A DNA stretch of 64,000 nucleotides, from assembly GCA_902593235.1 (NCBI GenBank), contig CACJHS010000002.1, positions 1 through 64,000 of the forward strand, given 5' to 3'. The position numbers were made by a program, and so were the translations under genes. Source of the DNA: an uncultured Pelagibacteraceae bacterium (lineage in GTDB: Bacteria; Pseudomonadota; Alphaproteobacteria; Pelagibacterales; Pelagibacteraceae). This document shows positions 1-64,000 of this stretch, piece by piece; positions within the stretch are counted from its first letter, which is position 1, and every line of letters starts with the position of its first letter. The notes under the pieces are model-generated. The model was given only the letters and a program-made list of their open reading frames with translations. It did not search any database and had not been told where the DNA came from.

Positions 1-393
1 GGTGGAGTTGTTCCTTTAAGTGAAATAGAAAATTTAAATTTAGATTTTCAAGAATTTACAGCAAAAGGTTTTATGTTAGGTCACGCAAGTGTAGTTAGTA
101 TTCCAAAAGATTTTTCAATGGCTGAATATATTCATCACTTGTTTGAATTCTCAGCAGAAGAATCATGCGGGAAATGTTTCCCAGGAAGACTTGGATCTTA
201 CAGAGGTAAGGAGATGTTTGATCAAGCTAAGAAGAAAACAGCTAAAATTCCATTAAAATTGCTAGAAGAATTGTTGGTTACCATGCAAAAAGGATGCCTA
301 TGTGCTCTTTGTGGAGCAATCCCAACTCCAATTCAGAACATTCTAAAATACTTTGGTGATGAAATGAAAAATGATATGGTGAAAGATAATTAA
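1..393 (+). CDS. NAD-dependent formate dehydrogenase beta subunit (NuoF-like), C-terminal part; 5' end outside window
   Basis: Frame 1 is open from base 1 (GGVVPLSEIENLNLDFQEFTAKGFMLGH...), so the listed start at 73 is internal; NuoF-like 4Fe-4S motif ESCGKCFPGRLG plus downstream C..C; directly followed by the FDH alpha subunit. Confidence 0.85.
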   Translation, partial: GGVVPLSEIENLNLDFQEFTAKGFMLGHASVVSIPKDFSMAEYIHHLFEFSAEESCGKCFPGRLGSYRGKEMFDQAKKKTAKIPLKLLEELLVTMQKGCLCALCGAIPTPIQNILKYFGDEMKNDMVKDN

Positions 394-3161
394 TGAGCTC
401 AGAAAAAAGAAAAATTGCTTATATTGATGGAAAACCATACGAAATTGGTCCTAAACACACGTCTATTTTAAAATTTGTAAAAAGCTATGTAGGTGAAAAA
501 AAAGTACCTACTTTATGTGATGATCCAAACCTAGCTCCTTATGGTGCTTGCAGAGTTTGCTCAGTAGAAGTAGCTTTAGAAAAAGATGGTCCAACAAGAG
601 TGGTTGCATCTTGTCATACTCCAGTTGCTGAAAACCAACATATCTTTACCTCAAATGAAGCTTTAACAAGTCTAAGAAAAAATATTGTAGAATTAGTTTT
701 AACTGATCATCCAATGGAATGTGATACTTGTGAGGTAAACAATAATTGTGAATTACAAACAGTAGCAAACGATCTAGGAGTTGCTGATCACAGATACAAC
801 AGTCCTAAACAGCACAAAGGTATACCAAGAGATACGTCTCACGATTACATGAGAATGAACTTAGACAACTGTATTAATTGCGGAAGATGTGTCAGAGCTT
901 GCGATGAAATTCAAGGTTCATTTGTATTAACAATGAGCGGAAGGGGTTTTGAATCTAGAATAACAACTGATAATGATATGATGTTTGGAGATAGTTCATG
1001 TGTATCTTGTGGAGCATGTGCGCATACATGTCCAACAGATGCTATTTCAGATGTTTTTCAATCTAAATCTGCAGCTGTAGATAAAAAAGTTAGAACAACT
1101 TGTTCATACTGTGGTGTTGGATGTAATTTAGAAGCATCAATAAAAGATGATAAAGTTGTTGCAATAGATACTCCAAAACAAACAGAGGTAAATGCTGGTC
1201 ATACATGTATTAAAGGAAGATATGCATTTAGTTTTTATGATCATCCAGACAGATTAAAAACACCTTTAATTAAAAGAAATGGAAAGTTTCAAGAAGCTTC
1301 TTGGGATGAAGCTTATGATTTTATTAAAAAAGAAATGAATAGAATTACAAAAGATAATGGTCCAGATGCCTTTGCTGGAATTTCTTCAGCAAGATGTACA
1401 AATGAAGAAAATTATGTTTTTCAAAAAATGATTAGAGCGGCTGTAGGAACTAACAGTGTAGATTGTTGTGCAAGAATTTGTCATTCACCAACAGCTTGGG
1501 GAATGCAACAAACTTTTGGGACAGGGGCAGCCACAAACTCTACAGAAGATATTTATCATGCAGATTTATTTTTGGTAATTGGAGCTAATCCAACTAACGC
1601 TCATCCTGTAACAGGTGCAAAAATAAAACAACAAGTCATGAAAGGTAAAAAATTAATTGTACTTGATCCAATTACAACTGAACTAGCAAAACTTGCTGAT
1701 TATCATATTAAACTAAGACCAGGAACTAACGTTGCAGTTCTAAATATGATGTTACACTTTATTATTAAATCAAAACTTTATAATGCAGATTTTATTAGAG
1801 ATAGAACTGAAGGTTTTGATAATTTCTTAAAAGAAATTGAAAGACAAGATGTAGATCATTTAGCAAAAGTAGCTGGTGTAGATAAACAATTAGTTAAAGA
1901 AGCAGCAATTGCATATGCTACTGCAAGAAATTCAATGGAGTTCCATGGTTTAGGAGTTACTGAACACGAACAAGGATCTAAAACTGTAATGTTAATTGCA
2001 GATCTAGCAATGATTACTGGAAACATTGGACGAAAAGGTGTCGGGGTTAATCCTTTAAGAGGTCAAAACAATGTTCAAGGTGCAGCAGATATGGGATGTC
2101 AACCACACCAAGGTGCTGGATATTTTCCTGTAGCTGATGAAAAACATCAAGAATTCTACACAGAAAAATATGGAGTAACTCACCCAACTAAGCCAGGATT
2201 AAAAATTCCTCAGATGTTTGAAGCTGCAATAAATAAGGAATTAAAAGGTTTATGGATCATTGGAGAAGATATTGTTCAAACAGATCCTAACAGCGCACAT
2301 GTAATTGAAGCTATGAATTCTTTAGAACTTTTAGTTGTTCAAGAAATATTTATGAGTGAAACAGCAAAATTAGCAACTGTTGTTCTGCCAGGTACTACTT
2401 TCTTAGAAAAAGATGGAACTTTTACAAACACTGAGAGAAGAATTCAAAGGGTGAACAGAGCTGTACCTCCTCTACCAGGTACTAAACCTGATGGATTAAT
2501 TGTAACTGAGATGATGCAGAAATTAGGATTTGATCAGCCAACTTATGATGCAGATCAAGTTCTAGCAGAAATTGCTGATATCGTTCCTTTCTTTAAGGGT
2601 GTTACTAGAGAGAGACTTGGAAAATTTGGATTACAATGGCCAGTACAAGAAGATGGAACTGATACAAAAATTTTACATACAGAAACATTTAAATTAGGTA
2701 AAGGCAGATTAAAAAACTTTGATTGGAAAGAATCATCAGAAATAGAAGCTAATCAAAAAGAATATCCTTTGATTTTAACAACTAGTAGAGTTTTACAACA
2801 TTACAATGCAGCAACAATGACTAGAAGAACAAAAAATATAAATATTGTTGATGAAGATGTTTTATTAATTCATCCTAAAGATGCGGCTCATAGAGATCTA
2901 AATACTGGTGATATTGGAAGACTTTATTCAGGTAGAGGTGAGGTTGCACTTAAAGTTGAGGTTACAGACAAAGTTAAAGAAGGAATTGTGTTTACTACGT
3001 TCCATTTCCCAGAACATATGGTTAATATGGTTACAGGTCATGGTAAAGATGAAGAAACAATGTGTGCTGAATACAAAGTATCTTCTGTTGAAGTACAAAA
3101 AATCTCTAATCAATTTAAAACAGAAGTTAAACCAAAAGAAAATCAAGCTGAAGTTAGTTAA
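393..3161 (+). CDS. Formate dehydrogenase alpha subunit (molybdopterin, Fe-S clusters; Cys-type active site)
   Basis: N-terminal 2Fe-2S/4Fe-4S ferredoxin motifs, CSYCGVGCN 4Fe-4S motif, VDCCARICHSP active-site region with Cys at the Sec/Cys position, C-terminal molydopterin dinucleotide-binding domain. Confidence 0.92.
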   Translation: MSSEKRKIAYIDGKPYEIGPKHTSILKFVKSYVGEKKVPTLCDDPNLAPYGACRVCSVEVALEKDGPTRVVASCHTPVAENQHIFTSNEALTSLRKNIVELVLTDHPMECDTCEVNNNCELQTVANDLGVADHRYNSPKQHKGIPRDTSHDYMRMNLDNCINCGRCVRACDEIQGSFVLTMSGRGFESRITTDNDMMFGDSSCVSCGACAHTCPTDAISDVFQSKSAAVDKKVRTTCSYCGVGCNLEASIKDDKVVAIDTPKQTEVNAGHTCIKGRYAFSFYDHPDRLKTPLIKRNGKFQEASWDEAYDFIKKEMNRITKDNGPDAFAGISSARCTNEENYVFQKMIRAAVGTNSVDCCARICHSPTAWGMQQTFGTGAATNSTEDIYHADLFLVIGANPTNAHPVTGAKIKQQVMKGKKLIVLDPITTELAKLADYHIKLRPGTNVAVLNMMLHFIIKSKLYNADFIRDRTEGFDNFLKEIERQDVDHLAKVAGVDKQLVKEAAIAYATARNSMEFHGLGVTEHEQGSKTVMLIADLAMITGNIGRKGVGVNPLRGQNNVQGAADMGCQPHQGAGYFPVADEKHQEFYTEKYGVTHPTKPGLKIPQMFEAAINKELKGLWIIGEDIVQTDPNSAHVIEAMNSLELLVVQEIFMSETAKLATVVLPGTTFLEKDGTFTNTERRIQRVNRAVPPLPGTKPDGLIVTEMMQKLGFDQPTYDADQVLAEIADIVPFFKGVTRERLGKFGLQWPVQEDGTDTKILHTETFKLGKGRLKNFDWKESSEIEANQKEYPLILTTSRVLQHYNAATMTRRTKNINIVDEDVLLIHPKDAAHRDLNTGDIGRLYSGRGEVALKVEVTDKVKEGIVFTTFHFPEHMVNMVTGHGKDEETMCAEYKVSSVEVQKISNQFKTEVKPKENQAEVS

Positions 3162-3166
3162 TTAAA

Positions 3167-4612
3167 ATGACCATTGGTTGGCATTTTGATAATACATATT
3201 CAAAGTTATCAAATACTTTTAAAGAAAATATTAAACCAACTCCTGTTCATGATCCTGAATTAGTAATTTTAAATGAGGAACTAGCATCTACTTTAAATTT
3301 AGATTTTTCAAAAACAGACAAAAAAAAATTAGCAGAAATATTTTCTGGAAACTCAATACCAGAAGAAACTAATACCATAGCCCAAGCATATGCAGGTCAT
3401 CAATTTGGACACTTTACTATGTTGGGAGATGGTAGAGCAGTTTTATTGGGTGAGCATTTAGTAAACAATGACAATCGTTTTGACATTCAGTATAAAGGTT
3501 CAGGAAGAACTTCTTTTTCTAGAGGTGGTGATGGAAGAGCAGCTCTAGGACCTATGCTTAGAGAATATATTATCAGTGAAGCGATACACTCATTAAATAT
3601 TCCAACTACTAGAAGTCTTGCTGTAGTAAAAACAGGAGAAAAAGTTGTAAGAGAAAATCTTTTACAGGGCGCTATATTAACAAGAGTTGCATCTAGTCAT
3701 CTTCGTGTTGGAACATTTCAATATATAGCTGCAACTCAAAACATTGAAAATTTAAATACTTTAGTCGACTACACAGTAAATAGACATTATCCAGAAATCA
3801 AAACATCAAATTCAAAAGCATTAGACTTGTTAAATCTTGTAATGGAAAAGCAATGCCAGCTAGTAATCAATTGGATGAGAGTTGGATTTATTCATGGGGT
3901 TATGAATACTGATAACATGGCAATTTCAGGTGAAACAATAGATTATGGTCCTTGCGCATTTATGGATCATTATGATCCAAAAACTGTATTTAGCTCAATC
4001 GATAAATTTGGGAGATATGCTTTTTCTAATCAACCACCAATTACAAAGTGGAATTTAGCAAGATTTGCAGAATGTTTAATCCCTTTGATCGACAAAAATG
4101 AAGATACTGCAATTAAATTAGCAACAGATTTAATAGATAATTTCCAAAATATTTATGAGGATAAATGGTTAAATATGATGAGAGATAAACTAGGTCTATT
4201 TGGTGAGGATAAAAATGATAAAAAATTAATTAATGATTTGTTTAATTGGATGGAAAAAAATAAAACAGATTACACAAATACTTTTTGTAATCTAATGGAT
4301 ATCAATTCTGATGAAATTTATAAAAATAATGATTTTATCGATTGGAAAAATGGATGGAAAAAAAGATCTGAGTTAAATAATTCAACTAAGGAAAAACAAA
4401 GCAAACTTATGAAATCAAATAATCCAATTGTAATTCCTAGAAATCATAAAGTAGAGGAAGCTTTAGCTGAAGCTGACAAAGGAAGTTTAGATAAAATGAA
4501 AAAGTTATTAGCCATTTTAAAAAATCCTTATGACAATCAGAATAATATTGAAGAATATCAAGCACCTGCTCCATCAAGCAACGAAAAATATCAAACTTTT
4601 TGTGGAACTTAA
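3167..4612 (+). CDS. selO: SelO/YdiU (UPF0061) family protein adenylyltransferase pseudokinase
   Basis: YAGHQFGHFTMLGDGRAVLLGE, GSGRTSFSRGGDGRAALGPMLREYIISEA, FIHGVMNTDNMAISGETIDYGPCAFMD and C-terminal YQTFCGT are typical of SelO. Confidence 0.93.
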   Translation: MTIGWHFDNTYSKLSNTFKENIKPTPVHDPELVILNEELASTLNLDFSKTDKKKLAEIFSGNSIPEETNTIAQAYAGHQFGHFTMLGDGRAVLLGEHLVNNDNRFDIQYKGSGRTSFSRGGDGRAALGPMLREYIISEAIHSLNIPTTRSLAVVKTGEKVVRENLLQGAILTRVASSHLRVGTFQYIAATQNIENLNTLVDYTVNRHYPEIKTSNSKALDLLNLVMEKQCQLVINWMRVGFIHGVMNTDNMAISGETIDYGPCAFMDHYDPKTVFSSIDKFGRYAFSNQPPITKWNLARFAECLIPLIDKNEDTAIKLATDLIDNFQNIYEDKWLNMMRDKLGLFGEDKNDKKLINDLFNWMEKNKTDYTNTFCNLMDINSDEIYKNNDFIDWKNGWKKRSELNNSTKEKQSKLMKSNNPIVIPRNHKVEEALAEADKGSLDKMKKLLAILKNPYDNQNNIEEYQAPAPSSNEKYQTFCGT

Positions 4613-4613
4613 T

Positions 4614-5717
4614 TTATAGAACGTAGGGCTCTGGCCTAGCAGTTTTACCCAAAACTCTCTCAACTGCAAAATCACTTATATCAATTGTTTGGTATGATCC
4701 TGTTGTAATTAATTCAGTTAAGGCTCTACCGATACCTGGTGCTTGCATTAATCCCCGGCCCGTAAATCCAGAAGCCATGTAAACATTGTCATATTTTGGA
4801 TGTTTGCCAACAACTGCATTATTATCTAATCTATTACAATCATAGTAACCTGCCCATCCACCAGTTAACTTTAATTCCTCGAAGGCAGGTATTCTCTTAG
4901 CAAGAGCTGGCCAAACTAATTCCTCAAAATCATTCCAAGCTGGTTCCAAATCATCTGCATCAAATACAGAAATAGGTGATCCTGCTAAATATTCTCCTCC
5001 TTCTGGTCTCCAATAAACACCAGTTGTTAAGTCTCCACTTAGTGGCATCTCTTTTATATATGTTGGGCATTTTACTCTAAACACAGTGTGCTTTTGAGGA
5101 ACAACAGGAATATCTTCTAACAATTCCTTTGTCCAACAACCAGCTGCAGAAACTATTGTTTTAGCATTTATTTCAGAAATACTTTTAACTTCACCTTTAA
5201 TAAATTCTGCTCCAAGCTCTATTGCTTTACTTTTAAGAGCGCTATGAAACATAAATGGATCAATCCATCCTTCACTTTGATTATCAGTATAAGTTGCTGT
5301 CTCTATCCCTTCACTATTCACATAAGGGAAAACCTTAGATAATTCTAACCCTTTAATATTTTTTGTTCCTGCATCACATTCTTTATGATTTTCTAATGCT
5401 CTATATTGTTCTTCAGCATGCTCAGGACCAAACATTAAAAGATATCCATTGGTTACCATGCTAGCTGTTGGATTAGGATTTTTTTCTGTTTTTAATAATT
5501 CCGGTATTTGGAAAATAAATTCTCTTGCAAATTTTCCTAATAAAATATTTTCTTTTTGAAAAAATTGTCTTCTGAAACCACCTAGAGATAATGGAAATGA
5601 AGCTGTTTTATAAGTAGGATCTCTTTCAATAACTTTAACTTTTCTACCTTCTTTAGATAAAAAATAAGCAGTTGCCGCCCCTATTATTCCACCACCAATT
5701 ACTACAACATCATCCAT
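4614..5717 (-). CDS. FAD-dependent oxidoreductase (DAO / sarcosine dehydrogenase-like)
   Basis: N-terminal VVIGGGIIGAATAYFLSKEG dinucleotide-binding motif; DAO-family C-terminus (ASGFTGRGLMQAPGIGRALTELI). Confidence 0.85.
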   Translation of the reverse strand: MDDVVVIGGGIIGAATAYFLSKEGRKVKVIERDPTYKTASFPLSLGGFRRQFFQKENILLGKFAREFIFQIPELLKTEKNPNPTASMVTNGYLLMFGPEHAEEQYRALENHKECDAGTKNIKGLELSKVFPYVNSEGIETATYTDNQSEGWIDPFMFHSALKSKAIELGAEFIKGEVKSISEINAKTIVSAAGCWTKELLEDIPVVPQKHTVFRVKCPTYIKEMPLSGDLTTGVYWRPEGGEYLAGSPISVFDADDLEPAWNDFEELVWPALAKRIPAFEELKLTGGWAGYYDCNRLDNNAVVGKHPKYDNVYMASGFTGRGLMQAPGIGRALTELITTGSYQTIDISDFAVERVLGKTARPEPYVL

Positions 5718-5719
5718 AT

Positions 5720-6202
5720 CTAATTTAACATAATCAAGCTTGTATTCAGAATTAGTGCAAAGCTACACCAAAGTAAATATGGAATCATTAAGTAGGCACT
5801 CAACATCTTGACGCGTTTAAACCTTAAAATAAGATTAATTATCAATGCTATTAGTATGATTAATACTAAAAGAGCCAAAACTATATTGTGAAAAACAAAA
5901 AAAACTACACTCCAAGTTGTATTGAATACTAAATGAATAAAATAAATATAAACAGTATTCATATCTCTATTTTTCGTATGCCAATAAAGCCATATTGCAA
6001 CTGTCATCAATATATACAAGGTGGTCCAAACAGGTCCGAATATCCAATCCGGTGGATTAAATGATGGCTTATTTAGTAATGAGTACCATGGCTCTTTAAA
6101 AGTAACAGTAGCTAAACCGCCAATCAATGAAGCAGAGAATGTAATAGCAAGAAACAATATAAATGTTAAAAATTTATTTTTAAACATGTTAGATATATAC
6201 AT
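5720..6202 (-). CDS. tspO: TspO/MBR family tryptophan-rich sensory protein
   Basis: PWYSLLNKPSFNPPDWIFGPVWTTLYILM signature; five hydrophobic segments. Second Met (6187) is a plausible alternative start. Confidence 0.9.
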   Translation of the reverse strand: MYISNMFKNKFLTFILFLAITFSASLIGGLATVTFKEPWYSLLNKPSFNPPDWIFGPVWTTLYILMTVAIWLYWHTKNRDMNTVYIYFIHLVFNTTWSVVFFVFHNIVLALLVLIILIALIINLILRFKRVKMLSAYLMIPYLLWCSFALILNTSLIMLN

Positions 6203-6210
6203 AACAAAAA

Positions 6211-6969
6211 ATGACTAAAAAAACTATTTGGATTACAGGTGGCAGTACTGGTATTGGAAAAGCTTTAGCAATTAAGTTTGCAAGTAAGGGATGGAACGTT
6301 GCTATATCTGCAAGAAGAGCTGAATTACTAAATGAACTTTCAAATTCTTATGAAAATATTTCAGGTTTCCCTTTAGATGTAACAGATAAGGAAAAATGCA
6401 AAGAAGTATTTAATGAAATTAAAAACAAATATGAAAATATAGATATTTGTTTTTTTTCAACTGGAACATGGGATCCCAAAAAAGAAAAAGATATAGATGT
6501 CGAACAAATGGAAGATGTCTTTAAAGTAAATTTTTTTGGAACTGTGAATAGCATCAAAGCAGTTGAACAATACTTTAGAGATAAAAAAAACGGTATAATT
6601 ACTATTGTTTCATCAATTGCAGGATATAGGGGGTTACCTAATTCAACTGGATATGGACCATCTAAATCTGCATTAAATAATTTAGCTGAAAGTTTGTACT
6701 TTGATTTTAAAAGGTACAACGTACGTGTTTGTTTAGTATCTCCTGGATTTATTCAAACGCCAATGACAGATAAAAATGATTTTAAAATGCCTTTTTTAAA
6801 AACTCCTGAGTATGCTGCAGATCAAATTTATGAAGGTTTAGTTTACAAAAACATATTTGAAATACATTTTCCAAAATCACTTACAATCACATTAAAACTA
6901 TTGAGTTTTTTACCGAGTAAAATTTATTTTGGTTTAGTTGGAAAACTAACGAAATATCAAAAAAAATAG
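6211..6969 (+). CDS. SDR family oxidoreductase
   Basis: TGGSTGIG Rossmann motif, SSIAG and YGPSKSA catalytic motif. Confidence 0.9.
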   Translation: MTKKTIWITGGSTGIGKALAIKFASKGWNVAISARRAELLNELSNSYENISGFPLDVTDKEKCKEVFNEIKNKYENIDICFFSTGTWDPKKEKDIDVEQMEDVFKVNFFGTVNSIKAVEQYFRDKKNGIITIVSSIAGYRGLPNSTGYGPSKSALNNLAESLYFDFKRYNVRVCLVSPGFIQTPMTDKNDFKMPFLKTPEYAADQIYEGLVYKNIFEIHFPKSLTITLKLLSFLPSKIYFGLVGKLTKYQKK

Positions 6970-7530
6970 TTAATCTTTTACAAATACAACTGTCAATTCA
7001 GCTACTTTAAAACCAAATTTAGTCATTGTTGCTCTATTAATTGCAACTCTATCATCTTGTTTAAAAATCCAATCATCGAAAGTTATTTTTAATTCTTTAC
7101 CTTTAACAGGAACTAATAAAACATATTCAAATTTAAACGCTGGTCCATACGAATATCCTATTGCTTTACCTACAACATCTCCTGCTGTTCCTTCGTAATT
7201 ATGCTCATCAATTTTATTTATTGTCCATTCTCGGTCTTGAACTTCACCATCATCCCAATTAAATTTTTCTTTAAGAATTAATTGCTTTCCATCCCAGGTT
7301 CCATTTAAATCTGCAGAAAATTGTCTTGTAACTTTTCCTGATCTATTTTGCAGAACACCCCAAGCCTTAACATTTCCAGATAAGTATTCCTCAATAATTA
7401 ATCTTGGTTCTTTGTTTTTAAAATCTTCTGGTTTCATAGCGCTATTATTTGAGCAACTTGTAATTAAGAATAATGAAATTATCAATGAAATTGACTTAAT
7501 TATTTTTATATGTCGCATAAATATCTCCAT
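6970..7530 (-). CDS. DUF3833-like lipoprotein
   Basis: Signal peptide with lipobox-like ITSC; position next to CFA synthase/DUF1365 as in other proteobacterial lipid-modification operons. Confidence 0.75.
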   Translation of the reverse strand: MEIFMRHIKIIKSISLIISLFLITSCSNNSAMKPEDFKNKEPRLIIEEYLSGNVKAWGVLQNRSGKVTRQFSADLNGTWDGKQLILKEKFNWDDGEVQDREWTINKIDEHNYEGTAGDVVGKAIGYSYGPAFKFEYVLLVPVKGKELKITFDDWIFKQDDRVAINRATMTKFGFKVAELTVVFVKD

Positions 7531-7535
7531 TATTT

Positions 7536-8714
7536 TTATTTGTTTTGCATTGAAAATTGTATCAGATCAATATTTTTTGACTTAAATCCAGCTTCACAAT
7601 AAGAAAGATAAAACTCCCACATTCTTTTAAATGTTAAGTCAAAACCTTGATTTTTTATTAAATCCCATTTTTTTAAAAACTCATTTCTCCATATAGCCAA
7701 TGTATTTGCATAATGATCGGCATAAGAAATATATGAATTTATAGTTAAACCGTTATCAGAAACATAACGATTAATACTCTTTTTATTTGGTAAAAAACCA
7801 CCAGGAAAAATATATTTTTGAATAAAATCTTGTTTGTTTTTGTATCTATCAAACAACCTATCATCGATAGTAATTGCTTGAATAGCTGCTTTACCACCAT
7901 CAGATAAGTTAGTTTTAATGGTTCTAAAATAACCCTCTAAATAATTTTGACCAACAGCCTCAATCATTTCTATAGAGGCAATTGAATTGTATTTACCTTT
8001 AAGATCTCTGTAATCCTTTATTTCAATATTTACTTTTTCATTTAAACCACAATTAAAAATTCTTTCTTTTGCGTATTCAAATTGTTTTTTGGATATTGTA
8101 ATACAGTCTAATTTAACATCGTATTTTTTACCGAAATATTCAGCAAAACCTCCCCAACCACATCCTATTTCTAAAACTTTGTCACCATTATTTGGTTTTA
8201 TTTGATCAATTAATTTTTGATATTTATTATTTTGAGCATCAGAAAGATTTTTCGATTTATCATCAAAAATGGCACTAGAGTAAGTAAGTGTATCATCTAA
8301 CCAAAGAGAAAAAAAATCATTACCTAAATCATAATGTTTAGCAATATTTTCTTTGCTTCTACTTTTTGTATTTTTGATTATTTGATTTTTTACAAAATTA
8401 ATTATTGGAAAATCAAGAAGGCCTGAGAATTTATGTATGACTTCTATATTTCTTGCAGTTAACTCAATTAAATTTGATAAGTTATTAGTTTCAAATTCAC
8501 CCCTCATGTAGCTCTCAGCAAATCCAATACTACCACCTCTAATTAAATTATAATTAAAATCTGGTTTTTTGATTGAAATATTAGCATGCAATTTTTCATT
8601 TGGATTTCCAAACTTTAAAACTTTTCCATCATGTGTAGTAAGCTCTAGATAACCATAACTTATTTTATTAAGAAATTTAAAAACTAATTTATCTGCAGCG
8701 TTATTTAAAAACAT
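7536..8714 (-). CDS. cfa: Cyclopropane-fatty-acyl-phospholipid synthase family SAM methyltransferase
   Basis: NIAKHYDLGNDFFSLWLDDTLTYSSAIF, VLEIGCGWGGFAEYF, IEAVGQNYLEGYF motifs. Confidence 0.9.
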   Translation of the reverse strand: MFLNNAADKLVFKFLNKISYGYLELTTHDGKVLKFGNPNEKLHANISIKKPDFNYNLIRGGSIGFAESYMRGEFETNNLSNLIELTARNIEVIHKFSGLLDFPIINFVKNQIIKNTKSRSKENIAKHYDLGNDFFSLWLDDTLTYSSAIFDDKSKNLSDAQNNKYQKLIDQIKPNNGDKVLEIGCGWGGFAEYFGKKYDVKLDCITISKKQFEYAKERIFNCGLNEKVNIEIKDYRDLKGKYNSIASIEMIEAVGQNYLEGYFRTIKTNLSDGGKAAIQAITIDDRLFDRYKNKQDFIQKYIFPGGFLPNKKSINRYVSDNGLTINSYISYADHYANTLAIWRNEFLKKWDLIKNQGFDLTFKRMWEFYLSYCEAGFKSKNIDLIQFSMQNK

Positions 8715-9478
8715 TAATTTTCTACTGTTATATTATTTTTAATTTTAAATTTTTTCTTAATAAATTTAATTCCTTTAATCCACAATTTAAACGCTTCAAA
8801 ATGTATCGCAGAGATAATTTTAAATGTCATTAAAGGGTGTTTAAGATAAGAATTCATTAAGTTTTTACTTGTCAAATCTGATCTTTCACCATCTTGAGAT
8901 GCAAAAAGAATTTTTCCTTCTTGATCATATTGATCTATTACAACTGACAATTTCTGCTCAGGATTTAATATCCTAAAAAAATAATTACAATCCATTTCAA
9001 TAAATGGCGAAACATGAAATTTCTTTGAGCAATTATTTTGAATTAATTTACTTTGTCCCTCCACTTTAAAAACATATGTGTGTTGCTCACCAAATGTATT
9101 CTTAACTTCATATAAAATAGAAATTAAATTATGATTTCTGTCATATACAAAAAAAATACTTAGTGGATTAAAAACATAACCAAATATTCTTGGATAGCAT
9201 AAAAGTTTAACTTTTATATTGTCTGTACTGATTTCATTATTGATTAGATTTTTTTTTACCCACTCAAAAAGAGATGACCCATCACGATCACCATGATCTT
9301 TCTCATAAAAGCTAATAAGATTAAATTTATTCAATGAAAAAAATTTTAATTTATCATTAAGCTCATTTAGCTCTGATAGATCTATAAATAATGAAAATAC
9401 TTTATATTTAAAAAAATGTTCTTTAGGTTTAAATCTCTTATGGGTTACATTTCCACTATATATACAAGAATTAATCAT
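8714..9478 (-). CDS. DUF1365 family protein
   Basis: SCIYSGNVTHKRFKPKEHFFKYKVF and CYPRIFGYVFNPLSIFFVYD typical of DUF1365; neighbouring CFA synthase. Confidence 0.87.
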   Translation of the reverse strand: MINSCIYSGNVTHKRFKPKEHFFKYKVFSLFIDLSELNELNDKLKFFSLNKFNLISFYEKDHGDRDGSSLFEWVKKNLINNEISTDNIKVKLLCYPRIFGYVFNPLSIFFVYDRNHNLISILYEVKNTFGEQHTYVFKVEGQSKLIQNNCSKKFHVSPFIEMDCNYFFRILNPEQKLSVVIDQYDQEGKILFASQDGERSDLTSKNLMNSYLKHPLMTFKIISAIHFEAFKLWIKGIKFIKKKFKIKNNITVEN

Positions 9479-10709
9479 TAAAGTTTTTCAGCATTTCAAT
9501 AGATGATTTTATTCCATCTTCATGAAATCCGTAACCAAAATAACTGCCACAAAAAAGTAAATCTTTTTGATTTTGTATTTTAATAAGCTCTGATTGAGCA
9601 TCTAATGCTTTTTGATCGTAATATGGATGTGTAAATTTTACTTTTCTCAATATTTTTTTCTCATCAATATTGAAGTAAGGATTTAGTGTTAAGAAAATAT
9701 TTTCATCACACTTTAAATTTTGTAATAAATTTAACCAGTAAGTTATTGAATTTTTCTCTAAATTCTTGTCATCTATTGATGAATTCCAAGAAGACCAAGC
9801 TTTTTTATTTTTTGGCATGGCCCGCTGATCTGTATGTATATAAGCTATATTTTCTTTGTAGCTAAAATTCGAAAGAATATTTCTCTCATCTTCAGTTGGG
9901 TTTTCAATTAACTTTAAGGCTTCATCAGCATGGGTTGCCAAAACTACTTTATCATAATCAAAAAATTCGCTTTCTCCACCATAGTATAGATCTAATCCTG
10001 ATGATTTTCTTTTAACTCTTGTAACTTTGTAATTTTTGTAGTGTTCACCGCTTATTTGGGAAAGTATTTTACTAACATAAGTTCTGCTTCTATTGGTTAC
10101 TGTGTACCACTGCGGTCTATTTTTCAATTTAAACAATCCATGATTTTGGAAAAATCTAAGAAAGAAACTTATTGGCATCTTACTCGCTTCATAAGGAGGC
10201 ATAGACCAAATTGCAGATACCATTGGTATTATATGATAATCGATAAAAGTTTTAGATAATTTATTAATTTTTAAATATTCACCTAAAGTAATTTTATCAT
10301 TGGATATGGTTACTAGATCACTTTTTTTATAAAATTTAATTATATCAAAAAACATTTTTAAGAACTCTATGTTAAACATATTTGATTTATTAGAGAAAAT
10401 TCCACTCAACCCTTTTCCACAATATTCAAAGTTTGTATTATCTACTGAAACTGAAAAAGACATATTGCTTTTTTCAATTTGAATATCATTTTCCTTAAAA
10501 AAATTAATTAAATTTGGATAAGTTTGAAAATTAAAAACAATGAAACCAATATCTACAGAAACTTTTTTTTCATCAAAAATCAAATCTATTGTATGTGAGT
10601 GTCCACCAAAATGATCTTCTCGCTCGAAAAGATCTACATGATGTTTTTTAGATAAATAATAAGCAGCACTTAATCCAGAAATACCTGATCCAACAACAGC
10701 AATTTTCAT
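9471..10709 (-). CDS. FAD/NAD(P)-binding amine-oxidase-like flavoprotein
   Basis: MKIAVVGSGISGLSAAYYLSKKHHVDLFE FAD motif; GGHSHTID; operon with DUF1365/CFA. Confidence 0.87.
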   Translation of the reverse strand: MKIAVVGSGISGLSAAYYLSKKHHVDLFEREDHFGGHSHTIDLIFDEKKVSVDIGFIVFNFQTYPNLINFFKENDIQIEKSNMSFSVSVDNTNFEYCGKGLSGIFSNKSNMFNIEFLKMFFDIIKFYKKSDLVTISNDKITLGEYLKINKLSKTFIDYHIIPMVSAIWSMPPYEASKMPISFFLRFFQNHGLFKLKNRPQWYTVTNRSRTYVSKILSQISGEHYKNYKVTRVKRKSSGLDLYYGGESEFFDYDKVVLATHADEALKLIENPTEDERNILSNFSYKENIAYIHTDQRAMPKNKKAWSSWNSSIDDKNLEKNSITYWLNLLQNLKCDENIFLTLNPYFNIDEKKILRKVKFTHPYYDQKALDAQSELIKIQNQKDLLFCGSYFGYGFHEDGIKSSIEMLKNFND

Positions 10710-10715
10710 TAATTA

Positions 10716-13586
10716 TTATGCTGCATCTTCTTTAAACTCATCCATACTTGGACAAGTACAAAAAATATTTTTATCTCCGTATACGTTATCAACTCTTGCA
10801 ACTGGAGGCCAAAATTTATTTGCTTTTAAGAATTTTGCAGGATACGCAGCTTGCTCTCTTGAATATTTATGACTCCATTCATCTGAAGCTAATTCAATAT
10901 CCGTATGAGGTGCATTTTTAATTGGATTATCAACTTTATCAAATTTTCCTGATTTGATCATATCTATTTCTGATTTAATGCTAATCAAAGTATCACAAAA
11001 TCTATCTAGTTCGGACAAGCTTTCACTTTCAGTTGGTTCAATCATCATTGTACCTGTTACTGGCCATGACATCGTTGGTGCATGAAAACCATAATCAATC
11101 AACCTTTTAGCTATATCTTCTTCTGTGATCCCTGTTTCAGTTTTAATAGATCGAATATCAATTATACATTCATGAGCTACATTTCCGTTTGAACCTTTAT
11201 AAAGAATTGGGTAATGATCTTTAAGTCTATGAGCTATGTAATTTGCATTTAGTATTGCAATTTGAGTAGCTAATTTTAAACCCTCAGAACCCATCATTTT
11301 AATATACATCCAAGAAATTGATAAAATACTTGAACTTCCCCAAGGTGCTGCTGAAACTGCTCCTATTCCCGTGGCAGGTCCACAGTCTTTAACAACTGGA
11401 TGATTAGGTAAATAAACTTGTAAATGTCTTTTACATGCAATTGGTCCCATCCCAGGTCCTCCACCACCATGTGGAATACAAAATGTTTTGTGTAAGTTTA
11501 TGTGACAAACATCTGGACCAAAATTTCCAGGTCTTGCTATACCAACAAGCGCGTTTAAATTTGCACCATCCATATAAACTTGGCCACCATGTTTATGAAT
11601 TAACTCACATATATCTGTAATTTTTTCCTCAAATACTCCATGAGTAGACGGATAAGTAACCATTAATGCTCCAAGATTTTCAGAATGCATTTCTGCTTTT
11701 TTCTTTAAATCCTCAAAATCAACATTTCCTTCTTTGTCACAATCAACAACAACAACTTTCATTCCTACCATTTGTGCACTAGCAGGATTGGTTCCATGTG
11801 CTGAGCTAGGTATTAAACATATATTCCTGTTTTCTTCGCCTCTATCTAAATGATATTTTCTAATAACCATTAATCCTGCATATTCTCCTTGAGCACCTGC
11901 ATTTGGTTGAAGCGAAACACCAGAAAAACCTGTAATTGATCTCAGCCAATTTTTAAGATCAGTGAATAAATCTCTATATCCCTCCATCTGCTCAATAGGT
12001 ACAAATGGATGAGGCTCTGCTAATTCTCTCCACGAAATAGGTATCATTTCTGCAGTAGCGTTTAATTTCATAGTACATGAACCAAGTGCAATCATAGTTC
12101 TATTTAAAGCTATATCTTTATCTTCTAATTTTTTTAAATATCTAAGCATCTCAGTTTCTGAGTGATATGAATTAAAAACAGGATGTTCTAAATATTTTGA
12201 AGTTCTTAATAAATTTTTTGGTAAATTAGGCAAACTTACTGTTGGGTCTTCTTTTTTAATCGACTCAGCTGCATTAAAAATTTTCAACAATTGATTTACT
12301 CTATAAACATTTTTCTTTTCATCAAAAGAAACTGCTAACATTTCAGAATTTACTCTTCTAATGTTTACCTTTTGATCCAAAGCATTTTTATAAATTTGAT
12401 CAGTTTTATCTTTTGTTACAATTGTAACTGTATCAAAGAAATAATCTGAATAAATTTCATATCCAGATTGTTTCAATTTATCTGCAAAATTTTTAGCTAA
12501 TTGGGAAACTCTCTCAGCAATAATTTTTATTCCATCTGGTCCGTGGTAAATGGCATATGCAGCTGACACAATTGCTAATAAAGCTTGGGCAGTACAAATA
12601 TTGCTTGTAGCTTTATCTCTTCTTATATGTTGTTCCCTAGTTTGTAATGATAATCTGTAAGCTTTGTTTCCATGTCTATCAACAGAGACCCCTACAATTC
12701 TTCCTGGCATAGATCTTTTATATTCGTCTTTAGTTGCAAAGAAAGCTGCATGAGGTCCACCATAACCCATTGGAATTCCAAATCTTTGAGAACTTCCTAC
12801 AGCAATATCTGCTCCTAGTTCTCTTGGTGTTTTTAATTTAGCAAGTGCTAATAAATCACAAGCTAATATTGCTTTACCATTTTTTTTATGAATTTTACTA
12901 ATTGCTTCACTAGGATCTTTTATATCTCCTAAAGTTCCCGGATATTGTAATATACCACAAACTAAATCTTCTTTTAATTTATCTAATACTTCATCTTCAT
13001 TTCCAACAAGTACTTTTAATCCCATTGGTTCTGCTCTGGTTTGGATCACATCTATTGTTTGTGGGTGACAATTTTCTGAGACAAAAACTAAATTACTATC
13101 TTTTTTATTTAATCTATGACTTAATCCCATTGCTTCTGCAGCTGCTGTTCCTTCATCTAATAAAGATGCATTTGCGATATCCATTCCTGTAAAATCCACT
13201 ATCATTTGTTGGAAATTAAGTAGCATTTCTAATCTTCCTTGGGCTACCTCTGGCTGATAAGGTGTATAAGAAGTGTACCAACCTGGATTTTCTAAAATAT
13301 TTCTTAGAATTACATATGGCGTATAGGTTCCATAATAACCCATTCCTATAAAGTTAGAATAAATTTGATTTTTTTTTGAAATTGCTTTTAATTTTCTTAA
13401 TGCTTCATATTCTGAGTTAGACTCACCAATATTTAATTCATCTTTCAATTGGATCTTTTCTGGAACTGTGCTTTTGATTAAATCATCTAGCGATTTATAA
13501 TTAAGTTCCTTAAGCATTTTATTTTGATCTTCATCTGAAGGTCCAATGTGCCTTTTTAAAAAATCTTTTTGAGAATTATGTAACAT
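10716..13586 (-). CDS. gcvP: Glycine dehydrogenase (decarboxylating), P protein
   Basis: 956 aa; FCIPHGGGGPGMGPIACK, GSCTMKLNATAEMIPISW, next to gcvH and gcvT. Confidence 0.97.
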   Translation of the reverse strand: MLHNSQKDFLKRHIGPSDEDQNKMLKELNYKSLDDLIKSTVPEKIQLKDELNIGESNSEYEALRKLKAISKKNQIYSNFIGMGYYGTYTPYVILRNILENPGWYTSYTPYQPEVAQGRLEMLLNFQQMIVDFTGMDIANASLLDEGTAAAEAMGLSHRLNKKDSNLVFVSENCHPQTIDVIQTRAEPMGLKVLVGNEDEVLDKLKEDLVCGILQYPGTLGDIKDPSEAISKIHKKNGKAILACDLLALAKLKTPRELGADIAVGSSQRFGIPMGYGGPHAAFFATKDEYKRSMPGRIVGVSVDRHGNKAYRLSLQTREQHIRRDKATSNICTAQALLAIVSAAYAIYHGPDGIKIIAERVSQLAKNFADKLKQSGYEIYSDYFFDTVTIVTKDKTDQIYKNALDQKVNIRRVNSEMLAVSFDEKKNVYRVNQLLKIFNAAESIKKEDPTVSLPNLPKNLLRTSKYLEHPVFNSYHSETEMLRYLKKLEDKDIALNRTMIALGSCTMKLNATAEMIPISWRELAEPHPFVPIEQMEGYRDLFTDLKNWLRSITGFSGVSLQPNAGAQGEYAGLMVIRKYHLDRGEENRNICLIPSSAHGTNPASAQMVGMKVVVVDCDKEGNVDFEDLKKKAEMHSENLGALMVTYPSTHGVFEEKITDICELIHKHGGQVYMDGANLNALVGIARPGNFGPDVCHINLHKTFCIPHGGGGPGMGPIACKRHLQVYLPNHPVVKDCGPATGIGAVSAAPWGSSSILSISWMYIKMMGSEGLKLATQIAILNANYIAHRLKDHYPILYKGSNGNVAHECIIDIRSIKTETGITEEDIAKRLIDYGFHAPTMSWPVTGTMMIEPTESESLSELDRFCDTLISIKSEIDMIKSGKFDKVDNPIKNAPHTDIELASDEWSHKYSREQAAYPAKFLKANKFWPPVARVDNVYGDKNIFCTCPSMDEFKEDAA

Positions 13587-13966
13587 TAGCTAGTACTCTC
13601 CTTTGCAAATTTATCGTATTCTTCTTTGTTCATAAGACTATTCATTTCAGATTGGTCTTTCATTTTAAGTTTAAAAAACCATGCTGAACCCTCTGGATCT
13701 TCATTAATTTTAGAGGGATCATCTACAATAGCTTGATTAGTATCTACTACTTCACCACTAACTGGAGTATAAACATCACTAGCAGCTTTCGTAGACTCTA
13801 CTACTCCTGCAGTACCATCTTTTTCAACATTAGATCCTTTTTCAGGAAGTTCTGCAAAAACGATATCGCCAAGCATTTCCGTTGCATGCTTTGTAATTCC
13901 TATTGTGGCTACATCTCCTTCTAATGTAATCCACTCATGTTCTTTTGAAAATTTTACTTCACTCAT
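13586..13966 (-). CDS. gcvH: Glycine cleavage system H protein
   Basis: [24 protein letters not shown] lipoyl-lysine motif. Confidence 0.97.
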
Positions 13967-15069
13967 TAATTTACTCCTTTCACATAATTTTTTTTATAAA
14001 ATGGTAATGCACAAACATTTGCTGGATATTTTTTCCCTCTTACCTCAAGCAAAATTTTAGTATCAACTTTTGAAAACTCTTTATCAACATAACCCATCGC
14101 TATAGGACCGTTTACACTTGGTCCGAACGTTCCACTAGTTATCTCACCAATTTGTTTATCTGTATCATTAAATATTTTAGTTTTTTCTCTAGCAATCAAT
14201 CTACCTTCAGGCTTAATGCCTACTCTTATTTGGCTTGCTCCATCTTGCATTTGGTTCATAATTTTTTTCGATCCAATAAAACCACCATTTGATAATCTAG
14301 ATTTTGAGATTGCCCATCTAAGGTTTGCCTCAACTGGTGTTTTATTAATATCTAATTCGTGACCATATAAACATAATCCAGCTTCTAATCTCAAGGTATC
14401 TCTTGCCCCAAGTCCTATAAGTTGTGCTCCCTTTTTTATTAAATTTTCAACAAATTTTTCAGCTTTATCGTTAGAAATTGAAATTTCAAATCCATCTTCC
14501 CCTGTATAACCTGATCTTGTGACAAATAATTTTTGATTATTAGAATCGAACCAATTTCCTGTCATAAAATTTAATTGATCAACCCCATTTATAATTGATT
14601 TTAAAATTTCAACAGATTTAGGTCCTTGAATTGCTATTAAAGATCTATCATTATCTAAATTCATTTTAAATTTTGAACCTAGTAAATTAGATAAAATCTC
14701 AAAATCTTTATCTTTACATGCAGCATTTAAGATAATTAAATACCCTTCTTCTATTTTAGTGATGATTAAATCATCATAAATTCCCGCATCCTCATTCATT
14801 AAAAAACTATACTTAGAGCAGTTTTGTTTTAGATTTTTTAAATCTAATGGAAAAATTTTTTCCAACTCTTCTGTTAAAGTTTCGTCGCCATATATGAATA
14901 GCTGGCCCATATGGGATACATCAAAAATTCCAGAATGCGATCTTGTGAATTTATGCTCTTCAATAATACCTTTGCTATACTGAATAGGCATTTCGTAGCC
15001 AGCAAATTCAACAAACTTAGCGTTGTTACTTTGATGAAGTTTATTTAGTGATGTTTTTTTTATTTCCAT
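13966..15069 (-). CDS. gcvT: Aminomethyltransferase (glycine cleavage T protein)
   Basis: [38 protein letters not shown] motifs. Confidence 0.97.
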
Positions 15070-15077
15070 ATTAACTC

Positions 15078-15226
15078 TTTTTTGCCCCCTCTGTCTTGGT
15101 GCCTGAGAGATTTGCTCCTTCGGCGAGAATAATTCTCTTTCCAGAGTTAATATGTACGGTCCTTTTGCCTGAGAGTTTCCGGGGTGGTTGCTCCTTCGGC
15201 GCTACAAAAGTAGTCTCTCCCGTATA
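15078..15226 (-). promoter_or_regulatory. Tandem glycine riboswitch upstream of gcvT
   Basis: Minus strand: CGGGAGAGACTAC..GCGCCGAAGGAGCAACCACCCC..GGAAACTCTCAGGCAAAAGGACCGT...CTCTGGAAAGAGAATTATTCTCGCCGAAGGAGCAAATCTCTCAGGCACCAAGACAGAGGGGGCA; two copies of CGCCGAAGGAGCAA and CTCTCAGGCA. Confidence 0.96.
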
Positions 15227-15262
15227 TAAATTTATAACACATTTAAAATGTTTATGTGAAAT

Positions 15263-16135
15263 TTATTTGGGTAGTTTTTTAACAAGTAATGGAGACAAAA
15301 ACTGTATAACTACTGCTGTTATAACTACAGCTCCCCCAAAAAGTACAGTGAGTGGCGGGTTTTCGTTTGCAAACATCCATGCCCACATGGGTCCTAGAAC
15401 AGCTTCTGTTAACATAATAATACCAACAAATGCTGAAGGAGTTGATCTTGCTCCAATCGTTATAAGTATAAAGCCAAGTCCAACTTGAAAAAATCCAGCA
15501 ATAAAACCTAAAAAAATATCATTCGTTGAAACAATAATGCTAGGTGACATAAACAAACCTATCAATGTTGCAAAAATTCCAGCAACCAGTTGTAAAGGTA
15601 TCATGTCGACTTTTGGATATTTTCGAACAATTAATATTAAGATCGCAAACGATATCGGCATAATAAATGCAACCAAGTTTCCAGTCATTTGACCTGGTGT
15701 TAGTGAACTTCCTAACATTAAAATGATACCAGCTACTGCTGTAATAATGCAAGTTAATGTAATTTTTGAAATTTTTTCTTTTAAAAATACATAACCAAAA
15801 ATTGCTAAAAACAAAGCTTGAGTTTGAATTATAAAGTTTGCATTAGCTACTGTTGTTTCGTACATAGCAAATACATAGCTAGCAAATCCAATGGATAAAA
15901 TTATACCTCCGAATAAACCTGGAATTCCAGATTTATAAAGAGCACTGAAAATTTTTTCTTTGTAAGTAAATATTAAAAAAATTGTAATTACTCCAATAAA
16001 GAAAAGTGATCTCCAAAATAATATTTGCCAAAGTGTAGATCCATCGAAAGACTTAACAATTAAACCTCCAAAACTTAATGCACAAGCTCCTAAAAAAACT
16101 AAAAAAGGACCTGGTACTTTTGATAAAAAATTCAT
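15263..16135 (-). CDS. EamA/DMT family transporter
   Basis: About ten hydrophobic segments with duplicated EamA architecture (FLKEKIS, AVLGPMWAWMFANENPP). Confidence 0.88.
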   Translation of the reverse strand: MNFLSKVPGPFLVFLGACALSFGGLIVKSFDGSTLWQILFWRSLFFIGVITIFLIFTYKEKIFSALYKSGIPGLFGGIILSIGFASYVFAMYETTVANANFIIQTQALFLAIFGYVFLKEKISKITLTCIITAVAGIILMLGSSLTPGQMTGNLVAFIMPISFAILILIVRKYPKVDMIPLQLVAGIFATLIGLFMSPSIIVSTNDIFLGFIAGFFQVGLGFILITIGARSTPSAFVGIIMLTEAVLGPMWAWMFANENPPLTVLFGGAVVITAVVIQFLSPLLVKKLPK

Positions 16136-17079
16136 TAAATTTGTGATAGTAGATTTTGGGTTTCCATCTCATATAACTTAAATAAAGTTTCTGCATCAGA
16201 TAAATTAATTTCTTTAAATTTTATTTTTGAACCAGGAGACATTTGCACCAATCGGTCATAATCGACGCTAGCTACAACTCCAATTTTTGGATAACCACCA
16301 ATAGTGCCATGATCTGAAAGCATTATAATTGGATTTCCATCTGCAGGCACTTGGATGACACCTTTAATCAAACCCTCTGATTTTATGTTGGTATTAACAA
16401 TATTATCTAATTTAGGCCCCTCTAGTCTCATACCCATTCTGTCTGAAAGTTTCGTTACTGTGAATTCCTTTTCAAAAAATATTTTTTTACCTTCTTCCGA
16501 AAAGTAATCAAAATTTGTTCCTTTAATCACTCTTATGTTTTCTATTTTGGTATTAATGTAATTAGTTTTTTTAATATCCTTATTTGAATTTATTTTGTTT
16601 AAATTAACTCTTTGCCCTACATCTAATTTTTTTCCATCATTAGATCCTATATTTGCTTTCGTATTTACAGAACAACTATTCCATTGAAATTTTAAATCGA
16701 GCTCTCCACCTAATGCTAAATATCCATAAACTGATTTATTTGTAGAAATGATATTGATTTCATCTCCATTTTCAATTTGATAGCTTTTGTAACAATTGCC
16801 CTCTATTTCAGTGTCTTTTCTTTTAATTGAAAAAATAACATCCCCAGTAATAGCAAAATTAATTTTTTCTCCTGAATATTTTATATGTGGGCCTTGATAT
16901 GCAAACTCTATTACTGCAGAGTCCAAATCATTATTAACAAGTTTGTTAGCTATTAAATAATTTCGACTATCCATAGCACCACTAAATGGAATGCCGATAT
17001 GATAAAGATGATCTCTGCCTTTATCTTGAAAGGTAGTATTAATTCCAGGTCTTATTATATCTAGGTAATTACTGCTCAT
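16135..17079 (-). CDS. pxpC: 5-oxoprolinase subunit C (biotin-dependent carboxyltransferase/KipA-like)
   Basis: GINTTFQDKGRDHLYHIGIPFSGAMDSRNYLIANKLVNN, SDHGTIGGYPKIGVV; adjacent pxpB and pxpA. Confidence 0.92.
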   Translation of the reverse strand: MSSNYLDIIRPGINTTFQDKGRDHLYHIGIPFSGAMDSRNYLIANKLVNNDLDSAVIEFAYQGPHIKYSGEKINFAITGDVIFSIKRKDTEIEGNCYKSYQIENGDEINIISTNKSVYGYLALGGELDLKFQWNSCSVNTKANIGSNDGKKLDVGQRVNLNKINSNKDIKKTNYINTKIENIRVIKGTNFDYFSEEGKKIFFEKEFTVTKLSDRMGMRLEGPKLDNIVNTNIKSEGLIKGVIQVPADGNPIIMLSDHGTIGGYPKIGVVASVDYDRLVQMSPGSKIKFKEINLSDAETLFKLYEMETQNLLSQI

Positions 17080-17746
17080 TATAATTTTTATACTGGTCTA
17101 GAGTAATTTCCTTGAAAATTACTGTATCTCCTGGGTTAATTAGATTTGGTTTATCTTCTTTTGAACTATCAAAGACATCCAAAGGGGTGTTTCCTAAAAT
17201 ATTCCATCCACCTGGACTTTCAAATGTATAAATATTTGCAAATTGCTCTGTTAACGCAACAGATCCTTTGGGCACTTTTACTCTTGGAGTTTCTAAACGT
17301 TGAGCTCGCATATTTTCATCTAAATCACCAAGAAAAGGCATGCCAGCAATAAATCCTGTCATGTAACAAAAATATTCCTTATTTAAAAAATTCTCTAAAA
17401 TTTTCTCTCTACTTAATTTTAATATTTCTTCCAGTCTTTTTATATCCATTGAAAAATTTTCATGACAACAAACTGGTATTTCTAATTTTTTAGAATTTAT
17501 ATCTTGTGAATCCTTGGCATCAATATTTTCAACATAATGTTTAACTTCTTTAAAATTTGTTTTTTTTAGATCAAAAGAAATAATTAATTTATTATACGAA
17601 GGTGTTAAATTATTGATCCCTTCAAATTTTTTTTCTTTAATGGTTTTAAAGTATTTTATTACATGTGAATTAATTGATTTATTAACTTCATTACCAAAAT
17701 CACAGTACAAAGCCGCGTCACCAAGATTCGATATATTTTTTATCAT
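17069..17746 (-). CDS. pxpB: 5-oxoprolinase subunit B (KipI-like)
   Basis: YFCYMTGFIAGMPFLGDLDENMRAQRLETPRVKVPKGSVALTEQFANIYTFESPGGWNILGNTPL. Confidence 0.94.
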   Translation of the reverse strand: MIKNISNLGDAALYCDFGNEVNKSINSHVIKYFKTIKEKKFEGINNLTPSYNKLIISFDLKKTNFKEVKHYVENIDAKDSQDINSKKLEIPVCCHENFSMDIKRLEEILKLSREKILENFLNKEYFCYMTGFIAGMPFLGDLDENMRAQRLETPRVKVPKGSVALTEQFANIYTFESPGGWNILGNTPLDVFDSSKEDKPNLINPGDTVIFKEITLDQYKNYNEQ

Positions 17747-17773
17747 GCCATGTTATACTTAACATTACAAACT

Positions 17774-18547
17774 ATGGAAATTAATATAAACTGTGATTTA
17801 GGCGAAAAATCAAAACATCATTCAAATAAACATGATCCAGATTTACTAGAAATAGTTAATTCTGCAAATGTAGCATGTGGTTATCATGCGGGTGACGATG
17901 AATCCATGAATCAAGTAGTTCAAATTTCAAAAAAAAATGGTGTTAGTATTGGAGCGCATCCGTCATTTAATGATCCTGAAAATTTTGGAAGAAAAAGAAT
18001 GAATCTTCCCTCTAGCGAAGTAAGACAATTGATTATTAATCAATATGAAATTCTTCAAAAAATTGCTCAGGATCATGGAGAGAATGTTACTCATATAAAA
18101 CCACATGGTGCTTTAAACAATATGGCTTGTGAGGATATAGATTTAGCTACTACTTTAGCAAAAGCTATAAACGAGATTAATAAAGATTTAATATATCTGG
18201 TTCCTACAGGATCTAAAATGGAAGAAGCAGCTAAAAAACTAAACATGCGTATAGCTTGTGAAATTTTCGCTGACAGAAATTATGAGGATGATGGAAATTT
18301 AGTTTCTAGAAAAAAACCTTACGCTCTTATTACCGATCCGGAAGAAGCTAAAAAACACGTGTTAAGCATGGTTAAACATCAGTCACTTAATTGTCACAGT
18401 GGAAAGCAGATACCTTGTGAAATAGACTCTGTATGCATACATGGGGATAATGAGAATTCATTATCTACAGCAAAATCAATTAGAAAGAATTTAATAGAAA
18501 ATGGATTACAATTAAAACCACTTAACCAAATGAAAAAATTTATATGA
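17774..18547 (+). CDS. pxpA: 5-oxoprolinase subunit A (LamB/YcsF family)
   Basis: MEININCDLGE..., NVACGYHAGDDESM, GAHPSFNDPENFGRKRM. The upstream in-frame Met at 17750 adds a non-conserved-looking MLYLTLQT. Confidence 0.94.
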   Translation: MEININCDLGEKSKHHSNKHDPDLLEIVNSANVACGYHAGDDESMNQVVQISKKNGVSIGAHPSFNDPENFGRKRMNLPSSEVRQLIINQYEILQKIAQDHGENVTHIKPHGALNNMACEDIDLATTLAKAINEINKDLIYLVPTGSKMEEAAKKLNMRIACEIFADRNYEDDGNLVSRKKPYALITDPEEAKKHVLSMVKHQSLNCHSGKQIPCEIDSVCIHGDNENSLSTAKSIRKNLIENGLQLKPLNQMKKFI

Positions 18548-19029
18548 TTAAAAAAACTTTTTTGACGCTATTAACATTAATTTTACTATCAACTAATTCT
18601 TACTCAGCTGGAAGTTCAAACGACGGAGGAGGCAAGTCTAACTACGATAAAGCTGTTACTTTAATTAAGGCAGCCAAAAAATATGAAAAAAAAGGTAAAG
18701 CAGAAAAAGCCAATAAAAGATATGAGAAAGCTAAAGCCTTATTAATAAAATCAAATAAAAAGAAACCAAATCAAGCTGATACTTTAAATTATTTAGGTTT
18801 CACCACTAGGAAACTTGGAGATTTTGAAAATGGAGAAAAATATTATCTTTTAGGTTTAGAAATTGAACCAAATCACGTAGGTATTAATGAGTATTTGGGT
18901 GAGCTATATGTTGTCACAAATAGATTAGATTTAGCAAAAGAAAGATTAAAAGTATTAGAAAGTTGTAATTGTGAAGAGTATAATGAGTTAAAAGAAATTA
19001 TAGAGGGAACCAAAAAATCTAAATATTAA
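18544..19029 (+). CDS. Exported TPR-repeat protein
   Basis: Signal peptide followed by TPR-like helices (ADTLNYLGFTTRKLGDFENGEKYYLLGLEIEPNHVGINEYLGELY); 4-nt overlap with pxpA. Confidence 0.75.
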   Translation: MIKKTFLTLLTLILLSTNSYSAGSSNDGGGKSNYDKAVTLIKAAKKYEKKGKAEKANKRYEKAKALLIKSNKKKPNQADTLNYLGFTTRKLGDFENGEKYYLLGLEIEPNHVGINEYLGELYVVTNRLDLAKERLKVLESCNCEEYNELKEIIEGTKKSKY

Positions 19030-19035
19030 AACATC

Positions 19036-19647
19036 TTGATTGAAGAACTCATTATTTTAACAAACATAATATTTATTACTATAATATTAACAGCAGATAA
19101 TGCTGTGATTGTTGGTTCAATCGCCTCGAACTTTGTTCCAAAAAATAGAAAGCAAATAATTCTATGGGGTGTAATTGGAGCCTTCGTTTTTAAAATTTTT
19201 TTTGCAATTTTTGCGACTTTTCTTTTTGAATTTTATTTTATAAAGATTTTAGGTGGTTTACTTTTAATTTGGATTGTTAATGATTTAAGAAAAGATTTAT
19301 TGGATATTAAAAAAATAAAACCTACTACAAAAAAAAGTAAAGAACCTTCATTCATTAGCAGCATTGGAAAAGTTTTATTTGCAGATATTATGATAAGTTT
19401 TGACAATGTGATTGGTGTAGTTGCTGCAGCAAAAGGATATTTTGGATTTATGATATTTGGATTAATTTTGTCAGTCGTTCTAACTGGTGCTTTAGCGACT
19501 TATATGGCAAGTTATATTCAACGACATATATGGATTGCATATGTTGGATTAATATTTATTTTAATTGTAGGTCTACAATTGGTAATTGGTGGATTAGTTG
19601 ATCTTGAAATACTAAATATTAATGAAGAATTTAAAAAATATTTTTAA
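19036..19647 (+). CDS. TerC/YjbE family integral membrane protein (TTG start)
   Basis: ILTADNAVIVGSIA and ADIMISFDNVIGVVAAAKG paired TerC motifs. Confidence 0.88.
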   Translation: MIEELIILTNIIFITIILTADNAVIVGSIASNFVPKNRKQIILWGVIGAFVFKIFFAIFATFLFEFYFIKILGGLLLIWIVNDLRKDLLDIKKIKPTTKKSKEPSFISSIGKVLFADIMISFDNVIGVVAAAKGYFGFMIFGLILSVVLTGALATYMASYIQRHIWIAYVGLIFILIVGLQLVIGGLVDLEILNINEEFKKYF

Positions 19648-19687
19648 ATCTACACAATAGTTTGAAAATACTCGTTAAAGAGGTGCT

Positions 19688-19724
19688 TATTCAATGCTAA
19701 AAAGGACTATTTTGTCATTGAATA
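19688..19724. promoter_or_regulatory. Extended inverted repeat upstream of an ABC substrate-binding protein gene
   Basis: TATTCAATG ct AAAA aggacta TTTT gt CATTGAATA: perfect 9-bp outer arms and AAAA/TTTT inner arms. Confidence 0.5.
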
Positions 19725-19784
19725 TTAATCATATTCATAATTAAATTGGCTTTTTATAAATTGTTAACAATATAGAGGAAGATA

Positions 19785-20966
19785 ATGAGAAAACTATTTG
19801 TCGCTGCATTTATGTTTGTTTCTATTTTTGGAACAAAAGTAATGGCAGATATTAAAATGGGGATCATTTTAGGATTCACAGGTCCTATTGAATCTCTAAC
19901 TCCAGCTATGGCTGCATCTGCAGAGCTTGCTTTTAAAGAAGCATCAGACTCAGGTTCGCTATTAGGTGGAAAAAAAATTGAAGTTATGAGAGCAGACTCA
20001 ACTTGTGTTGACTCAGCAGCAGCAACAGCAGCAGCTGAAGGTTTAATTTCAGGTGGTGTAGCTGCAATCATGGGAGCTGACTGTTCAGGTGTAACTGGCG
20101 CAATTGCAACAAATGTTGCTGTACCAAATGGTGTGGTTATGATTTCACCTTCAGCAACTTCTCCAGGTTTAACAACTCTAGATGATAAAGGGTATTTCTT
20201 TAGAACTGCTCCATCAGATGCTAGAGGTGGTCAAATCTTGGCAGATATAACTAAAGATAGAAAAGTAAAAAGTGTTGCAATCACTTATACTAACAATGAC
20301 TATGGTAAAGGTTTAGCTGATGTATATAAAGCGGCAGTTGAAGCTCATGGTATTAAAGTTACAACTGTAACTGCTCACGAAGATGGAAAAGCAGATTACT
20401 CATCTGAAGTAGCAACTCTTGCTTCTGCTGGTGGTGATGCTGTAGCTGTTATTGGTTATCTTGACCAAGGAGGAAAAGGAATCATTCAAGCTTCTTTAGA
20501 CTCTGGTGCATTTGATAAATTTGTTTTATCAGATGGTATGATCGGTCAATCTTTAGTTGACGCTTTTGGTAAAGACTTAAGTAAATCATTTGGATCAATG
20601 CCAGGTTCTACTGGCAAAGGTGCTGGTATATTTGCTGAAGTTGCAAAAGCTGGTGGTGTAGAAGCATCTGGTCCATACACAGCTGAGTCTTACGATGCAG
20701 CTGCTTTAATCGTTCTTGCAATGCAAGCAGGTAACTCTGCTGACAGAGCATCTATTGCAAAAAATGTAATGGATGTTGCTAACGCTCCTGGAAAAAAGAT
20801 TTACCCAGGTGAACTTAAGAAAGGTTTAGATTTATTAGCAAAAGGTAAAAAGATAAATTACGAAGGTGCTACTGGAGTAACTTTTACTGATGTTGGTGAA
20901 GCTGAAGGTTCTTTCTTAGAACAAGAAGTTAAAGGCGGAAAATTCAAAACTAAAAAACAAAGATAA
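19785..20966 (+). CDS. Branched-chain amino acid (HAAT)-type ABC transporter substrate-binding protein
   Basis: Signal peptide, MGIILGFTGPIESLTPAMAASAELAFKEA; LivK/Peripla_BP_6 type. Confidence 0.9.
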   Translation: MRKLFVAAFMFVSIFGTKVMADIKMGIILGFTGPIESLTPAMAASAELAFKEASDSGSLLGGKKIEVMRADSTCVDSAAATAAAEGLISGGVAAIMGADCSGVTGAIATNVAVPNGVVMISPSATSPGLTTLDDKGYFFRTAPSDARGGQILADITKDRKVKSVAITYTNNDYGKGLADVYKAAVEAHGIKVTTVTAHEDGKADYSSEVATLASAGGDAVAVIGYLDQGGKGIIQASLDSGAFDKFVLSDGMIGQSLVDAFGKDLSKSFGSMPGSTGKGAGIFAEVAKAGGVEASGPYTAESYDAAALIVLAMQAGNSADRASIAKNVMDVANAPGKKIYPGELKKGLDLLAKGKKINYEGATGVTFTDVGEAEGSFLEQEVKGGKFKTKKQR

Positions 20967-20982
20967 TTTTTTATCTTAATTC

Positions 20983-21020
20983 AAAAAACCCCAGTAATTT
21001 AATTACTGGGGTTTTTTTTT
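20983..21020. terminator. Bidirectional rho-independent terminator
   Basis: AAAAAACCCCAGTAATttaATTACTGGGGTTTTTT with A-tract on one side and T-tract on the other, between convergent genes. Confidence 0.93.
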
Positions 21021-22168
21021 ATATCAGCTCTTATGGTAGATAGAGCTATGATAATTAGAAAAATCAGACATATTAAATTCATAGTTTTCCAGCTAGTTAA
21101 GCTAAGAAATACTCCGGCAGACAAACTGGCTAATGCTTGTATAGAATAAACAATTAAATCATTATACCCTTGAGCTCTAAATTTTTCTTCTTCTCTGTAA
21201 CACAAAACAAGTAAGCTTGTTCCTGAAATGAATAAAAAATTCCACCCTAGCCCCAGGAAAATAAGTGCAACCATATAGTTAATATAATTCTGTTCAAATA
21301 AACTGGTAATAATTGTGACTAAAAACAATAAAACTCCCACATGTATTATTTTACTATGACCAAACCTTTTAATTAAATTTCCTGTAACTAGTGAAGGTAA
21401 AAACATGGCTGCTATATGAAGCTGAATAACAAATCCAGTCTTGCTTAAACTTATTTTCTCCATCAGATGCATACTTATAGGAGTTGCTGTCATTAAAAAA
21501 GTCATTACAGCATAGGCAAAAGCTGAAGCTACGAGCGCCTGAAGAAATCTAGGTTGAGAGATAAGCTCAAAAAAACTTCTTCCAGTTTTATATTGATTAC
21601 TAGATATCGTTTTTGGTTCCTGATAAAAAATTAAAAATATTGTTGATAAGATAGATAAAATGGCAAGTGCAAGATAAGAACCTGCATACATATGATCTGA
21701 AATAAATCCTTTCGAAATGTTTGCAATGTTTGGACCAATAAACGCCGAACCTATTCCTGCTAACAAAATGATAGAAATTGCTTTTGGTGCGTAATCCTTA
21801 TCTACAACCTCGACTGCTGCAAAACGATATTGATGGCTGAAAGCTATTCCTCCACCAATTAAAAAGCATCCCAAATTATATAAGATAAAGCTTTCTATTA
21901 TTATAGAGTATGCAGTTAAAAGAGATGCTAGACTTGTTCCTATTGATGCATAAATAAATCCTAATTTTCGTCCAATTATACTCATTATTTTTGCAGCAAA
22001 AAAAGCAAATAAGGCAATTCCAACAACTGACAAAGCCATTGGAAGAGTTGCTAAAGATTTTATTGGACTAAATTTCGAACCAATTATACCACTTAAAAAA
22101 ACGGTAACTGGGGCAGCTGTAAAAGCAAAAATCTGGCTTAAAATGAGTAAAGAAAGATTTTTATTCAT
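20999..22168 (-). CDS. MFS transporter
   Basis: About twelve hydrophobic segments, MFS-like loops; 389 aa. Confidence 0.88.
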   Translation of the reverse strand: MNKNLSLLILSQIFAFTAAPVTVFLSGIIGSKFSPIKSLATLPMALSVVGIALFAFFAAKIMSIIGRKLGFIYASIGTSLASLLTAYSIIIESFILYNLGCFLIGGGIAFSHQYRFAAVEVVDKDYAPKAISIILLAGIGSAFIGPNIANISKGFISDHMYAGSYLALAILSILSTIFLIFYQEPKTISSNQYKTGRSFFELISQPRFLQALVASAFAYAVMTFLMTATPISMHLMEKISLSKTGFVIQLHIAAMFLPSLVTGNLIKRFGHSKIIHVGVLLFLVTIITSLFEQNYINYMVALIFLGLGWNFLFISGTSLLVLCYREEEKFRAQGYNDLIVYSIQALASLSAGVFLSLTSWKTMNLICLIFLIIIALSTIRADIKKNPSN

Positions 22169-22239
22169 TAAAAGAATAAATACTTGTCAGCCATATATAA
22201 AGCCCAAGCAGCAGCAGCACCTAATATAATATATTTCAT
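22168..22239 (-). CDS. Candidate 23-aa hydrophobic microprotein MKYIILGAAAAWALYMADKYLFF (not in supplied ORF track)
   Basis: ATG begins 4 nt after the livM stop (TAACATAATG) and its TAA overlaps the MFS ATG as TAATG; single hydrophobic helix. Confidence 0.5.
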   Translation of the reverse strand: MKYIILGAAAAWALYMADKYLFF

Positions 22240-22243
22240 TATG

Positions 22244-23614
22244 TTACTTTATTTCTATTTTTTCTGGAAGTATACCTTTAGGCCGATATCTCATTATGAA
22301 TAACAAACCTAATCCCATCATCAAAAATCTAAAATAAGGAACGCTTTCAATTAAATGAGCTTTAAGTGCATTTGTTTCAGGAATTCCCGCGGTAAAAAAG
22401 TTTATTAAGAATAATGATATTGGTGCAGCTTCAATCCATAAGAACCAAACAACAAATCCTCCTAAAATTGCCCCAAAATTATTTCCACTTCCTCCAACAA
22501 TTACCATCACCCAAATTAAGAACGTATATCTCATGGGTCTATAACTTCCTGGAGTAAATAGGCCATCTTGTGTAACCAGCATAGCACCAGCAATTCCAAC
22601 AATAGCTGAACCTAAAATAAAAATTAATAAATGTTGTTTAACAACATTTTTACCCATCGCATTTGCAGCTTCCTCATTATCTCTTATTGCTCGCATCATT
22701 CTTCCCCATGGAGAATAAAGTGCTTTTTGAGTTAAAATTAAAAGAATGATCACTACTACTAAAAATAATCCTGAATAACACAGTTTTACAAATACTGACG
22801 AACCTTCAATAACAAGTTGGTTTAAAGCAGCTTGTCTATCAGCTAAATTATCAATTACGCTTAATTTCCCTGAATTAAACTTTTCAACTAATTTGATAAA
22901 CCAATCAGTTGTTTGAAGATCTACTTCATAAGGTGCAGGTCTTTTTAATCCAATAACATTTTTAACTCCTCTTGTGAGCCAATCTTCGTGTTTAATAATC
23001 GCAATAACAATTTCGGAAATAAGAAGAGTAGCAATAGCTAAATAATCTGCTCTAAGACCAAGTGCAACTTTTCCAACTATAAATGCTAAACCCCCTGCAA
23101 AAAGAGCTCCAACTATCCAAGAAAATATAATTGGTAATCCAAATCCTCCTAGGAAACCAGTTTTAGCAGGATCGACTGCTTCAATAGCTTCTATGCCTGG
23201 CTCTGCAGAAAATCTAATAAGCAAAATACCTGAAATTATTATTACAGCTATGCTGTATGTTCTTATTTTTGATTTTTCAAATCTTTTTAAAATAAAGCGT
23301 ATTACTAATACCATTATTACTATCAGCCATAACGACATTATAATGTCGAAACCTCCTGCTCTCCAAGCTTCTTGAACAGGATCGACAGATATCAATACTG
23401 CAGCTAAACCACCTAAAGCTGTATAGCCCATAATTCCAAAATTAATTAAACCAGCATACCCCCATTGAATATTCGCACCCATCGTCATGACCGCAGAAAT
23501 CAAACAAAGATTAAATATTGATAATGCTATGTTCCAAGACTGAAATATCCCAACCATTAGAATAAGCACCATCATGATGCTGTAAGCTGCAATTACATTT
23601 AGATTTTTTCTCAC
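22244..23614 (-). CDS. livM: Branched-chain amino acid-type ABC transporter permease
   Basis: GYAGLINFGIMGYTALGG, GLRADYLAIATLLISEI, MRAIRDNEEAANAMGKN, LIWVMVIVGGSGNNFGAILG. Confidence 0.93.
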   Translation of the reverse strand: MRKNLNVIAAYSIMMVLILMVGIFQSWNIALSIFNLCLISAVMTMGANIQWGYAGLINFGIMGYTALGGLAAVLISVDPVQEAWRAGGFDIIMSLWLIVIMVLVIRFILKRFEKSKIRTYSIAVIIISGILLIRFSAEPGIEAIEAVDPAKTGFLGGFGLPIIFSWIVGALFAGGLAFIVGKVALGLRADYLAIATLLISEIVIAIIKHEDWLTRGVKNVIGLKRPAPYEVDLQTTDWFIKLVEKFNSGKLSVIDNLADRQAALNQLVIEGSSVFVKLCYSGLFLVVVIILLILTQKALYSPWGRMMRAIRDNEEAANAMGKNVVKQHLLIFILGSAIVGIAGAMLVTQDGLFTPGSYRPMRYTFLIWVMVIVGGSGNNFGAILGGFVVWFLWIEAAPISLFLINFFTAGIPETNALKAHLIESVPYFRFLMMGLGLLFIMRYRPKGILPEKIEIK

Positions 23615-24621
23615 AATACTTTCCCCTTAAATATTCCCGAAGGTCGATAAATTAAAACAATTACAAGAATAGAGAACGAGACTGCAAACTTATAATCTGT
23701 AGATAGTAGCTGAACTAAACTATTTGGCTCCATACTTTCTGGTAAAATGTACATAAAGAATTTTTTATATGCGTAAGTTAGCAATATTTCAGAAAAAGCA
23801 ATTACATATCCACCTAAAAAAGCTCCAAATGGATTTCCAATTCCTCCAACAATTGCAGCAGCAAAAATAGGAAGCATATTATTAAAATAAGTAAATGGTT
23901 TAAAACTTTTATCTAAACCATACAAAGCACCACCTATTGTGGCTAAAATTCCAGCAATTACCCAAGTAACCAAAACTATCTTTTTTGGATCAATACCTGA
24001 TAGCAAAGCAAGATCTTCATTATCAGAATAAGCTTTCATACTTTTGCCGGTTTTAGTTTTGTTTAGAAACCAAAATAATAAAGAAACCAAAACTATTGTA
24101 ACAAATATTGTTAAGACTTGAGTTGATTTTATTGCTAGACCTTCATTTAGGCCTGTCATCTCCTTAAATTCACGTGCTTTAATAATGAATTTTTCACCAT
24201 CAAAAAATCTTCTGTCGCCTGGTCCAATAATAATTCTTACCACCGCTTGAGTTACAAACATTACTCCAATACTTACCATTGCAAACTGAACTGGAGGGCT
24301 TTTCTGGTTTCTATAATATTTGAAGACAAATTTATCTATTAAAAGCATGTAAAGAATCATGAAAATAATTCCAAATGGGATAGCTAATAAAGCAGTAGGT
24401 AAAACACCCAAAGAGACACCTAATGATTGAAAATACCATGTAAACAAAATTGTCATCATGGTTCCAAAAGACATCATGTCACCAGTTGCAAAGTTTGCAA
24501 ATCGTAAAATTCCATAGATAAGTGTTACAAATATTGCGCCCAGTGCTAACTGAGATCCATAAGTTAGTGCAGGAATAAAAATATAATTTAATAAAAGAAT
24601 TATCGCATTTACAAAATCCAT
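23611..24621 (-). CDS. livH: Branched-chain amino acid-type ABC transporter permease
   Basis: LALGAIFVTLIYGILRFANFATGDMMSFG, AAAIVGGIGNPFGAFLGG. Confidence 0.93.
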   Translation of the reverse strand: MDFVNAIILLLNYIFIPALTYGSQLALGAIFVTLIYGILRFANFATGDMMSFGTMMTILFTWYFQSLGVSLGVLPTALLAIPFGIIFMILYMLLIDKFVFKYYRNQKSPPVQFAMVSIGVMFVTQAVVRIIIGPGDRRFFDGEKFIIKAREFKEMTGLNEGLAIKSTQVLTIFVTIVLVSLLFWFLNKTKTGKSMKAYSDNEDLALLSGIDPKKIVLVTWVIAGILATIGGALYGLDKSFKPFTYFNNMLPIFAAAIVGGIGNPFGAFLGGYVIAFSEILLTYAYKKFFMYILPESMEPNSLVQLLSTDYKFAVSFSILVIVLIYRPSGIFKGKVL

Positions 24622-24622
24622 A

Positions 24623-25330
24623 TTACCCTCCCAAAAAAGAGCTTCTTACTCTTGGATCGTCTAATAATTCTTTTCCAGTTCCTGAATAACGATTTTCTCC
24701 AGTGACCAATACATAGCCTCTATCTGAAATGCTTAATGCTTGTTTTGCATTTTGTTCTACCATTAAGATAGCAACATTTGTTCTTTTAACTTTTACAATA
24801 TGATCAAATAATTCGTCCATAACAATTGGTGATACACCTGCGGTTGGCTCGTCTAACATTAAAACTGTGGGTTTAATCATTAAAGCTCTACCTAGAGCCA
24901 CTTGTTGTCTTTGACCTCCAGAAAGTTCACCTACCATCTGATTTCTTTTCTCTCTTAAAATTGGGAACAATTCGTAAATTTCCTCAATTATATTTTTTAT
25001 TTCATCCTCAACAAGAAATGCTCCCATTTCTAAATTTTCTTCAACAGTCATACCTGCAAAAACATTTTTAGTCTGAGGGACAAAAGAAATACCTTGTTTA
25101 ACTCTATCTTGAGGAGATAATTTTGAAATATCTTTGCCATCAATCTTTACTGATCCAGATTTTAAATTGAGCAAGCCCAACATTGCTTTCATAGCAGTTG
25201 ATTTGCCAGCACCATTAGGCCCAAGAATAGAAACTATTTCACCTTTATTAACATTTACTGAACACGAACTAATAATGTCAGGACCATTACCATAACCACC
25301 TGTCATTTCTATTCCTTCAAAATATGCCAT
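24623..25330 (-). CDS. livF: Branched-chain amino acid-type ABC transporter ATPase
   Basis: Walker A GPNGAGKST, signature LSGGQRQQVALGRALM, VEQNAKQAL typical of LivF. Confidence 0.95.
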   Translation of the reverse strand: MAYFEGIEMTGGYGNGPDIISSCSVNVNKGEIVSILGPNGAGKSTAMKAMLGLLNLKSGSVKIDGKDISKLSPQDRVKQGISFVPQTKNVFAGMTVEENLEMGAFLVEDEIKNIIEEIYELFPILREKRNQMVGELSGGQRQQVALGRALMIKPTVLMLDEPTAGVSPIVMDELFDHIVKVKRTNVAILMVEQNAKQALSISDRGYVLVTGENRYSGTGKELLDDPRVRSSFLGG

Positions 25331-26118
25331 TAATTTGTATCCTTTAATTTTGATCCTCTTCCAAGATAGCTTTCGATAACTTTCTCATCTTTTTTTGCTT
25401 CTTCAACACTTCCTTCAAATAATACTGATCCCTCAGCCATTACAATCACTGGATCACACAATCTTCCAATAAAATCCATATCATGTTCAATCATACAAAA
25501 AGTATAACCTTTTTCTTTATTTAACTTTTCTATTGCAGTTCCAAGATCTTTTAACAAAGTTCTGTTAACTCCAGCCCCTACTTCATCTAATAATACTAAT
25601 TTTGCATCAACCATCATGGTTCTTCCAAGTTCTAATAATTTCTTTTGTCCACCTGAAAGATTTCCAGCAAGCTCATTTGATAAATGTCCTAAATTTAAAA
25701 ATTCAACAACTTCTTTTGCTTTCTCTTTAACCACAGCCTCTTCTTGTGCAACTAAACCTGGTTTAAATAATGCTGTCATTATTTTTTCTCCAGATTGATT
25801 TCCTGGAACCATCATTAAATTTTCTAAAACAGATAAATTTGAAAACTCATGTGCAATTTGAAATGTTCTTAACAACCCTTTAGAAAATAATTCATAAGAT
25901 GGAACATCAGTGATATTTTCATCATCAAAAATAACATTACCACCTGAGGATTTTAAGTTTCCAGCAATTAAATTAAATAAAGTTGTTTTACCAGATCCAT
26001 TTGGCCCAATGATACCAGTTATAGTTCCTCTTTTAACTTTTATTGAACAATCTGAAACTGCAGCTAATCCACCAAAATATTTACTTAAATTATTGATCTC
26101 TAAAATATTTTCAGACAT
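25330..26118 (-). CDS. livG: Branched-chain amino acid-type ABC transporter ATPase
   Basis: GPNGSGKTTLFNLIAG, LSGGQKKLLELGRTMM, IEHDMDFI typical of LivG. Confidence 0.95.
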   Translation of the reverse strand: MSENILEINNLSKYFGGLAAVSDCSIKVKRGTITGIIGPNGSGKTTLFNLIAGNLKSSGGNVIFDDENITDVPSYELFSKGLLRTFQIAHEFSNLSVLENLMMVPGNQSGEKIMTALFKPGLVAQEEAVVKEKAKEVVEFLNLGHLSNELAGNLSGGQKKLLELGRTMMVDAKLVLLDEVGAGVNRTLLKDLGTAIEKLNKEKGYTFCMIEHDMDFIGRLCDPVIVMAEGSVLFEGSVEEAKKDEKVIESYLGRGSKLKDTN

Positions 26119-26123
26119 TTAAT

Positions 26124-26891
26124 TTATTTGTTAAGTCTTCTGTGAATACTATTTAATGTTCTTTCTAGAGATCTATAAAATCCAGCTTTAGTTAATTCTT
26201 TCACACCTTGTTCATTTAAACCTTTTGGCGTTTGAGACTCTTTTACTAAATTCTTTAAATTTTCTTTTGAATTTACTACAGCATCTTCAGATAAAGCTAA
26301 AAATAAAGAAGTAATATATTTTTGAGCATTATTTCTTTTTACCCCTCTTTTTACCAACCAATCAGTCATTACTCTCAACATCTCATAAAAAGGCGCCATC
26401 ATGCCAGAGGTTGACCAAAAATTTATAGACGATTTTTCATTCTTAATTTCTACAGTTGTGCCCAAGTTATTAAAAAACGCTTTAACTTTTGAATTAGGAG
26501 GGCAAATAGGTACTGGGCCTTTCTTTAAAGAAATCGGAGGAAGAGGTATTGCTCTTACAACTTTTGTCTTTACTTTGATTGCTTTTTTTAATTGAGACAA
26601 AGTCATGGTGGAAATAAAACTAATAATAGTTTGTTTTGGTTTAAATTTTAAATCTTTAATAATTTTTTCACCTACAGTTGGTGTTACAGATAAAAACACC
26701 CAATCACATTGATCTATAATTTGCTGATTGTTTTTAGCTATTTCAATTTTTCTAAACTTTCTTTTTAAACCCTGTGCTATTTTTTTATTTCTAGGAGAAA
26801 TAATTATTTTTTTATATGAAATTTTTGATTTGCATATCCCAGTTATTACTGAAGATGCAATCTTACCAGTGCCTATGAAACCTAAATTCAT
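26124..26891 (-). CDS. proC: Pyrroline-5-carboxylate reductase family protein
   Basis: MNLGFIGTGKIASSVITGI, FLSVTPTVGEKIIKDLKFKPKQTIISFISTM, VRAIPLPP. Confidence 0.85.
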   Translation of the reverse strand: MNLGFIGTGKIASSVITGICKSKISYKKIIISPRNKKIAQGLKRKFRKIEIAKNNQQIIDQCDWVFLSVTPTVGEKIIKDLKFKPKQTIISFISTMTLSQLKKAIKVKTKVVRAIPLPPISLKKGPVPICPPNSKVKAFFNNLGTTVEIKNEKSSINFWSTSGMMAPFYEMLRVMTDWLVKRGVKRNNAQKYITSLFLALSEDAVVNSKENLKNLVKESQTPKGLNEQGVKELTKAGFYRSLERTLNSIHRRLNK

Positions 26892-26918
26892 ATTGATATT
26901 ATAACAGCGTGTAAAAAA

Positions 26919-26945
26919 AAAGCCCCCATATTAATGGGGGCTTTA
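26919..26945 (-). terminator. Rho-independent terminator downstream of the outer membrane protein gene
   Basis: Minus strand AAAGCCCCCATTAATATGGGGGCTTTTTTTTT. Confidence 0.92.
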
Positions 26946-26966
26946 AATTTTTAAAATAAAACTTAA

Positions 26967-27620
26967 TTAAAATGACTTAACAATTGATAGAGTGCCTCTT
27001 GCACCTATCATGTCTTTTACTATAATTTCAGTTTTGTTTGTTTGACCGTTGTTTGATTTAACATCACTAAAGTCAGTACCAGTAACTTCTAATCTTACAG
27101 CTACACCGCCTGCTAGTTCATGATTGTATCCTAAACCAACAGTTAAACCGTCAGTACTATCATTTGAATAAGTATTCCCTGATCCACCGTTAGTTTTAGG
27201 GGTAACATCAACTTTAGAATATCCAAATTTTACGTAAGTACCACCTAATGGAATATTAAGTTTAGCATATACCGTTGTTAAATCATCAAAACGCGCTGAA
27301 ACTTTCTTTTCGTTAGATTCGTTCTCTTGAGATACGTTTTGTGGTGTTTCGAAATCCATTGGAACATAATCTACTCCAACAGAAATTACATCATTCAGTG
27401 AAGCCTCCAGAAATATTGAACCATATTCAGCAACGAATGCACCATGTTCATCAGTGGTTTCATCTACTGCTGATCCAGCATTATTAAAGTTTTTTTCGGT
27501 ACCAGTCGCAGCATAAACACCCATACTACCTGATATACCAATTGAAGGTCTTATATCCATACTAAAAGCACTTGTTGCCAATAGCATAGCTGAGCTTATT
27601 GCAATAATTATTTTCTTCAT
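26967..27620 (-). CDS. Outer membrane beta-barrel protein
   Basis: Signal peptide (MKKIIIAISSAMLLATSAFS), alternating beta-strand pattern, C-terminal Phe (SIVKSF). Confidence 0.75.
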   Translation of the reverse strand: MKKIIIAISSAMLLATSAFSMDIRPSIGISGSMGVYAATGTEKNFNNAGSAVDETTDEHGAFVAEYGSIFLEASLNDVISVGVDYVPMDFETPQNVSQENESNEKKVSARFDDLTTVYAKLNIPLGGTYVKFGYSKVDVTPKTNGGSGNTYSNDSTDGLTVGLGYNHELAGGVAVRLEVTGTDFSDVKSNNGQTNKTEIIVKDMIGARGTLSIVKSF

Positions 27621-27820
27621 TTTGATACCTTATCTTAAATTTAAGTTAACTTTAGTGGTATATATAACTGAATACGGTAAAAATTGTAAAATAAAAAAAA
27701 ATATTTAATAATAAATATGTTATTGTTGCAAAATTATCACAAAAAAACATAGAATTTAAAGCATTTTTCTCAATTTCTCTCTTAAATTGTATCAAATAAC
27801 TCCCGTATGATTATTTTTAT

Positions 27821-28732
27821 TTAAATTTTAAAAAAATTTCCTCTGATTCTTAAAAGCTCTCTACTTAAGTCCTTATTCTTCTTAAATGGTTTTCTGCCAT
27901 GAAGCCAAAAATAGTTATTAGCAATTATAGAACAACCTACAGGTAGTTTTGTTACAACTTTATTTTTACTTTCTTCCAAAGCATCCGATAGTCTTTGTAA
28001 AAAATTTCCTTGCTCCATATTTTTTGGTTCTGGAAATTGATCAATATATGAAATTTGTGGCCTTCCTTTTTCATCTGATGAAAACACTGGATGCTCCACT
28101 TTATAATCTACATTCTTGCTTTTTGGAGATCCCCAAACAAAATCTTGTTTACCAATTGGATCATTTGATAAATCATCACAGTGCTCCCAATCATCTAAAT
28201 GAAGCATGGCTGTTTCTCCACCTTCAACATTCTTCTCTTCTAATTTAGTCATTATCAACCAATCGGTTACCTCTTTTACATAAGTGCCATCAGTATGAAG
28301 ATCCATATTTCTGTAAGCTTTTCTTAAGTATGAGTCACTTACGTCTTCATGTTTTACGTGAAATCTTGCATAATATTTTCCTGCCATAGAATCATAATTA
28401 GGGGTACCAAGTAAGTGCGCAACGGCTGTAGACAATTTAACCAAAAATTTATCATTTATTTTTGAGGAAGTATTGCTTGGACCAATAATAAAGCAACCTG
28501 TAGATCTATCTCTTATAATGGAATTCATTAACTTGCTTAACTTATTTTGTGTTAAATCATCTAAACTTTTAGCAATAGTAAATCTTGTAAATGGTTTAAG
28601 CTCTAATGCGGTTAAATCAAATTTATTAAAAGGGAAAATTAGTTTTTTTATTATTTCATCATTTAATCTAATATTTAAAATTCTTTTTGATTTTTCGTGT
28701 TCTTGAACATCTATGCCAGAAATTTTTTCCAT
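27821..28732 (-). CDS. glaH: CsiD/GlaH-like glutarate 2-hydroxylase (Fe(II)/2-oxoglutarate dioxygenase)
   Basis: Resembles remembered E. coli CsiD: FTRFTIAKSLDDLTQNKL, KLSTAVAHLLGTPNYDSMAGKYYARF, MDLHTDGTYVKEVTDWLIM, MLHLDDWEHCDDL, PQISYIDQFPEPK, NNYFWLHGRKPF. Confidence 0.87.
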   Translation of the reverse strand: MEKISGIDVQEHEKSKRILNIRLNDEIIKKLIFPFNKFDLTALELKPFTRFTIAKSLDDLTQNKLSKLMNSIIRDRSTGCFIIGPSNTSSKINDKFLVKLSTAVAHLLGTPNYDSMAGKYYARFHVKHEDVSDSYLRKAYRNMDLHTDGTYVKEVTDWLIMTKLEEKNVEGGETAMLHLDDWEHCDDLSNDPIGKQDFVWGSPKSKNVDYKVEHPVFSSDEKGRPQISYIDQFPEPKNMEQGNFLQRLSDALEESKNKVVTKLPVGCSIIANNYFWLHGRKPFKKNKDLSRELLRIRGNFFKI

Positions 28733-28745
28733 AAGAAATAATAAC

Positions 28746-28761
28746 TTAATTGGTCAATTAA
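28746..28761. promoter_or_regulatory. Operator-like perfect inverted repeat upstream of glaH-like gene
   Basis: TTAATTG-GT-CAATTAA, 7+7 bp, 14 nt upstream of the start codon. Confidence 0.5.
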
Positions 28762-28770
28762 TCAATTTTA

Positions 28771-29094
28771 TTAAAAAAAACTTGCTAATACAGCCATACA
28801 GACTGCCGAAAAAATTGTTGGATATACATAATTTCTTTTTGAAACGAAAAATACTGCTAGAGATAATATGACAACAACGAGTCTTATTAGATATCCTGCT
28901 TCATTTAAAACCCCAACAGGAAAAATGATTGTTCTTGCTATCAAAGCTGCTAAAGTTGCGTACGCTAAACAATTAAACCATTTAAAAATTTTTGAAGTTT
29001 CTTTTATTCCTTGAGAACTTACAGCTCCAAGAAACCTTGATAAAAAAGTCGCAAGCGAAGTAACCAAAATTGCATAAACTACATTAACTGACAT
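28771..29094 (-). CDS. azlD: AzlD-type branched-chain amino acid exporter subunit
   Basis: 107-aa hydrophobic protein partnered with AzlC; 11-nt overlap with it. Confidence 0.88.
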   Translation of the reverse strand: MSVNVVYAILVTSLATFLSRFLGAVSSQGIKETSKIFKWFNCLAYATLAALIARTIIFPVGVLNEAGYLIRLVVVILSLAVFFVSKRNYVYPTIFSAVCMAVLASFF

Positions 29095-29788
29095 TTATTT
29101 CTCCAATTAGATAAGCTACTGTTCCACCTACCACACCACCTAATAAAATCGACCACTCTGGTGAAAAAAAATAAAAAACTGGTCCTAATATAGCCCCTAA
29201 CAAAACTGAAAGTATAATTTGGATTGTTTTAGACGCTCCAACCATCATGCATAAAAAATAAATAGGATTTAAAATTGCTAAACCCATCATTATTTCTTTA
29301 TTGAGAAATTCTGAAAAATAAAAACCAAGAAAAGTACCTAAAACAGCAACACTCCAAGTGGCACTCCCTATTCCTATCCAATAATCAATTCTTTGTTCTT
29401 TTGGGATTGATTTGTAATTGCTTTTCATAATCAACCAAGCCGATACAGCTATAAAATGACAAGAAAAGTAATATTTCCATTTAGGTTGATTTTTATGCAT
29501 CATTAATGGGAACAAAGAAACAGCCATTGGATATAAACGAGCATTCACAAACCAAACTGCTAAAAAAATATTTAACAATGATGCTCCAACTAATAAAGAC
29601 TCTGCCATAACTAAAGATCCTGGCAAAGCATAAGTCAACATTGTTGAAAAAATACTTTCCTGGATGTTAAATCCTAAATTTTTAAGAAGAGCACCAATAG
29701 CTATAAAACAACAGCCTAAAGCAATTGCAGGACTGTCATGCGCTAATATTGATTTATATCCTTTAAAGAAAATTTTTTTATTAATCAT
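29084..29788 (-). CDS. azlC: AzlC family branched-chain amino acid exporter subunit
   Basis: YALPGSLVMAESLLVGASLLNIFLAVWFVNARLYPMAVSLFP typical of AzlC. Confidence 0.9.
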   Translation of the reverse strand: MINKKIFFKGYKSILAHDSPAIALGCCFIAIGALLKNLGFNIQESIFSTMLTYALPGSLVMAESLLVGASLLNIFLAVWFVNARLYPMAVSLFPLMMHKNQPKWKYYFSCHFIAVSAWLIMKSNYKSIPKEQRIDYWIGIGSATWSVAVLGTFLGFYFSEFLNKEIMMGLAILNPIYFLCMMVGASKTIQIILSVLLGAILGPVFYFFSPEWSILLGGVVGGTVAYLIGEINVS

Positions 29789-30576
29789 TAACCACCAAGG
29801 AATAGTCTACCGACATCTGGATTTTGTAATAACTCATCTCCTTTGCCGGCGATTGCAGTTTGTCCTGATACCAAAACGTATCCTATGTCTGCAAACTCTA
29901 AACCTTTTTTGGCATTTTGCTCAACTAGAATTATAGTTTTCTTTTCATTCTGTTGAAGATCTCTTAAAATTTCAAATACCATATCAATGTATCTTGGTTC
30001 TAAACCAATTGACGGTTCATCTACCAATAATACAGATGGTTTCATAACTAAAGCTCTAGATATTTCTAATAATCTTCTTTCACCACCAGATAACACTTTT
30101 GCAGGCTGGTTTCTTCTATTTCTTAATCTTTCATATTTTTCTAAAATTCTTTCTGCTTCTTGAAATGATTCTTCTGTTTTATCTTTAATATATCCACCCA
30201 TTAATAAGTTTTCTTCAACTGTCATGTCTGGAAAAACTGAATTATCTTGTAAAATATATGCGATACCAACTGACTTTAGTTTTTCAGCTGGTGTTAGGTT
30301 AGTAATTTCTTTTCCATCTATTTCTATTTGACCTGAAAAAATATTCGTAAAACCATATATTGAATGAAGTATTGTAGATTTGCCTGCTCCATTTGGACCA
30401 ATTAAACATAGTGATTGTGCTTTATTTACAAATAAATCAAAGTTATGCAAAATTTCCATTTTTCCATAACCGGCACTTAAATTTTTAATTGTTAAATGAA
30501 TTTCATTTGGAGAAAGTTTTTTTAAATCTTCTGGTGTTGGAGCTTTACCTAAAACTTCATATTGATTTGACATCAT
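29788..30576 (-). CDS. livF: Branched-chain amino acid-type ABC transporter ATPase (second system)
   Basis: GPNGAGKSTILHSIYGF, LSGGERRLLEISRALV, VEQNAKKGLEFAD. Confidence 0.94.
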   Translation of the reverse strand: MMSNQYEVLGKAPTPEDLKKLSPNEIHLTIKNLSAGYGKMEILHNFDLFVNKAQSLCLIGPNGAGKSTILHSIYGFTNIFSGQIEIDGKEITNLTPAEKLKSVGIAYILQDNSVFPDMTVEENLLMGGYIKDKTEESFQEAERILEKYERLRNRRNQPAKVLSGGERRLLEISRALVMKPSVLLVDEPSIGLEPRYIDMVFEILRDLQQNEKKTIILVEQNAKKGLEFADIGYVLVSGQTAIAGKGDELLQNPDVGRLFLGG

Positions 30577-31313
30577 TGAGCCCCTAAATAAGCATCGATA
30601 ACACGCTTATCATTTTTAATTTCATCTGGAGAACCATTAGCTAACATTTTACCATGAGCCAAACAAAAAATATTCTCTGCTAATTGCATTATTACTCTCA
30701 TGTTGTGCTCAATAACTAAAAGAGTAATTCCAAAGTCTTGATTTACTTTTATCAATCTATCTATAATTCCATTGATCAAAGTAGGATTAATTCCTGCAGT
30801 TGGTTCATCTAATAAAAGCATTTCTGGCTCGTTCATTAATGCCATAGCAAGCTCAAGTAACTTTTGTTGTCCAAAAGATAAATCTCCAGCTCTAAGCTTT
30901 CTCTTTTGATACAATCCAACAAAATTTAATAAATTTTCTGCTTTTTCAGTTAATTCCTGAGGTATCTTTGAAAATATTTTAAACATACTTTCATCACTTC
31001 CTTTGTGACTGATAAGCATGTTATCGATGCAGTTCAATTTCCCATAAATTCTTGTCTGTTGAAATGTTCTTAATAAACCTAATTTTGCAATAACTGGAAC
31101 TGGTAATTCAGAAACTTCTTTTCCATTAAATTTAATTGATCCTTGATCGATAGGATAAGTTCCTACAATAGAATTAAACAATGTTGTCTTTCCAGATCCA
31201 TTTGGACCAATTAATCCTACTATTTTTCCCTTTTCTACAGACATAGAAATATCAACGTTAGCTTTTACTCCTCCAAAAGATTTACTAACGTTATTTACTT
31301 CAAGAATACTCAT
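30573..31313 (-). CDS. livG: Branched-chain amino acid-type ABC transporter ATPase (second system)
   Basis: GPNGSGKTTLFNSIVG, LSFGQQKLLELAMALM, IEHNMRVIMQLA. Confidence 0.94.
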   Translation of the reverse strand: MSILEVNNVSKSFGGVKANVDISMSVEKGKIVGLIGPNGSGKTTLFNSIVGTYPIDQGSIKFNGKEVSELPVPVIAKLGLLRTFQQTRIYGKLNCIDNMLISHKGSDESMFKIFSKIPQELTEKAENLLNFVGLYQKRKLRAGDLSFGQQKLLELAMALMNEPEMLLLDEPTAGINPTLINGIIDRLIKVNQDFGITLLVIEHNMRVIMQLAENIFCLAHGKMLANGSPDEIKNDKRVIDAYLGAQ

Positions 31314-32362
31314 TTTATTTCTACCTGTGCCTTTCGGTCTGCTTCATCAACTACTTCTCCAAATCGTTCTGGATATTTTTCTCTTAGCCATCCCATAATT
31401 CCTTCTGGAAAATAAATTACAATTACAACAATTAAAACTCCCAAAGCAACATATTGCCAACCCAAAAAGAAAGTCCAAAAACCTTCTTTAAATATATGAA
31501 ATACAGTTGCTCCAATAACTGGTCCCCATAAAGTTCCTTTACCACCTAATATTGCCATTAGAACCATGAATACTCCCATTTCTCTTCCATCGAATGCTAC
31601 ATCTGTTGAGTCGATGTATCCAACTAAGCCACCCATTATTCCGCCTGCTAGACCACAGAAGAAAGCAGATATCATCCAACCAATAATTTTATATTTCATG
31701 GTCTCTATTCCCATCGCCTCTGCTTTATCTTCGTTGTCTCTAATAGCATTCAAAATTAATTTAAATCTTGTAGAGTAAATTGCTTTGACAGCAAGAAAAG
31801 TTAAGATCAAAACTAAGAAACTTAAAAAATAAAAAAATTCACCTCTGGCTTCTAAACTTCCTACATTAGGAAAAGGGGGAGTTGTAAAACCTTGTCCTGC
31901 TCCAATAATTTCTATTCCACCAGAAATTTCACCTGCAGCTACACCTAAACCTAAGGTACAAATTGCAAAATAATGTCCTCTAAGTCCAAGAATAGAATAT
32001 CCTATTAAAGCAGCTACAATGGTTGGAACTACAGCAGCCACAACTAATCCAACTGCCATTCCTTGAAAAAACTGTGTAGGAGTATGAACAAATGTTTTTT
32101 CACCGCCACTTTCGGTCCATTCGGCTAATGGAAAAAACATTCCTACTTGAACCGAGGCGCATAAATACATTCCTAATCCATAAAATAAAATATTTCCAAA
32201 AGTGTTATATCCCATTTCACCCCCTTGAATATTCCAAGTGATAGCAAGGACAATCAATATACAAAGAATTGATAATTGAACTTTAAATGCAGGAAATACA
32301 TAAGGAGCTGCTAGCCCAAAAATTAATATGCCTATATATAAAATTAAATTATTTTTGTTCAT
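31310..32362 (-). CDS. livM: Branched-chain amino acid-type ABC transporter permease (second system)
   Basis: LRGHYFAICTLGLGVAAGEI, NAIRDNEDKAEAMGIE, MAILGGKGTLWGPVIGA. Confidence 0.93.
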   Translation of the reverse strand: MNKNNLILYIGILIFGLAAPYVFPAFKVQLSILCILIVLAITWNIQGGEMGYNTFGNILFYGLGMYLCASVQVGMFFPLAEWTESGGEKTFVHTPTQFFQGMAVGLVVAAVVPTIVAALIGYSILGLRGHYFAICTLGLGVAAGEISGGIEIIGAGQGFTTPPFPNVGSLEARGEFFYFLSFLVLILTFLAVKAIYSTRFKLILNAIRDNEDKAEAMGIETMKYKIIGWMISAFFCGLAGGIMGGLVGYIDSTDVAFDGREMGVFMVLMAILGGKGTLWGPVIGATVFHIFKEGFWTFFLGWQYVALGVLIVVIVIYFPEGIMGWLREKYPERFGEVVDEADRKAQVEIK

Positions 32363-32531
32363 ATAAGCTCTTGATTTTATCTCTAAAATTCTGATCTACT
32401 GTAAAATAATGGCCATCTTCATCATGAACACTTGACCCTGAAGAATGATATTCGTCCAAATGCTTTTTAAATTCATCTATATCAACCTCAACAGATTTGC
32501 CCTCGTTATCATTAATTTTAACTTTTCTCAT
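32349..32531 (-). CDS. 60-aa hypothetical protein embedded in ABC transporter operon
   Basis: MRKVKINDNEGKSVEVDIDEFKKHLDEYHSSGSSVHDEDGHYFTVDQNFRDKIKSLYEQK; 4-nt overlap with livH stop and 14-nt overlap with livM start. Confidence 0.75.
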   Translation of the reverse strand: MRKVKINDNEGKSVEVDIDEFKKHLDEYHSSGSSVHDEDGHYFTVDQNFRDKIKSLYEQK

Positions 32532-33421
32532 TTTAAATACTCTCTTTTTCTAGAAAGTTTAAATCTTCTGTAAACTAGGATTAAAACCAATAATAAAAAT
32601 ACTGAACCAATTCTAAATTCTGTTCCTAAAATATAATCTGCAAACTCTTCAAAAACTCCTAATCCCATTCCTGACATTGCAACACCAGGCAAGTTTCCTA
32701 ATCCTGCTACAATCACGATCATAAAAGATCTAATCGTATATGGTAAGCCCATGTAAGGATGAATAGTAAATGTTATTGAAATTAATGCTCCAGCTACACC
32801 GCAAAGAGCAGCATTTATTCCAAATGTTGCTGCATAAACTTTTTCTGTATCAACGCCTAAAATTTTTGCAGCTCTAGCATTTTGAGCTGTAGCTCTAATA
32901 GCTCGGCCAAGCTTAGATTTTTTCATGTAAATTACTAAACAAACTGCAAACAAAATACTTATAAATGCTGAAAATATTTTTGAATTAGGTAGCACAACAT
33001 TGCTATCAAACAACATGGTTGTTCCATAACCAGAGTTTGCAAGCACAACATCTGCACCAAATGCGAAATTCATTAATTGCATGAAAAGAATACTTATTCC
33101 AAAAGTCGCCAAAATAGAGATAAATAAATCCCTATCTACTACTTTATTAATTACTAGTTTGTAAATCGCTATACCAACAAAGTACATTATTACAGGCGCA
33201 ACAATTACTCCCCATGCTGGATGAATACCATAGAGGTACATAAAATATGCGATGTATCCACCTAAAATAACAAGATCTCCTTGTGCAATATTAATAATAT
33301 TCATTACACCCCATTGAAGTGCCATTCCATATGCAATTAATGCAAACAAAACTCCAAGAAGAATTCCATCCAAGCAGGCTTGAACAGTTATCATTGGGTA
33401 TTGAAATACAAGAAAATCCAT
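32528..33421 (-). CDS. livH: Branched-chain amino acid-type ABC transporter permease (second system)
   Basis: GILLGVLFALIAYGMALQWGVMNIINIAQGDLVILGGY typical of LivH. Confidence 0.94.
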   Translation of the reverse strand: MDFLVFQYPMITVQACLDGILLGVLFALIAYGMALQWGVMNIINIAQGDLVILGGYIAYFMYLYGIHPAWGVIVAPVIMYFVGIAIYKLVINKVVDRDLFISILATFGISILFMQLMNFAFGADVVLANSGYGTTMLFDSNVVLPNSKIFSAFISILFAVCLVIYMKKSKLGRAIRATAQNARAAKILGVDTEKVYAATFGINAALCGVAGALISITFTIHPYMGLPYTIRSFMIVIVAGLGNLPGVAMSGMGLGVFEEFADYILGTEFRIGSVFLLLVLILVYRRFKLSRKREYLK

Positions 33422-33442
33422 AAAAATTATTTTTGGGTTATA

Positions 33443-33473
33443 TAAAAAAAAGCCCCCTATGACTAGGGGGCTT
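33443..33473 (-). terminator. Rho-independent terminator between substrate-binding protein and livH
   Basis: Minus strand AAGCCCCCTAGTCATAGGGGGCTTTTTTTTATA. Confidence 0.92.
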
Positions 33474-33485
33474 AAGTATTTTAAT

Positions 33486-34724
33486 TTATCTTTCTGACCA
33501 CTTAGGAATTGGATGTATTAACTTAGCTGATGCCCATTTTAATGGAGCAACAACTTTATTTTCACAACTTCCTGAAGCATCACACATTACTTGGAAAAGT
33601 ACCATTGGCTTGTCAACGTTCTGACCACCAGGTGCAAATTTGATATTTCCGTAGAATGTTTGCATGTTAGTAGCTGCAAGAGCATCTCTTACTTTCTTTT
33701 GATCGAAAGAATTTGCTCTTTCAAATGCATCTTTGAATACCAATAAAGCAGCTGAAGATTCAGCAGATTGGTAAGGTGGATCATATCCAAACTCTTTCTC
33801 AAAGTCTGCAGCATAAGTCATACCATCTTTAAAGAAATCATCTTTATAAGTTAGCGACTTGTGCCATTGAGAAGCGCAAAGTGCATACTGTGAATTTTTA
33901 CCATGCTGTTTAGATAACTTAGCTGCATCACAGTGTGTCATAGCTAGCATTGGAACATCAACTTTCATTTCAGCAATTTGTCTGATTGCAGTTAATGCTC
34001 CTTTTGTATGACCTGATACAACAAGTACATCTGGTCTCATCTGTTTCACTTTAACCAAAGTAGCAGCCATATCATTAAGCTCTTTAGGTAATTTATCGTC
34101 GATTATGATTTTAGAACCAGTTCTTTCTGCAGCATCTAAAATACCTAATCTAACGTCCTGTGAAAAAGCATCTTGTTCAAACGCTTGAGCAATTCTTACA
34201 GGTTTTCCACCATTTAATTCAACCGCTGTTTCGATAGCAACATCAAGATATAGGTTAGCTGGAGCTAATACAGCAAATAGATATTTGTAGCCTTTTGTAA
34301 ACAAAGATCTAGATGCACCATTTGCTTCAACCATTGGAACACCATATTTTTCAGTCACCGGCGCAATCGCTTTAGTTAAACCAGAACTGTAAGGGCCAAG
34401 CATAAACTCAACACCATCTTGCGATATTAATCTTTCTGCAAGCTGTGCAGCTCTCTTAGGGTTTGATTCATCATCGTAATAAATAATATCAAACTTATAA
34501 GTCTTTCCACCAACTTTAACCCCACCCATGCTGTTAATTCTATCAACGGCCATGTTGTAACCATTTTGAGTATGAACACCATTAGATGAGTATTTACCAG
34601 TTAAGGAAATTGCAGCACCTAAAATAATTTTGTCACCAACTACTTTTGCAAAAGATGCAACAGAAGTTGAAAATAAAATTACTAATGCAGAAACAAAACT
34701 TAAAATTATTTTATTTAATCTCAT
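33486..34724 (-). CDS. Branched-chain amino acid (HAAT)-type ABC transporter substrate-binding protein (second system)
   Basis: Signal peptide; IILGAAISLTGKYSSNGVHTQNGYNMAVDRINSMGGVKV; LGPYSSGLTKAIAPVTEKYGVPMVEANGAS. Confidence 0.93.
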   Translation of the reverse strand: MRLNKIILSFVSALVILFSTSVASFAKVVGDKIILGAAISLTGKYSSNGVHTQNGYNMAVDRINSMGGVKVGGKTYKFDIIYYDDESNPKRAAQLAERLISQDGVEFMLGPYSSGLTKAIAPVTEKYGVPMVEANGASRSLFTKGYKYLFAVLAPANLYLDVAIETAVELNGGKPVRIAQAFEQDAFSQDVRLGILDAAERTGSKIIIDDKLPKELNDMAATLVKVKQMRPDVLVVSGHTKGALTAIRQIAEMKVDVPMLAMTHCDAAKLSKQHGKNSQYALCASQWHKSLTYKDDFFKDGMTYAADFEKEFGYDPPYQSAESSAALLVFKDAFERANSFDQKKVRDALAATNMQTFYGNIKFAPGGQNVDKPMVLFQVMCDASGSCENKVVAPLKWASAKLIHPIPKWSER

Positions 34725-34811
34725 TTTATTTCCTCTTTAATTAATTAATTATGTTATGATTAAATAAAGAAATTTTATTTTATGCAAGTGGCAATAAAGA
34801 CCAAAAATAAT

Positions 34812-35426
34812 TTAATATTGCTGTGTTATAACAATTATTCCAGCAATAATTACTAAAACACTCGCAGAAATTGTATTAATTGTTTTTGGATTTGCAGTGA
34901 TCCACTTAATTAATTTCTGTGCAAGCATTGCATAACCAATCAAAGATAAAAAATCTAAAACAATGTAAGTTGTAATTAAAATTACAAATTGTGCCAATAA
35001 ATTTGAATTAAAGTCAATAAATTGTGGAAATATAAAAGGAAAAAACATCCAAGCTTTAGGACTTGTTCCAGCAACTAAGAAACCATCTCGAAAAAATGAT
35101 AAGTTGCTTTTTTTTGTTTCACTTTCGCTTGAAATGGTTTTTGGACGTGATTTATAAATATCATAAGCAAGATATAAAATATAAATTACTCCTATCCATT
35201 TAAATATATTTAATATCGTTGAGTTCTCAGAAAAAAAAGATCCTATTACAAAAATTACTAAAGTTGCCTGTATAAAATTTGCTGTTACATCCCCTAACGC
35301 TGACCAAACACATTTTCCAACTCCATAATTCATTGAATACGAGATAATCACAACTCTTGGGGTTCCTGGTGTAATGAAAAGAAAAATTATTATCTGTAGA
35401 TAAAGAATGAAATCTAAGGGGAGCAT
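34812..35426 (-). CDS. LysE family translocator
   Basis: FITPGTPRVVIISYSMNYGVGKCVWSALGDVTANFIQ; six hydrophobic segments. Confidence 0.87.
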   Translation of the reverse strand: MLPLDFILYLQIIIFLFITPGTPRVVIISYSMNYGVGKCVWSALGDVTANFIQATLVIFVIGSFFSENSTILNIFKWIGVIYILYLAYDIYKSRPKTISSESETKKSNLSFFRDGFLVAGTSPKAWMFFPFIFPQFIDFNSNLLAQFVILITTYIVLDFLSLIGYAMLAQKLIKWITANPKTINTISASVLVIIAGIIVITQQY

Positions 35427-35481
35427 AAAAAAAGATAGTCCTTAAAAACCGGGAGCTAAAGATGGCTAAGAAGGACTATCT
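35427..35481 (-). terminator. Terminator-like inverted repeat directly upstream of lysE-family start codon
   Basis: Minus strand AGATAGTCCTT-27 nt-AAGGACTATCT followed by TTTTTT then the ATG; left arm 35433-35443, right arm 35471-35481. Confidence 0.5.
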
Positions 35482-35503
35482 AAGACATAATATCAGAGGC
35501 TAA
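35462..35503 (+). CDS. Candidate 13-aa leader-like peptide MAKKDYLRHNIRG upstream of TIGR03643 gene
   Basis: ATG GCT AAG AAG GAC TAT CTA AGA CAT AAT ATC AGA GGC TAA, preceded by GGGAG 7-11 nt upstream; overlaps the inverted repeat. Confidence 0.35.
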   Translation: MAKKDYLRHNIRG

Positions 35504-35543
35504 AAAAAATGCATTAAATATTTTTTTCAAATATAAAGGATTT

Positions 35544-35840
35544 ATGAAAAAAAAAGGTCACAGACCAGTTACTAGAGTCAAAAACCCAGAGCCCAAAATG
35601 GACGATCCGGATTGGATCATTTGGGCAGCCTGGGCAGATAGGATCACTTTCGAGGAAATTGAAAAAAAAACAGGAAAGAAAGAATCTGATGTAATTAAAA
35701 TTATGCGAAGATCTCTAAAACCATCATCTTTCAGGTTATGGAGAAAAAGAGTAAACCAAAAAAGTATAAAACATCGAAAAAAATTTGAATATTCTAGAAA
35801 AGAAATAGCTAGTAAAATTAAAAAAGGTGACTATTTATAG
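35544..35840 (+). CDS. TIGR03643/DUF2805 family protein
   Basis: DDPDWIIWAAWADRITFEEIEKKTGKKESDVIKIMRRSLKPSSFRLWRKRV. Confidence 0.88.
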   Translation: MKKKGHRPVTRVKNPEPKMDDPDWIIWAAWADRITFEEIEKKTGKKESDVIKIMRRSLKPSSFRLWRKRVNQKSIKHRKKFEYSRKEIASKIKKGDYL

Positions 35841-35843
35841 TTC

Positions 35844-36101
35844 ATGAAAAAAATTACCATGTATACAGGTCCACTATGTAATTATTGTGAGGCTGCAAAA
35901 AGATTATTAGCTAGAAATAATGCGCCTTATAATGAAATTGATATTTCAAAAGTTGATGGAGCAATGGATGAAATGATTAAAAAAGCTAATGGAAAAAGAA
36001 CTATTCCACAAATTTTTTTTGATGACCAGCATATTGGTGGTTATGATGAAGTAAGAGCATTAGAAAAAGAAAATAAACTTCAAGATCTTTTAAATAATTA
36101 A
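35844..36101 (+). CDS. grxC: Glutaredoxin 3
   Basis: YTGPLCNYCEAAKRLL (CNYC), TIPQIFFDDQHIGGYDEV. Confidence 0.93.
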   Translation: MKKITMYTGPLCNYCEAAKRLLARNNAPYNEIDISKVDGAMDEMIKKANGKRTIPQIFFDDQHIGGYDEVRALEKENKLQDLLNN

Positions 36102-37330
36102 TTCCATTCTTCTAAAGCTAATTGTTTCTTAGCTAAAGAGCTTAAATCTTTTAGTTTAACTCTATCTTTATAATTAATTTCATAATCTTCAGCTGCAAAA
36201 TCTGGCGGACTCTTTCCTTCTAAAAATTTTTTTGATTGTTTTACTGTATAATCTAGATTTTTTTTACAATATGGTGTTGCACCAACGTAAATAACATTTG
36301 AATAATTTTTTCCTGAGTGTTTGTTTTCAACGGCATGAACAACGTCTGGATGCCACCAAACAGTGTCACCTGGTTTCATTTTTGGAATTGAAACTAAACC
36401 TTTTAACAGTAATGAATGATAATCTTTGTTTACTGATAAAGCTCTACCAAGTTTTGATCCACACAATTCATTTTCTTCAACATCATCTAGTAATGCTCTG
36501 GTTAAAACATAAGCAATTCCTTTAGCAATAGGTATTAATTGTAAAGTTCCATCACATGGTCCTTGTTCTGTTAAAGCAGTCCATCCTTGAAATGTTCTAA
36601 ACACATGTGCAACCGCAGGAGACTCGAACTCTATTGTTCTATCTCTATACTTTGCTTCAAATGGATTATATTTTTCAAAGTTGTCACAAAAAATATCTCT
36701 ATAAATTTTTTGATAATGACTATCGGTCCATCTTTCAATAGATCCAGCATCGCAATGAGGAGAAAGTCCCAAAGTATCATCACCTGGCTCTCTTCTTCTT
36801 ACTCTATCTGCATAAGACAATTCTTTATTTGGATCAAAAACTTTATATTCAGAGTTTTCAAATAACCAAAGATTATTTAGCCATTTTTTTACTTTAGCCA
36901 TTTGCTCTGAGTGTCTTATTTCTATCTGTGCTTTAGACCAATAAAGGCCGTATATTTGGGGTTTACCTGATTTAAGATCACTAAAATATTTATCTAAATC
37001 AGCTTTCTTCCTTTGATCGTCGTAATAATTATTTTCATCAATATACTTCTCTAATTCTAAATTTAAATTTTCAATAAATTTGTCTTCAAAAACATCTCGG
37101 ATTATTACACAGCCTCTTTTTTTTATATCTTCTATTACCTTTGTGTTTTTTTGATCTAGCTCATTAATACTAATTTCTGGAATTATAGATTTATTGTTTT
37201 TTTTGAGATTTAATATTTCTTGTATTTCAGTTTCTATGAACTTTTCAATTTTGGCGAAATTTTCTTTATAATTTGCTGAGTGATTTCTTAGCTCTTCTTT
37301 AACTTTCTCAATATCGATATTTTCAAACAT
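36098..37330 (-). CDS. DUF1479 (YbiU-like) putative Fe(II)/2-oxoglutarate dioxygenase
   Basis: RRREPGDDTLGLSPHCDAGSIERWTD..., PGDTVWWHPDVVHAVENKHSG. Confidence 0.85.
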   Translation of the reverse strand: MFENIDIEKVKEELRNHSANYKENFAKIEKFIETEIQEILNLKKNNKSIIPEISINELDQKNTKVIEDIKKRGCVIIRDVFEDKFIENLNLELEKYIDENNYYDDQRKKADLDKYFSDLKSGKPQIYGLYWSKAQIEIRHSEQMAKVKKWLNNLWLFENSEYKVFDPNKELSYADRVRRREPGDDTLGLSPHCDAGSIERWTDSHYQKIYRDIFCDNFEKYNPFEAKYRDRTIEFESPAVAHVFRTFQGWTALTEQGPCDGTLQLIPIAKGIAYVLTRALLDDVEENELCGSKLGRALSVNKDYHSLLLKGLVSIPKMKPGDTVWWHPDVVHAVENKHSGKNYSNVIYVGATPYCKKNLDYTVKQSKKFLEGKSPPDFAAEDYEINYKDRVKLKDLSSLAKKQLALEEWN

Positions 37331-37335
37331 TAAAT

Positions 37336-37710
37336 TTAGCTCTTAGGTTTAAAAACTAAACATACCCCATTGTTACAAAATCGTTTTCCTGTAGGCTCAG
37401 GTCCATCATCGAATATATGCCCATGATGGCCTCCACATTTTTTACAATGATATTCGGTTCTTGCATAACCTATGTGGTGATCTGTTTTGGTTTCAAATAC
37501 GTCTGGCAAAGATTCATAAAAAGAAGGCCATCCAGATCCGCTCTCATATTTTGTTTTTGAATCAAATAATTTTTCACCACAGTTTGCACAATGAAAACTT
37601 CCTTCCCTTTTTTCATGATTAAGTTCACTTGATCCAGCACGCTCGGTACCTTCCTCAAATAAAATTAATTTTTGCTCAGCAGTTAAATTTGGATTTATTT
37701 TTTTTGTCAT
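37336..37710 (-). CDS. msrB: Peptide-methionine (R)-S-oxide reductase
   Basis: GSGWPSFYESLP, CKKCGGHHGHIFDDGPEPTGKRFCNNGVCLVF. Confidence 0.95.
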   Translation of the reverse strand: MTKKINPNLTAEQKLILFEEGTERAGSSELNHEKREGSFHCANCGEKLFDSKTKYESGSGWPSFYESLPDVFETKTDHHIGYARTEYHCKKCGGHHGHIFDDGPEPTGKRFCNNGVCLVFKPKS

Positions 37711-38606
37711 GATCCTATATATTTAGCACAAGATTGATGTAACATTGAATGTAATTCAACAAGTTTATTAAAATCTTTATTATAACCACCACCCAAAACC
37801 CCACAAAATGGTATTCGTCTAGAAAAAAAGTTTTCTACTACTAGCTCATCTCTTAATTTAATACCCTCATCAGAAATTTTTAATTTCCCTAATCTGTCGT
37901 TAAAATGAATATCGACACCAGCTATGTAAAAAATGAAATCAAAATTTTCTTGATTTAACTCATTTAAATAATGTTTAAGTGTTTTGATATAAGCATCATC
38001 CTCTAAATTATCCTCGAGCTCCACATCTAAATCACTTTTTGATTTTTTTGCTGGATAGTTAGTTTTAGAATGCATACTGAATGTAAATACACTTCTATTA
38101 TCTTTAAAAATTTCTGAATTACCATTTCCTTGATGAACATCTAAATCAACAATTAAAATTTTATTAGCAAGACCTCTATTAAGTAAGTAATTTGACGCAA
38201 CTGCAACATCATTAAATACACAATAGCCCGCTCCTCCATCATAACTTGCGTGGTGGCTACCTCCAGCAGTATTACATGATATGCCATAATTGATTGCAAG
38301 TTTAGATGCTAAAACTGTACCGCCTGTAGCAACTAACGATCTTTGAACAACACTATCAACAAGTGGAAATCCAATTTTTTTTATTCCCTCTTTACTTAAA
38401 GTTTTATTTTTAATGTCTGAAATATAATTTTTTGCATGTGCGTAGCTTAATGTTTCAAATGAGCAAGGTGATGGTTTGTGAAATTTTTTTACTATTTTAT
38501 TTTGGATTAAGTAGTTTGCTAGTTCGCCAAATTTATTTATTGGAAATTTGTGATCATCACCAATTTTAGCAAAATAATCCTCGTGATTAACAACAGGTAA
38601 CTCCAT
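37707..38606 (-). CDS. Histone deacetylase-like family protein
   Basis: GGSHHASYDGGAGYCVFNDVAVA, ILIVDLDVHQGNG, AGVDIHFNDRLG. Start set to Met14 (MELPVV); ORF track extends to 38645. Confidence 0.9.
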   Translation of the reverse strand: MELPVVNHEDYFAKIGDDHKFPINKFGELANYLIQNKIVKKFHKPSPCSFETLSYAHAKNYISDIKNKTLSKEGIKKIGFPLVDSVVQRSLVATGGTVLASKLAINYGISCNTAGGSHHASYDGGAGYCVFNDVAVASNYLLNRGLANKILIVDLDVHQGNGNSEIFKDNRSVFTFSMHSKTNYPAKKSKSDLDVELEDNLEDDAYIKTLKHYLNELNQENFDFIFYIAGVDIHFNDRLGKLKISDEGIKLRDELVVENFFSRRIPFCGVLGGGYNKDFNKLVELHSMLHQSCAKYIGS

Positions 38607-38608
38607 AG

Positions 38609-39559
38609 TTACTCTAGAACTCTGATAGGCTTTCCATTTACACAAGCCTCTAATCCTTCGATCATTTGATTATAAAAAATACTATAATTTTCAGCAGTAA
38701 CATAACCAATGTGTGGAGTAAGCAATGCATTTGGTAAAAATCTAAGCTTATTATTTTCAGGTAAGGGTTCTTTTTCATATACATCAATTCCTGCACCAGC
38801 AATTACATTAGTTGATAAAGCAATAATTAAATCATCTTCATTTACAATAGGTCCACGAGATGTGTTTATTAAAAAAGCTGTTTTTTTCATTTTATCTAAT
38901 TCTTTTAAAGTAATGCAGTCTTTGTATCTTTCACCTCCTTGAACATGAATTGAAAGAACATCAGAATTTGTAATTAAATCTTCTTTACTGCAAGGCAGTA
39001 CGTCTAATTCTTTACACTTATCTAAGTTAAGATTTTCACTCCAGGCCATTACTTGCATACCAAAAGCCTTTCCAATTTTAGCAACTTCACTGCCTACCCT
39101 GCCTAGACCAATTAAGCCTAGGATTTTTCCTTTTAATTCTACTCCAATAGTAGTTTGCCAATATCCTTGGTACATATTATCGAACTCTTCTTTAAAGTTT
39201 CTTGCCAAGCCAAGAATTAGTGCCCAAGTTAATTCAGGAGTTGGGTTAATATTTATATCTGTTCCACAAACTATAATTTTTCTTTTCTTAGCAGCCTCTA
39301 AATCAATAGATCTATTACGTAATCCACTTGTGATTACAAATTTTAAATCATTTAAATTATCAATTAAATTTTTTGTGATTGGAGTTCTTTCTCTCATTAT
39401 TAATAAAGCTTCAAAATCAGCTAGCTGATCAATTGCATCTGCTTCATCTACAAAAGGTTCGCTAAAAATCTTGAATTCATATTTTCCAGATAGTTTTTCT
39501 AAATCTACAAATTGTTGAGCAACATTTTGATAATCGTCTAATATAGCGACTTTAAGCAT
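38609..39559 (-). CDS. D-2-hydroxyacid dehydrogenase
   Basis: KILGLIGLGRVGSEVAKIGKAFGMQV, INTSRGPIVNEDDLI, TPHIGYVT. Confidence 0.92.
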   Translation of the reverse strand: MLKVAILDDYQNVAQQFVDLEKLSGKYEFKIFSEPFVDEADAIDQLADFEALLIMRERTPITKNLIDNLNDLKFVITSGLRNRSIDLEAAKKRKIIVCGTDININPTPELTWALILGLARNFKEEFDNMYQGYWQTTIGVELKGKILGLIGLGRVGSEVAKIGKAFGMQVMAWSENLNLDKCKELDVLPCSKEDLITNSDVLSIHVQGGERYKDCITLKELDKMKKTAFLINTSRGPIVNEDDLIIALSTNVIAGAGIDVYEKEPLPENNKLRFLPNALLTPHIGYVTAENYSIFYNQMIEGLEACVNGKPIRVLE

Positions 39560-40454
39560 TTTTAACTTTCTTATTTGATAACAATATTCCTGTAATAATA
39601 AAACAAGCGCCTAAAATATGATAAAACATAAATTTTTCACTAAAAAAAATCATCGCCATAATTGCGCTCAAAATTGGCATTAGGTGTAAAAACACACCAG
39701 ATCGATTAGCACCAATCATAGATATTCCTTTTATCCATAAAAGAAAAGATGCCAAACCTGGAAACAAAACCACATATGATAGTATTAAAATGAATGGTAA
39801 TTCTAAATTAATTCTAAATCCAATTTGATATTCAATAAAATAAATTGGTATCAAAAATACTAAACCAAAAGTAATTACTACTTGAAGTAATGATATTTGA
39901 GTTAATTCATATTTTTTTCCTTTTAACAATGTAGAATATAAAGCCCATGAGAACATTGCTATAACCATAGTGATATCCCCTTTATTAAAATCTAAATTTT
40001 TTAATATTTCTAAATTTGCTTTTGTAATAATCATAATCACACCGACAAAAGAAAAAATTACTCCGATGATTTGAAATATATTTGTTTTTTCAATTTTTAA
40101 AATTGACGAAAACAACATGATCATTACAGGTATCGTTGAAATCATTAAAACTCCGCTAATCACCTGAGTAAAATTTAATGAATAATAAACAATTGAATTA
40201 AAAACCGTAATACTAGTAACTCCCAAAATAATGAAAAGTTTATAGTTTTTAATTATATAGTTTCTTTTCTCTAATATTTCAGGAATTGTAAAAGGTGCTA
40301 AAATTAGCCAAGCAAAAAGCCATCTGTAAAAATTTAATGAAAAAGGAGGAACTTCATAAAAACTTGCAAGCTTACCTACTACAAAATTTCCTGCCCAGAA
40401 AGTTACTGTTAAAAATAGATATAAATAAGCTAAAAAATTATTATCTTTAGTCAC
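39552..40454 (-). CDS. EamA/DMT family transporter
   Basis: About ten hydrophobic segments, FWAGNFVVGKLA, duplicated EamA fold. Confidence 0.9.
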   Translation of the reverse strand: MTKDNNFLAYLYLFLTVTFWAGNFVVGKLASFYEVPPFSLNFYRWLFAWLILAPFTIPEILEKRNYIIKNYKLFIILGVTSITVFNSIVYYSLNFTQVISGVLMISTIPVMIMLFSSILKIEKTNIFQIIGVIFSFVGVIMIITKANLEILKNLDFNKGDITMVIAMFSWALYSTLLKGKKYELTQISLLQVVITFGLVFLIPIYFIEYQIGFRINLELPFILILSYVVLFPGLASFLLWIKGISMIGANRSGVFLHLMPILSAIMAMIFFSEKFMFYHILGACFIITGILLSNKKVKNA

Positions 40455-41696
40455 TTAACTAAATCTAAGCGAACTATAAGGTTTTAAATCTAAATTTGTA
40501 TTTTCTTTCGCTATCATCCCAGAAATAATCTTTCCAGAAATTGGGCCTAAAGTCCATCCTAAATGATGATGCCCAAAACAATAATAAATATTTTTATGAT
40601 TTTTTGATGGTCCCATAACAGGTAAAAAATCAGGTAAAGTTGGTCTAAATCCTAGCCACTCATCCTCATGCTCAGGTAAATCACCAAGCATATATTTTGC
40701 GTTATTGATCAAATTTTTAACTCTTGATTTAGATAATGGATTATCTAATCCACCAAATTCTACGGTTCCAACTACTCTTAAACCTTGTTCCATCGGTGTA
40801 ATTCCAAATCCACGGTTGGAAAATATTACAGGTCTAGTTAATAAATGATCGCAATTTTTGAAATGAACATGATATCCTCGCTCAGTATCTAAAGGAATTC
40901 TTTCACCAAGATTATCTGTTAATTTTTTTGAAAAAGCTCCACAAGCTATTACTGCTTTATCAAAAACATAACTTTGAGTTTCGGTTTTAAAAACTGGTTT
41001 TTCTTCATCGAAACTAATATCTTTAATATTTACTTTATTAAATTTTCCACCTTTTCGCAGAAATAAATCAAATAGTTTTAAAAGAATTCTTTTCGGATTT
41101 CTTGCATGTCTTGCATAAGGGTAATATACGCCAGCATGGTAAAATGGTTTAATGTGTGGTTCAAGATCGTGTATTTCAGCTTTAGTGACCAATTGTTGTT
41201 CAACACCTAATTCTTCTCTGACTTTAATTTCTAATTCTCTACTCTTTAAATCTTTATCGTTCCATATATAAAGAATTCCTTTGTTTTCAACCAAACCGTC
41301 TAGGTCTATCTCTTCAAATAATTCATCATATGCAGGTAAAGCTAGATCTAAAATTTGGTGCATATTTTTAGCGGTATGCATCATCTTAGTTTTAGTAGTA
41401 TTCATTATAAATTTTATAAACCATGGAATCATTTTAGGAACGTAATTCCATTTTAAAGCAAGTGGACCTGAAGAACTAAGCAACATTGCAGGCACATCTG
41501 CTAGAACATCAGTTCTGTTTAAAGAAAGAGATGCATAAGGTGAAAAGTGACCTGCATTACCATAAGAGGCGGCTTGGCTACCTGGGTTGTCTCTGTCAAA
41601 GATAGTTACATTGAAACCTTTTTTTTGAAGAAACAAAGCATTAGATACACCTTGAATTCCTGCTCCAACTATTCCTACTTTAAGATTTTTATTCAT
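40455..41696 (-). CDS. DadA-like FAD-dependent D-amino acid dehydrogenase
   Basis: LKVGIVGAGIQGVSNALFLQKKGFNVTIFDRDNPGSQAASYGNAG; GHHHLGWTLGPISGKIISG. Start set to Met6; ORF track to 41711. Confidence 0.87.
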   Translation of the reverse strand: MNKNLKVGIVGAGIQGVSNALFLQKKGFNVTIFDRDNPGSQAASYGNAGHFSPYASLSLNRTDVLADVPAMLLSSSGPLALKWNYVPKMIPWFIKFIMNTTKTKMMHTAKNMHQILDLALPAYDELFEEIDLDGLVENKGILYIWNDKDLKSRELEIKVREELGVEQQLVTKAEIHDLEPHIKPFYHAGVYYPYARHARNPKRILLKLFDLFLRKGGKFNKVNIKDISFDEEKPVFKTETQSYVFDKAVIACGAFSKKLTDNLGERIPLDTERGYHVHFKNCDHLLTRPVIFSNRGFGITPMEQGLRVVGTVEFGGLDNPLSKSRVKNLINNAKYMLGDLPEHEDEWLGFRPTLPDFLPVMGPSKNHKNIYYCFGHHHLGWTLGPISGKIISGMIAKENTNLDLKPYSSLRFS

Positions 41697-41759
41697 GAAA
41701 TTGTTATACAAGTAAAAATTAATTTATCAGAGTGACAAATTATGCAAATTTAAATTTTA

Positions 41760-42884
41760 TTATGCAATCATTTGTTTATGATTGATTTTTGCACTCAATA
41801 CTATGCCAAAGCCAATCATTGTAGCCAACATTGATGAACCTCCATAGGACATTATTGGTAATGGAGAACCAACTATAGGTAGTAAACCTAGAACCATTGA
41901 AAGGTTTACGAAAATATAAATAAATATTGCAAACGCATAACCAAAACAAAAAAGTCTGGCAAAATTACTTCTCGAAATTGCTCCTATTCTTACAATTCTA
42001 AAAATTATTATTGAGTATAATACCAAAAGACCAACTGAGCCTATAAAACCAAACTCTTCTGAAAATAAAGTAAATATAAAATCTGTATGTTTTTCAGGTA
42101 AAAAATCTAAATAGCTCTGGGTTCCTTTTAAAAAACCTTTTCCGTCAAGGCCACCTGAACCAATAGCTATTTTCGACTGTATAATTTGATACCCAGCACC
42201 CAATGGATCTCTATCTGGATCTAAAAAAGTTAATATTCTAAGTTTTTGATATGGTTTTAGAAATGAGATTATAAATGGAAGTGAAATTAAGAAAGTAATA
42301 AATGAGTATATAAAATATTTAATTTTTATGCCTCCTAACCATAAAATAATTAATCCACTTAAAGCAATTAATATAGATGTACCAAGATCAGGTTGAGAAA
42401 TTACAAAAATTATTGGAATTATTATAATCGACAACACAATAGTTATATTGGTAAATGAATTAACATTTTCTATTTTTAATCTATGAAAATATTTTGCAAG
42501 ACACATTATGATTGCTACTTTCATAAGTTCTGAAGGTTGCAGAACAAATAAATAAAGATCCATCCATCTTTGTGAACCAGAGGACTTTATTCCAAAAAAT
42601 GAAACATAAATTAATAAAAGTATTACTATAAAGTAGATTATATAAGAAAAGTTATGCCAAAATTTTATGTTAAAGAAAGCCACAAAAATCATTAAAGGAA
42701 AAAAAACTGCAAGTTTTACAAAATGATTTTTTGTATGAAAAAGTATTTCACCACCATCTGTAGAGTACATAACAAATACACTTAATACAGAAAGAAGGAT
42801 GACAGAAATCAACAATATATAATCTAGGTTTTTTATTTTTTGAAATAATGTAATCTCATTACTCAATCTATCATGCTGAAACAT
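41760..42884 (-). CDS. rodA: Rod shape-determining protein RodA (SEDS)
   Basis: HTDFIFTLFSEEFGFIGS, LPIMSYGGSSMLATMIGFGIVLS; mre-cluster position. Confidence 0.95.
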   Translation of the reverse strand: MFQHDRLSNEITLFQKIKNLDYILLISVILLSVLSVFVMYSTDGGEILFHTKNHFVKLAVFFPLMIFVAFFNIKFWHNFSYIIYFIVILLLIYVSFFGIKSSGSQRWMDLYLFVLQPSELMKVAIIMCLAKYFHRLKIENVNSFTNITIVLSIIIIPIIFVISQPDLGTSILIALSGLIILWLGGIKIKYFIYSFITFLISLPFIISFLKPYQKLRILTFLDPDRDPLGAGYQIIQSKIAIGSGGLDGKGFLKGTQSYLDFLPEKHTDFIFTLFSEEFGFIGSVGLLVLYSIIIFRIVRIGAISRSNFARLFCFGYAFAIFIYIFVNLSMVLGLLPIVGSPLPIMSYGGSSMLATMIGFGIVLSAKINHKQMIA

Positions 42885-44807
42885 TTAAACTGTAATCCTC
42901 TCAAAATTTGATTGTTTATTTCTTAAATCATGTCTGTCGATGATTAATTTAAATAATTTTTTTGCAATTGGTGCTGCCGCCTTACTTCCCGAACCACCAT
43001 GCTCAACAATTATACTAAGCGCATACCTTGGATTAACATATGGACCATACGCAACATACAAAGCATGATCTCTATCTTTGTATGGTATTTGCTCTAACTC
43101 TAAATCCAATTCCCTCTCTCTTTTACTAATTCTCTTGACCTGGGCTGTTCCAGTTTTTCCTGCAAATTGATATTTAGGGTCATCAATTCTTGACTTATAA
43201 GAAGTTCCAAATCTTTCATTGGTCGAAGCAAACATGGCTTCTTGAACAATCTTAATATTTTTTTGGTTTTGAAATAACTTTTTGTCCAACAATTCCTCAG
43301 AGTCGGTATCAAATAATAACCCGCTTTCCATTGATTGTTTTGCATCTTCATAAGAAACTGGATTACTATCCACTATTATTTTCGGTTTTACAGCAAAGCC
43401 TCCATTTGCAATTTGTGCAGTCATCATACAAAGTTGTAAAGGAGTTGTTTGTGTATAACCTTGACCAATACCTGTGATTAAAGTTTCACCTAATACCCAA
43501 CCTTTGCCTAGATTATTTTTTTTCCATTTTGTACTCGGAAATAATCCTTTTTTTTCATTATCAAAATAATCACCAAGAACTTTTTTTCCTAAGCCAAACT
43601 TTTCAGCTGTAATGTTTAACCTATCGACACCTAATAATCTTGCAACCTCATAAAAATAAGTATCACAAGATTGCTTCATGGCATTTTTTAAACTTACCCA
43701 ACCATGTCCTTTTTCCTTCCAACAGTGAAATGTTTGTCCATACAGCTCCATTTTTCCTGTGCATTTAACTTTAAACTTTGTATCTATTACTTTGTTTTCT
43801 AAAGCTGAAAGCGCAACGATAGGTTTTATTGTTGAACCTGGTGAGTATAGACCCGAAAGGGTTTTGTTTATTAATGGTTTTAATGGATTATTTCTAATTA
43901 ATTGCCACTCATCTTGACTTATTCCGAATAAAAATAAATTTGGATTATAAGATGGAGATGAATACATTGCTATTATATCTCCAGTATAGATATCCATTAC
44001 ACTTATAGATCCTGCTTTTTCGTTTAACAATTCCCCACAAGCTTTTTGTATTTCTGTATCTACAGTCAAACGTATTTTTGATCCTTGTTCACCTTTTTGA
44101 TGCTCAAGTTGATTAATTCTTTTACCGTAAGCATTAACTTCATATCTTTGAATAGCATTTGTTCCAATTAAATGATTTTCTAGTCTTTTCTCTAATCCCA
44201 GTTTTCCAATTTTCATTCCAGGTACAAATCTTTCTTGGATAGTTTGATTGTCTAAAATTTCTTGTTCATTTGGTTGACTTACATATCCAAGAACGTGTGT
44301 GTATACATCGTTAAAAGGATAGTTTCTGGAGATTGTCATTACAGGTTTAACACCAACAAGATCGTATAAATAATTATTAATTTTTACGAATTGACTCCAA
44401 CTTAAATTTTCAGAAACAATAATACTGTCCCAGGGTTTCAGTTCTGATTTTAATTTTTTTATCTTTGCAATTTTTTTTTCACTTAGATTTAAAAGGTTTT
44501 TCAATCTAACTAATAAATAATTGAAGCTCTCAACTTGCTCTGGAATTATATGTAATTGATAAACTTTTAAATTTCCTGCAATTACATTTCCAAAATAATC
44601 AACGATATTCCCCCTTGTAGGTGGAAGTTTCCATTCTCTAATTCTATTTTTATCTGAAAGTGTTAGATATTTTTTATTTTCATTTATTTGTAAAGAAAAC
44701 AAGCGAGCAATAATACCAACAAAAACTACAATTTTTGCTGCTCCTATTATGAACATCCGTCTATTAATTACATCAGTTTTTCTTATTCCTGAATTAGATT
44801 TAATCAT
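42885..44807 (-). CDS. mrdA: Penicillin-binding protein 2
   Basis: GLYSPGSTIKPIVALSALE (SPGSTIK), KTGTAQ; next to rodA. Confidence 0.95.
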   Translation of the reverse strand: MIKSNSGIRKTDVINRRMFIIGAAKIVVFVGIIARLFSLQINENKKYLTLSDKNRIREWKLPPTRGNIVDYFGNVIAGNLKVYQLHIIPEQVESFNYLLVRLKNLLNLSEKKIAKIKKLKSELKPWDSIIVSENLSWSQFVKINNYLYDLVGVKPVMTISRNYPFNDVYTHVLGYVSQPNEQEILDNQTIQERFVPGMKIGKLGLEKRLENHLIGTNAIQRYEVNAYGKRINQLEHQKGEQGSKIRLTVDTEIQKACGELLNEKAGSISVMDIYTGDIIAMYSSPSYNPNLFLFGISQDEWQLIRNNPLKPLINKTLSGLYSPGSTIKPIVALSALENKVIDTKFKVKCTGKMELYGQTFHCWKEKGHGWVSLKNAMKQSCDTYFYEVARLLGVDRLNITAEKFGLGKKVLGDYFDNEKKGLFPSTKWKKNNLGKGWVLGETLITGIGQGYTQTTPLQLCMMTAQIANGGFAVKPKIIVDSNPVSYEDAKQSMESGLLFDTDSEELLDKKLFQNQKNIKIVQEAMFASTNERFGTSYKSRIDDPKYQFAGKTGTAQVKRISKRERELDLELEQIPYKDRDHALYVAYGPYVNPRYALSIIVEHGGSGSKAAAPIAKKLFKLIIDRHDLRNKQSNFERITV

Positions 44808-45318
44808 TTGTTTGATATGAAATTCTTTCGTTTAAAAAATTAAAAAATAAGAAAAATATTGGATAAAATAAAAAAGTAAAACCTGAGTTAATTAAATAAT
44901 TGGTGTAATCAACTTTAATTAAAAAGACTAAATCCAAAATAATTACTTGAATTGAATTTATTAATAAAATTGTGAATAATAATGATATCCAGTCCTTCAT
45001 AAAGTTTGGGGTTAAAGTAATGTTTCTTATATAAGCTGTTACAGAGCAAAGAATAAGGTAACAAAAACTACTAATTCCTATTGGTATACCTATTACAACA
45101 TCATTAATTATACCTGCAAAGAAAATAGCTAGATAGCCTAATTGATCAGGATTTCTTAAAGTCCAAAAGAAAATTAATAAATGAGCAAAATTAAAAGAAA
45201 AATAATCAAGTTTTAAGTAATTAAAATCAAACTCATTAAATACAGAAAAAAACAACATTATAAATGGTAGATAGGATAAGAATATTTTTAAAAAAGGACT
45301 TTTATTAAGTGATGACAT
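44800..45318 (-). CDS. mreD: Rod shape-determining protein MreD
   Basis: Small membrane protein between mreC and mrdA. Confidence 0.85.
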   Translation of the reverse strand: MSSLNKSPFLKIFLSYLPFIMLFFSVFNEFDFNYLKLDYFSFNFAHLLIFFWTLRNPDQLGYLAIFFAGIINDVVIGIPIGISSFCYLILCSVTAYIRNITLTPNFMKDWISLLFTILLINSIQVIILDLVFLIKVDYTNYLINSGFTFLFYPIFFLFFNFLNERISYQTND

Positions 45319-46166
45319 TATTCTTCTCCACTTATTTTATAAGAAACTATTTTTACATAGTTAAGTTGTGTAAAATCAGAAAAAAAATCAATTTTACCCT
45401 CTGAAATGTTGTTAATTTTTCCAATTGGTATACCAGGTTTGAATAAACCACCAAGACCTGAGGTGTAGGCAAAAATTTCTTTATTTTTAAATTCTTCTTT
45501 AAATTCCTCTTGAGTATGTTCAATTTTTCCAAAATAACTTCCTGTCCCAGAAATTACAGCTTGTATATCATCTGGCTCTAAAACAGATGGTATTTTGCTA
45601 TTAAGATCTGACAATAGTAATGCCCTTGAATTAGTATAATTTACTTCAATTATCTGGCCAACTAAATAAACATCATCAATAACAGCCATTCCAATTTTTA
45701 CTTTATCCTTTGTGCCTTTATTTAATACTACTGATTTTAAATATGGACTGTCTTTATCAATTAAAACTCTGGCAAATATTTCTTGTGAACTTATACTTTC
45801 ATCAAGTAAGTCTCTAAGCTTTTTATTTTCTGCAGTTAAAAATTCATTTTGTAATTTAAGTTGGTCAGAATTTTTTATTTTAGTTAATTCTTTCTGATGA
45901 CTTTCATATAAATCCATATGTGATTTAAATTTTGAAGTTATCTCTTTTAATTTATTTTCTGGGATTGATGCAATATGAGATGATCTATAAATTACTTCAT
46001 TAATTCCTAATTTAACAAATTGTATTGCTTTAAAATTAAAATTACTTAGAACTATTACAAAAATTGACAAAACAATTAAAGTTAGTAAAGAAAATTTTTG
46101 TTTATCTTTTTTTTTTAAAAAAGCTGACCTGATGGCAATTACAAAATCATCTCTGCCAGTAGCCAT
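45318..46166 (-). CDS. mreC: Rod shape-determining protein MreC
   Basis: One TM, coiled coil, LNKGTKDKVKIGMAVIDDVYLVGQI; next to mreB. Confidence 0.93.
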   Translation of the reverse strand: MATGRDDFVIAIRSAFLKKKDKQKFSLLTLIVLSIFVIVLSNFNFKAIQFVKLGINEVIYRSSHIASIPENKLKEITSKFKSHMDLYESHQKELTKIKNSDQLKLQNEFLTAENKKLRDLLDESISSQEIFARVLIDKDSPYLKSVVLNKGTKDKVKIGMAVIDDVYLVGQIIEVNYTNSRALLLSDLNSKIPSVLEPDDIQAVISGTGSYFGKIEHTQEEFKEEFKNKEIFAYTSGLGGLFKPGIPIGKINNISEGKIDFFSDFTQLNYVKIVSYKISGEE

Positions 46167-46171
46167 TTTTC

Positions 46172-48777
<2,606 letters not shown>

Positions 48778-48879
48778 AACTAAAATTTTTAGAAAATCTA
48801 TAATACAATCTATGAGAGAGATTGCAAAATAATTAGTTAAATAATCATTTTTAATGGACCATTTTAGGCTTACGAAAGA

Positions 48880-50562
48880 TTAATTATAAATAGACTCAAT
48901 TTTAGGCATTAATCGTAAAAGTTCCTTTGTATATTCATGCGTTGGTTTTAAAAATAAATCCTCAGTGTTTGAAACTTCACATAGTTTGCCGTCCTTTAAG
49001 ACTCCAATTCTATCACACATCTGTCTAACAACAGGTAAGTCATGACTTATAAATAAAATTGTTAAATTTAATTGTTCTTGTAGATCTTTAAGCAAATTTA
49101 ATATTTGAGCTTGAATACTTACATCCAAAGCAGAAGTAGGTTCATCACAAACTAAAAGTCTTGGTTGTGTGGCAAGCGCTCTTGCAATTGATATTCTCTG
49201 TCTCTGTCCTCCTGAAAATTCATGTGGATATCGATCTGCAGATTTTTGGGTTAATTCTACAGACTCGAGCAAATCATAAATATAATTATTTAAATCTATA
49301 TTTGATATTGATGGGTTATGAAGTGTTATCGGTTCTGCAATTATATCTTTTACTTTTAATCTTCCATTTAGTGAAGAATAAGGATCTTGAAATATCATTT
49401 GAATTTGTTTTCTAAATTTCATTAATTCAGATCTCTGCTTAATTTTTGTTATACAAACGTTGTCAAAGAAGATATCTCCAGAAGTAGGTTTAAATAAATT
49501 TACAATCATTTTGGCAATTGTAGATTTTCCACTTCCACTTTCTCCTACTAAACCAAAAGATTCACCTTCTTTTATTTCAAATGAAACATCATTAACAGCC
49601 ATTACAGAATTTTTAGAATTTTCCGTAAAAAAATTATCATCAAAACTTTTATTCAAATTTTTAATCTGAACTAAATCTTGATTAATAATTTCTTTCTTTG
49701 ACCATCTATTTAATATTTTGATATTATTTTCTTTTTTGTTATTGTTTTCTTTTTCTACAATCACAAATCTTGAAATTTTTTTGTTAGTTGGTGGAACTGA
49801 ACTTACTAAACTTTTAGTGTAATTTTCTTGAGGATTGGTTAATATTTTTTTAGTTTCACCGATTTCAACCAAATTACCACTCTTCATAACTGCTACACGG
49901 TCTGCTGTCTCTGCTATAACACCCATGTCATGAGTAATTAGTATAACCGCAAGGTTTCTTTCTTTTGTTAATTTTTTAATAAGTTCTAATATTTGAGATT
50001 GAATTGATACATCTAATGCTGTTGTTGGTTCATCTGCTATTAACAATTCTGGTTCACAACATAAAGCTAAAGAAATTACTACTCGCTGTCTCATTCCACC
50101 TGAGAATTGGTGAGGATAATTATCAAATCTTGTCTCTGCATCTTTTATACCAACCTCTTTTAATAGATTTATAGATTTATTTTTTGCTTCTTCTTTGCTT
50201 AATTTAAGATGAGTTTGAATTGTTTCGATTAACTGTTCGCCCACTGTAAGAATTGGATTAAGTGACGTTTGAGGATCTTGAAATATCAATCCAATTTTAT
50301 TTCCTCTATATTTAGCTATACTTTCAGAATTTTTATGAATGTTAAGATCGCCTAAAATAACTGAGCCACTAGAAACCTTACCTGGTTCATCAATTAAGCT
50401 TATGATAGCGTTTCCTACAGTACTTTTTCCTGATCCAGATTCTCCAACTAATCCTAAAATTTCTCCTTTGTTAACCTCAATATTTACATTCTTAGCAGCG
50501 TAAACTGTTTCTTTTCTCATTTGATAATCAACACTAAGATTGTTTATTTTTAAAAATGTCAT
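48880..50562 (-). CDS. Dipeptide/oligopeptide ABC transporter ATPase, two fused ABC domains
   Basis: Two Walker A (GESGSGKST) and two signatures (FSGGMRQRVVISLAL; FSGGQRQRISIARAL). Start set to Met13 (MTFLKINNLSV); ORF track to 50598. Confidence 0.93.
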   Translation of the reverse strand: MTFLKINNLSVDYQMRKETVYAAKNVNIEVNKGEILGLVGESGSGKSTVGNAIISLIDEPGKVSSGSVILGDLNIHKNSESIAKYRGNKIGLIFQDPQTSLNPILTVGEQLIETIQTHLKLSKEEAKNKSINLLKEVGIKDAETRFDNYPHQFSGGMRQRVVISLALCCEPELLIADEPTTALDVSIQSQILELIKKLTKERNLAVILITHDMGVIAETADRVAVMKSGNLVEIGETKKILTNPQENYTKSLVSSVPPTNKKISRFVIVEKENNNKKENNIKILNRWSKKEIINQDLVQIKNLNKSFDDNFFTENSKNSVMAVNDVSFEIKEGESFGLVGESGSGKSTIAKMIVNLFKPTSGDIFFDNVCITKIKQRSELMKFRKQIQMIFQDPYSSLNGRLKVKDIIAEPITLHNPSISNIDLNNYIYDLLESVELTQKSADRYPHEFSGGQRQRISIARALATQPRLLVCDEPTSALDVSIQAQILNLLKDLQEQLNLTILFISHDLPVVRQMCDRIGVLKDGKLCEVSNTEDLFLKPTHEYTKELLRLMPKIESIYN

Positions 50563-51497
50563 TTTTTTAATTTTGGATTTAAAGTATCTCTCATCCAATC
50601 CCCTAATAAATTAATTGAAAAGGCTAAAATAACTAAGAAAATTGCTGGAAAAAAAGTTATCCACCATTCTCCTGAAAATAAAAAATCATTACCAAGTCTT
50701 ATCAATGTCCCTAAAGAGGGAGTTGTAGGAGGTACACCAACTCCTAAAAAACTTAAAGTAGATTCAGCTAAAATAGCAAGAGCTAAACCAATAGTTCCAA
50801 TTACTAATACTGGTCTTAAAATATTTGGTAAAATATGTTTAAACATAATAATTATATTAGAAACCCCAATTATTGTTGATGCTGAAACATAGTCTTTATT
50901 TTTTTCCACCAAAGTTGCAGCTCTAGAAACTCTTGCAAATTGTGGCCACTCTGAAATCCCAATTGCAAATATTAAAACATAAATTGCCATTTCATCATGC
51001 ATCTCTCTTGAAATTAATCCTCTTGCTATTCCATCAACCAACAATGCCATCAAAATACTTGGTACTGTTAACTGAACATCAGTTAATCTCATTACTATCA
51101 TTTCATATTTTCCACCAAAAAATCCAGCGGTTAATCCCAATCCAACTCCAAGAACTAAACTAAAAATTATTGCAGAAAAACCTACAATGAGAGAAATTCT
51201 ACATCCGTACAAAATTGTCGACAACATATCTCTTCCTTGTCCATCAGTACCTAAAATGAATTTTGCGAGACCATCTTCTGTCCATGATGGTGGTGTGAAT
51301 GCATCCATAAGTGATAGAGAGGATGGGTCAAAAGGATTGTAAGGTGTTATAAGTTCAACAAAGAAAGAACAGAAAAAAATTATAAACAAAATAGTAGATG
51401 ATACAATTGCAGTAGGAGATTTAATAAAGCTATGGTAAACATCACTATCTTTAATTCTTTCCCAACTACTTAGAGTTCTATTATCCACTTGCAACAT
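50559..51497 (-). CDS. Peptide ABC transporter permease (DppC-like)
   Basis: LGTDGQGRDMLSTILYGCRISLIVGF; LAILAESTLSFLGVGVPPTTPSLGTLI. Confidence 0.94.
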   Translation of the reverse strand: MLQVDNRTLSSWERIKDSDVYHSFIKSPTAIVSSTILFIIFFCSFFVELITPYNPFDPSSLSLMDAFTPPSWTEDGLAKFILGTDGQGRDMLSTILYGCRISLIVGFSAIIFSLVLGVGLGLTAGFFGGKYEMIVMRLTDVQLTVPSILMALLVDGIARGLISREMHDEMAIYVLIFAIGISEWPQFARVSRAATLVEKNKDYVSASTIIGVSNIIIMFKHILPNILRPVLVIGTIGLALAILAESTLSFLGVGVPPTTPSLGTLIRLGNDFLFSGEWWITFFPAIFLVILAFSINLLGDWMRDTLNPKLKK

Positions 51498-52464
51498 CTC
51501 CTTTAACTCTTATTCTTGGATCAATAAAATAATAAAGAATATCAACTATAAAATTTATCATTACAAAAACAAAAGCTATAAAAACCAAATAAGCTGACAT
51601 GATAGGAATATCGACGAACTGTACTGCTTGAATAAATAAAAAGCCCATACCAGGCCATTGAAAAACAGTTTCAGTAATAATTGAAAACGCAATAAGAGTT
51701 CCGATATTTATTCCTGCTATAGTTATTACAGGTATCAATCCATTTTTTAATGCATGTTTGTATTTAATACTATTTTCACTAATACCTCGTGCACGTGCAA
51801 ATTTAATATAATCTGTTTGTAATATTTCCATCATCTCTGCTCGCACAAGTCTGATAATATAAGTCATTTGAAAAAGACTTAATGTTACTGAAGGAAGTAT
51901 AATTGCTTTAAGTCCTGAAACTGTTAAAAAACCTGTGGTCCAAAAACCTAAATCAACAACTTCTCCTCTTCCAAAAGAAGGTAAAATTCCTAAGATTACT
52001 GCAAACAAATATATAAATAATATACCAATTACAAATGTGGGGAGTGAAACTCCTAACAATGAGATGGCTAAGACAAAATCACTTAAAAAACCTTTTCGAT
52101 TTATGCCTGTATAAACTCCTAACAAGGTGCCAGTTACAAGTGCAATTAGTGCTGAAATAACCACAAGTTCAATAGTTGCAGGCAATCTTTCAACTATTAA
52201 TTCTGAAACAGGTCTTCTTAATTGATATGAAATTCCAAACTCACCCTTAGAAGCATTAACTATAAATCTTGAAAACTGTACATGAATTGGATCCATTAAA
52301 CCAAGTGTTTCTCTCAATTCTGCTCTTTCCTCATCAGAAGTCTCTTCTCCAACCATGTTATTGATTGGATCTCCAACAAAATTAAATAAAGAGAAAGACA
52401 CAAAGGCGACAACCAACATCACCAAAGCAGATTGAAACAGCCTTTTAAAAAAATATTTTATCAA
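51481..52464 (-). CDS. Peptide ABC transporter permease (DppB-like)
   Basis: RLVRAEMMEILQTDYIKFARARGISENSIKYKHALKNGLIPVITIAG. Confidence 0.95.
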   Translation of the reverse strand: MIKYFFKRLFQSALVMLVVAFVSFSLFNFVGDPINNMVGEETSDEERAELRETLGLMDPIHVQFSRFIVNASKGEFGISYQLRRPVSELIVERLPATIELVVISALIALVTGTLLGVYTGINRKGFLSDFVLAISLLGVSLPTFVIGILFIYLFAVILGILPSFGRGEVVDLGFWTTGFLTVSGLKAIILPSVTLSLFQMTYIIRLVRAEMMEILQTDYIKFARARGISENSIKYKHALKNGLIPVITIAGINIGTLIAFSIITETVFQWPGMGFLFIQAVQFVDIPIMSAYLVFIAFVFVMINFIVDILYYFIDPRIRVKGDVASG

Positions 52465-52483
52465 TTTGTGAAGGTTTAAACTT

Positions 52484-52513
52484 ACAAGCCCTTTAAATTT
52501 TTAAAGGGCTTGT
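52484..52513 (-). promoter_or_regulatory. Intercistronic hairpin between peptide SBP and permease
   Basis: ACAAGCCCTTTAAAtttTTAAAGGGCTTGT-type near-perfect inverted repeat (about 13-14 bp arms) without a minus-strand T-tract. Confidence 0.8.
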
Positions 52514-52525
52514 AATAATTTTTAA

Positions 52526-54088
52526 TTAGTTAAAACTAGCAGTTCTGAATAACGGTTCGTTATTCGGTCTGATAGGAACATTAACATTGCTTTTAGATGC
52601 CCAAGAAATTACTTGGTGATGTAACGGAAGATAAGAAATATCATCTTTTACAATTTTCCAAGCTTTTGCAATTGCAGCATTTCTTTTATCTAAATCAACT
52701 TCGCCTTCCATAACTCTAATTGCAGCATCAACGTCTGCGTTACTAAAGTTAACTTTGTTCCAGCTAGCACCAGTTTCATATAAATAATGAAAAACATAGT
52801 GACTGTCTAAAGTTGGAACACCCCATCCTAGCATATAGAAATCACCTTGATCATCTTTAAGCTCTTTGAAGTGTTTACTTTTAGTTTGAGCGAATAAATT
52901 AACGTTAACTCCAATTTTACCTAACATTCCAACTACAGCAGTACAAATTGCTTCATCGTTTACATATCTGTCGTTAGGACATCTAAGTTCAACATCAAAA
53001 CCATTAGGATAACCTGCATCAGCTAAAAGTTTTTTTGCAGCATCAACATCATAAGGTAATCTTTTATCAAGATCCGCTGTGTAACCATTTACACCAGGGA
53101 AAGTTATAATACCTGCTGGTTCACTTAAACCTCTCATAACTTTTTTCTTAATCGCTTCAATATCAATTGCTTGATAAAGTGCTTGTCTTACTTCTTTTTT
53201 CTTAAATGGATTATCACCAGTATTTCCAGTTCTCAACTTGTCAGCTGCTTGATCCATTCCTAAGAAAATTGTACGCATTTGTGCTGTACTTTCAACTTTG
53301 TGACCTGAAGAAGAACCAATTCTTTTTAAGTCTTGAACAGGAGCATCAGTAACTATATCAATTTCTCCAGATAACAATGCTGCAACTCTAGTTGCTGCAT
53401 TTTTAATTGGAAGTAATTGAATTTGAGTTACTTTATTATCCTTCATCTCACCCCACCAGTGTTTATTTCTTTTGAACACAGTTTTAGTATTTGGCTCTCT
53501 TAAAGTAATTTTAAAAGGTCCAGTTCCTAAAGCATTTGTAGCTGAAAATGTTTCTTGCCCTGCATCCCAATTTTGTGGTGCCATAGCAAAATTTTTCTCT
53601 GACCAAGCTTTAGACATGATGAAAATATTTGATAATTGGTTTAAAAGGATCGGATTTGGTTTGCTAGTCGTAATCTTAACTGAATAATCTCCGATCGCTG
53701 TAACATCAGAAATTGTACTGATGTATTCTTTGAAATCAGATGTTCTTTGTTTAGCTCTTAAAATACTAAAGACAACATCTGCAGATGTCATTCCAGTACC
53801 GTCAGAAAACTTTGCATCTTTCCTCAAATCAAATATCCAATTATTTGGATCAGTGGTTCTCCATTTTGTTGCTAAAGCAGGACCTATTTTCATATCCAAA
53901 CCTCTTTGAACTAAAGCCTCATAAACTTGTCTTGAAACTTGAGTAGTTGGACCTTCGTTTTGTGCATGTGGATCTAGTGTTAAACTGTCTCCTTGCATAG
54001 ACCATTTAATTGTTTTTGCCCATGCTGAAGAAAATCCAAATACTAGAACTAATGACAATAGTATTCTTACTATATTTTTAGTCTTCAT
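52526..54088 (-). CDS. Peptide ABC transporter substrate-binding protein (SBP family 5)
   Basis: Signal peptide; TLDPHAQNEGPTTQVSRQVYEALVQRG; FKITLREPNTKTVFKRNKHWWG. Confidence 0.95.
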   Translation of the reverse strand: MKTKNIVRILLSLVLVFGFSSAWAKTIKWSMQGDSLTLDPHAQNEGPTTQVSRQVYEALVQRGLDMKIGPALATKWRTTDPNNWIFDLRKDAKFSDGTGMTSADVVFSILRAKQRTSDFKEYISTISDVTAIGDYSVKITTSKPNPILLNQLSNIFIMSKAWSEKNFAMAPQNWDAGQETFSATNALGTGPFKITLREPNTKTVFKRNKHWWGEMKDNKVTQIQLLPIKNAATRVAALLSGEIDIVTDAPVQDLKRIGSSSGHKVESTAQMRTIFLGMDQAADKLRTGNTGDNPFKKKEVRQALYQAIDIEAIKKKVMRGLSEPAGIITFPGVNGYTADLDKRLPYDVDAAKKLLADAGYPNGFDVELRCPNDRYVNDEAICTAVVGMLGKIGVNVNLFAQTKSKHFKELKDDQGDFYMLGWGVPTLDSHYVFHYLYETGASWNKVNFSNADVDAAIRVMEGEVDLDKRNAAIAKAWKIVKDDISYLPLHHQVISWASKSNVNVPIRPNNEPLFRTASFN

Positions 54089-54169
54089 ATTCCCCTCGTT
54101 TTTTAAATTTATATAAAAAAGTATAAGTGAAATAATTGAATTATAGTAGCAATAATTTACTGATAAAAT

Positions 54170-55210
<1,041 letters not shown>

Positions 55211-55759
55211 TTAATTAAATATTTTAGCACCTCTGGTCATAGCTACTGCCCCTGTTCTCGAAGTACTTATAAGTCCCAAAGGCTTTAATTTTTTATTCAT
55301 TACATCAATTTCTCTTCTTAAAGCAGTTATTTGAATTACTGCTGAAGATTTTGTTTCATCTAATATTATGGGATTAAATTTTTTACAAGCATTTAAGCAT
55401 TTTTCAATTTTATTTCTTTTGCCTACTACCTTAAATAAAGCCATTTCCTTAAATATTACGTCTTTGTCTTCTCTTTTAAACTCCGCAACTTTATGAACAG
55501 GCACTAATTTAGTTAACTGAAGTCTTATTTGATCAATTACTTGAGGTGTTCCAGTAGTAACAATTGTTATTCTTGAAATATTTTTAACCGCATCAACCTC
55601 AGCAACTGCTAACGACTCTATGTTATAACCTCGACCAGAAAATAAACCGACTACTCTTGCAAGAACTCCAGCCTCATTATCTACCCAAACAACAAAAATG
55701 TATGTATCTGATTTTTGTTTCTTCGTAGGTACGCTATAAGCTGATTTTGATTTCGGCAT
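55211..55759 (-). CDS. ilvN: Acetolactate synthase small subunit
   Basis: ACT domain VDNEAGVLARVVGLFSGRGYNIESLAV. Confidence 0.95.
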   Translation of the reverse strand: MPKSKSAYSVPTKKQKSDTYIFVVWVDNEAGVLARVVGLFSGRGYNIESLAVAEVDAVKNISRITIVTTGTPQVIDQIRLQLTKLVPVHKVAEFKREDKDVIFKEMALFKVVGKRNKIEKCLNACKKFNPIILDETKSSAVIQITALRREIDVMNKKLKPLGLISTSRTGAVAMTRGAKIFN

Positions 55760-55764
55760 TATGA

Positions 55765-57531
55765 TTATACTAAGGCTTTGCCTTTTCCTTTAATTTTATT
55801 TTCCTCTTGATCATTTGGGCCCAAGATCATTTGGTTATGAGGTTTTCCAGATGGTATCATTGGAAAGCAATTCTCGTTAGGATCTACATGACAATCAAAT
55901 ATAACAGGCCCATCACAATCAATCATTTCTTGAATTTTATCATCAAGCTCAGATGGACTGTCTGCTTTAATTCCTTTGCATCCATAAGCTTCTGCCATTT
56001 TCATAAAATCTGGTAATGCTTCAGAATAACTTTCTGAGTAATTTTTTTCATGCAGTAATTCCTGCCATTGTCTTACCATTCCCATATACTGATTATTTAA
56101 AATAAATATTTTTATTGGAAGATTATATTGAACTGCAGTAGACATTTCTTGCATTGTCATTAAAACCGAAGCTTCCCCAGCAATATCAATTACTAATTTT
56201 TCAGGATGAGCAATTTGAACACCAACTGCTGCTGGCAATCCATACCCCATAGTTCCTAAGCCGCCAGATGTCATCCATCTATTTGGTTTATTAAATTTAT
56301 AATGCTGAGCAGCCCACATTTGATGCTGTCCAACCTCGGTAGTAACATAAGCATCTTTATTCTTAGTTAATTCATAAAGTCTTTGAACAGCGTGTTGAGG
56401 TTTTATACTTTCATCACTATTTACAAAATTAAGAGAGTCTTTTTCTCTCCATTTTTCAATTTGCTCCCACCACTTAGCTATATTTGATTTATTTGACTTA
56501 CTATGACCATTTTTTCTTTTAGCAATTGTCTTATTAATTTTGCTAATGACACTCGTAACGTCTCCAACAATTGCAAGATCAACCTTAATAATTTTATTAA
56601 TTGATGATGGATCTATATCTATATGAACCTTTTTTGAATTTGGTGAAAACTCATCAATTTTTCCGGTAATACGATCATCAAATCTTGCACCAATATTAAT
56701 TAAAAGATCACAATCATGCATAGCATTATTTGCTTCATAAGTACCATGCATACCAAGCATTCCTAAAAATTGATTATCATCACCAGGGTATGCACCCAAT
56801 CCTTGAAGTGTTGAAGTTATAGGAAAGCCAGTTAGCTCAACAAATTCTCTTAAAGCCTGACTTGCTTTTGGTCCTGAATTAATTACTCCTCCACCAGTAT
56901 AGATGATTGGTTTTTTAGCTTTGCTTAATAATTTTACTAATTCATCAATTTGATCTTGAGAAAATTTATTATGTGATTTTCCATTTAATTTTTTTTCTTT
57001 ATTTGGTTTTTTATATTTTGCTTTTGCAAACTGAATATCTTTTGGAATATCAATCAAAACCGGTCCTGGTCTTCCAGTTGTTGCAACTCTAAAAGCTTCA
57101 TGCATAACTTTAGATAGATCATTTATATCTTTAACTAACCAATTATGTTTCGTACAAGGTCTTGTAATTCCTGTAGTGTCACATTCTTGAAATGCATCTG
57201 TTCCAATTAAATGTGTTGGAACTTGACCAGAAATACAAACTAATGGTACAGAGTCCATATAAGCATCTGTTAAAGCTGTAACAACATTGGTTGCTCCAGG
57301 ACCTGATGTAACTAAAACTACACCTGGTTTTCCTGATGATCTTGCATAACCTTCTGCCGCGTGACCAGCGCCTTGTTCGTGTCTAACCAAAATATGTTTT
57401 ATAGAAGGATGGTTTTTTAATTCATCATAAATTGGTAACACTGCGCCACCTGGATAGCCAAAGATATGTTCTACCTTTTGGTCCTCAAGACATTTGAATA
57501 CAATTTCTGCTCCAGTTAATAATTTTGGCAT
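55765..57531 (-). CDS. ilvB: Acetolactate synthase large subunit
   Basis: HIFGYPGGAVLPIYDEL, VRHEQGAGHAAEGYAR, ThDP motif DIAGEASVLMTMQE..NNQYMGMV. Confidence 0.97.
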   Translation of the reverse strand: MPKLLTGAEIVFKCLEDQKVEHIFGYPGGAVLPIYDELKNHPSIKHILVRHEQGAGHAAEGYARSSGKPGVVLVTSGPGATNVVTALTDAYMDSVPLVCISGQVPTHLIGTDAFQECDTTGITRPCTKHNWLVKDINDLSKVMHEAFRVATTGRPGPVLIDIPKDIQFAKAKYKKPNKEKKLNGKSHNKFSQDQIDELVKLLSKAKKPIIYTGGGVINSGPKASQALREFVELTGFPITSTLQGLGAYPGDDNQFLGMLGMHGTYEANNAMHDCDLLINIGARFDDRITGKIDEFSPNSKKVHIDIDPSSINKIIKVDLAIVGDVTSVISKINKTIAKRKNGHSKSNKSNIAKWWEQIEKWREKDSLNFVNSDESIKPQHAVQRLYELTKNKDAYVTTEVGQHQMWAAQHYKFNKPNRWMTSGGLGTMGYGLPAAVGVQIAHPEKLVIDIAGEASVLMTMQEMSTAVQYNLPIKIFILNNQYMGMVRQWQELLHEKNYSESYSEALPDFMKMAEAYGCKGIKADSPSELDDKIQEMIDCDGPVIFDCHVDPNENCFPMIPSGKPHNQMILGPNDQEENKIKGKGKALV

Positions 57532-57583
57532 TAGGCAATCTAGCTGAAGTTGTGCTCATTGGTCAAGTTTAAGAATGAGTATT

Positions 57584-58492
57584 TTAAATTTTTTTCAAAA
57601 AATTATTTATGTCTTGTGGCTTTAGCTTAATCCAGTTTATCATGTTGCCTCTAGCCCAAGTACTTTGTCTTTTGGCGTATTGTCTAGTTTTTATGGCTAT
57701 TTTTTCTTTAGTATCATGCAAATCTTTTTGTTTTTTCAAGTATTCTTTAATTTCATTAACTCCAATAGCCTTTTTAGCGCTTTTATCTTTTCTAACCCTT
57801 AGCTTTATGAAATCTTTTACTTCTTTTAGTGCTCCATTTTCTATCATCTCACTTGTTCTTACATTAATCCGCTCAATTAATTCTTGTCTAGGGTAATCAA
57901 TGTAAAATTTAAAAAAATCATCTTCCATGAAGTTTGATTTTGTGTTTTTAAACCATTCATGTAGAGATTTTTTTGTAAACTTTTTTACCTCATAAGCTCT
58001 GATAGATCTTTGAGTGTCTGTAGGGTTTATTTTTCCTTTTGAGGATGGATCTATTTTTAATAGTTTTTCATAAAACTTCTTTTGTCCAAGTTTTTTTTGT
58101 AAATCTCTAATTTGAGTTCTTAAATTTAATGAAATATTTGGTATTTTAACTAAACCATCAGTTAAAGCTTTAAAGTATAAGCCTGTACCCCCAACAAGAA
58201 TTGGGGTTTTTTTTCTTTTTTGAACTTCACCAATTTTTTTAATTACTAGCTTAAGCCAATCACCTGTTGAAAAGTTTTTTGTAACATTATGAAAACCATA
58301 CAAATGATGTTTTATTTTCTGGTATTTTTTTGGATCTGGTCTAGCCGATAAAATTTTAAGCTGTTTGTATACTTGCATACTGTCTGCATTGATAATTTCT
58401 CCATTAATTTTTTTAGCAAGCTTAATTGCAAAACTTGATTTTCCTGATGCTGTGGGTCCAGATATTAATATGATCTTGGATTTTAAATCCAT
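57584..58492 (-). CDS. miaA: tRNA dimethylallyltransferase
   Basis: ISGPTASGKSSFAIKLAK, NADSMQVYKQLKILSARP, VGGTGLYFKAL. Confidence 0.95.
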   Translation of the reverse strand: MDLKSKIILISGPTASGKSSFAIKLAKKINGEIINADSMQVYKQLKILSARPDPKKYQKIKHHLYGFHNVTKNFSTGDWLKLVIKKIGEVQKRKKTPILVGGTGLYFKALTDGLVKIPNISLNLRTQIRDLQKKLGQKKFYEKLLKIDPSSKGKINPTDTQRSIRAYEVKKFTKKSLHEWFKNTKSNFMEDDFFKFYIDYPRQELIERINVRTSEMIENGALKEVKDFIKLRVRKDKSAKKAIGVNEIKEYLKKQKDLHDTKEKIAIKTRQYAKRQSTWARGNMINWIKLKPQDINNFLKKI

Positions 58493-58494
58493 TA

Positions 58495-59910
58495 TTAGTC
58501 TAGCTTAACACCAATGTATCTTCTTTGATTTTGATTATTATAGATTGCAAGTAAAACAGTCTTTTGATTTGAATTAAGAACTTCTTTAATAATATTTCTT
58601 AAGTCTTCAGCTGATCTGATTTTTTTCTTCTGAGCTTCAATAATAATGCTGTTGAGCTCTATTGAATTTAGTACAGGGCTGTTGTTAGCAATTTTTGTTA
58701 TCACAAGTCCTGTTGTCTGATTTGGTAAATTTCTATTTTTAATATCTTCTTTAGTTAATGGTCTTACTGCAATTCTTAGACTTTCAATTATTTCTTCATT
58801 GTTTTGTTTTTGAGTTTCTGGATTTTTACTTATTTTAAAATCATCTGAAGTTTCTAATCTTCCTAAAATAACATTTTTGACAATCTCTTTTTTATTTCTC
58901 CAAATTTTAACTTCAACCTTTTTTCCAACCTCTGTTCTTGCAACAATTGCTGGAAGCTCTTTCATTTGATTTATTTTTTCTCCATTAAATTCTAAAATAA
59001 TATCACCAGCTTGAATTCCTGCTTTTTCTGAAGGACTATTTTCTGCAACACTTGCAACAAGTGCTCCTCGTGCTTTATCTAATTTTTCAACATCAGCAAT
59101 TTCTTTTGTTACATCTTGAATTCTAACTCCCAACCATCCTCTTTTTGTTTCACCAAATTCGATTAATTGTTTAATTACAATTTGAGCACTGTTAGATGGT
59201 ATAGAAAATCCAATTCCGATAGAACCATTACGTCCTAGAATTGCTGTATTAATTCCAATTACATTTCCTTCCATGTCAAACAAAGGTCCACCTGAATTAC
59301 CTGAGTTTATAGAAGCATCTGTTTGTATAAAATCTTCATATCTTGATAAACCAATTGATCTATTTCTAGCTGAAATTATTCCAGCAGTAACAGTTCCACC
59401 TAAACCAAATGGATTTCCAATTGCCAAAACCCAATCCCCAATTCTTGCTTTATCTGAATCTCCAAAAGCCACAGGGATAAATTTTTCATCTGTTTCTAAC
59501 TGTAAAACTGCAATATCCATAAGTGGGTCAGCGCCAAGAACCTTTGCTTTAAATTCTTGATCCCCATTTACTCTAACAATAATATCGTCAGCATCTTGGA
59601 TTACATGATTATTTGTAACAACAATTCCTTTCTCATCAATTATAAATCCTGAACCTAATGCAGCTGATTGTCTTTCTTGAGGTGTTCCAAATTCTTTAAA
59701 CATATCCTCAAAAGGAGAGCCTGGAGGGAATTGAAAAGGAAAAGGGTTTGAATTTGTTGTGATAGTAGTTGTTGTAGAAATGTTTACCACAGATGGCATT
59801 AATTCTTCTGCAAGATCTGCAAAGGAAGCGGGAACTTGTTTAGAGTTTACATTTAATGAAAAACTGAATGATATAACTAGTGTTAAGAATATAAGTTTAA
59901 TCTTATTCAT
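58495..59910 (-). CDS. degP: Do/DegP family serine protease with PDZ domains
   Basis: GSGFIIDEKGIVVTNNHVI, DIAVLQ, SINSGNSGGPLF catalytic triad motifs; two PDZ regions. Confidence 0.95.
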   Translation of the reverse strand: MNKIKLIFLTLVISFSFSLNVNSKQVPASFADLAEELMPSVVNISTTTTITTNSNPFPFQFPPGSPFEDMFKEFGTPQERQSAALGSGFIIDEKGIVVTNNHVIQDADDIIVRVNGDQEFKAKVLGADPLMDIAVLQLETDEKFIPVAFGDSDKARIGDWVLAIGNPFGLGGTVTAGIISARNRSIGLSRYEDFIQTDASINSGNSGGPLFDMEGNVIGINTAILGRNGSIGIGFSIPSNSAQIVIKQLIEFGETKRGWLGVRIQDVTKEIADVEKLDKARGALVASVAENSPSEKAGIQAGDIILEFNGEKINQMKELPAIVARTEVGKKVEVKIWRNKKEIVKNVILGRLETSDDFKISKNPETQKQNNEEIIESLRIAVRPLTKEDIKNRNLPNQTTGLVITKIANNSPVLNSIELNSIIIEAQKKKIRSAEDLRNIIKEVLNSNQKTVLLAIYNNQNQRRYIGVKLD

Positions 59911-59911
59911 A

Positions 59912-60097
59912 TTAGCTCTTAATAAAATAAATAATTATAAAACCTATTACTGCAAAAATAAGTCCACCTGATCTAAGTTGGCTATCTTTAACAAGTTCTA
60001 ATTTTTTCAACATACTTTTCATTTTTGCTGGAAATAAGGCGTACAAAATTCCCTCAATAAATAAGAAAAGACCAAAAGCTATAACTAGCTCACGCAT
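59912..60097 (-). CDS. DUF2065 small membrane protein
   Basis: 61 aa, FGLFLFIEGILYALFPAKMKSM; position after hflC. Confidence 0.88.
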   Translation of the reverse strand: MRELVIAFGLFLFIEGILYALFPAKMKSMLKKLELVKDSQLRSGGLIFAVIGFIIIYFIKS

Positions 60098-60104
60098 TTA
60101 AGAA

Positions 60105-60977
60105 TTATTGTTGGATTTCAGGTTTTATATTTCCAAAAAATTTAAAAAATTCACTATCAGGTGATAAAATTAAAGAAGTTTCACCACCAATAAGAGCTTT
60201 TTCATATGCTTGCATCGCTCTGTAGAAAGCAAAAAATTCTGGATCTTGACCAAAGGCGTCAGCAAATATTTTGTTTCTTTCTCCGTCACCTTCCCCTTTC
60301 ATAATCTCGGATTGTTTTTGAGCATCTGCTAAGATTACAGTAACTTCTTTGTCTGCAGTTGATGTAATAGTGACAGCCATCTCAGCACCTTTTGCTCTAA
60401 ATTCTTTTGCTTCCCTCTCCCTTTCAGTTTGCATTCTTCTATAAATCGCATCACTGTTAGCTTGGGGTAGATCTGCTCTTTTAATTCTAACATCAACAAT
60501 ATTAATTCCAAAATTTTGTGCTTCGTTATTAACACCTTCTTTAATTAGAGCCATTTGCTTAGATCTATCTTTAGATAATAATGTTTGTAACTCCTCTTGA
60601 CCTAGTACATTTCTAATTCTTGAATTTATAATTGTCGATAATCTTGATCTTGCAACTCTTTCATTTCCAACTGAAATATAAAACTTCAGTGGATCAACAA
60701 TTTGAAATCTTGCAAATGCATCCACAATCAAACGTTTCTGATCTGATGCAATAACCTCTTCTGGCGGAGCATCTAAATTTAAAATTCTTTTATCTAAATA
60801 AACAACATTTTGAATAAAAGGAATTTTAAAGTTTAATCCCGGCTTCATTATAATTCTTTTTGGATCACCAAATTGAAGAATAATTGCTTGGTTAACCTCT
60901 TTAACTATAATTACTGATAAAAAAGCTACAACACCAATTGCAACTAATACTCCTGCTAATATTTTTCCAGCTTTCAT
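60105..60977 (-). CDS. hflC: FtsH protease modulator HflC
   Basis: SPFH/band 7 protein; DVRIKRADLPQANSDAIYRRMQTERERE. Confidence 0.95.
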   Translation of the reverse strand: MKAGKILAGVLVAIGVVAFLSVIIVKEVNQAIILQFGDPKRIIMKPGLNFKIPFIQNVVYLDKRILNLDAPPEEVIASDQKRLIVDAFARFQIVDPLKFYISVGNERVARSRLSTIINSRIRNVLGQEELQTLLSKDRSKQMALIKEGVNNEAQNFGINIVDVRIKRADLPQANSDAIYRRMQTEREREAKEFRAKGAEMAVTITSTADKEVTVILADAQKQSEIMKGEGDGERNKIFADAFGQDPEFFAFYRAMQAYEKALIGGETSLILSPDSEFFKFFGNIKPEIQQ

Positions 60978-60978
60978 C

Positions 60979-62079
60979 TTAATTTGTCGCTTTCTTTTTG
61001 AGTTCAGGTAAAGGTAAATATGGAACTACTCCTGAACCTGCATTTTTTTCTATAATTACTTTATCTATATCTGCTAAAACTTTTTCCATAGTTTCTAAAT
61101 ACATTCTCTCTTGAGTAACTGCTTTTGCGTTTTTGTACTCATTATAGATTGCTATGAATCTACTTGCTTCACCCTCTGCTTTAGCAACAACCTCTTTCTT
61201 GTACGCTTCTGCTGCTTGTAAAATTTTTTGCGCTTCCCCTCGTGCTCTTGGAATTACATCATTTGCGTAAGCTTCAGCTTCGTTTTTAGATCTTTCCATA
61301 TCTGCTCTTGCAGCCTGTACATCTCTAAATGCATCAATTACTTGATCAGGTGGGTCAGCCTTTTGTGTTTGAACTTGTGTAATTTGAATTCCACTTTCGT
61401 AATCATCTAAAATAGTTTGAATAATTTCTTGAGTTTCAAGCTCAATTTTAGATCTACCTTCTGTTAAAATTGGTTGAATATCACTTTTTGCAATTACTTC
61501 CCTCATTGCAGTTTCAGCAGCCGCTTTAACTGTACCTTCTGGGTCTTGAATTTTGAATAAAAAATTCCCAGCATCTTTAATTACCCAAAAAACCGAAAAA
61601 TCTATGTTAACAATATTTTCATCGCCAGTTAACATTAAGCTTTCTTGTGGAACATCAGCAACACCACCACCTGTAGAAAAGCCACTGTCTCTTTCAGATC
61701 TAAATCCTATATCCATTCTATTAACCTTAGTGACCTTGGGTGTTTGAACAGTTTCAACAGGAAAAGGTATATGATAGTTCAAACCTGGCTGTGTAGTTTT
61801 TACAAACTTACCAAATCTTAATACAACACCTTGTTCATCAGGTAAAACTCTATAAAGTCCGCTAGCTAACCATACAAAAACTAAAACTAATAAAATTAGA
61901 CTTATTGATTTGCCTCCTGAAGTTTTTCCACCAGGTAAAAATCTTTTAATTTTATCTTGAAGATCTCTAATTAATTCGTCGACATTTGGTGGTGTAGGAC
62001 CTCTACCTGATCCATTACCACTACCACCTCCACCAGGGGGTGCTCCCCAAGGACTTTGACCTTTGAAATCGTCTGACAT
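60979..62079 (-). CDS. hflK: FtsH protease modulator HflK
   Basis: SPFH protein with Gly-rich N-terminus; MLTGDENIVNIDFSVFWVIKD; QVQTQKADPPDQVIDAFRDVQAAR. Confidence 0.95.
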   Translation of the reverse strand: MSDDFKGQSPWGAPPGGGGSGNGSGRGPTPPNVDELIRDLQDKIKRFLPGGKTSGGKSISLILLVLVFVWLASGLYRVLPDEQGVVLRFGKFVKTTQPGLNYHIPFPVETVQTPKVTKVNRMDIGFRSERDSGFSTGGGVADVPQESLMLTGDENIVNIDFSVFWVIKDAGNFLFKIQDPEGTVKAAAETAMREVIAKSDIQPILTEGRSKIELETQEIIQTILDDYESGIQITQVQTQKADPPDQVIDAFRDVQAARADMERSKNEAEAYANDVIPRARGEAQKILQAAEAYKKEVVAKAEGEASRFIAIYNEYKNAKAVTQERMYLETMEKVLADIDKVIIEKNAGSGVVPYLPLPELKKKATN

Positions 62080-62955
62080 ATGTCAACTTATATAGTGTCT
62101 TTAATGCAAAAAACAAGTAATGATACTTTTATGACTGATAAAAAACCTGAACTTAGTGCCGCAATGAAAAGTAAGCTAGAGCCTAAAAAATTCACTAAAA
62201 ATCCAATCCTTGGAACTAAATTTACTATAGCCATCTCTAGTGCAAAAGGAGGTGTTGGAAAATCTACTTTTGCAACGAATCTTGCTTTAGCATTAAAAAA
62301 AGTTGGATGCAAAGTTGGTCTCTTAGATGCAGATATTTATGGTCCATCAATACCTAAAATGTTTGATATTAATGAAAAACCAAAAAGTGATGGTCAAAAA
62401 TTAGATCCAATTACAAAATATGACATTCAGTGTATGTCAATTGGTTTTTTAGCTGATCAACAAACTCCAATGATATGGCGTGGCCCCATGGTAACAAGTG
62501 CAATTAAAACTTTCACTCAGAAAGTGAATTGGAAAGATTTAGATTTTATTATTGTTGATATGCCTCCAGGAACTGGTGACACTCAACTTACTTTTTCTCA
62601 AGAAATAAAAATGGATGGTGCAATAATTGTCAGTACACCTCAAGAAGTAGCTCTTTTAGATGTTAAGAGAGGAATAAAAATGTTTGATAAACTTGGGGTT
62701 AAAATCTTAGGTTTAGTTGATAACATGAGTTTTTTCATAGGTGACGATGGAAAAAAATACAAAATTTTTGGAGAAGGTGGAGTAAAAAAAACTGCTGAAG
62801 AATTCCAAAAAGAATTTTTAGGTGAAATTCCAATTAACCCTGAAGTTGGAAAAACTGGCGATGAAGGAAAACCAATTGTAGAGGCTAGCCCTGAGCATGA
62901 AATTTCAAAAATATATTTAAATTTTGCTAAAAAAGTTAAATCAACTTATCTTTAA
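62080..62955 (+). CDS. mrp: Mrp/NBP35 family Fe-S cluster carrier ATPase
   Basis: [49 protein letters not shown]. In-frame Met at 62104 and 62131 are plausible true starts. Confidence 0.94.
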
Positions 62956-63883
62956 GATCAAAAGCATTCATTAATTCATTCCATTCTCTTTTGGAGAGTC
63001 CAGAACTATCAACATCTACATTTTCACCTTTGATAAGTTTTTGAATAATTAATTTTCCTTTTGCAGAAACCTCTGTTCCACCAACTCTATAATCCATAAA
63101 AGCATCATATGTTATTGGAACCCATTTTTTTACAGTATCCAACATTATGTCAGCATAAACTCTAATTTCATATTGAGCATGACTATCAGCTCTTAATCTT
63201 AAAAAATTCATTAAGTTTAATAAATCGGTTTTCCAATACCATTGAGTATAGGTATTTAGTGTTAAATTCATCCTTGCAAGTTCTCTTGCTAAACCTTTTT
63301 TGTTTTCATCAATAGTTGATCCATCAAATCTTTCATTAAGCATAGTCTCGTAATTATCATAAGTTCTCTCTGCATCACTTTTTAAAAGTTCTAAAACTTC
63401 CTCTGCTTGTTTTCCTTCCAATACATCTCCTCTACCCTGTCTGTTACTAGTTGATTGAGCAGCTAAATTTTCTTGTGAAGGCAAATAAAATTCTTTATCC
63501 AGAATTGAATACCTTGCAGAATATTCATTCACATTTGCAGTTCTGTGTCTAATCCATTGTCTTGCAATAAATATCGGAAGTTTAACATGATATTTAATTT
63601 CGCACATTTCAAATGGAGTACTGTGCCAGTGCCTCATCAAATATTTAATTAAACCTTTGTCGGTTGAAACTTGTTTTGTACCTTTTCCATAAGATACTCT
63701 AGCTGATTGAACTATTGATGTATCGTCACCCATATAATCAACCACTCTAACAAAACCATGGTCTAAAGCTGGGATTGCTTCATATAAGATTTTTTCAAGT
63801 TCAGGAGCAGTAACTCTCTTGGTCTGATTGCTTTGAGATTGTTGATTTTTTATTTCTTCTTGTTGTTCTTTAGTTAATTTCAT
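62936..63883 (-). CDS. thyX: FAD-dependent thymidylate synthase
   Basis: [19 protein letters not shown] ThyX motif. Start set to Met39 of the ORF ([10 protein letters not shown]); upstream extension overlaps a structured-RNA-like segment. Confidence 0.95.
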
Positions 63884-63922
63884 GATTGTTATTGAATCTG
63901 TTGTAATTACTTTTATATTAAT

Positions 63923-64000
63923 AACGTTGGTTTTCCAACTACGACGATAAACGAATTTCGTAATAACCATTGCGGACGTGGGGGCAGTACCCACCACCTC
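63923..64000 (-). ncRNA. Candidate structured RNA, 3' portion, truncated by window edge
   Basis: Minus strand GAGGTGGTGGGTACTGCCCCCACGTCCGCAATGGTTATTACGAAATTCGTTTATCGTCGTAGTTGGAAAACCAACG: GC-rich against an AT-rich background, GTGGG..CCCAC and GTTGG-AAAA-CCAAC hairpins. Confidence 0.5.

Follow-up and report, generated by a model that had tools for sequence, protein, structure and literature searches.

The hairpin that lies between the divergent lysE and TIGR03643 genes of this uncultured Pelagibacteraceae bacterium belongs to the RNA family RF01814 and, judging from comparisons among SAR11 genome sequences, is likely to be a single-target antisense sRNA that would block the ribosome-binding site (RBS) of a Lys/Arg-rich microprotein encoded beside carD and repress its synthesis. 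The element itself is already known; the proposed target and role are the new part. Our argument draws on the structure and strand of the hairpin, on an exact and near-exclusive complementarity between its loop and the start of the microprotein gene, on the co-variation of the two sites, and on a constraint on the RBS that is seen only where the sRNA exists. In the mechanism we propose, the small RNA would be transcribed from the minus strand under its own predicted extended -10 element, with transcription beginning near the first stem base, and its single hairpin would display the 13-nt loop AUCUUUAGCUCCC. This loop would pair with GGGAGCUAAA(G/A)AU(G), a stretch of the microprotein mRNA that comprises its Shine-Dalgarno sequence, spacer and start codon, so that the RBS would be hidden and translation initiation stopped without Hfq or ProQ.

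Locus, fold and family of the hairpin

The window (the whole stretch of DNA that was analysed, 64,000 nt) contains the following features at this locus, with minus-strand elements given as they would read in the RNA.

34812-35426, minus strand: LysE-family exporter gene (PF01810), the 3' neighbour of the hairpin in this genome
35416-35498, minus strand: match to Rfam RF01814 (rhtB sRNA) over model positions 1-83 of 83, 81.9 bits against a gathering score of 55
35427-35433, minus strand: U7 tract 3' of the hairpin, seen in the sequence, a possible intrinsic terminator that touches the lysE start codon
35433-35443, minus strand: 3' arm of the outer stem, AAGGACUAUCU, from the inverted repeat, with compensatory changes in relatives
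35447-35450, minus strand: 3' half of the inner 4-bp stem, GGUU, from the fold and pairing counts in relatives
35451-35463, minus strand: 13-nt apical loop AUCUUUAGCUCCC, fully complementary to GGGAGCUAAAGAU at the RBS and start of the microprotein mRNA, for which it is the putative antisense seed
35464-35467, minus strand: 5' half of the inner 4-bp stem, AGCC, partner of GGUU, from the fold and pairing counts in relatives
35471-35481, minus strand: 5' arm of the outer stem, AGAUAGUCCUU, from the inverted repeat
35487-35495, minus strand: predicted extended -10 promoter element TGATATTAT (TGnTATnnT), kept in relatives
35462-35503, plus strand: 13-codon reading frame MAKKDYLRHNIRG, judged to be no gene, as 47 of 115 relatives keep just 2-3 of its codons
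35544-35840, plus strand: TIGR03643/DUF2805 gene, the divergent neighbour, family match confirmed

An earlier note on this DNA had described a 117-nt gap between the divergent genes, a perfect 11-bp inverted repeat with 27 nt between its arms and, on the minus strand, a second arm running through a T-tract into the lysE ATG, and the coordinates and sequence bear out each of these. On the minus strand the hairpin is followed by U7 (35433-35427) and then directly by the lysE ATG (35426-35424), position 35433 being both the last base of the 3' arm and part of the U7 tract. The predicted minus-strand fold consists of the 11-bp outer stem, a 3/3 internal loop, the 4-bp AGCC/GGUU inner stem and the 13-nt apical loop, and its stability lies far beyond chance (minimum free energy -17.8 kcal/mol against a shuffle mean of -6.95, z -5.27, with 0 of 200 shuffles equally stable).

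The same note knew of no described attenuator for LysE or TIGR03643 genes with this layout. A cmscan check against Rfam shows that the element itself has been described, since the hairpin region matches RF01814 over the full model and has its features (a single hairpin, a bulge, a conserved loop and a covarying stem). The family is the 'rhtB element', a candidate RNA reported by Meyer et al. in 2009 from Ca. P. ubique and marine metagenome sequences, for which no target was named and the function was left open between regulation, termination and an inverted repeat at the DNA level (PMC2704228). The element described in 2009 occupies the same locus in Ca. P. ubique HTCC1062 and shares the hairpin, the bulge, the conserved loop and a partial U-tract (PMC2704228); what the present analysis adds is a link to one particular mRNA and a count of the various genes that adjoin the element. 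Literature searches on RF01814, expression of the rhtB sRNA, Hfq in SAR11 and Lys-rich SAR11 nucleoid proteins returned nothing relevant besides that paper. Elsewhere in the window, a glycine riboswitch aptamer (RF00504, 15147-15232, minus strand, 70.5 bits) and the 5' part of an alphaproteobacterial tmRNA (RF01849, 63888-64000, plus strand, cut by the window end) were also observed.

RF01814 was found in 229 of 397 genomes of the order, and all but one of these belong to the window's own genus. A match in another genus (genome G318, locus L057) proved to be an ordinary terminator hairpin and was rejected as a homologue. Five same-genus genomes without RF01814 were examined, of which four also had no TIGR03643 gene and the fifth had a partial match to it, so that the region is probably absent from these assemblies; the genomes used are incomplete drafts.

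Strand, promoter and neighbouring genes

The compensatory changes by which the earlier note proposed to judge the hairpin are present in the outer stem, where 115 aligned copies show TA/AT exchanges at inner positions and TA to CG changes; an additional CG to TA double change occurs in one further genome (G510). One-sided changes are informative about the strand. At stem positions 0-8 of the 115 copies, mismatches that read A.C on the plus strand (equivalent to G.U on the minus strand) outnumber G.T on the plus strand by 13 to 0, or 14 to 0 when position 9 is included, and 77 further distinct copies gave 13 and 0, respectively. Pooling the 115 and 77 loci over stem positions 0-9 yields 27 cases of A.C on the plus strand and 0 of G.T. 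The inner stem, moreover, pairs in 458 of 460 cells when read on the minus strand and in 348 of 460 on the plus strand. Together, the one-sided changes, all of them G.U on the minus strand, and the inner-stem counts argue that the RNA is the minus strand.

In 107 of 115 relatives, 6-8 nt separate the end of the predicted extended -10 element from the stem downstream of it, and transcription would therefore be expected to start at about the first stem base, which should place the 5' end of the RNA near 35480-35481. At the other end, no more than 45 of 115 relatives have a U-run of at least five after the hairpin (~60% of copies are without one); the 3' end is therefore uncertain, and the RNA may also form the 5' leader of the downstream gene's transcript. 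Where lysE is the neighbour, transcription might read through into it and leave the hairpin as a leader. Of the 115 copies, 86 adjoin a lysE match and 111 a DUF2805 match. At the loci without lysE, the genes 3' of the sRNA, named from their sequences and not by family search, include a ProC-like gene and genes for outer-membrane-like and SDR-like proteins, among others. As a separate observation, the junction 3' of the sRNA looks like a recombination or variable spot with repeated gene replacement, for example at six of the loci read.

These neighbourhoods bear on a cis-acting reading, in which the hairpin and U-tract, lying in the 5' part of the mRNA of lysE or another downstream gene, would control termination or ribosome access. 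Such a reading would account for the hairpin and U7 abutting the lysE ATG in the window and for lysE adjoining most copies, the predicted sRNA promoter might also drive lysE, and regulation or termination was among the roles proposed by Meyer et al. (PMC2704228). However, 29 of the 115 copies stand beside other genes with no lysE match in the fetched flank, most copies have no U-run of five or more, and the most conserved part of the element is the loop that matches a distant RBS, where cis-attenuation predicts neither the match nor the co-variation described below. We therefore regard a cis-acting leader as unlikely. Attenuation of lysE as a general function was rejected because the association with lysE is not constant, and the earlier note's suggestion of an attenuator touching lysE or TIGR03643 does not survive as the main role, given also the 4 copies with no DUF2805 match. 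Its other suggestion, the 3' end of a small RNA, agrees with the structured minus-strand RNA seen here (fold and strand-specific pairing).

A loop antisense to the start of a microprotein gene

Many genomes contain a weak second RF01814 match, and these matches turned out to lie on the strand complementary to the first bases of a gene and its RBS, GGGAGCTAAAGATG; the covariance model matches the target's opposite strand because the sRNA loop is antisense to it. The gene that begins there is unannotated, 21-35 codons long and Lys/Arg-rich, for example MPKKRKKAAKKTKKKAKKKAKKKAKKRRRK (example locus L156; relatives L121-L128 and L151-L220). It is convergent with carD and has a TTGACA promoter, a CGAATC...GATTCG inverted repeat in its presumed 5'UTR and a terminator that is strongly conserved (ACGCTTCTCAT...GAGAGGCGTTTTTTT). 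In the window's own genome (G000) the start of this microgene lies outside the window, at positions 4325-4344 of contig C43 on the reverse strand. The microgene is present in all 67 genomes in which the carD region is readable. One member, tested against Pfam and NCBIfam, gave no match; its KKAKKKA-type composition, which is not hydrophobic, suggests that the microprotein should bind DNA or RNA.

Two further observations concern the surroundings of this gene. The conserved 5'UTR repeat (for example at ~1550-1575 of locus L058, minus strand) comprises two GANTC sites, the alphaproteobacterial CcrM methylation motif, and in the sister genus the second of these reads GATTTG, with one GANTC lost. 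The SAR11 CarD homologue (locus L058, 445-1374, plus strand) has a long Lys-rich N-terminal extension similar in composition to the neighbouring microprotein.

The 13-nt loop is the exact complement of GGGAGCUAAAGAU, which runs from the Shine-Dalgarno sequence of the microgene through the spacer into its initiation codon, and across genomes it complements the Shine-Dalgarno-to-start region GGGAGCUAAA(G/A)AU. With targets also fetched independently through the neighbouring carD gene to avoid circularity, 14 of 14 positions pair in 62 of the 62 genomes that offered both sequences. The predicted loop-target duplex has a median energy of -26.5 kcal/mol, compared with -7.4 +/- 3.3 kcal/mol for the starts of 69 reading frames in the window (best, -15.3), and none of 2000 shuffled loops performed as well at the target as the real one. 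The sRNA site and the target site are either on separate contigs or at a large distance from each other.

Genome-wide specificity was assessed by pattern searches. A 20-nt pattern allowing up to 3 mismatches, run over 27 genomes, recovered the sRNA locus and the microgene start in nearly every genome; other sites were sporadic and at 3 mismatches, and a reversed control pattern found almost none. Among the recurrent sites in 21 genomes that matched 14 nt with at most 1 mismatch, no second target at a gene start was found, the sites lying inside reading frames or off starts. Several single matches were set aside, namely one occurrence at the apparent start of a ribosomal protein L22 gene in a single-cell genome (L399) and three matches on genome contigs (L340, L389 and L439) without hairpin arms. 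Unrelated viral contigs also use GGGAGCTAAA(G/A)ATGGCT as a normal RBS; they were rejected as carriers of the element since they have no hairpin, and the motif is therefore in part generic RBS sequence.

Complementarity and co-variation would show pairing and not which partner is regulated, and the relation might run in reverse, with the microgene mRNA acting as a sponge or decoy, or with pairing activating or stabilising that mRNA, while the principal target of the sRNA lies elsewhere; the CUCCC of the loop could, for instance, weakly bind other GGGAG Shine-Dalgarno sequences. Yet the pairing spans the Shine-Dalgarno sequence and the AUG, a classic site of repression, the search just described returned no other start site among the recurrent matches, and the microgene appears older or wider than the sRNA. 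We consider a reversed relation improbable and prefer repression of the microprotein as the probable direction.

Co-variation and constraint at the proposed target

Co-variation evidence comes from a single variable base, that just before the AUG of the target, which is either G or A. In the 67 genomes that provided both sites together with flanking genes for a tree, the sRNA/target base was G/G in 51 and A/A in 16, with 0 discordant. The best tree places 4 in-step changes at each site (3-4 in bootstraps), and the strongly supported branches alone force just one independent co-change, the backbone being weakly resolved. Over the genus, the A form was seen in 16 of 399 genomes, 13 of them at both sites and 3 with no partner in either form; by another tally, four A-state genomes yielded a single site. 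The RBS of the microgene is otherwise nearly invariant, the entropy of the 11 nt before the AUG averaging 0.05 bits per site, compared with 1.03 (DUF2805), 1.44 (lysE) and 1.02 (grx) bits per site in the start regions of the same genomes.

The sister genus offers a natural control. It carries the orthologous microgene beside carD, with the promoter type, inverted repeat and GGGAG of the window genus, and it had no RF01814 match when 397 genomes of the order were searched. Nor was a recurrent site antisense to its own microgene RBS found in that genus. The RBS spacer, which in the window genus is CTAAA(G/A), reads AAAAG (16), AATAAG (6), ATAAG (3), ATAAAG (2) or ATAAAA (1) in the sister genus and never CTAAAR. 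With varying spacers where the sRNA is absent, the spacer is therefore frozen only where the sRNA exists. The comparison fits either a gain of the sRNA in one SAR11 genus or its loss outside, with the microgene the older or the more widespread of the two. Sister-genus genomes read with the same lysE/DUF2805 arrangement have only ~25 nt between the genes and an empty site; as a side observation, at six such loci the two ATGs stand back to back ~25 nt apart, and the promoters must therefore overlap or the mRNAs be nearly leaderless.

Trans-encoded type I antitoxin RNAs such as IstR-1 (tisB) and OhsC (shoB) block tiny-protein genes encoded elsewhere, the toxins being hydrophobic membrane peptides. 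The arrangement proposed here resembles them in that a small RNA is encoded remote from the gene of a tiny protein, and a very small basic peptide, an RNA partner over its RBS and one-to-one pairing would suit a toxin-antitoxin-like pair in which the microprotein is toxic and the sRNA its trans-encoded antitoxin. In contrast to those toxins, however, the peptide is Lys/Arg-rich and not hydrophobic, the sister genus keeps the microgene without RF01814, and the gene sits in a conserved core context beside carD in every readable genome. A type I pair thus seems quite improbable, and plain repression of the microprotein is the reading we retain.

The plus strand of the window does contain, as the earlier note had observed, a GGGAG (35451-35455) 6 nt before the ATG of the 13-codon frame, which that note took for a leader whose translation could open the hairpin. 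In relatives the frame reads ATG GCT AGA TAG or ATG GCT TAG in 47 of 115 copies and extends to 13 codons in 26; the conservation of GGGAG...ATG stems from the antisense loop of the sRNA, which is its complement, and not from translation. A leader peptide or upstream reading frame of the TIGR03643 gene, and with it a leader-peptide attenuator, is rejected as highly improbable, in spite of the 13-codon examples, as the frame is unconserved, conservation stops shortly past the start codon, and the one-sided stem changes disrupt pairing on the plus strand and not on the minus.

Relation to known systems and implications

Pfam models (E 0.001) detected Hfq in 0 of 17 SAR11 genomes, with five control genomes positive, and Pfam models for ProQ were negative in 10 of 10 SAR11 genomes, with control genomes again positive. 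A long duplex formed independently of such chaperones is therefore plausible, and the class of Hfq-dependent sRNAs was rejected for this RNA on the same result for Hfq. By analogy, the nearest described relative in mechanism appears to be NfeR1/alpha-r14 of Rhizobiales (Sinorhizobium), an Hfq-independent trans-sRNA that carries anti-Shine-Dalgarno sequences in its hairpin loops and blocks translation starts (PMC10746234). NfeR1 is 123 nt long and reaches many targets via ~8-bp seeds in three loops of identical CCUCCUCCC (PMC10746234). As proposed here, the rhtB RNA shares with it the nature of an Hfq-independent alphaproteobacterial trans-sRNA, the anti-Shine-Dalgarno loop and the pairing at a translation start, whereas it has one hairpin, a 14-bp loop pairing that runs through the spacer and AUG, and apparently one target. 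Membership in alpha-r14/NfeR1 was rejected, because a single hairpin with the loop AUCUUUAGCUCCC replaces three with CCUCCUCCC and the RNA belongs to RF01814.

The microprotein finds its closest parallel in composition among the Lys-rich histone H1-like proteins of bacteria, of which Hc2 of Chlamydia is an example; these have a KKAKKKA-type composition and likely bind nucleic acids. The microprotein shares that composition and differs in size, at only 21-35 aa.

On balance, we lean towards the view that SAR11, with no detectable Hfq or ProQ, devotes a single-target sRNA to the translational control of a protamine-like microprotein, probably a coat for the chromosome or some other nucleic acid, RF01814 being the regulatory half of the pair. 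No function has been assigned to the RF01814 family since its description in 2009, although it occurs across the sea's most abundant heterotrophs. A specific target with evidence from sequence, co-variation and natural loss makes its function testable by a heterologous reporter, with no need of SAR11 genetics, and the way in which the target came to light indicates that a weak second covariance-model match can expose the target of an sRNA. If true, the finding would establish a trans-sRNA circuit in a streamlined genome that seems to be without the customary RNA chaperones, and it draws attention to a very strongly basic microprotein that these cells encode and that has escaped annotation.
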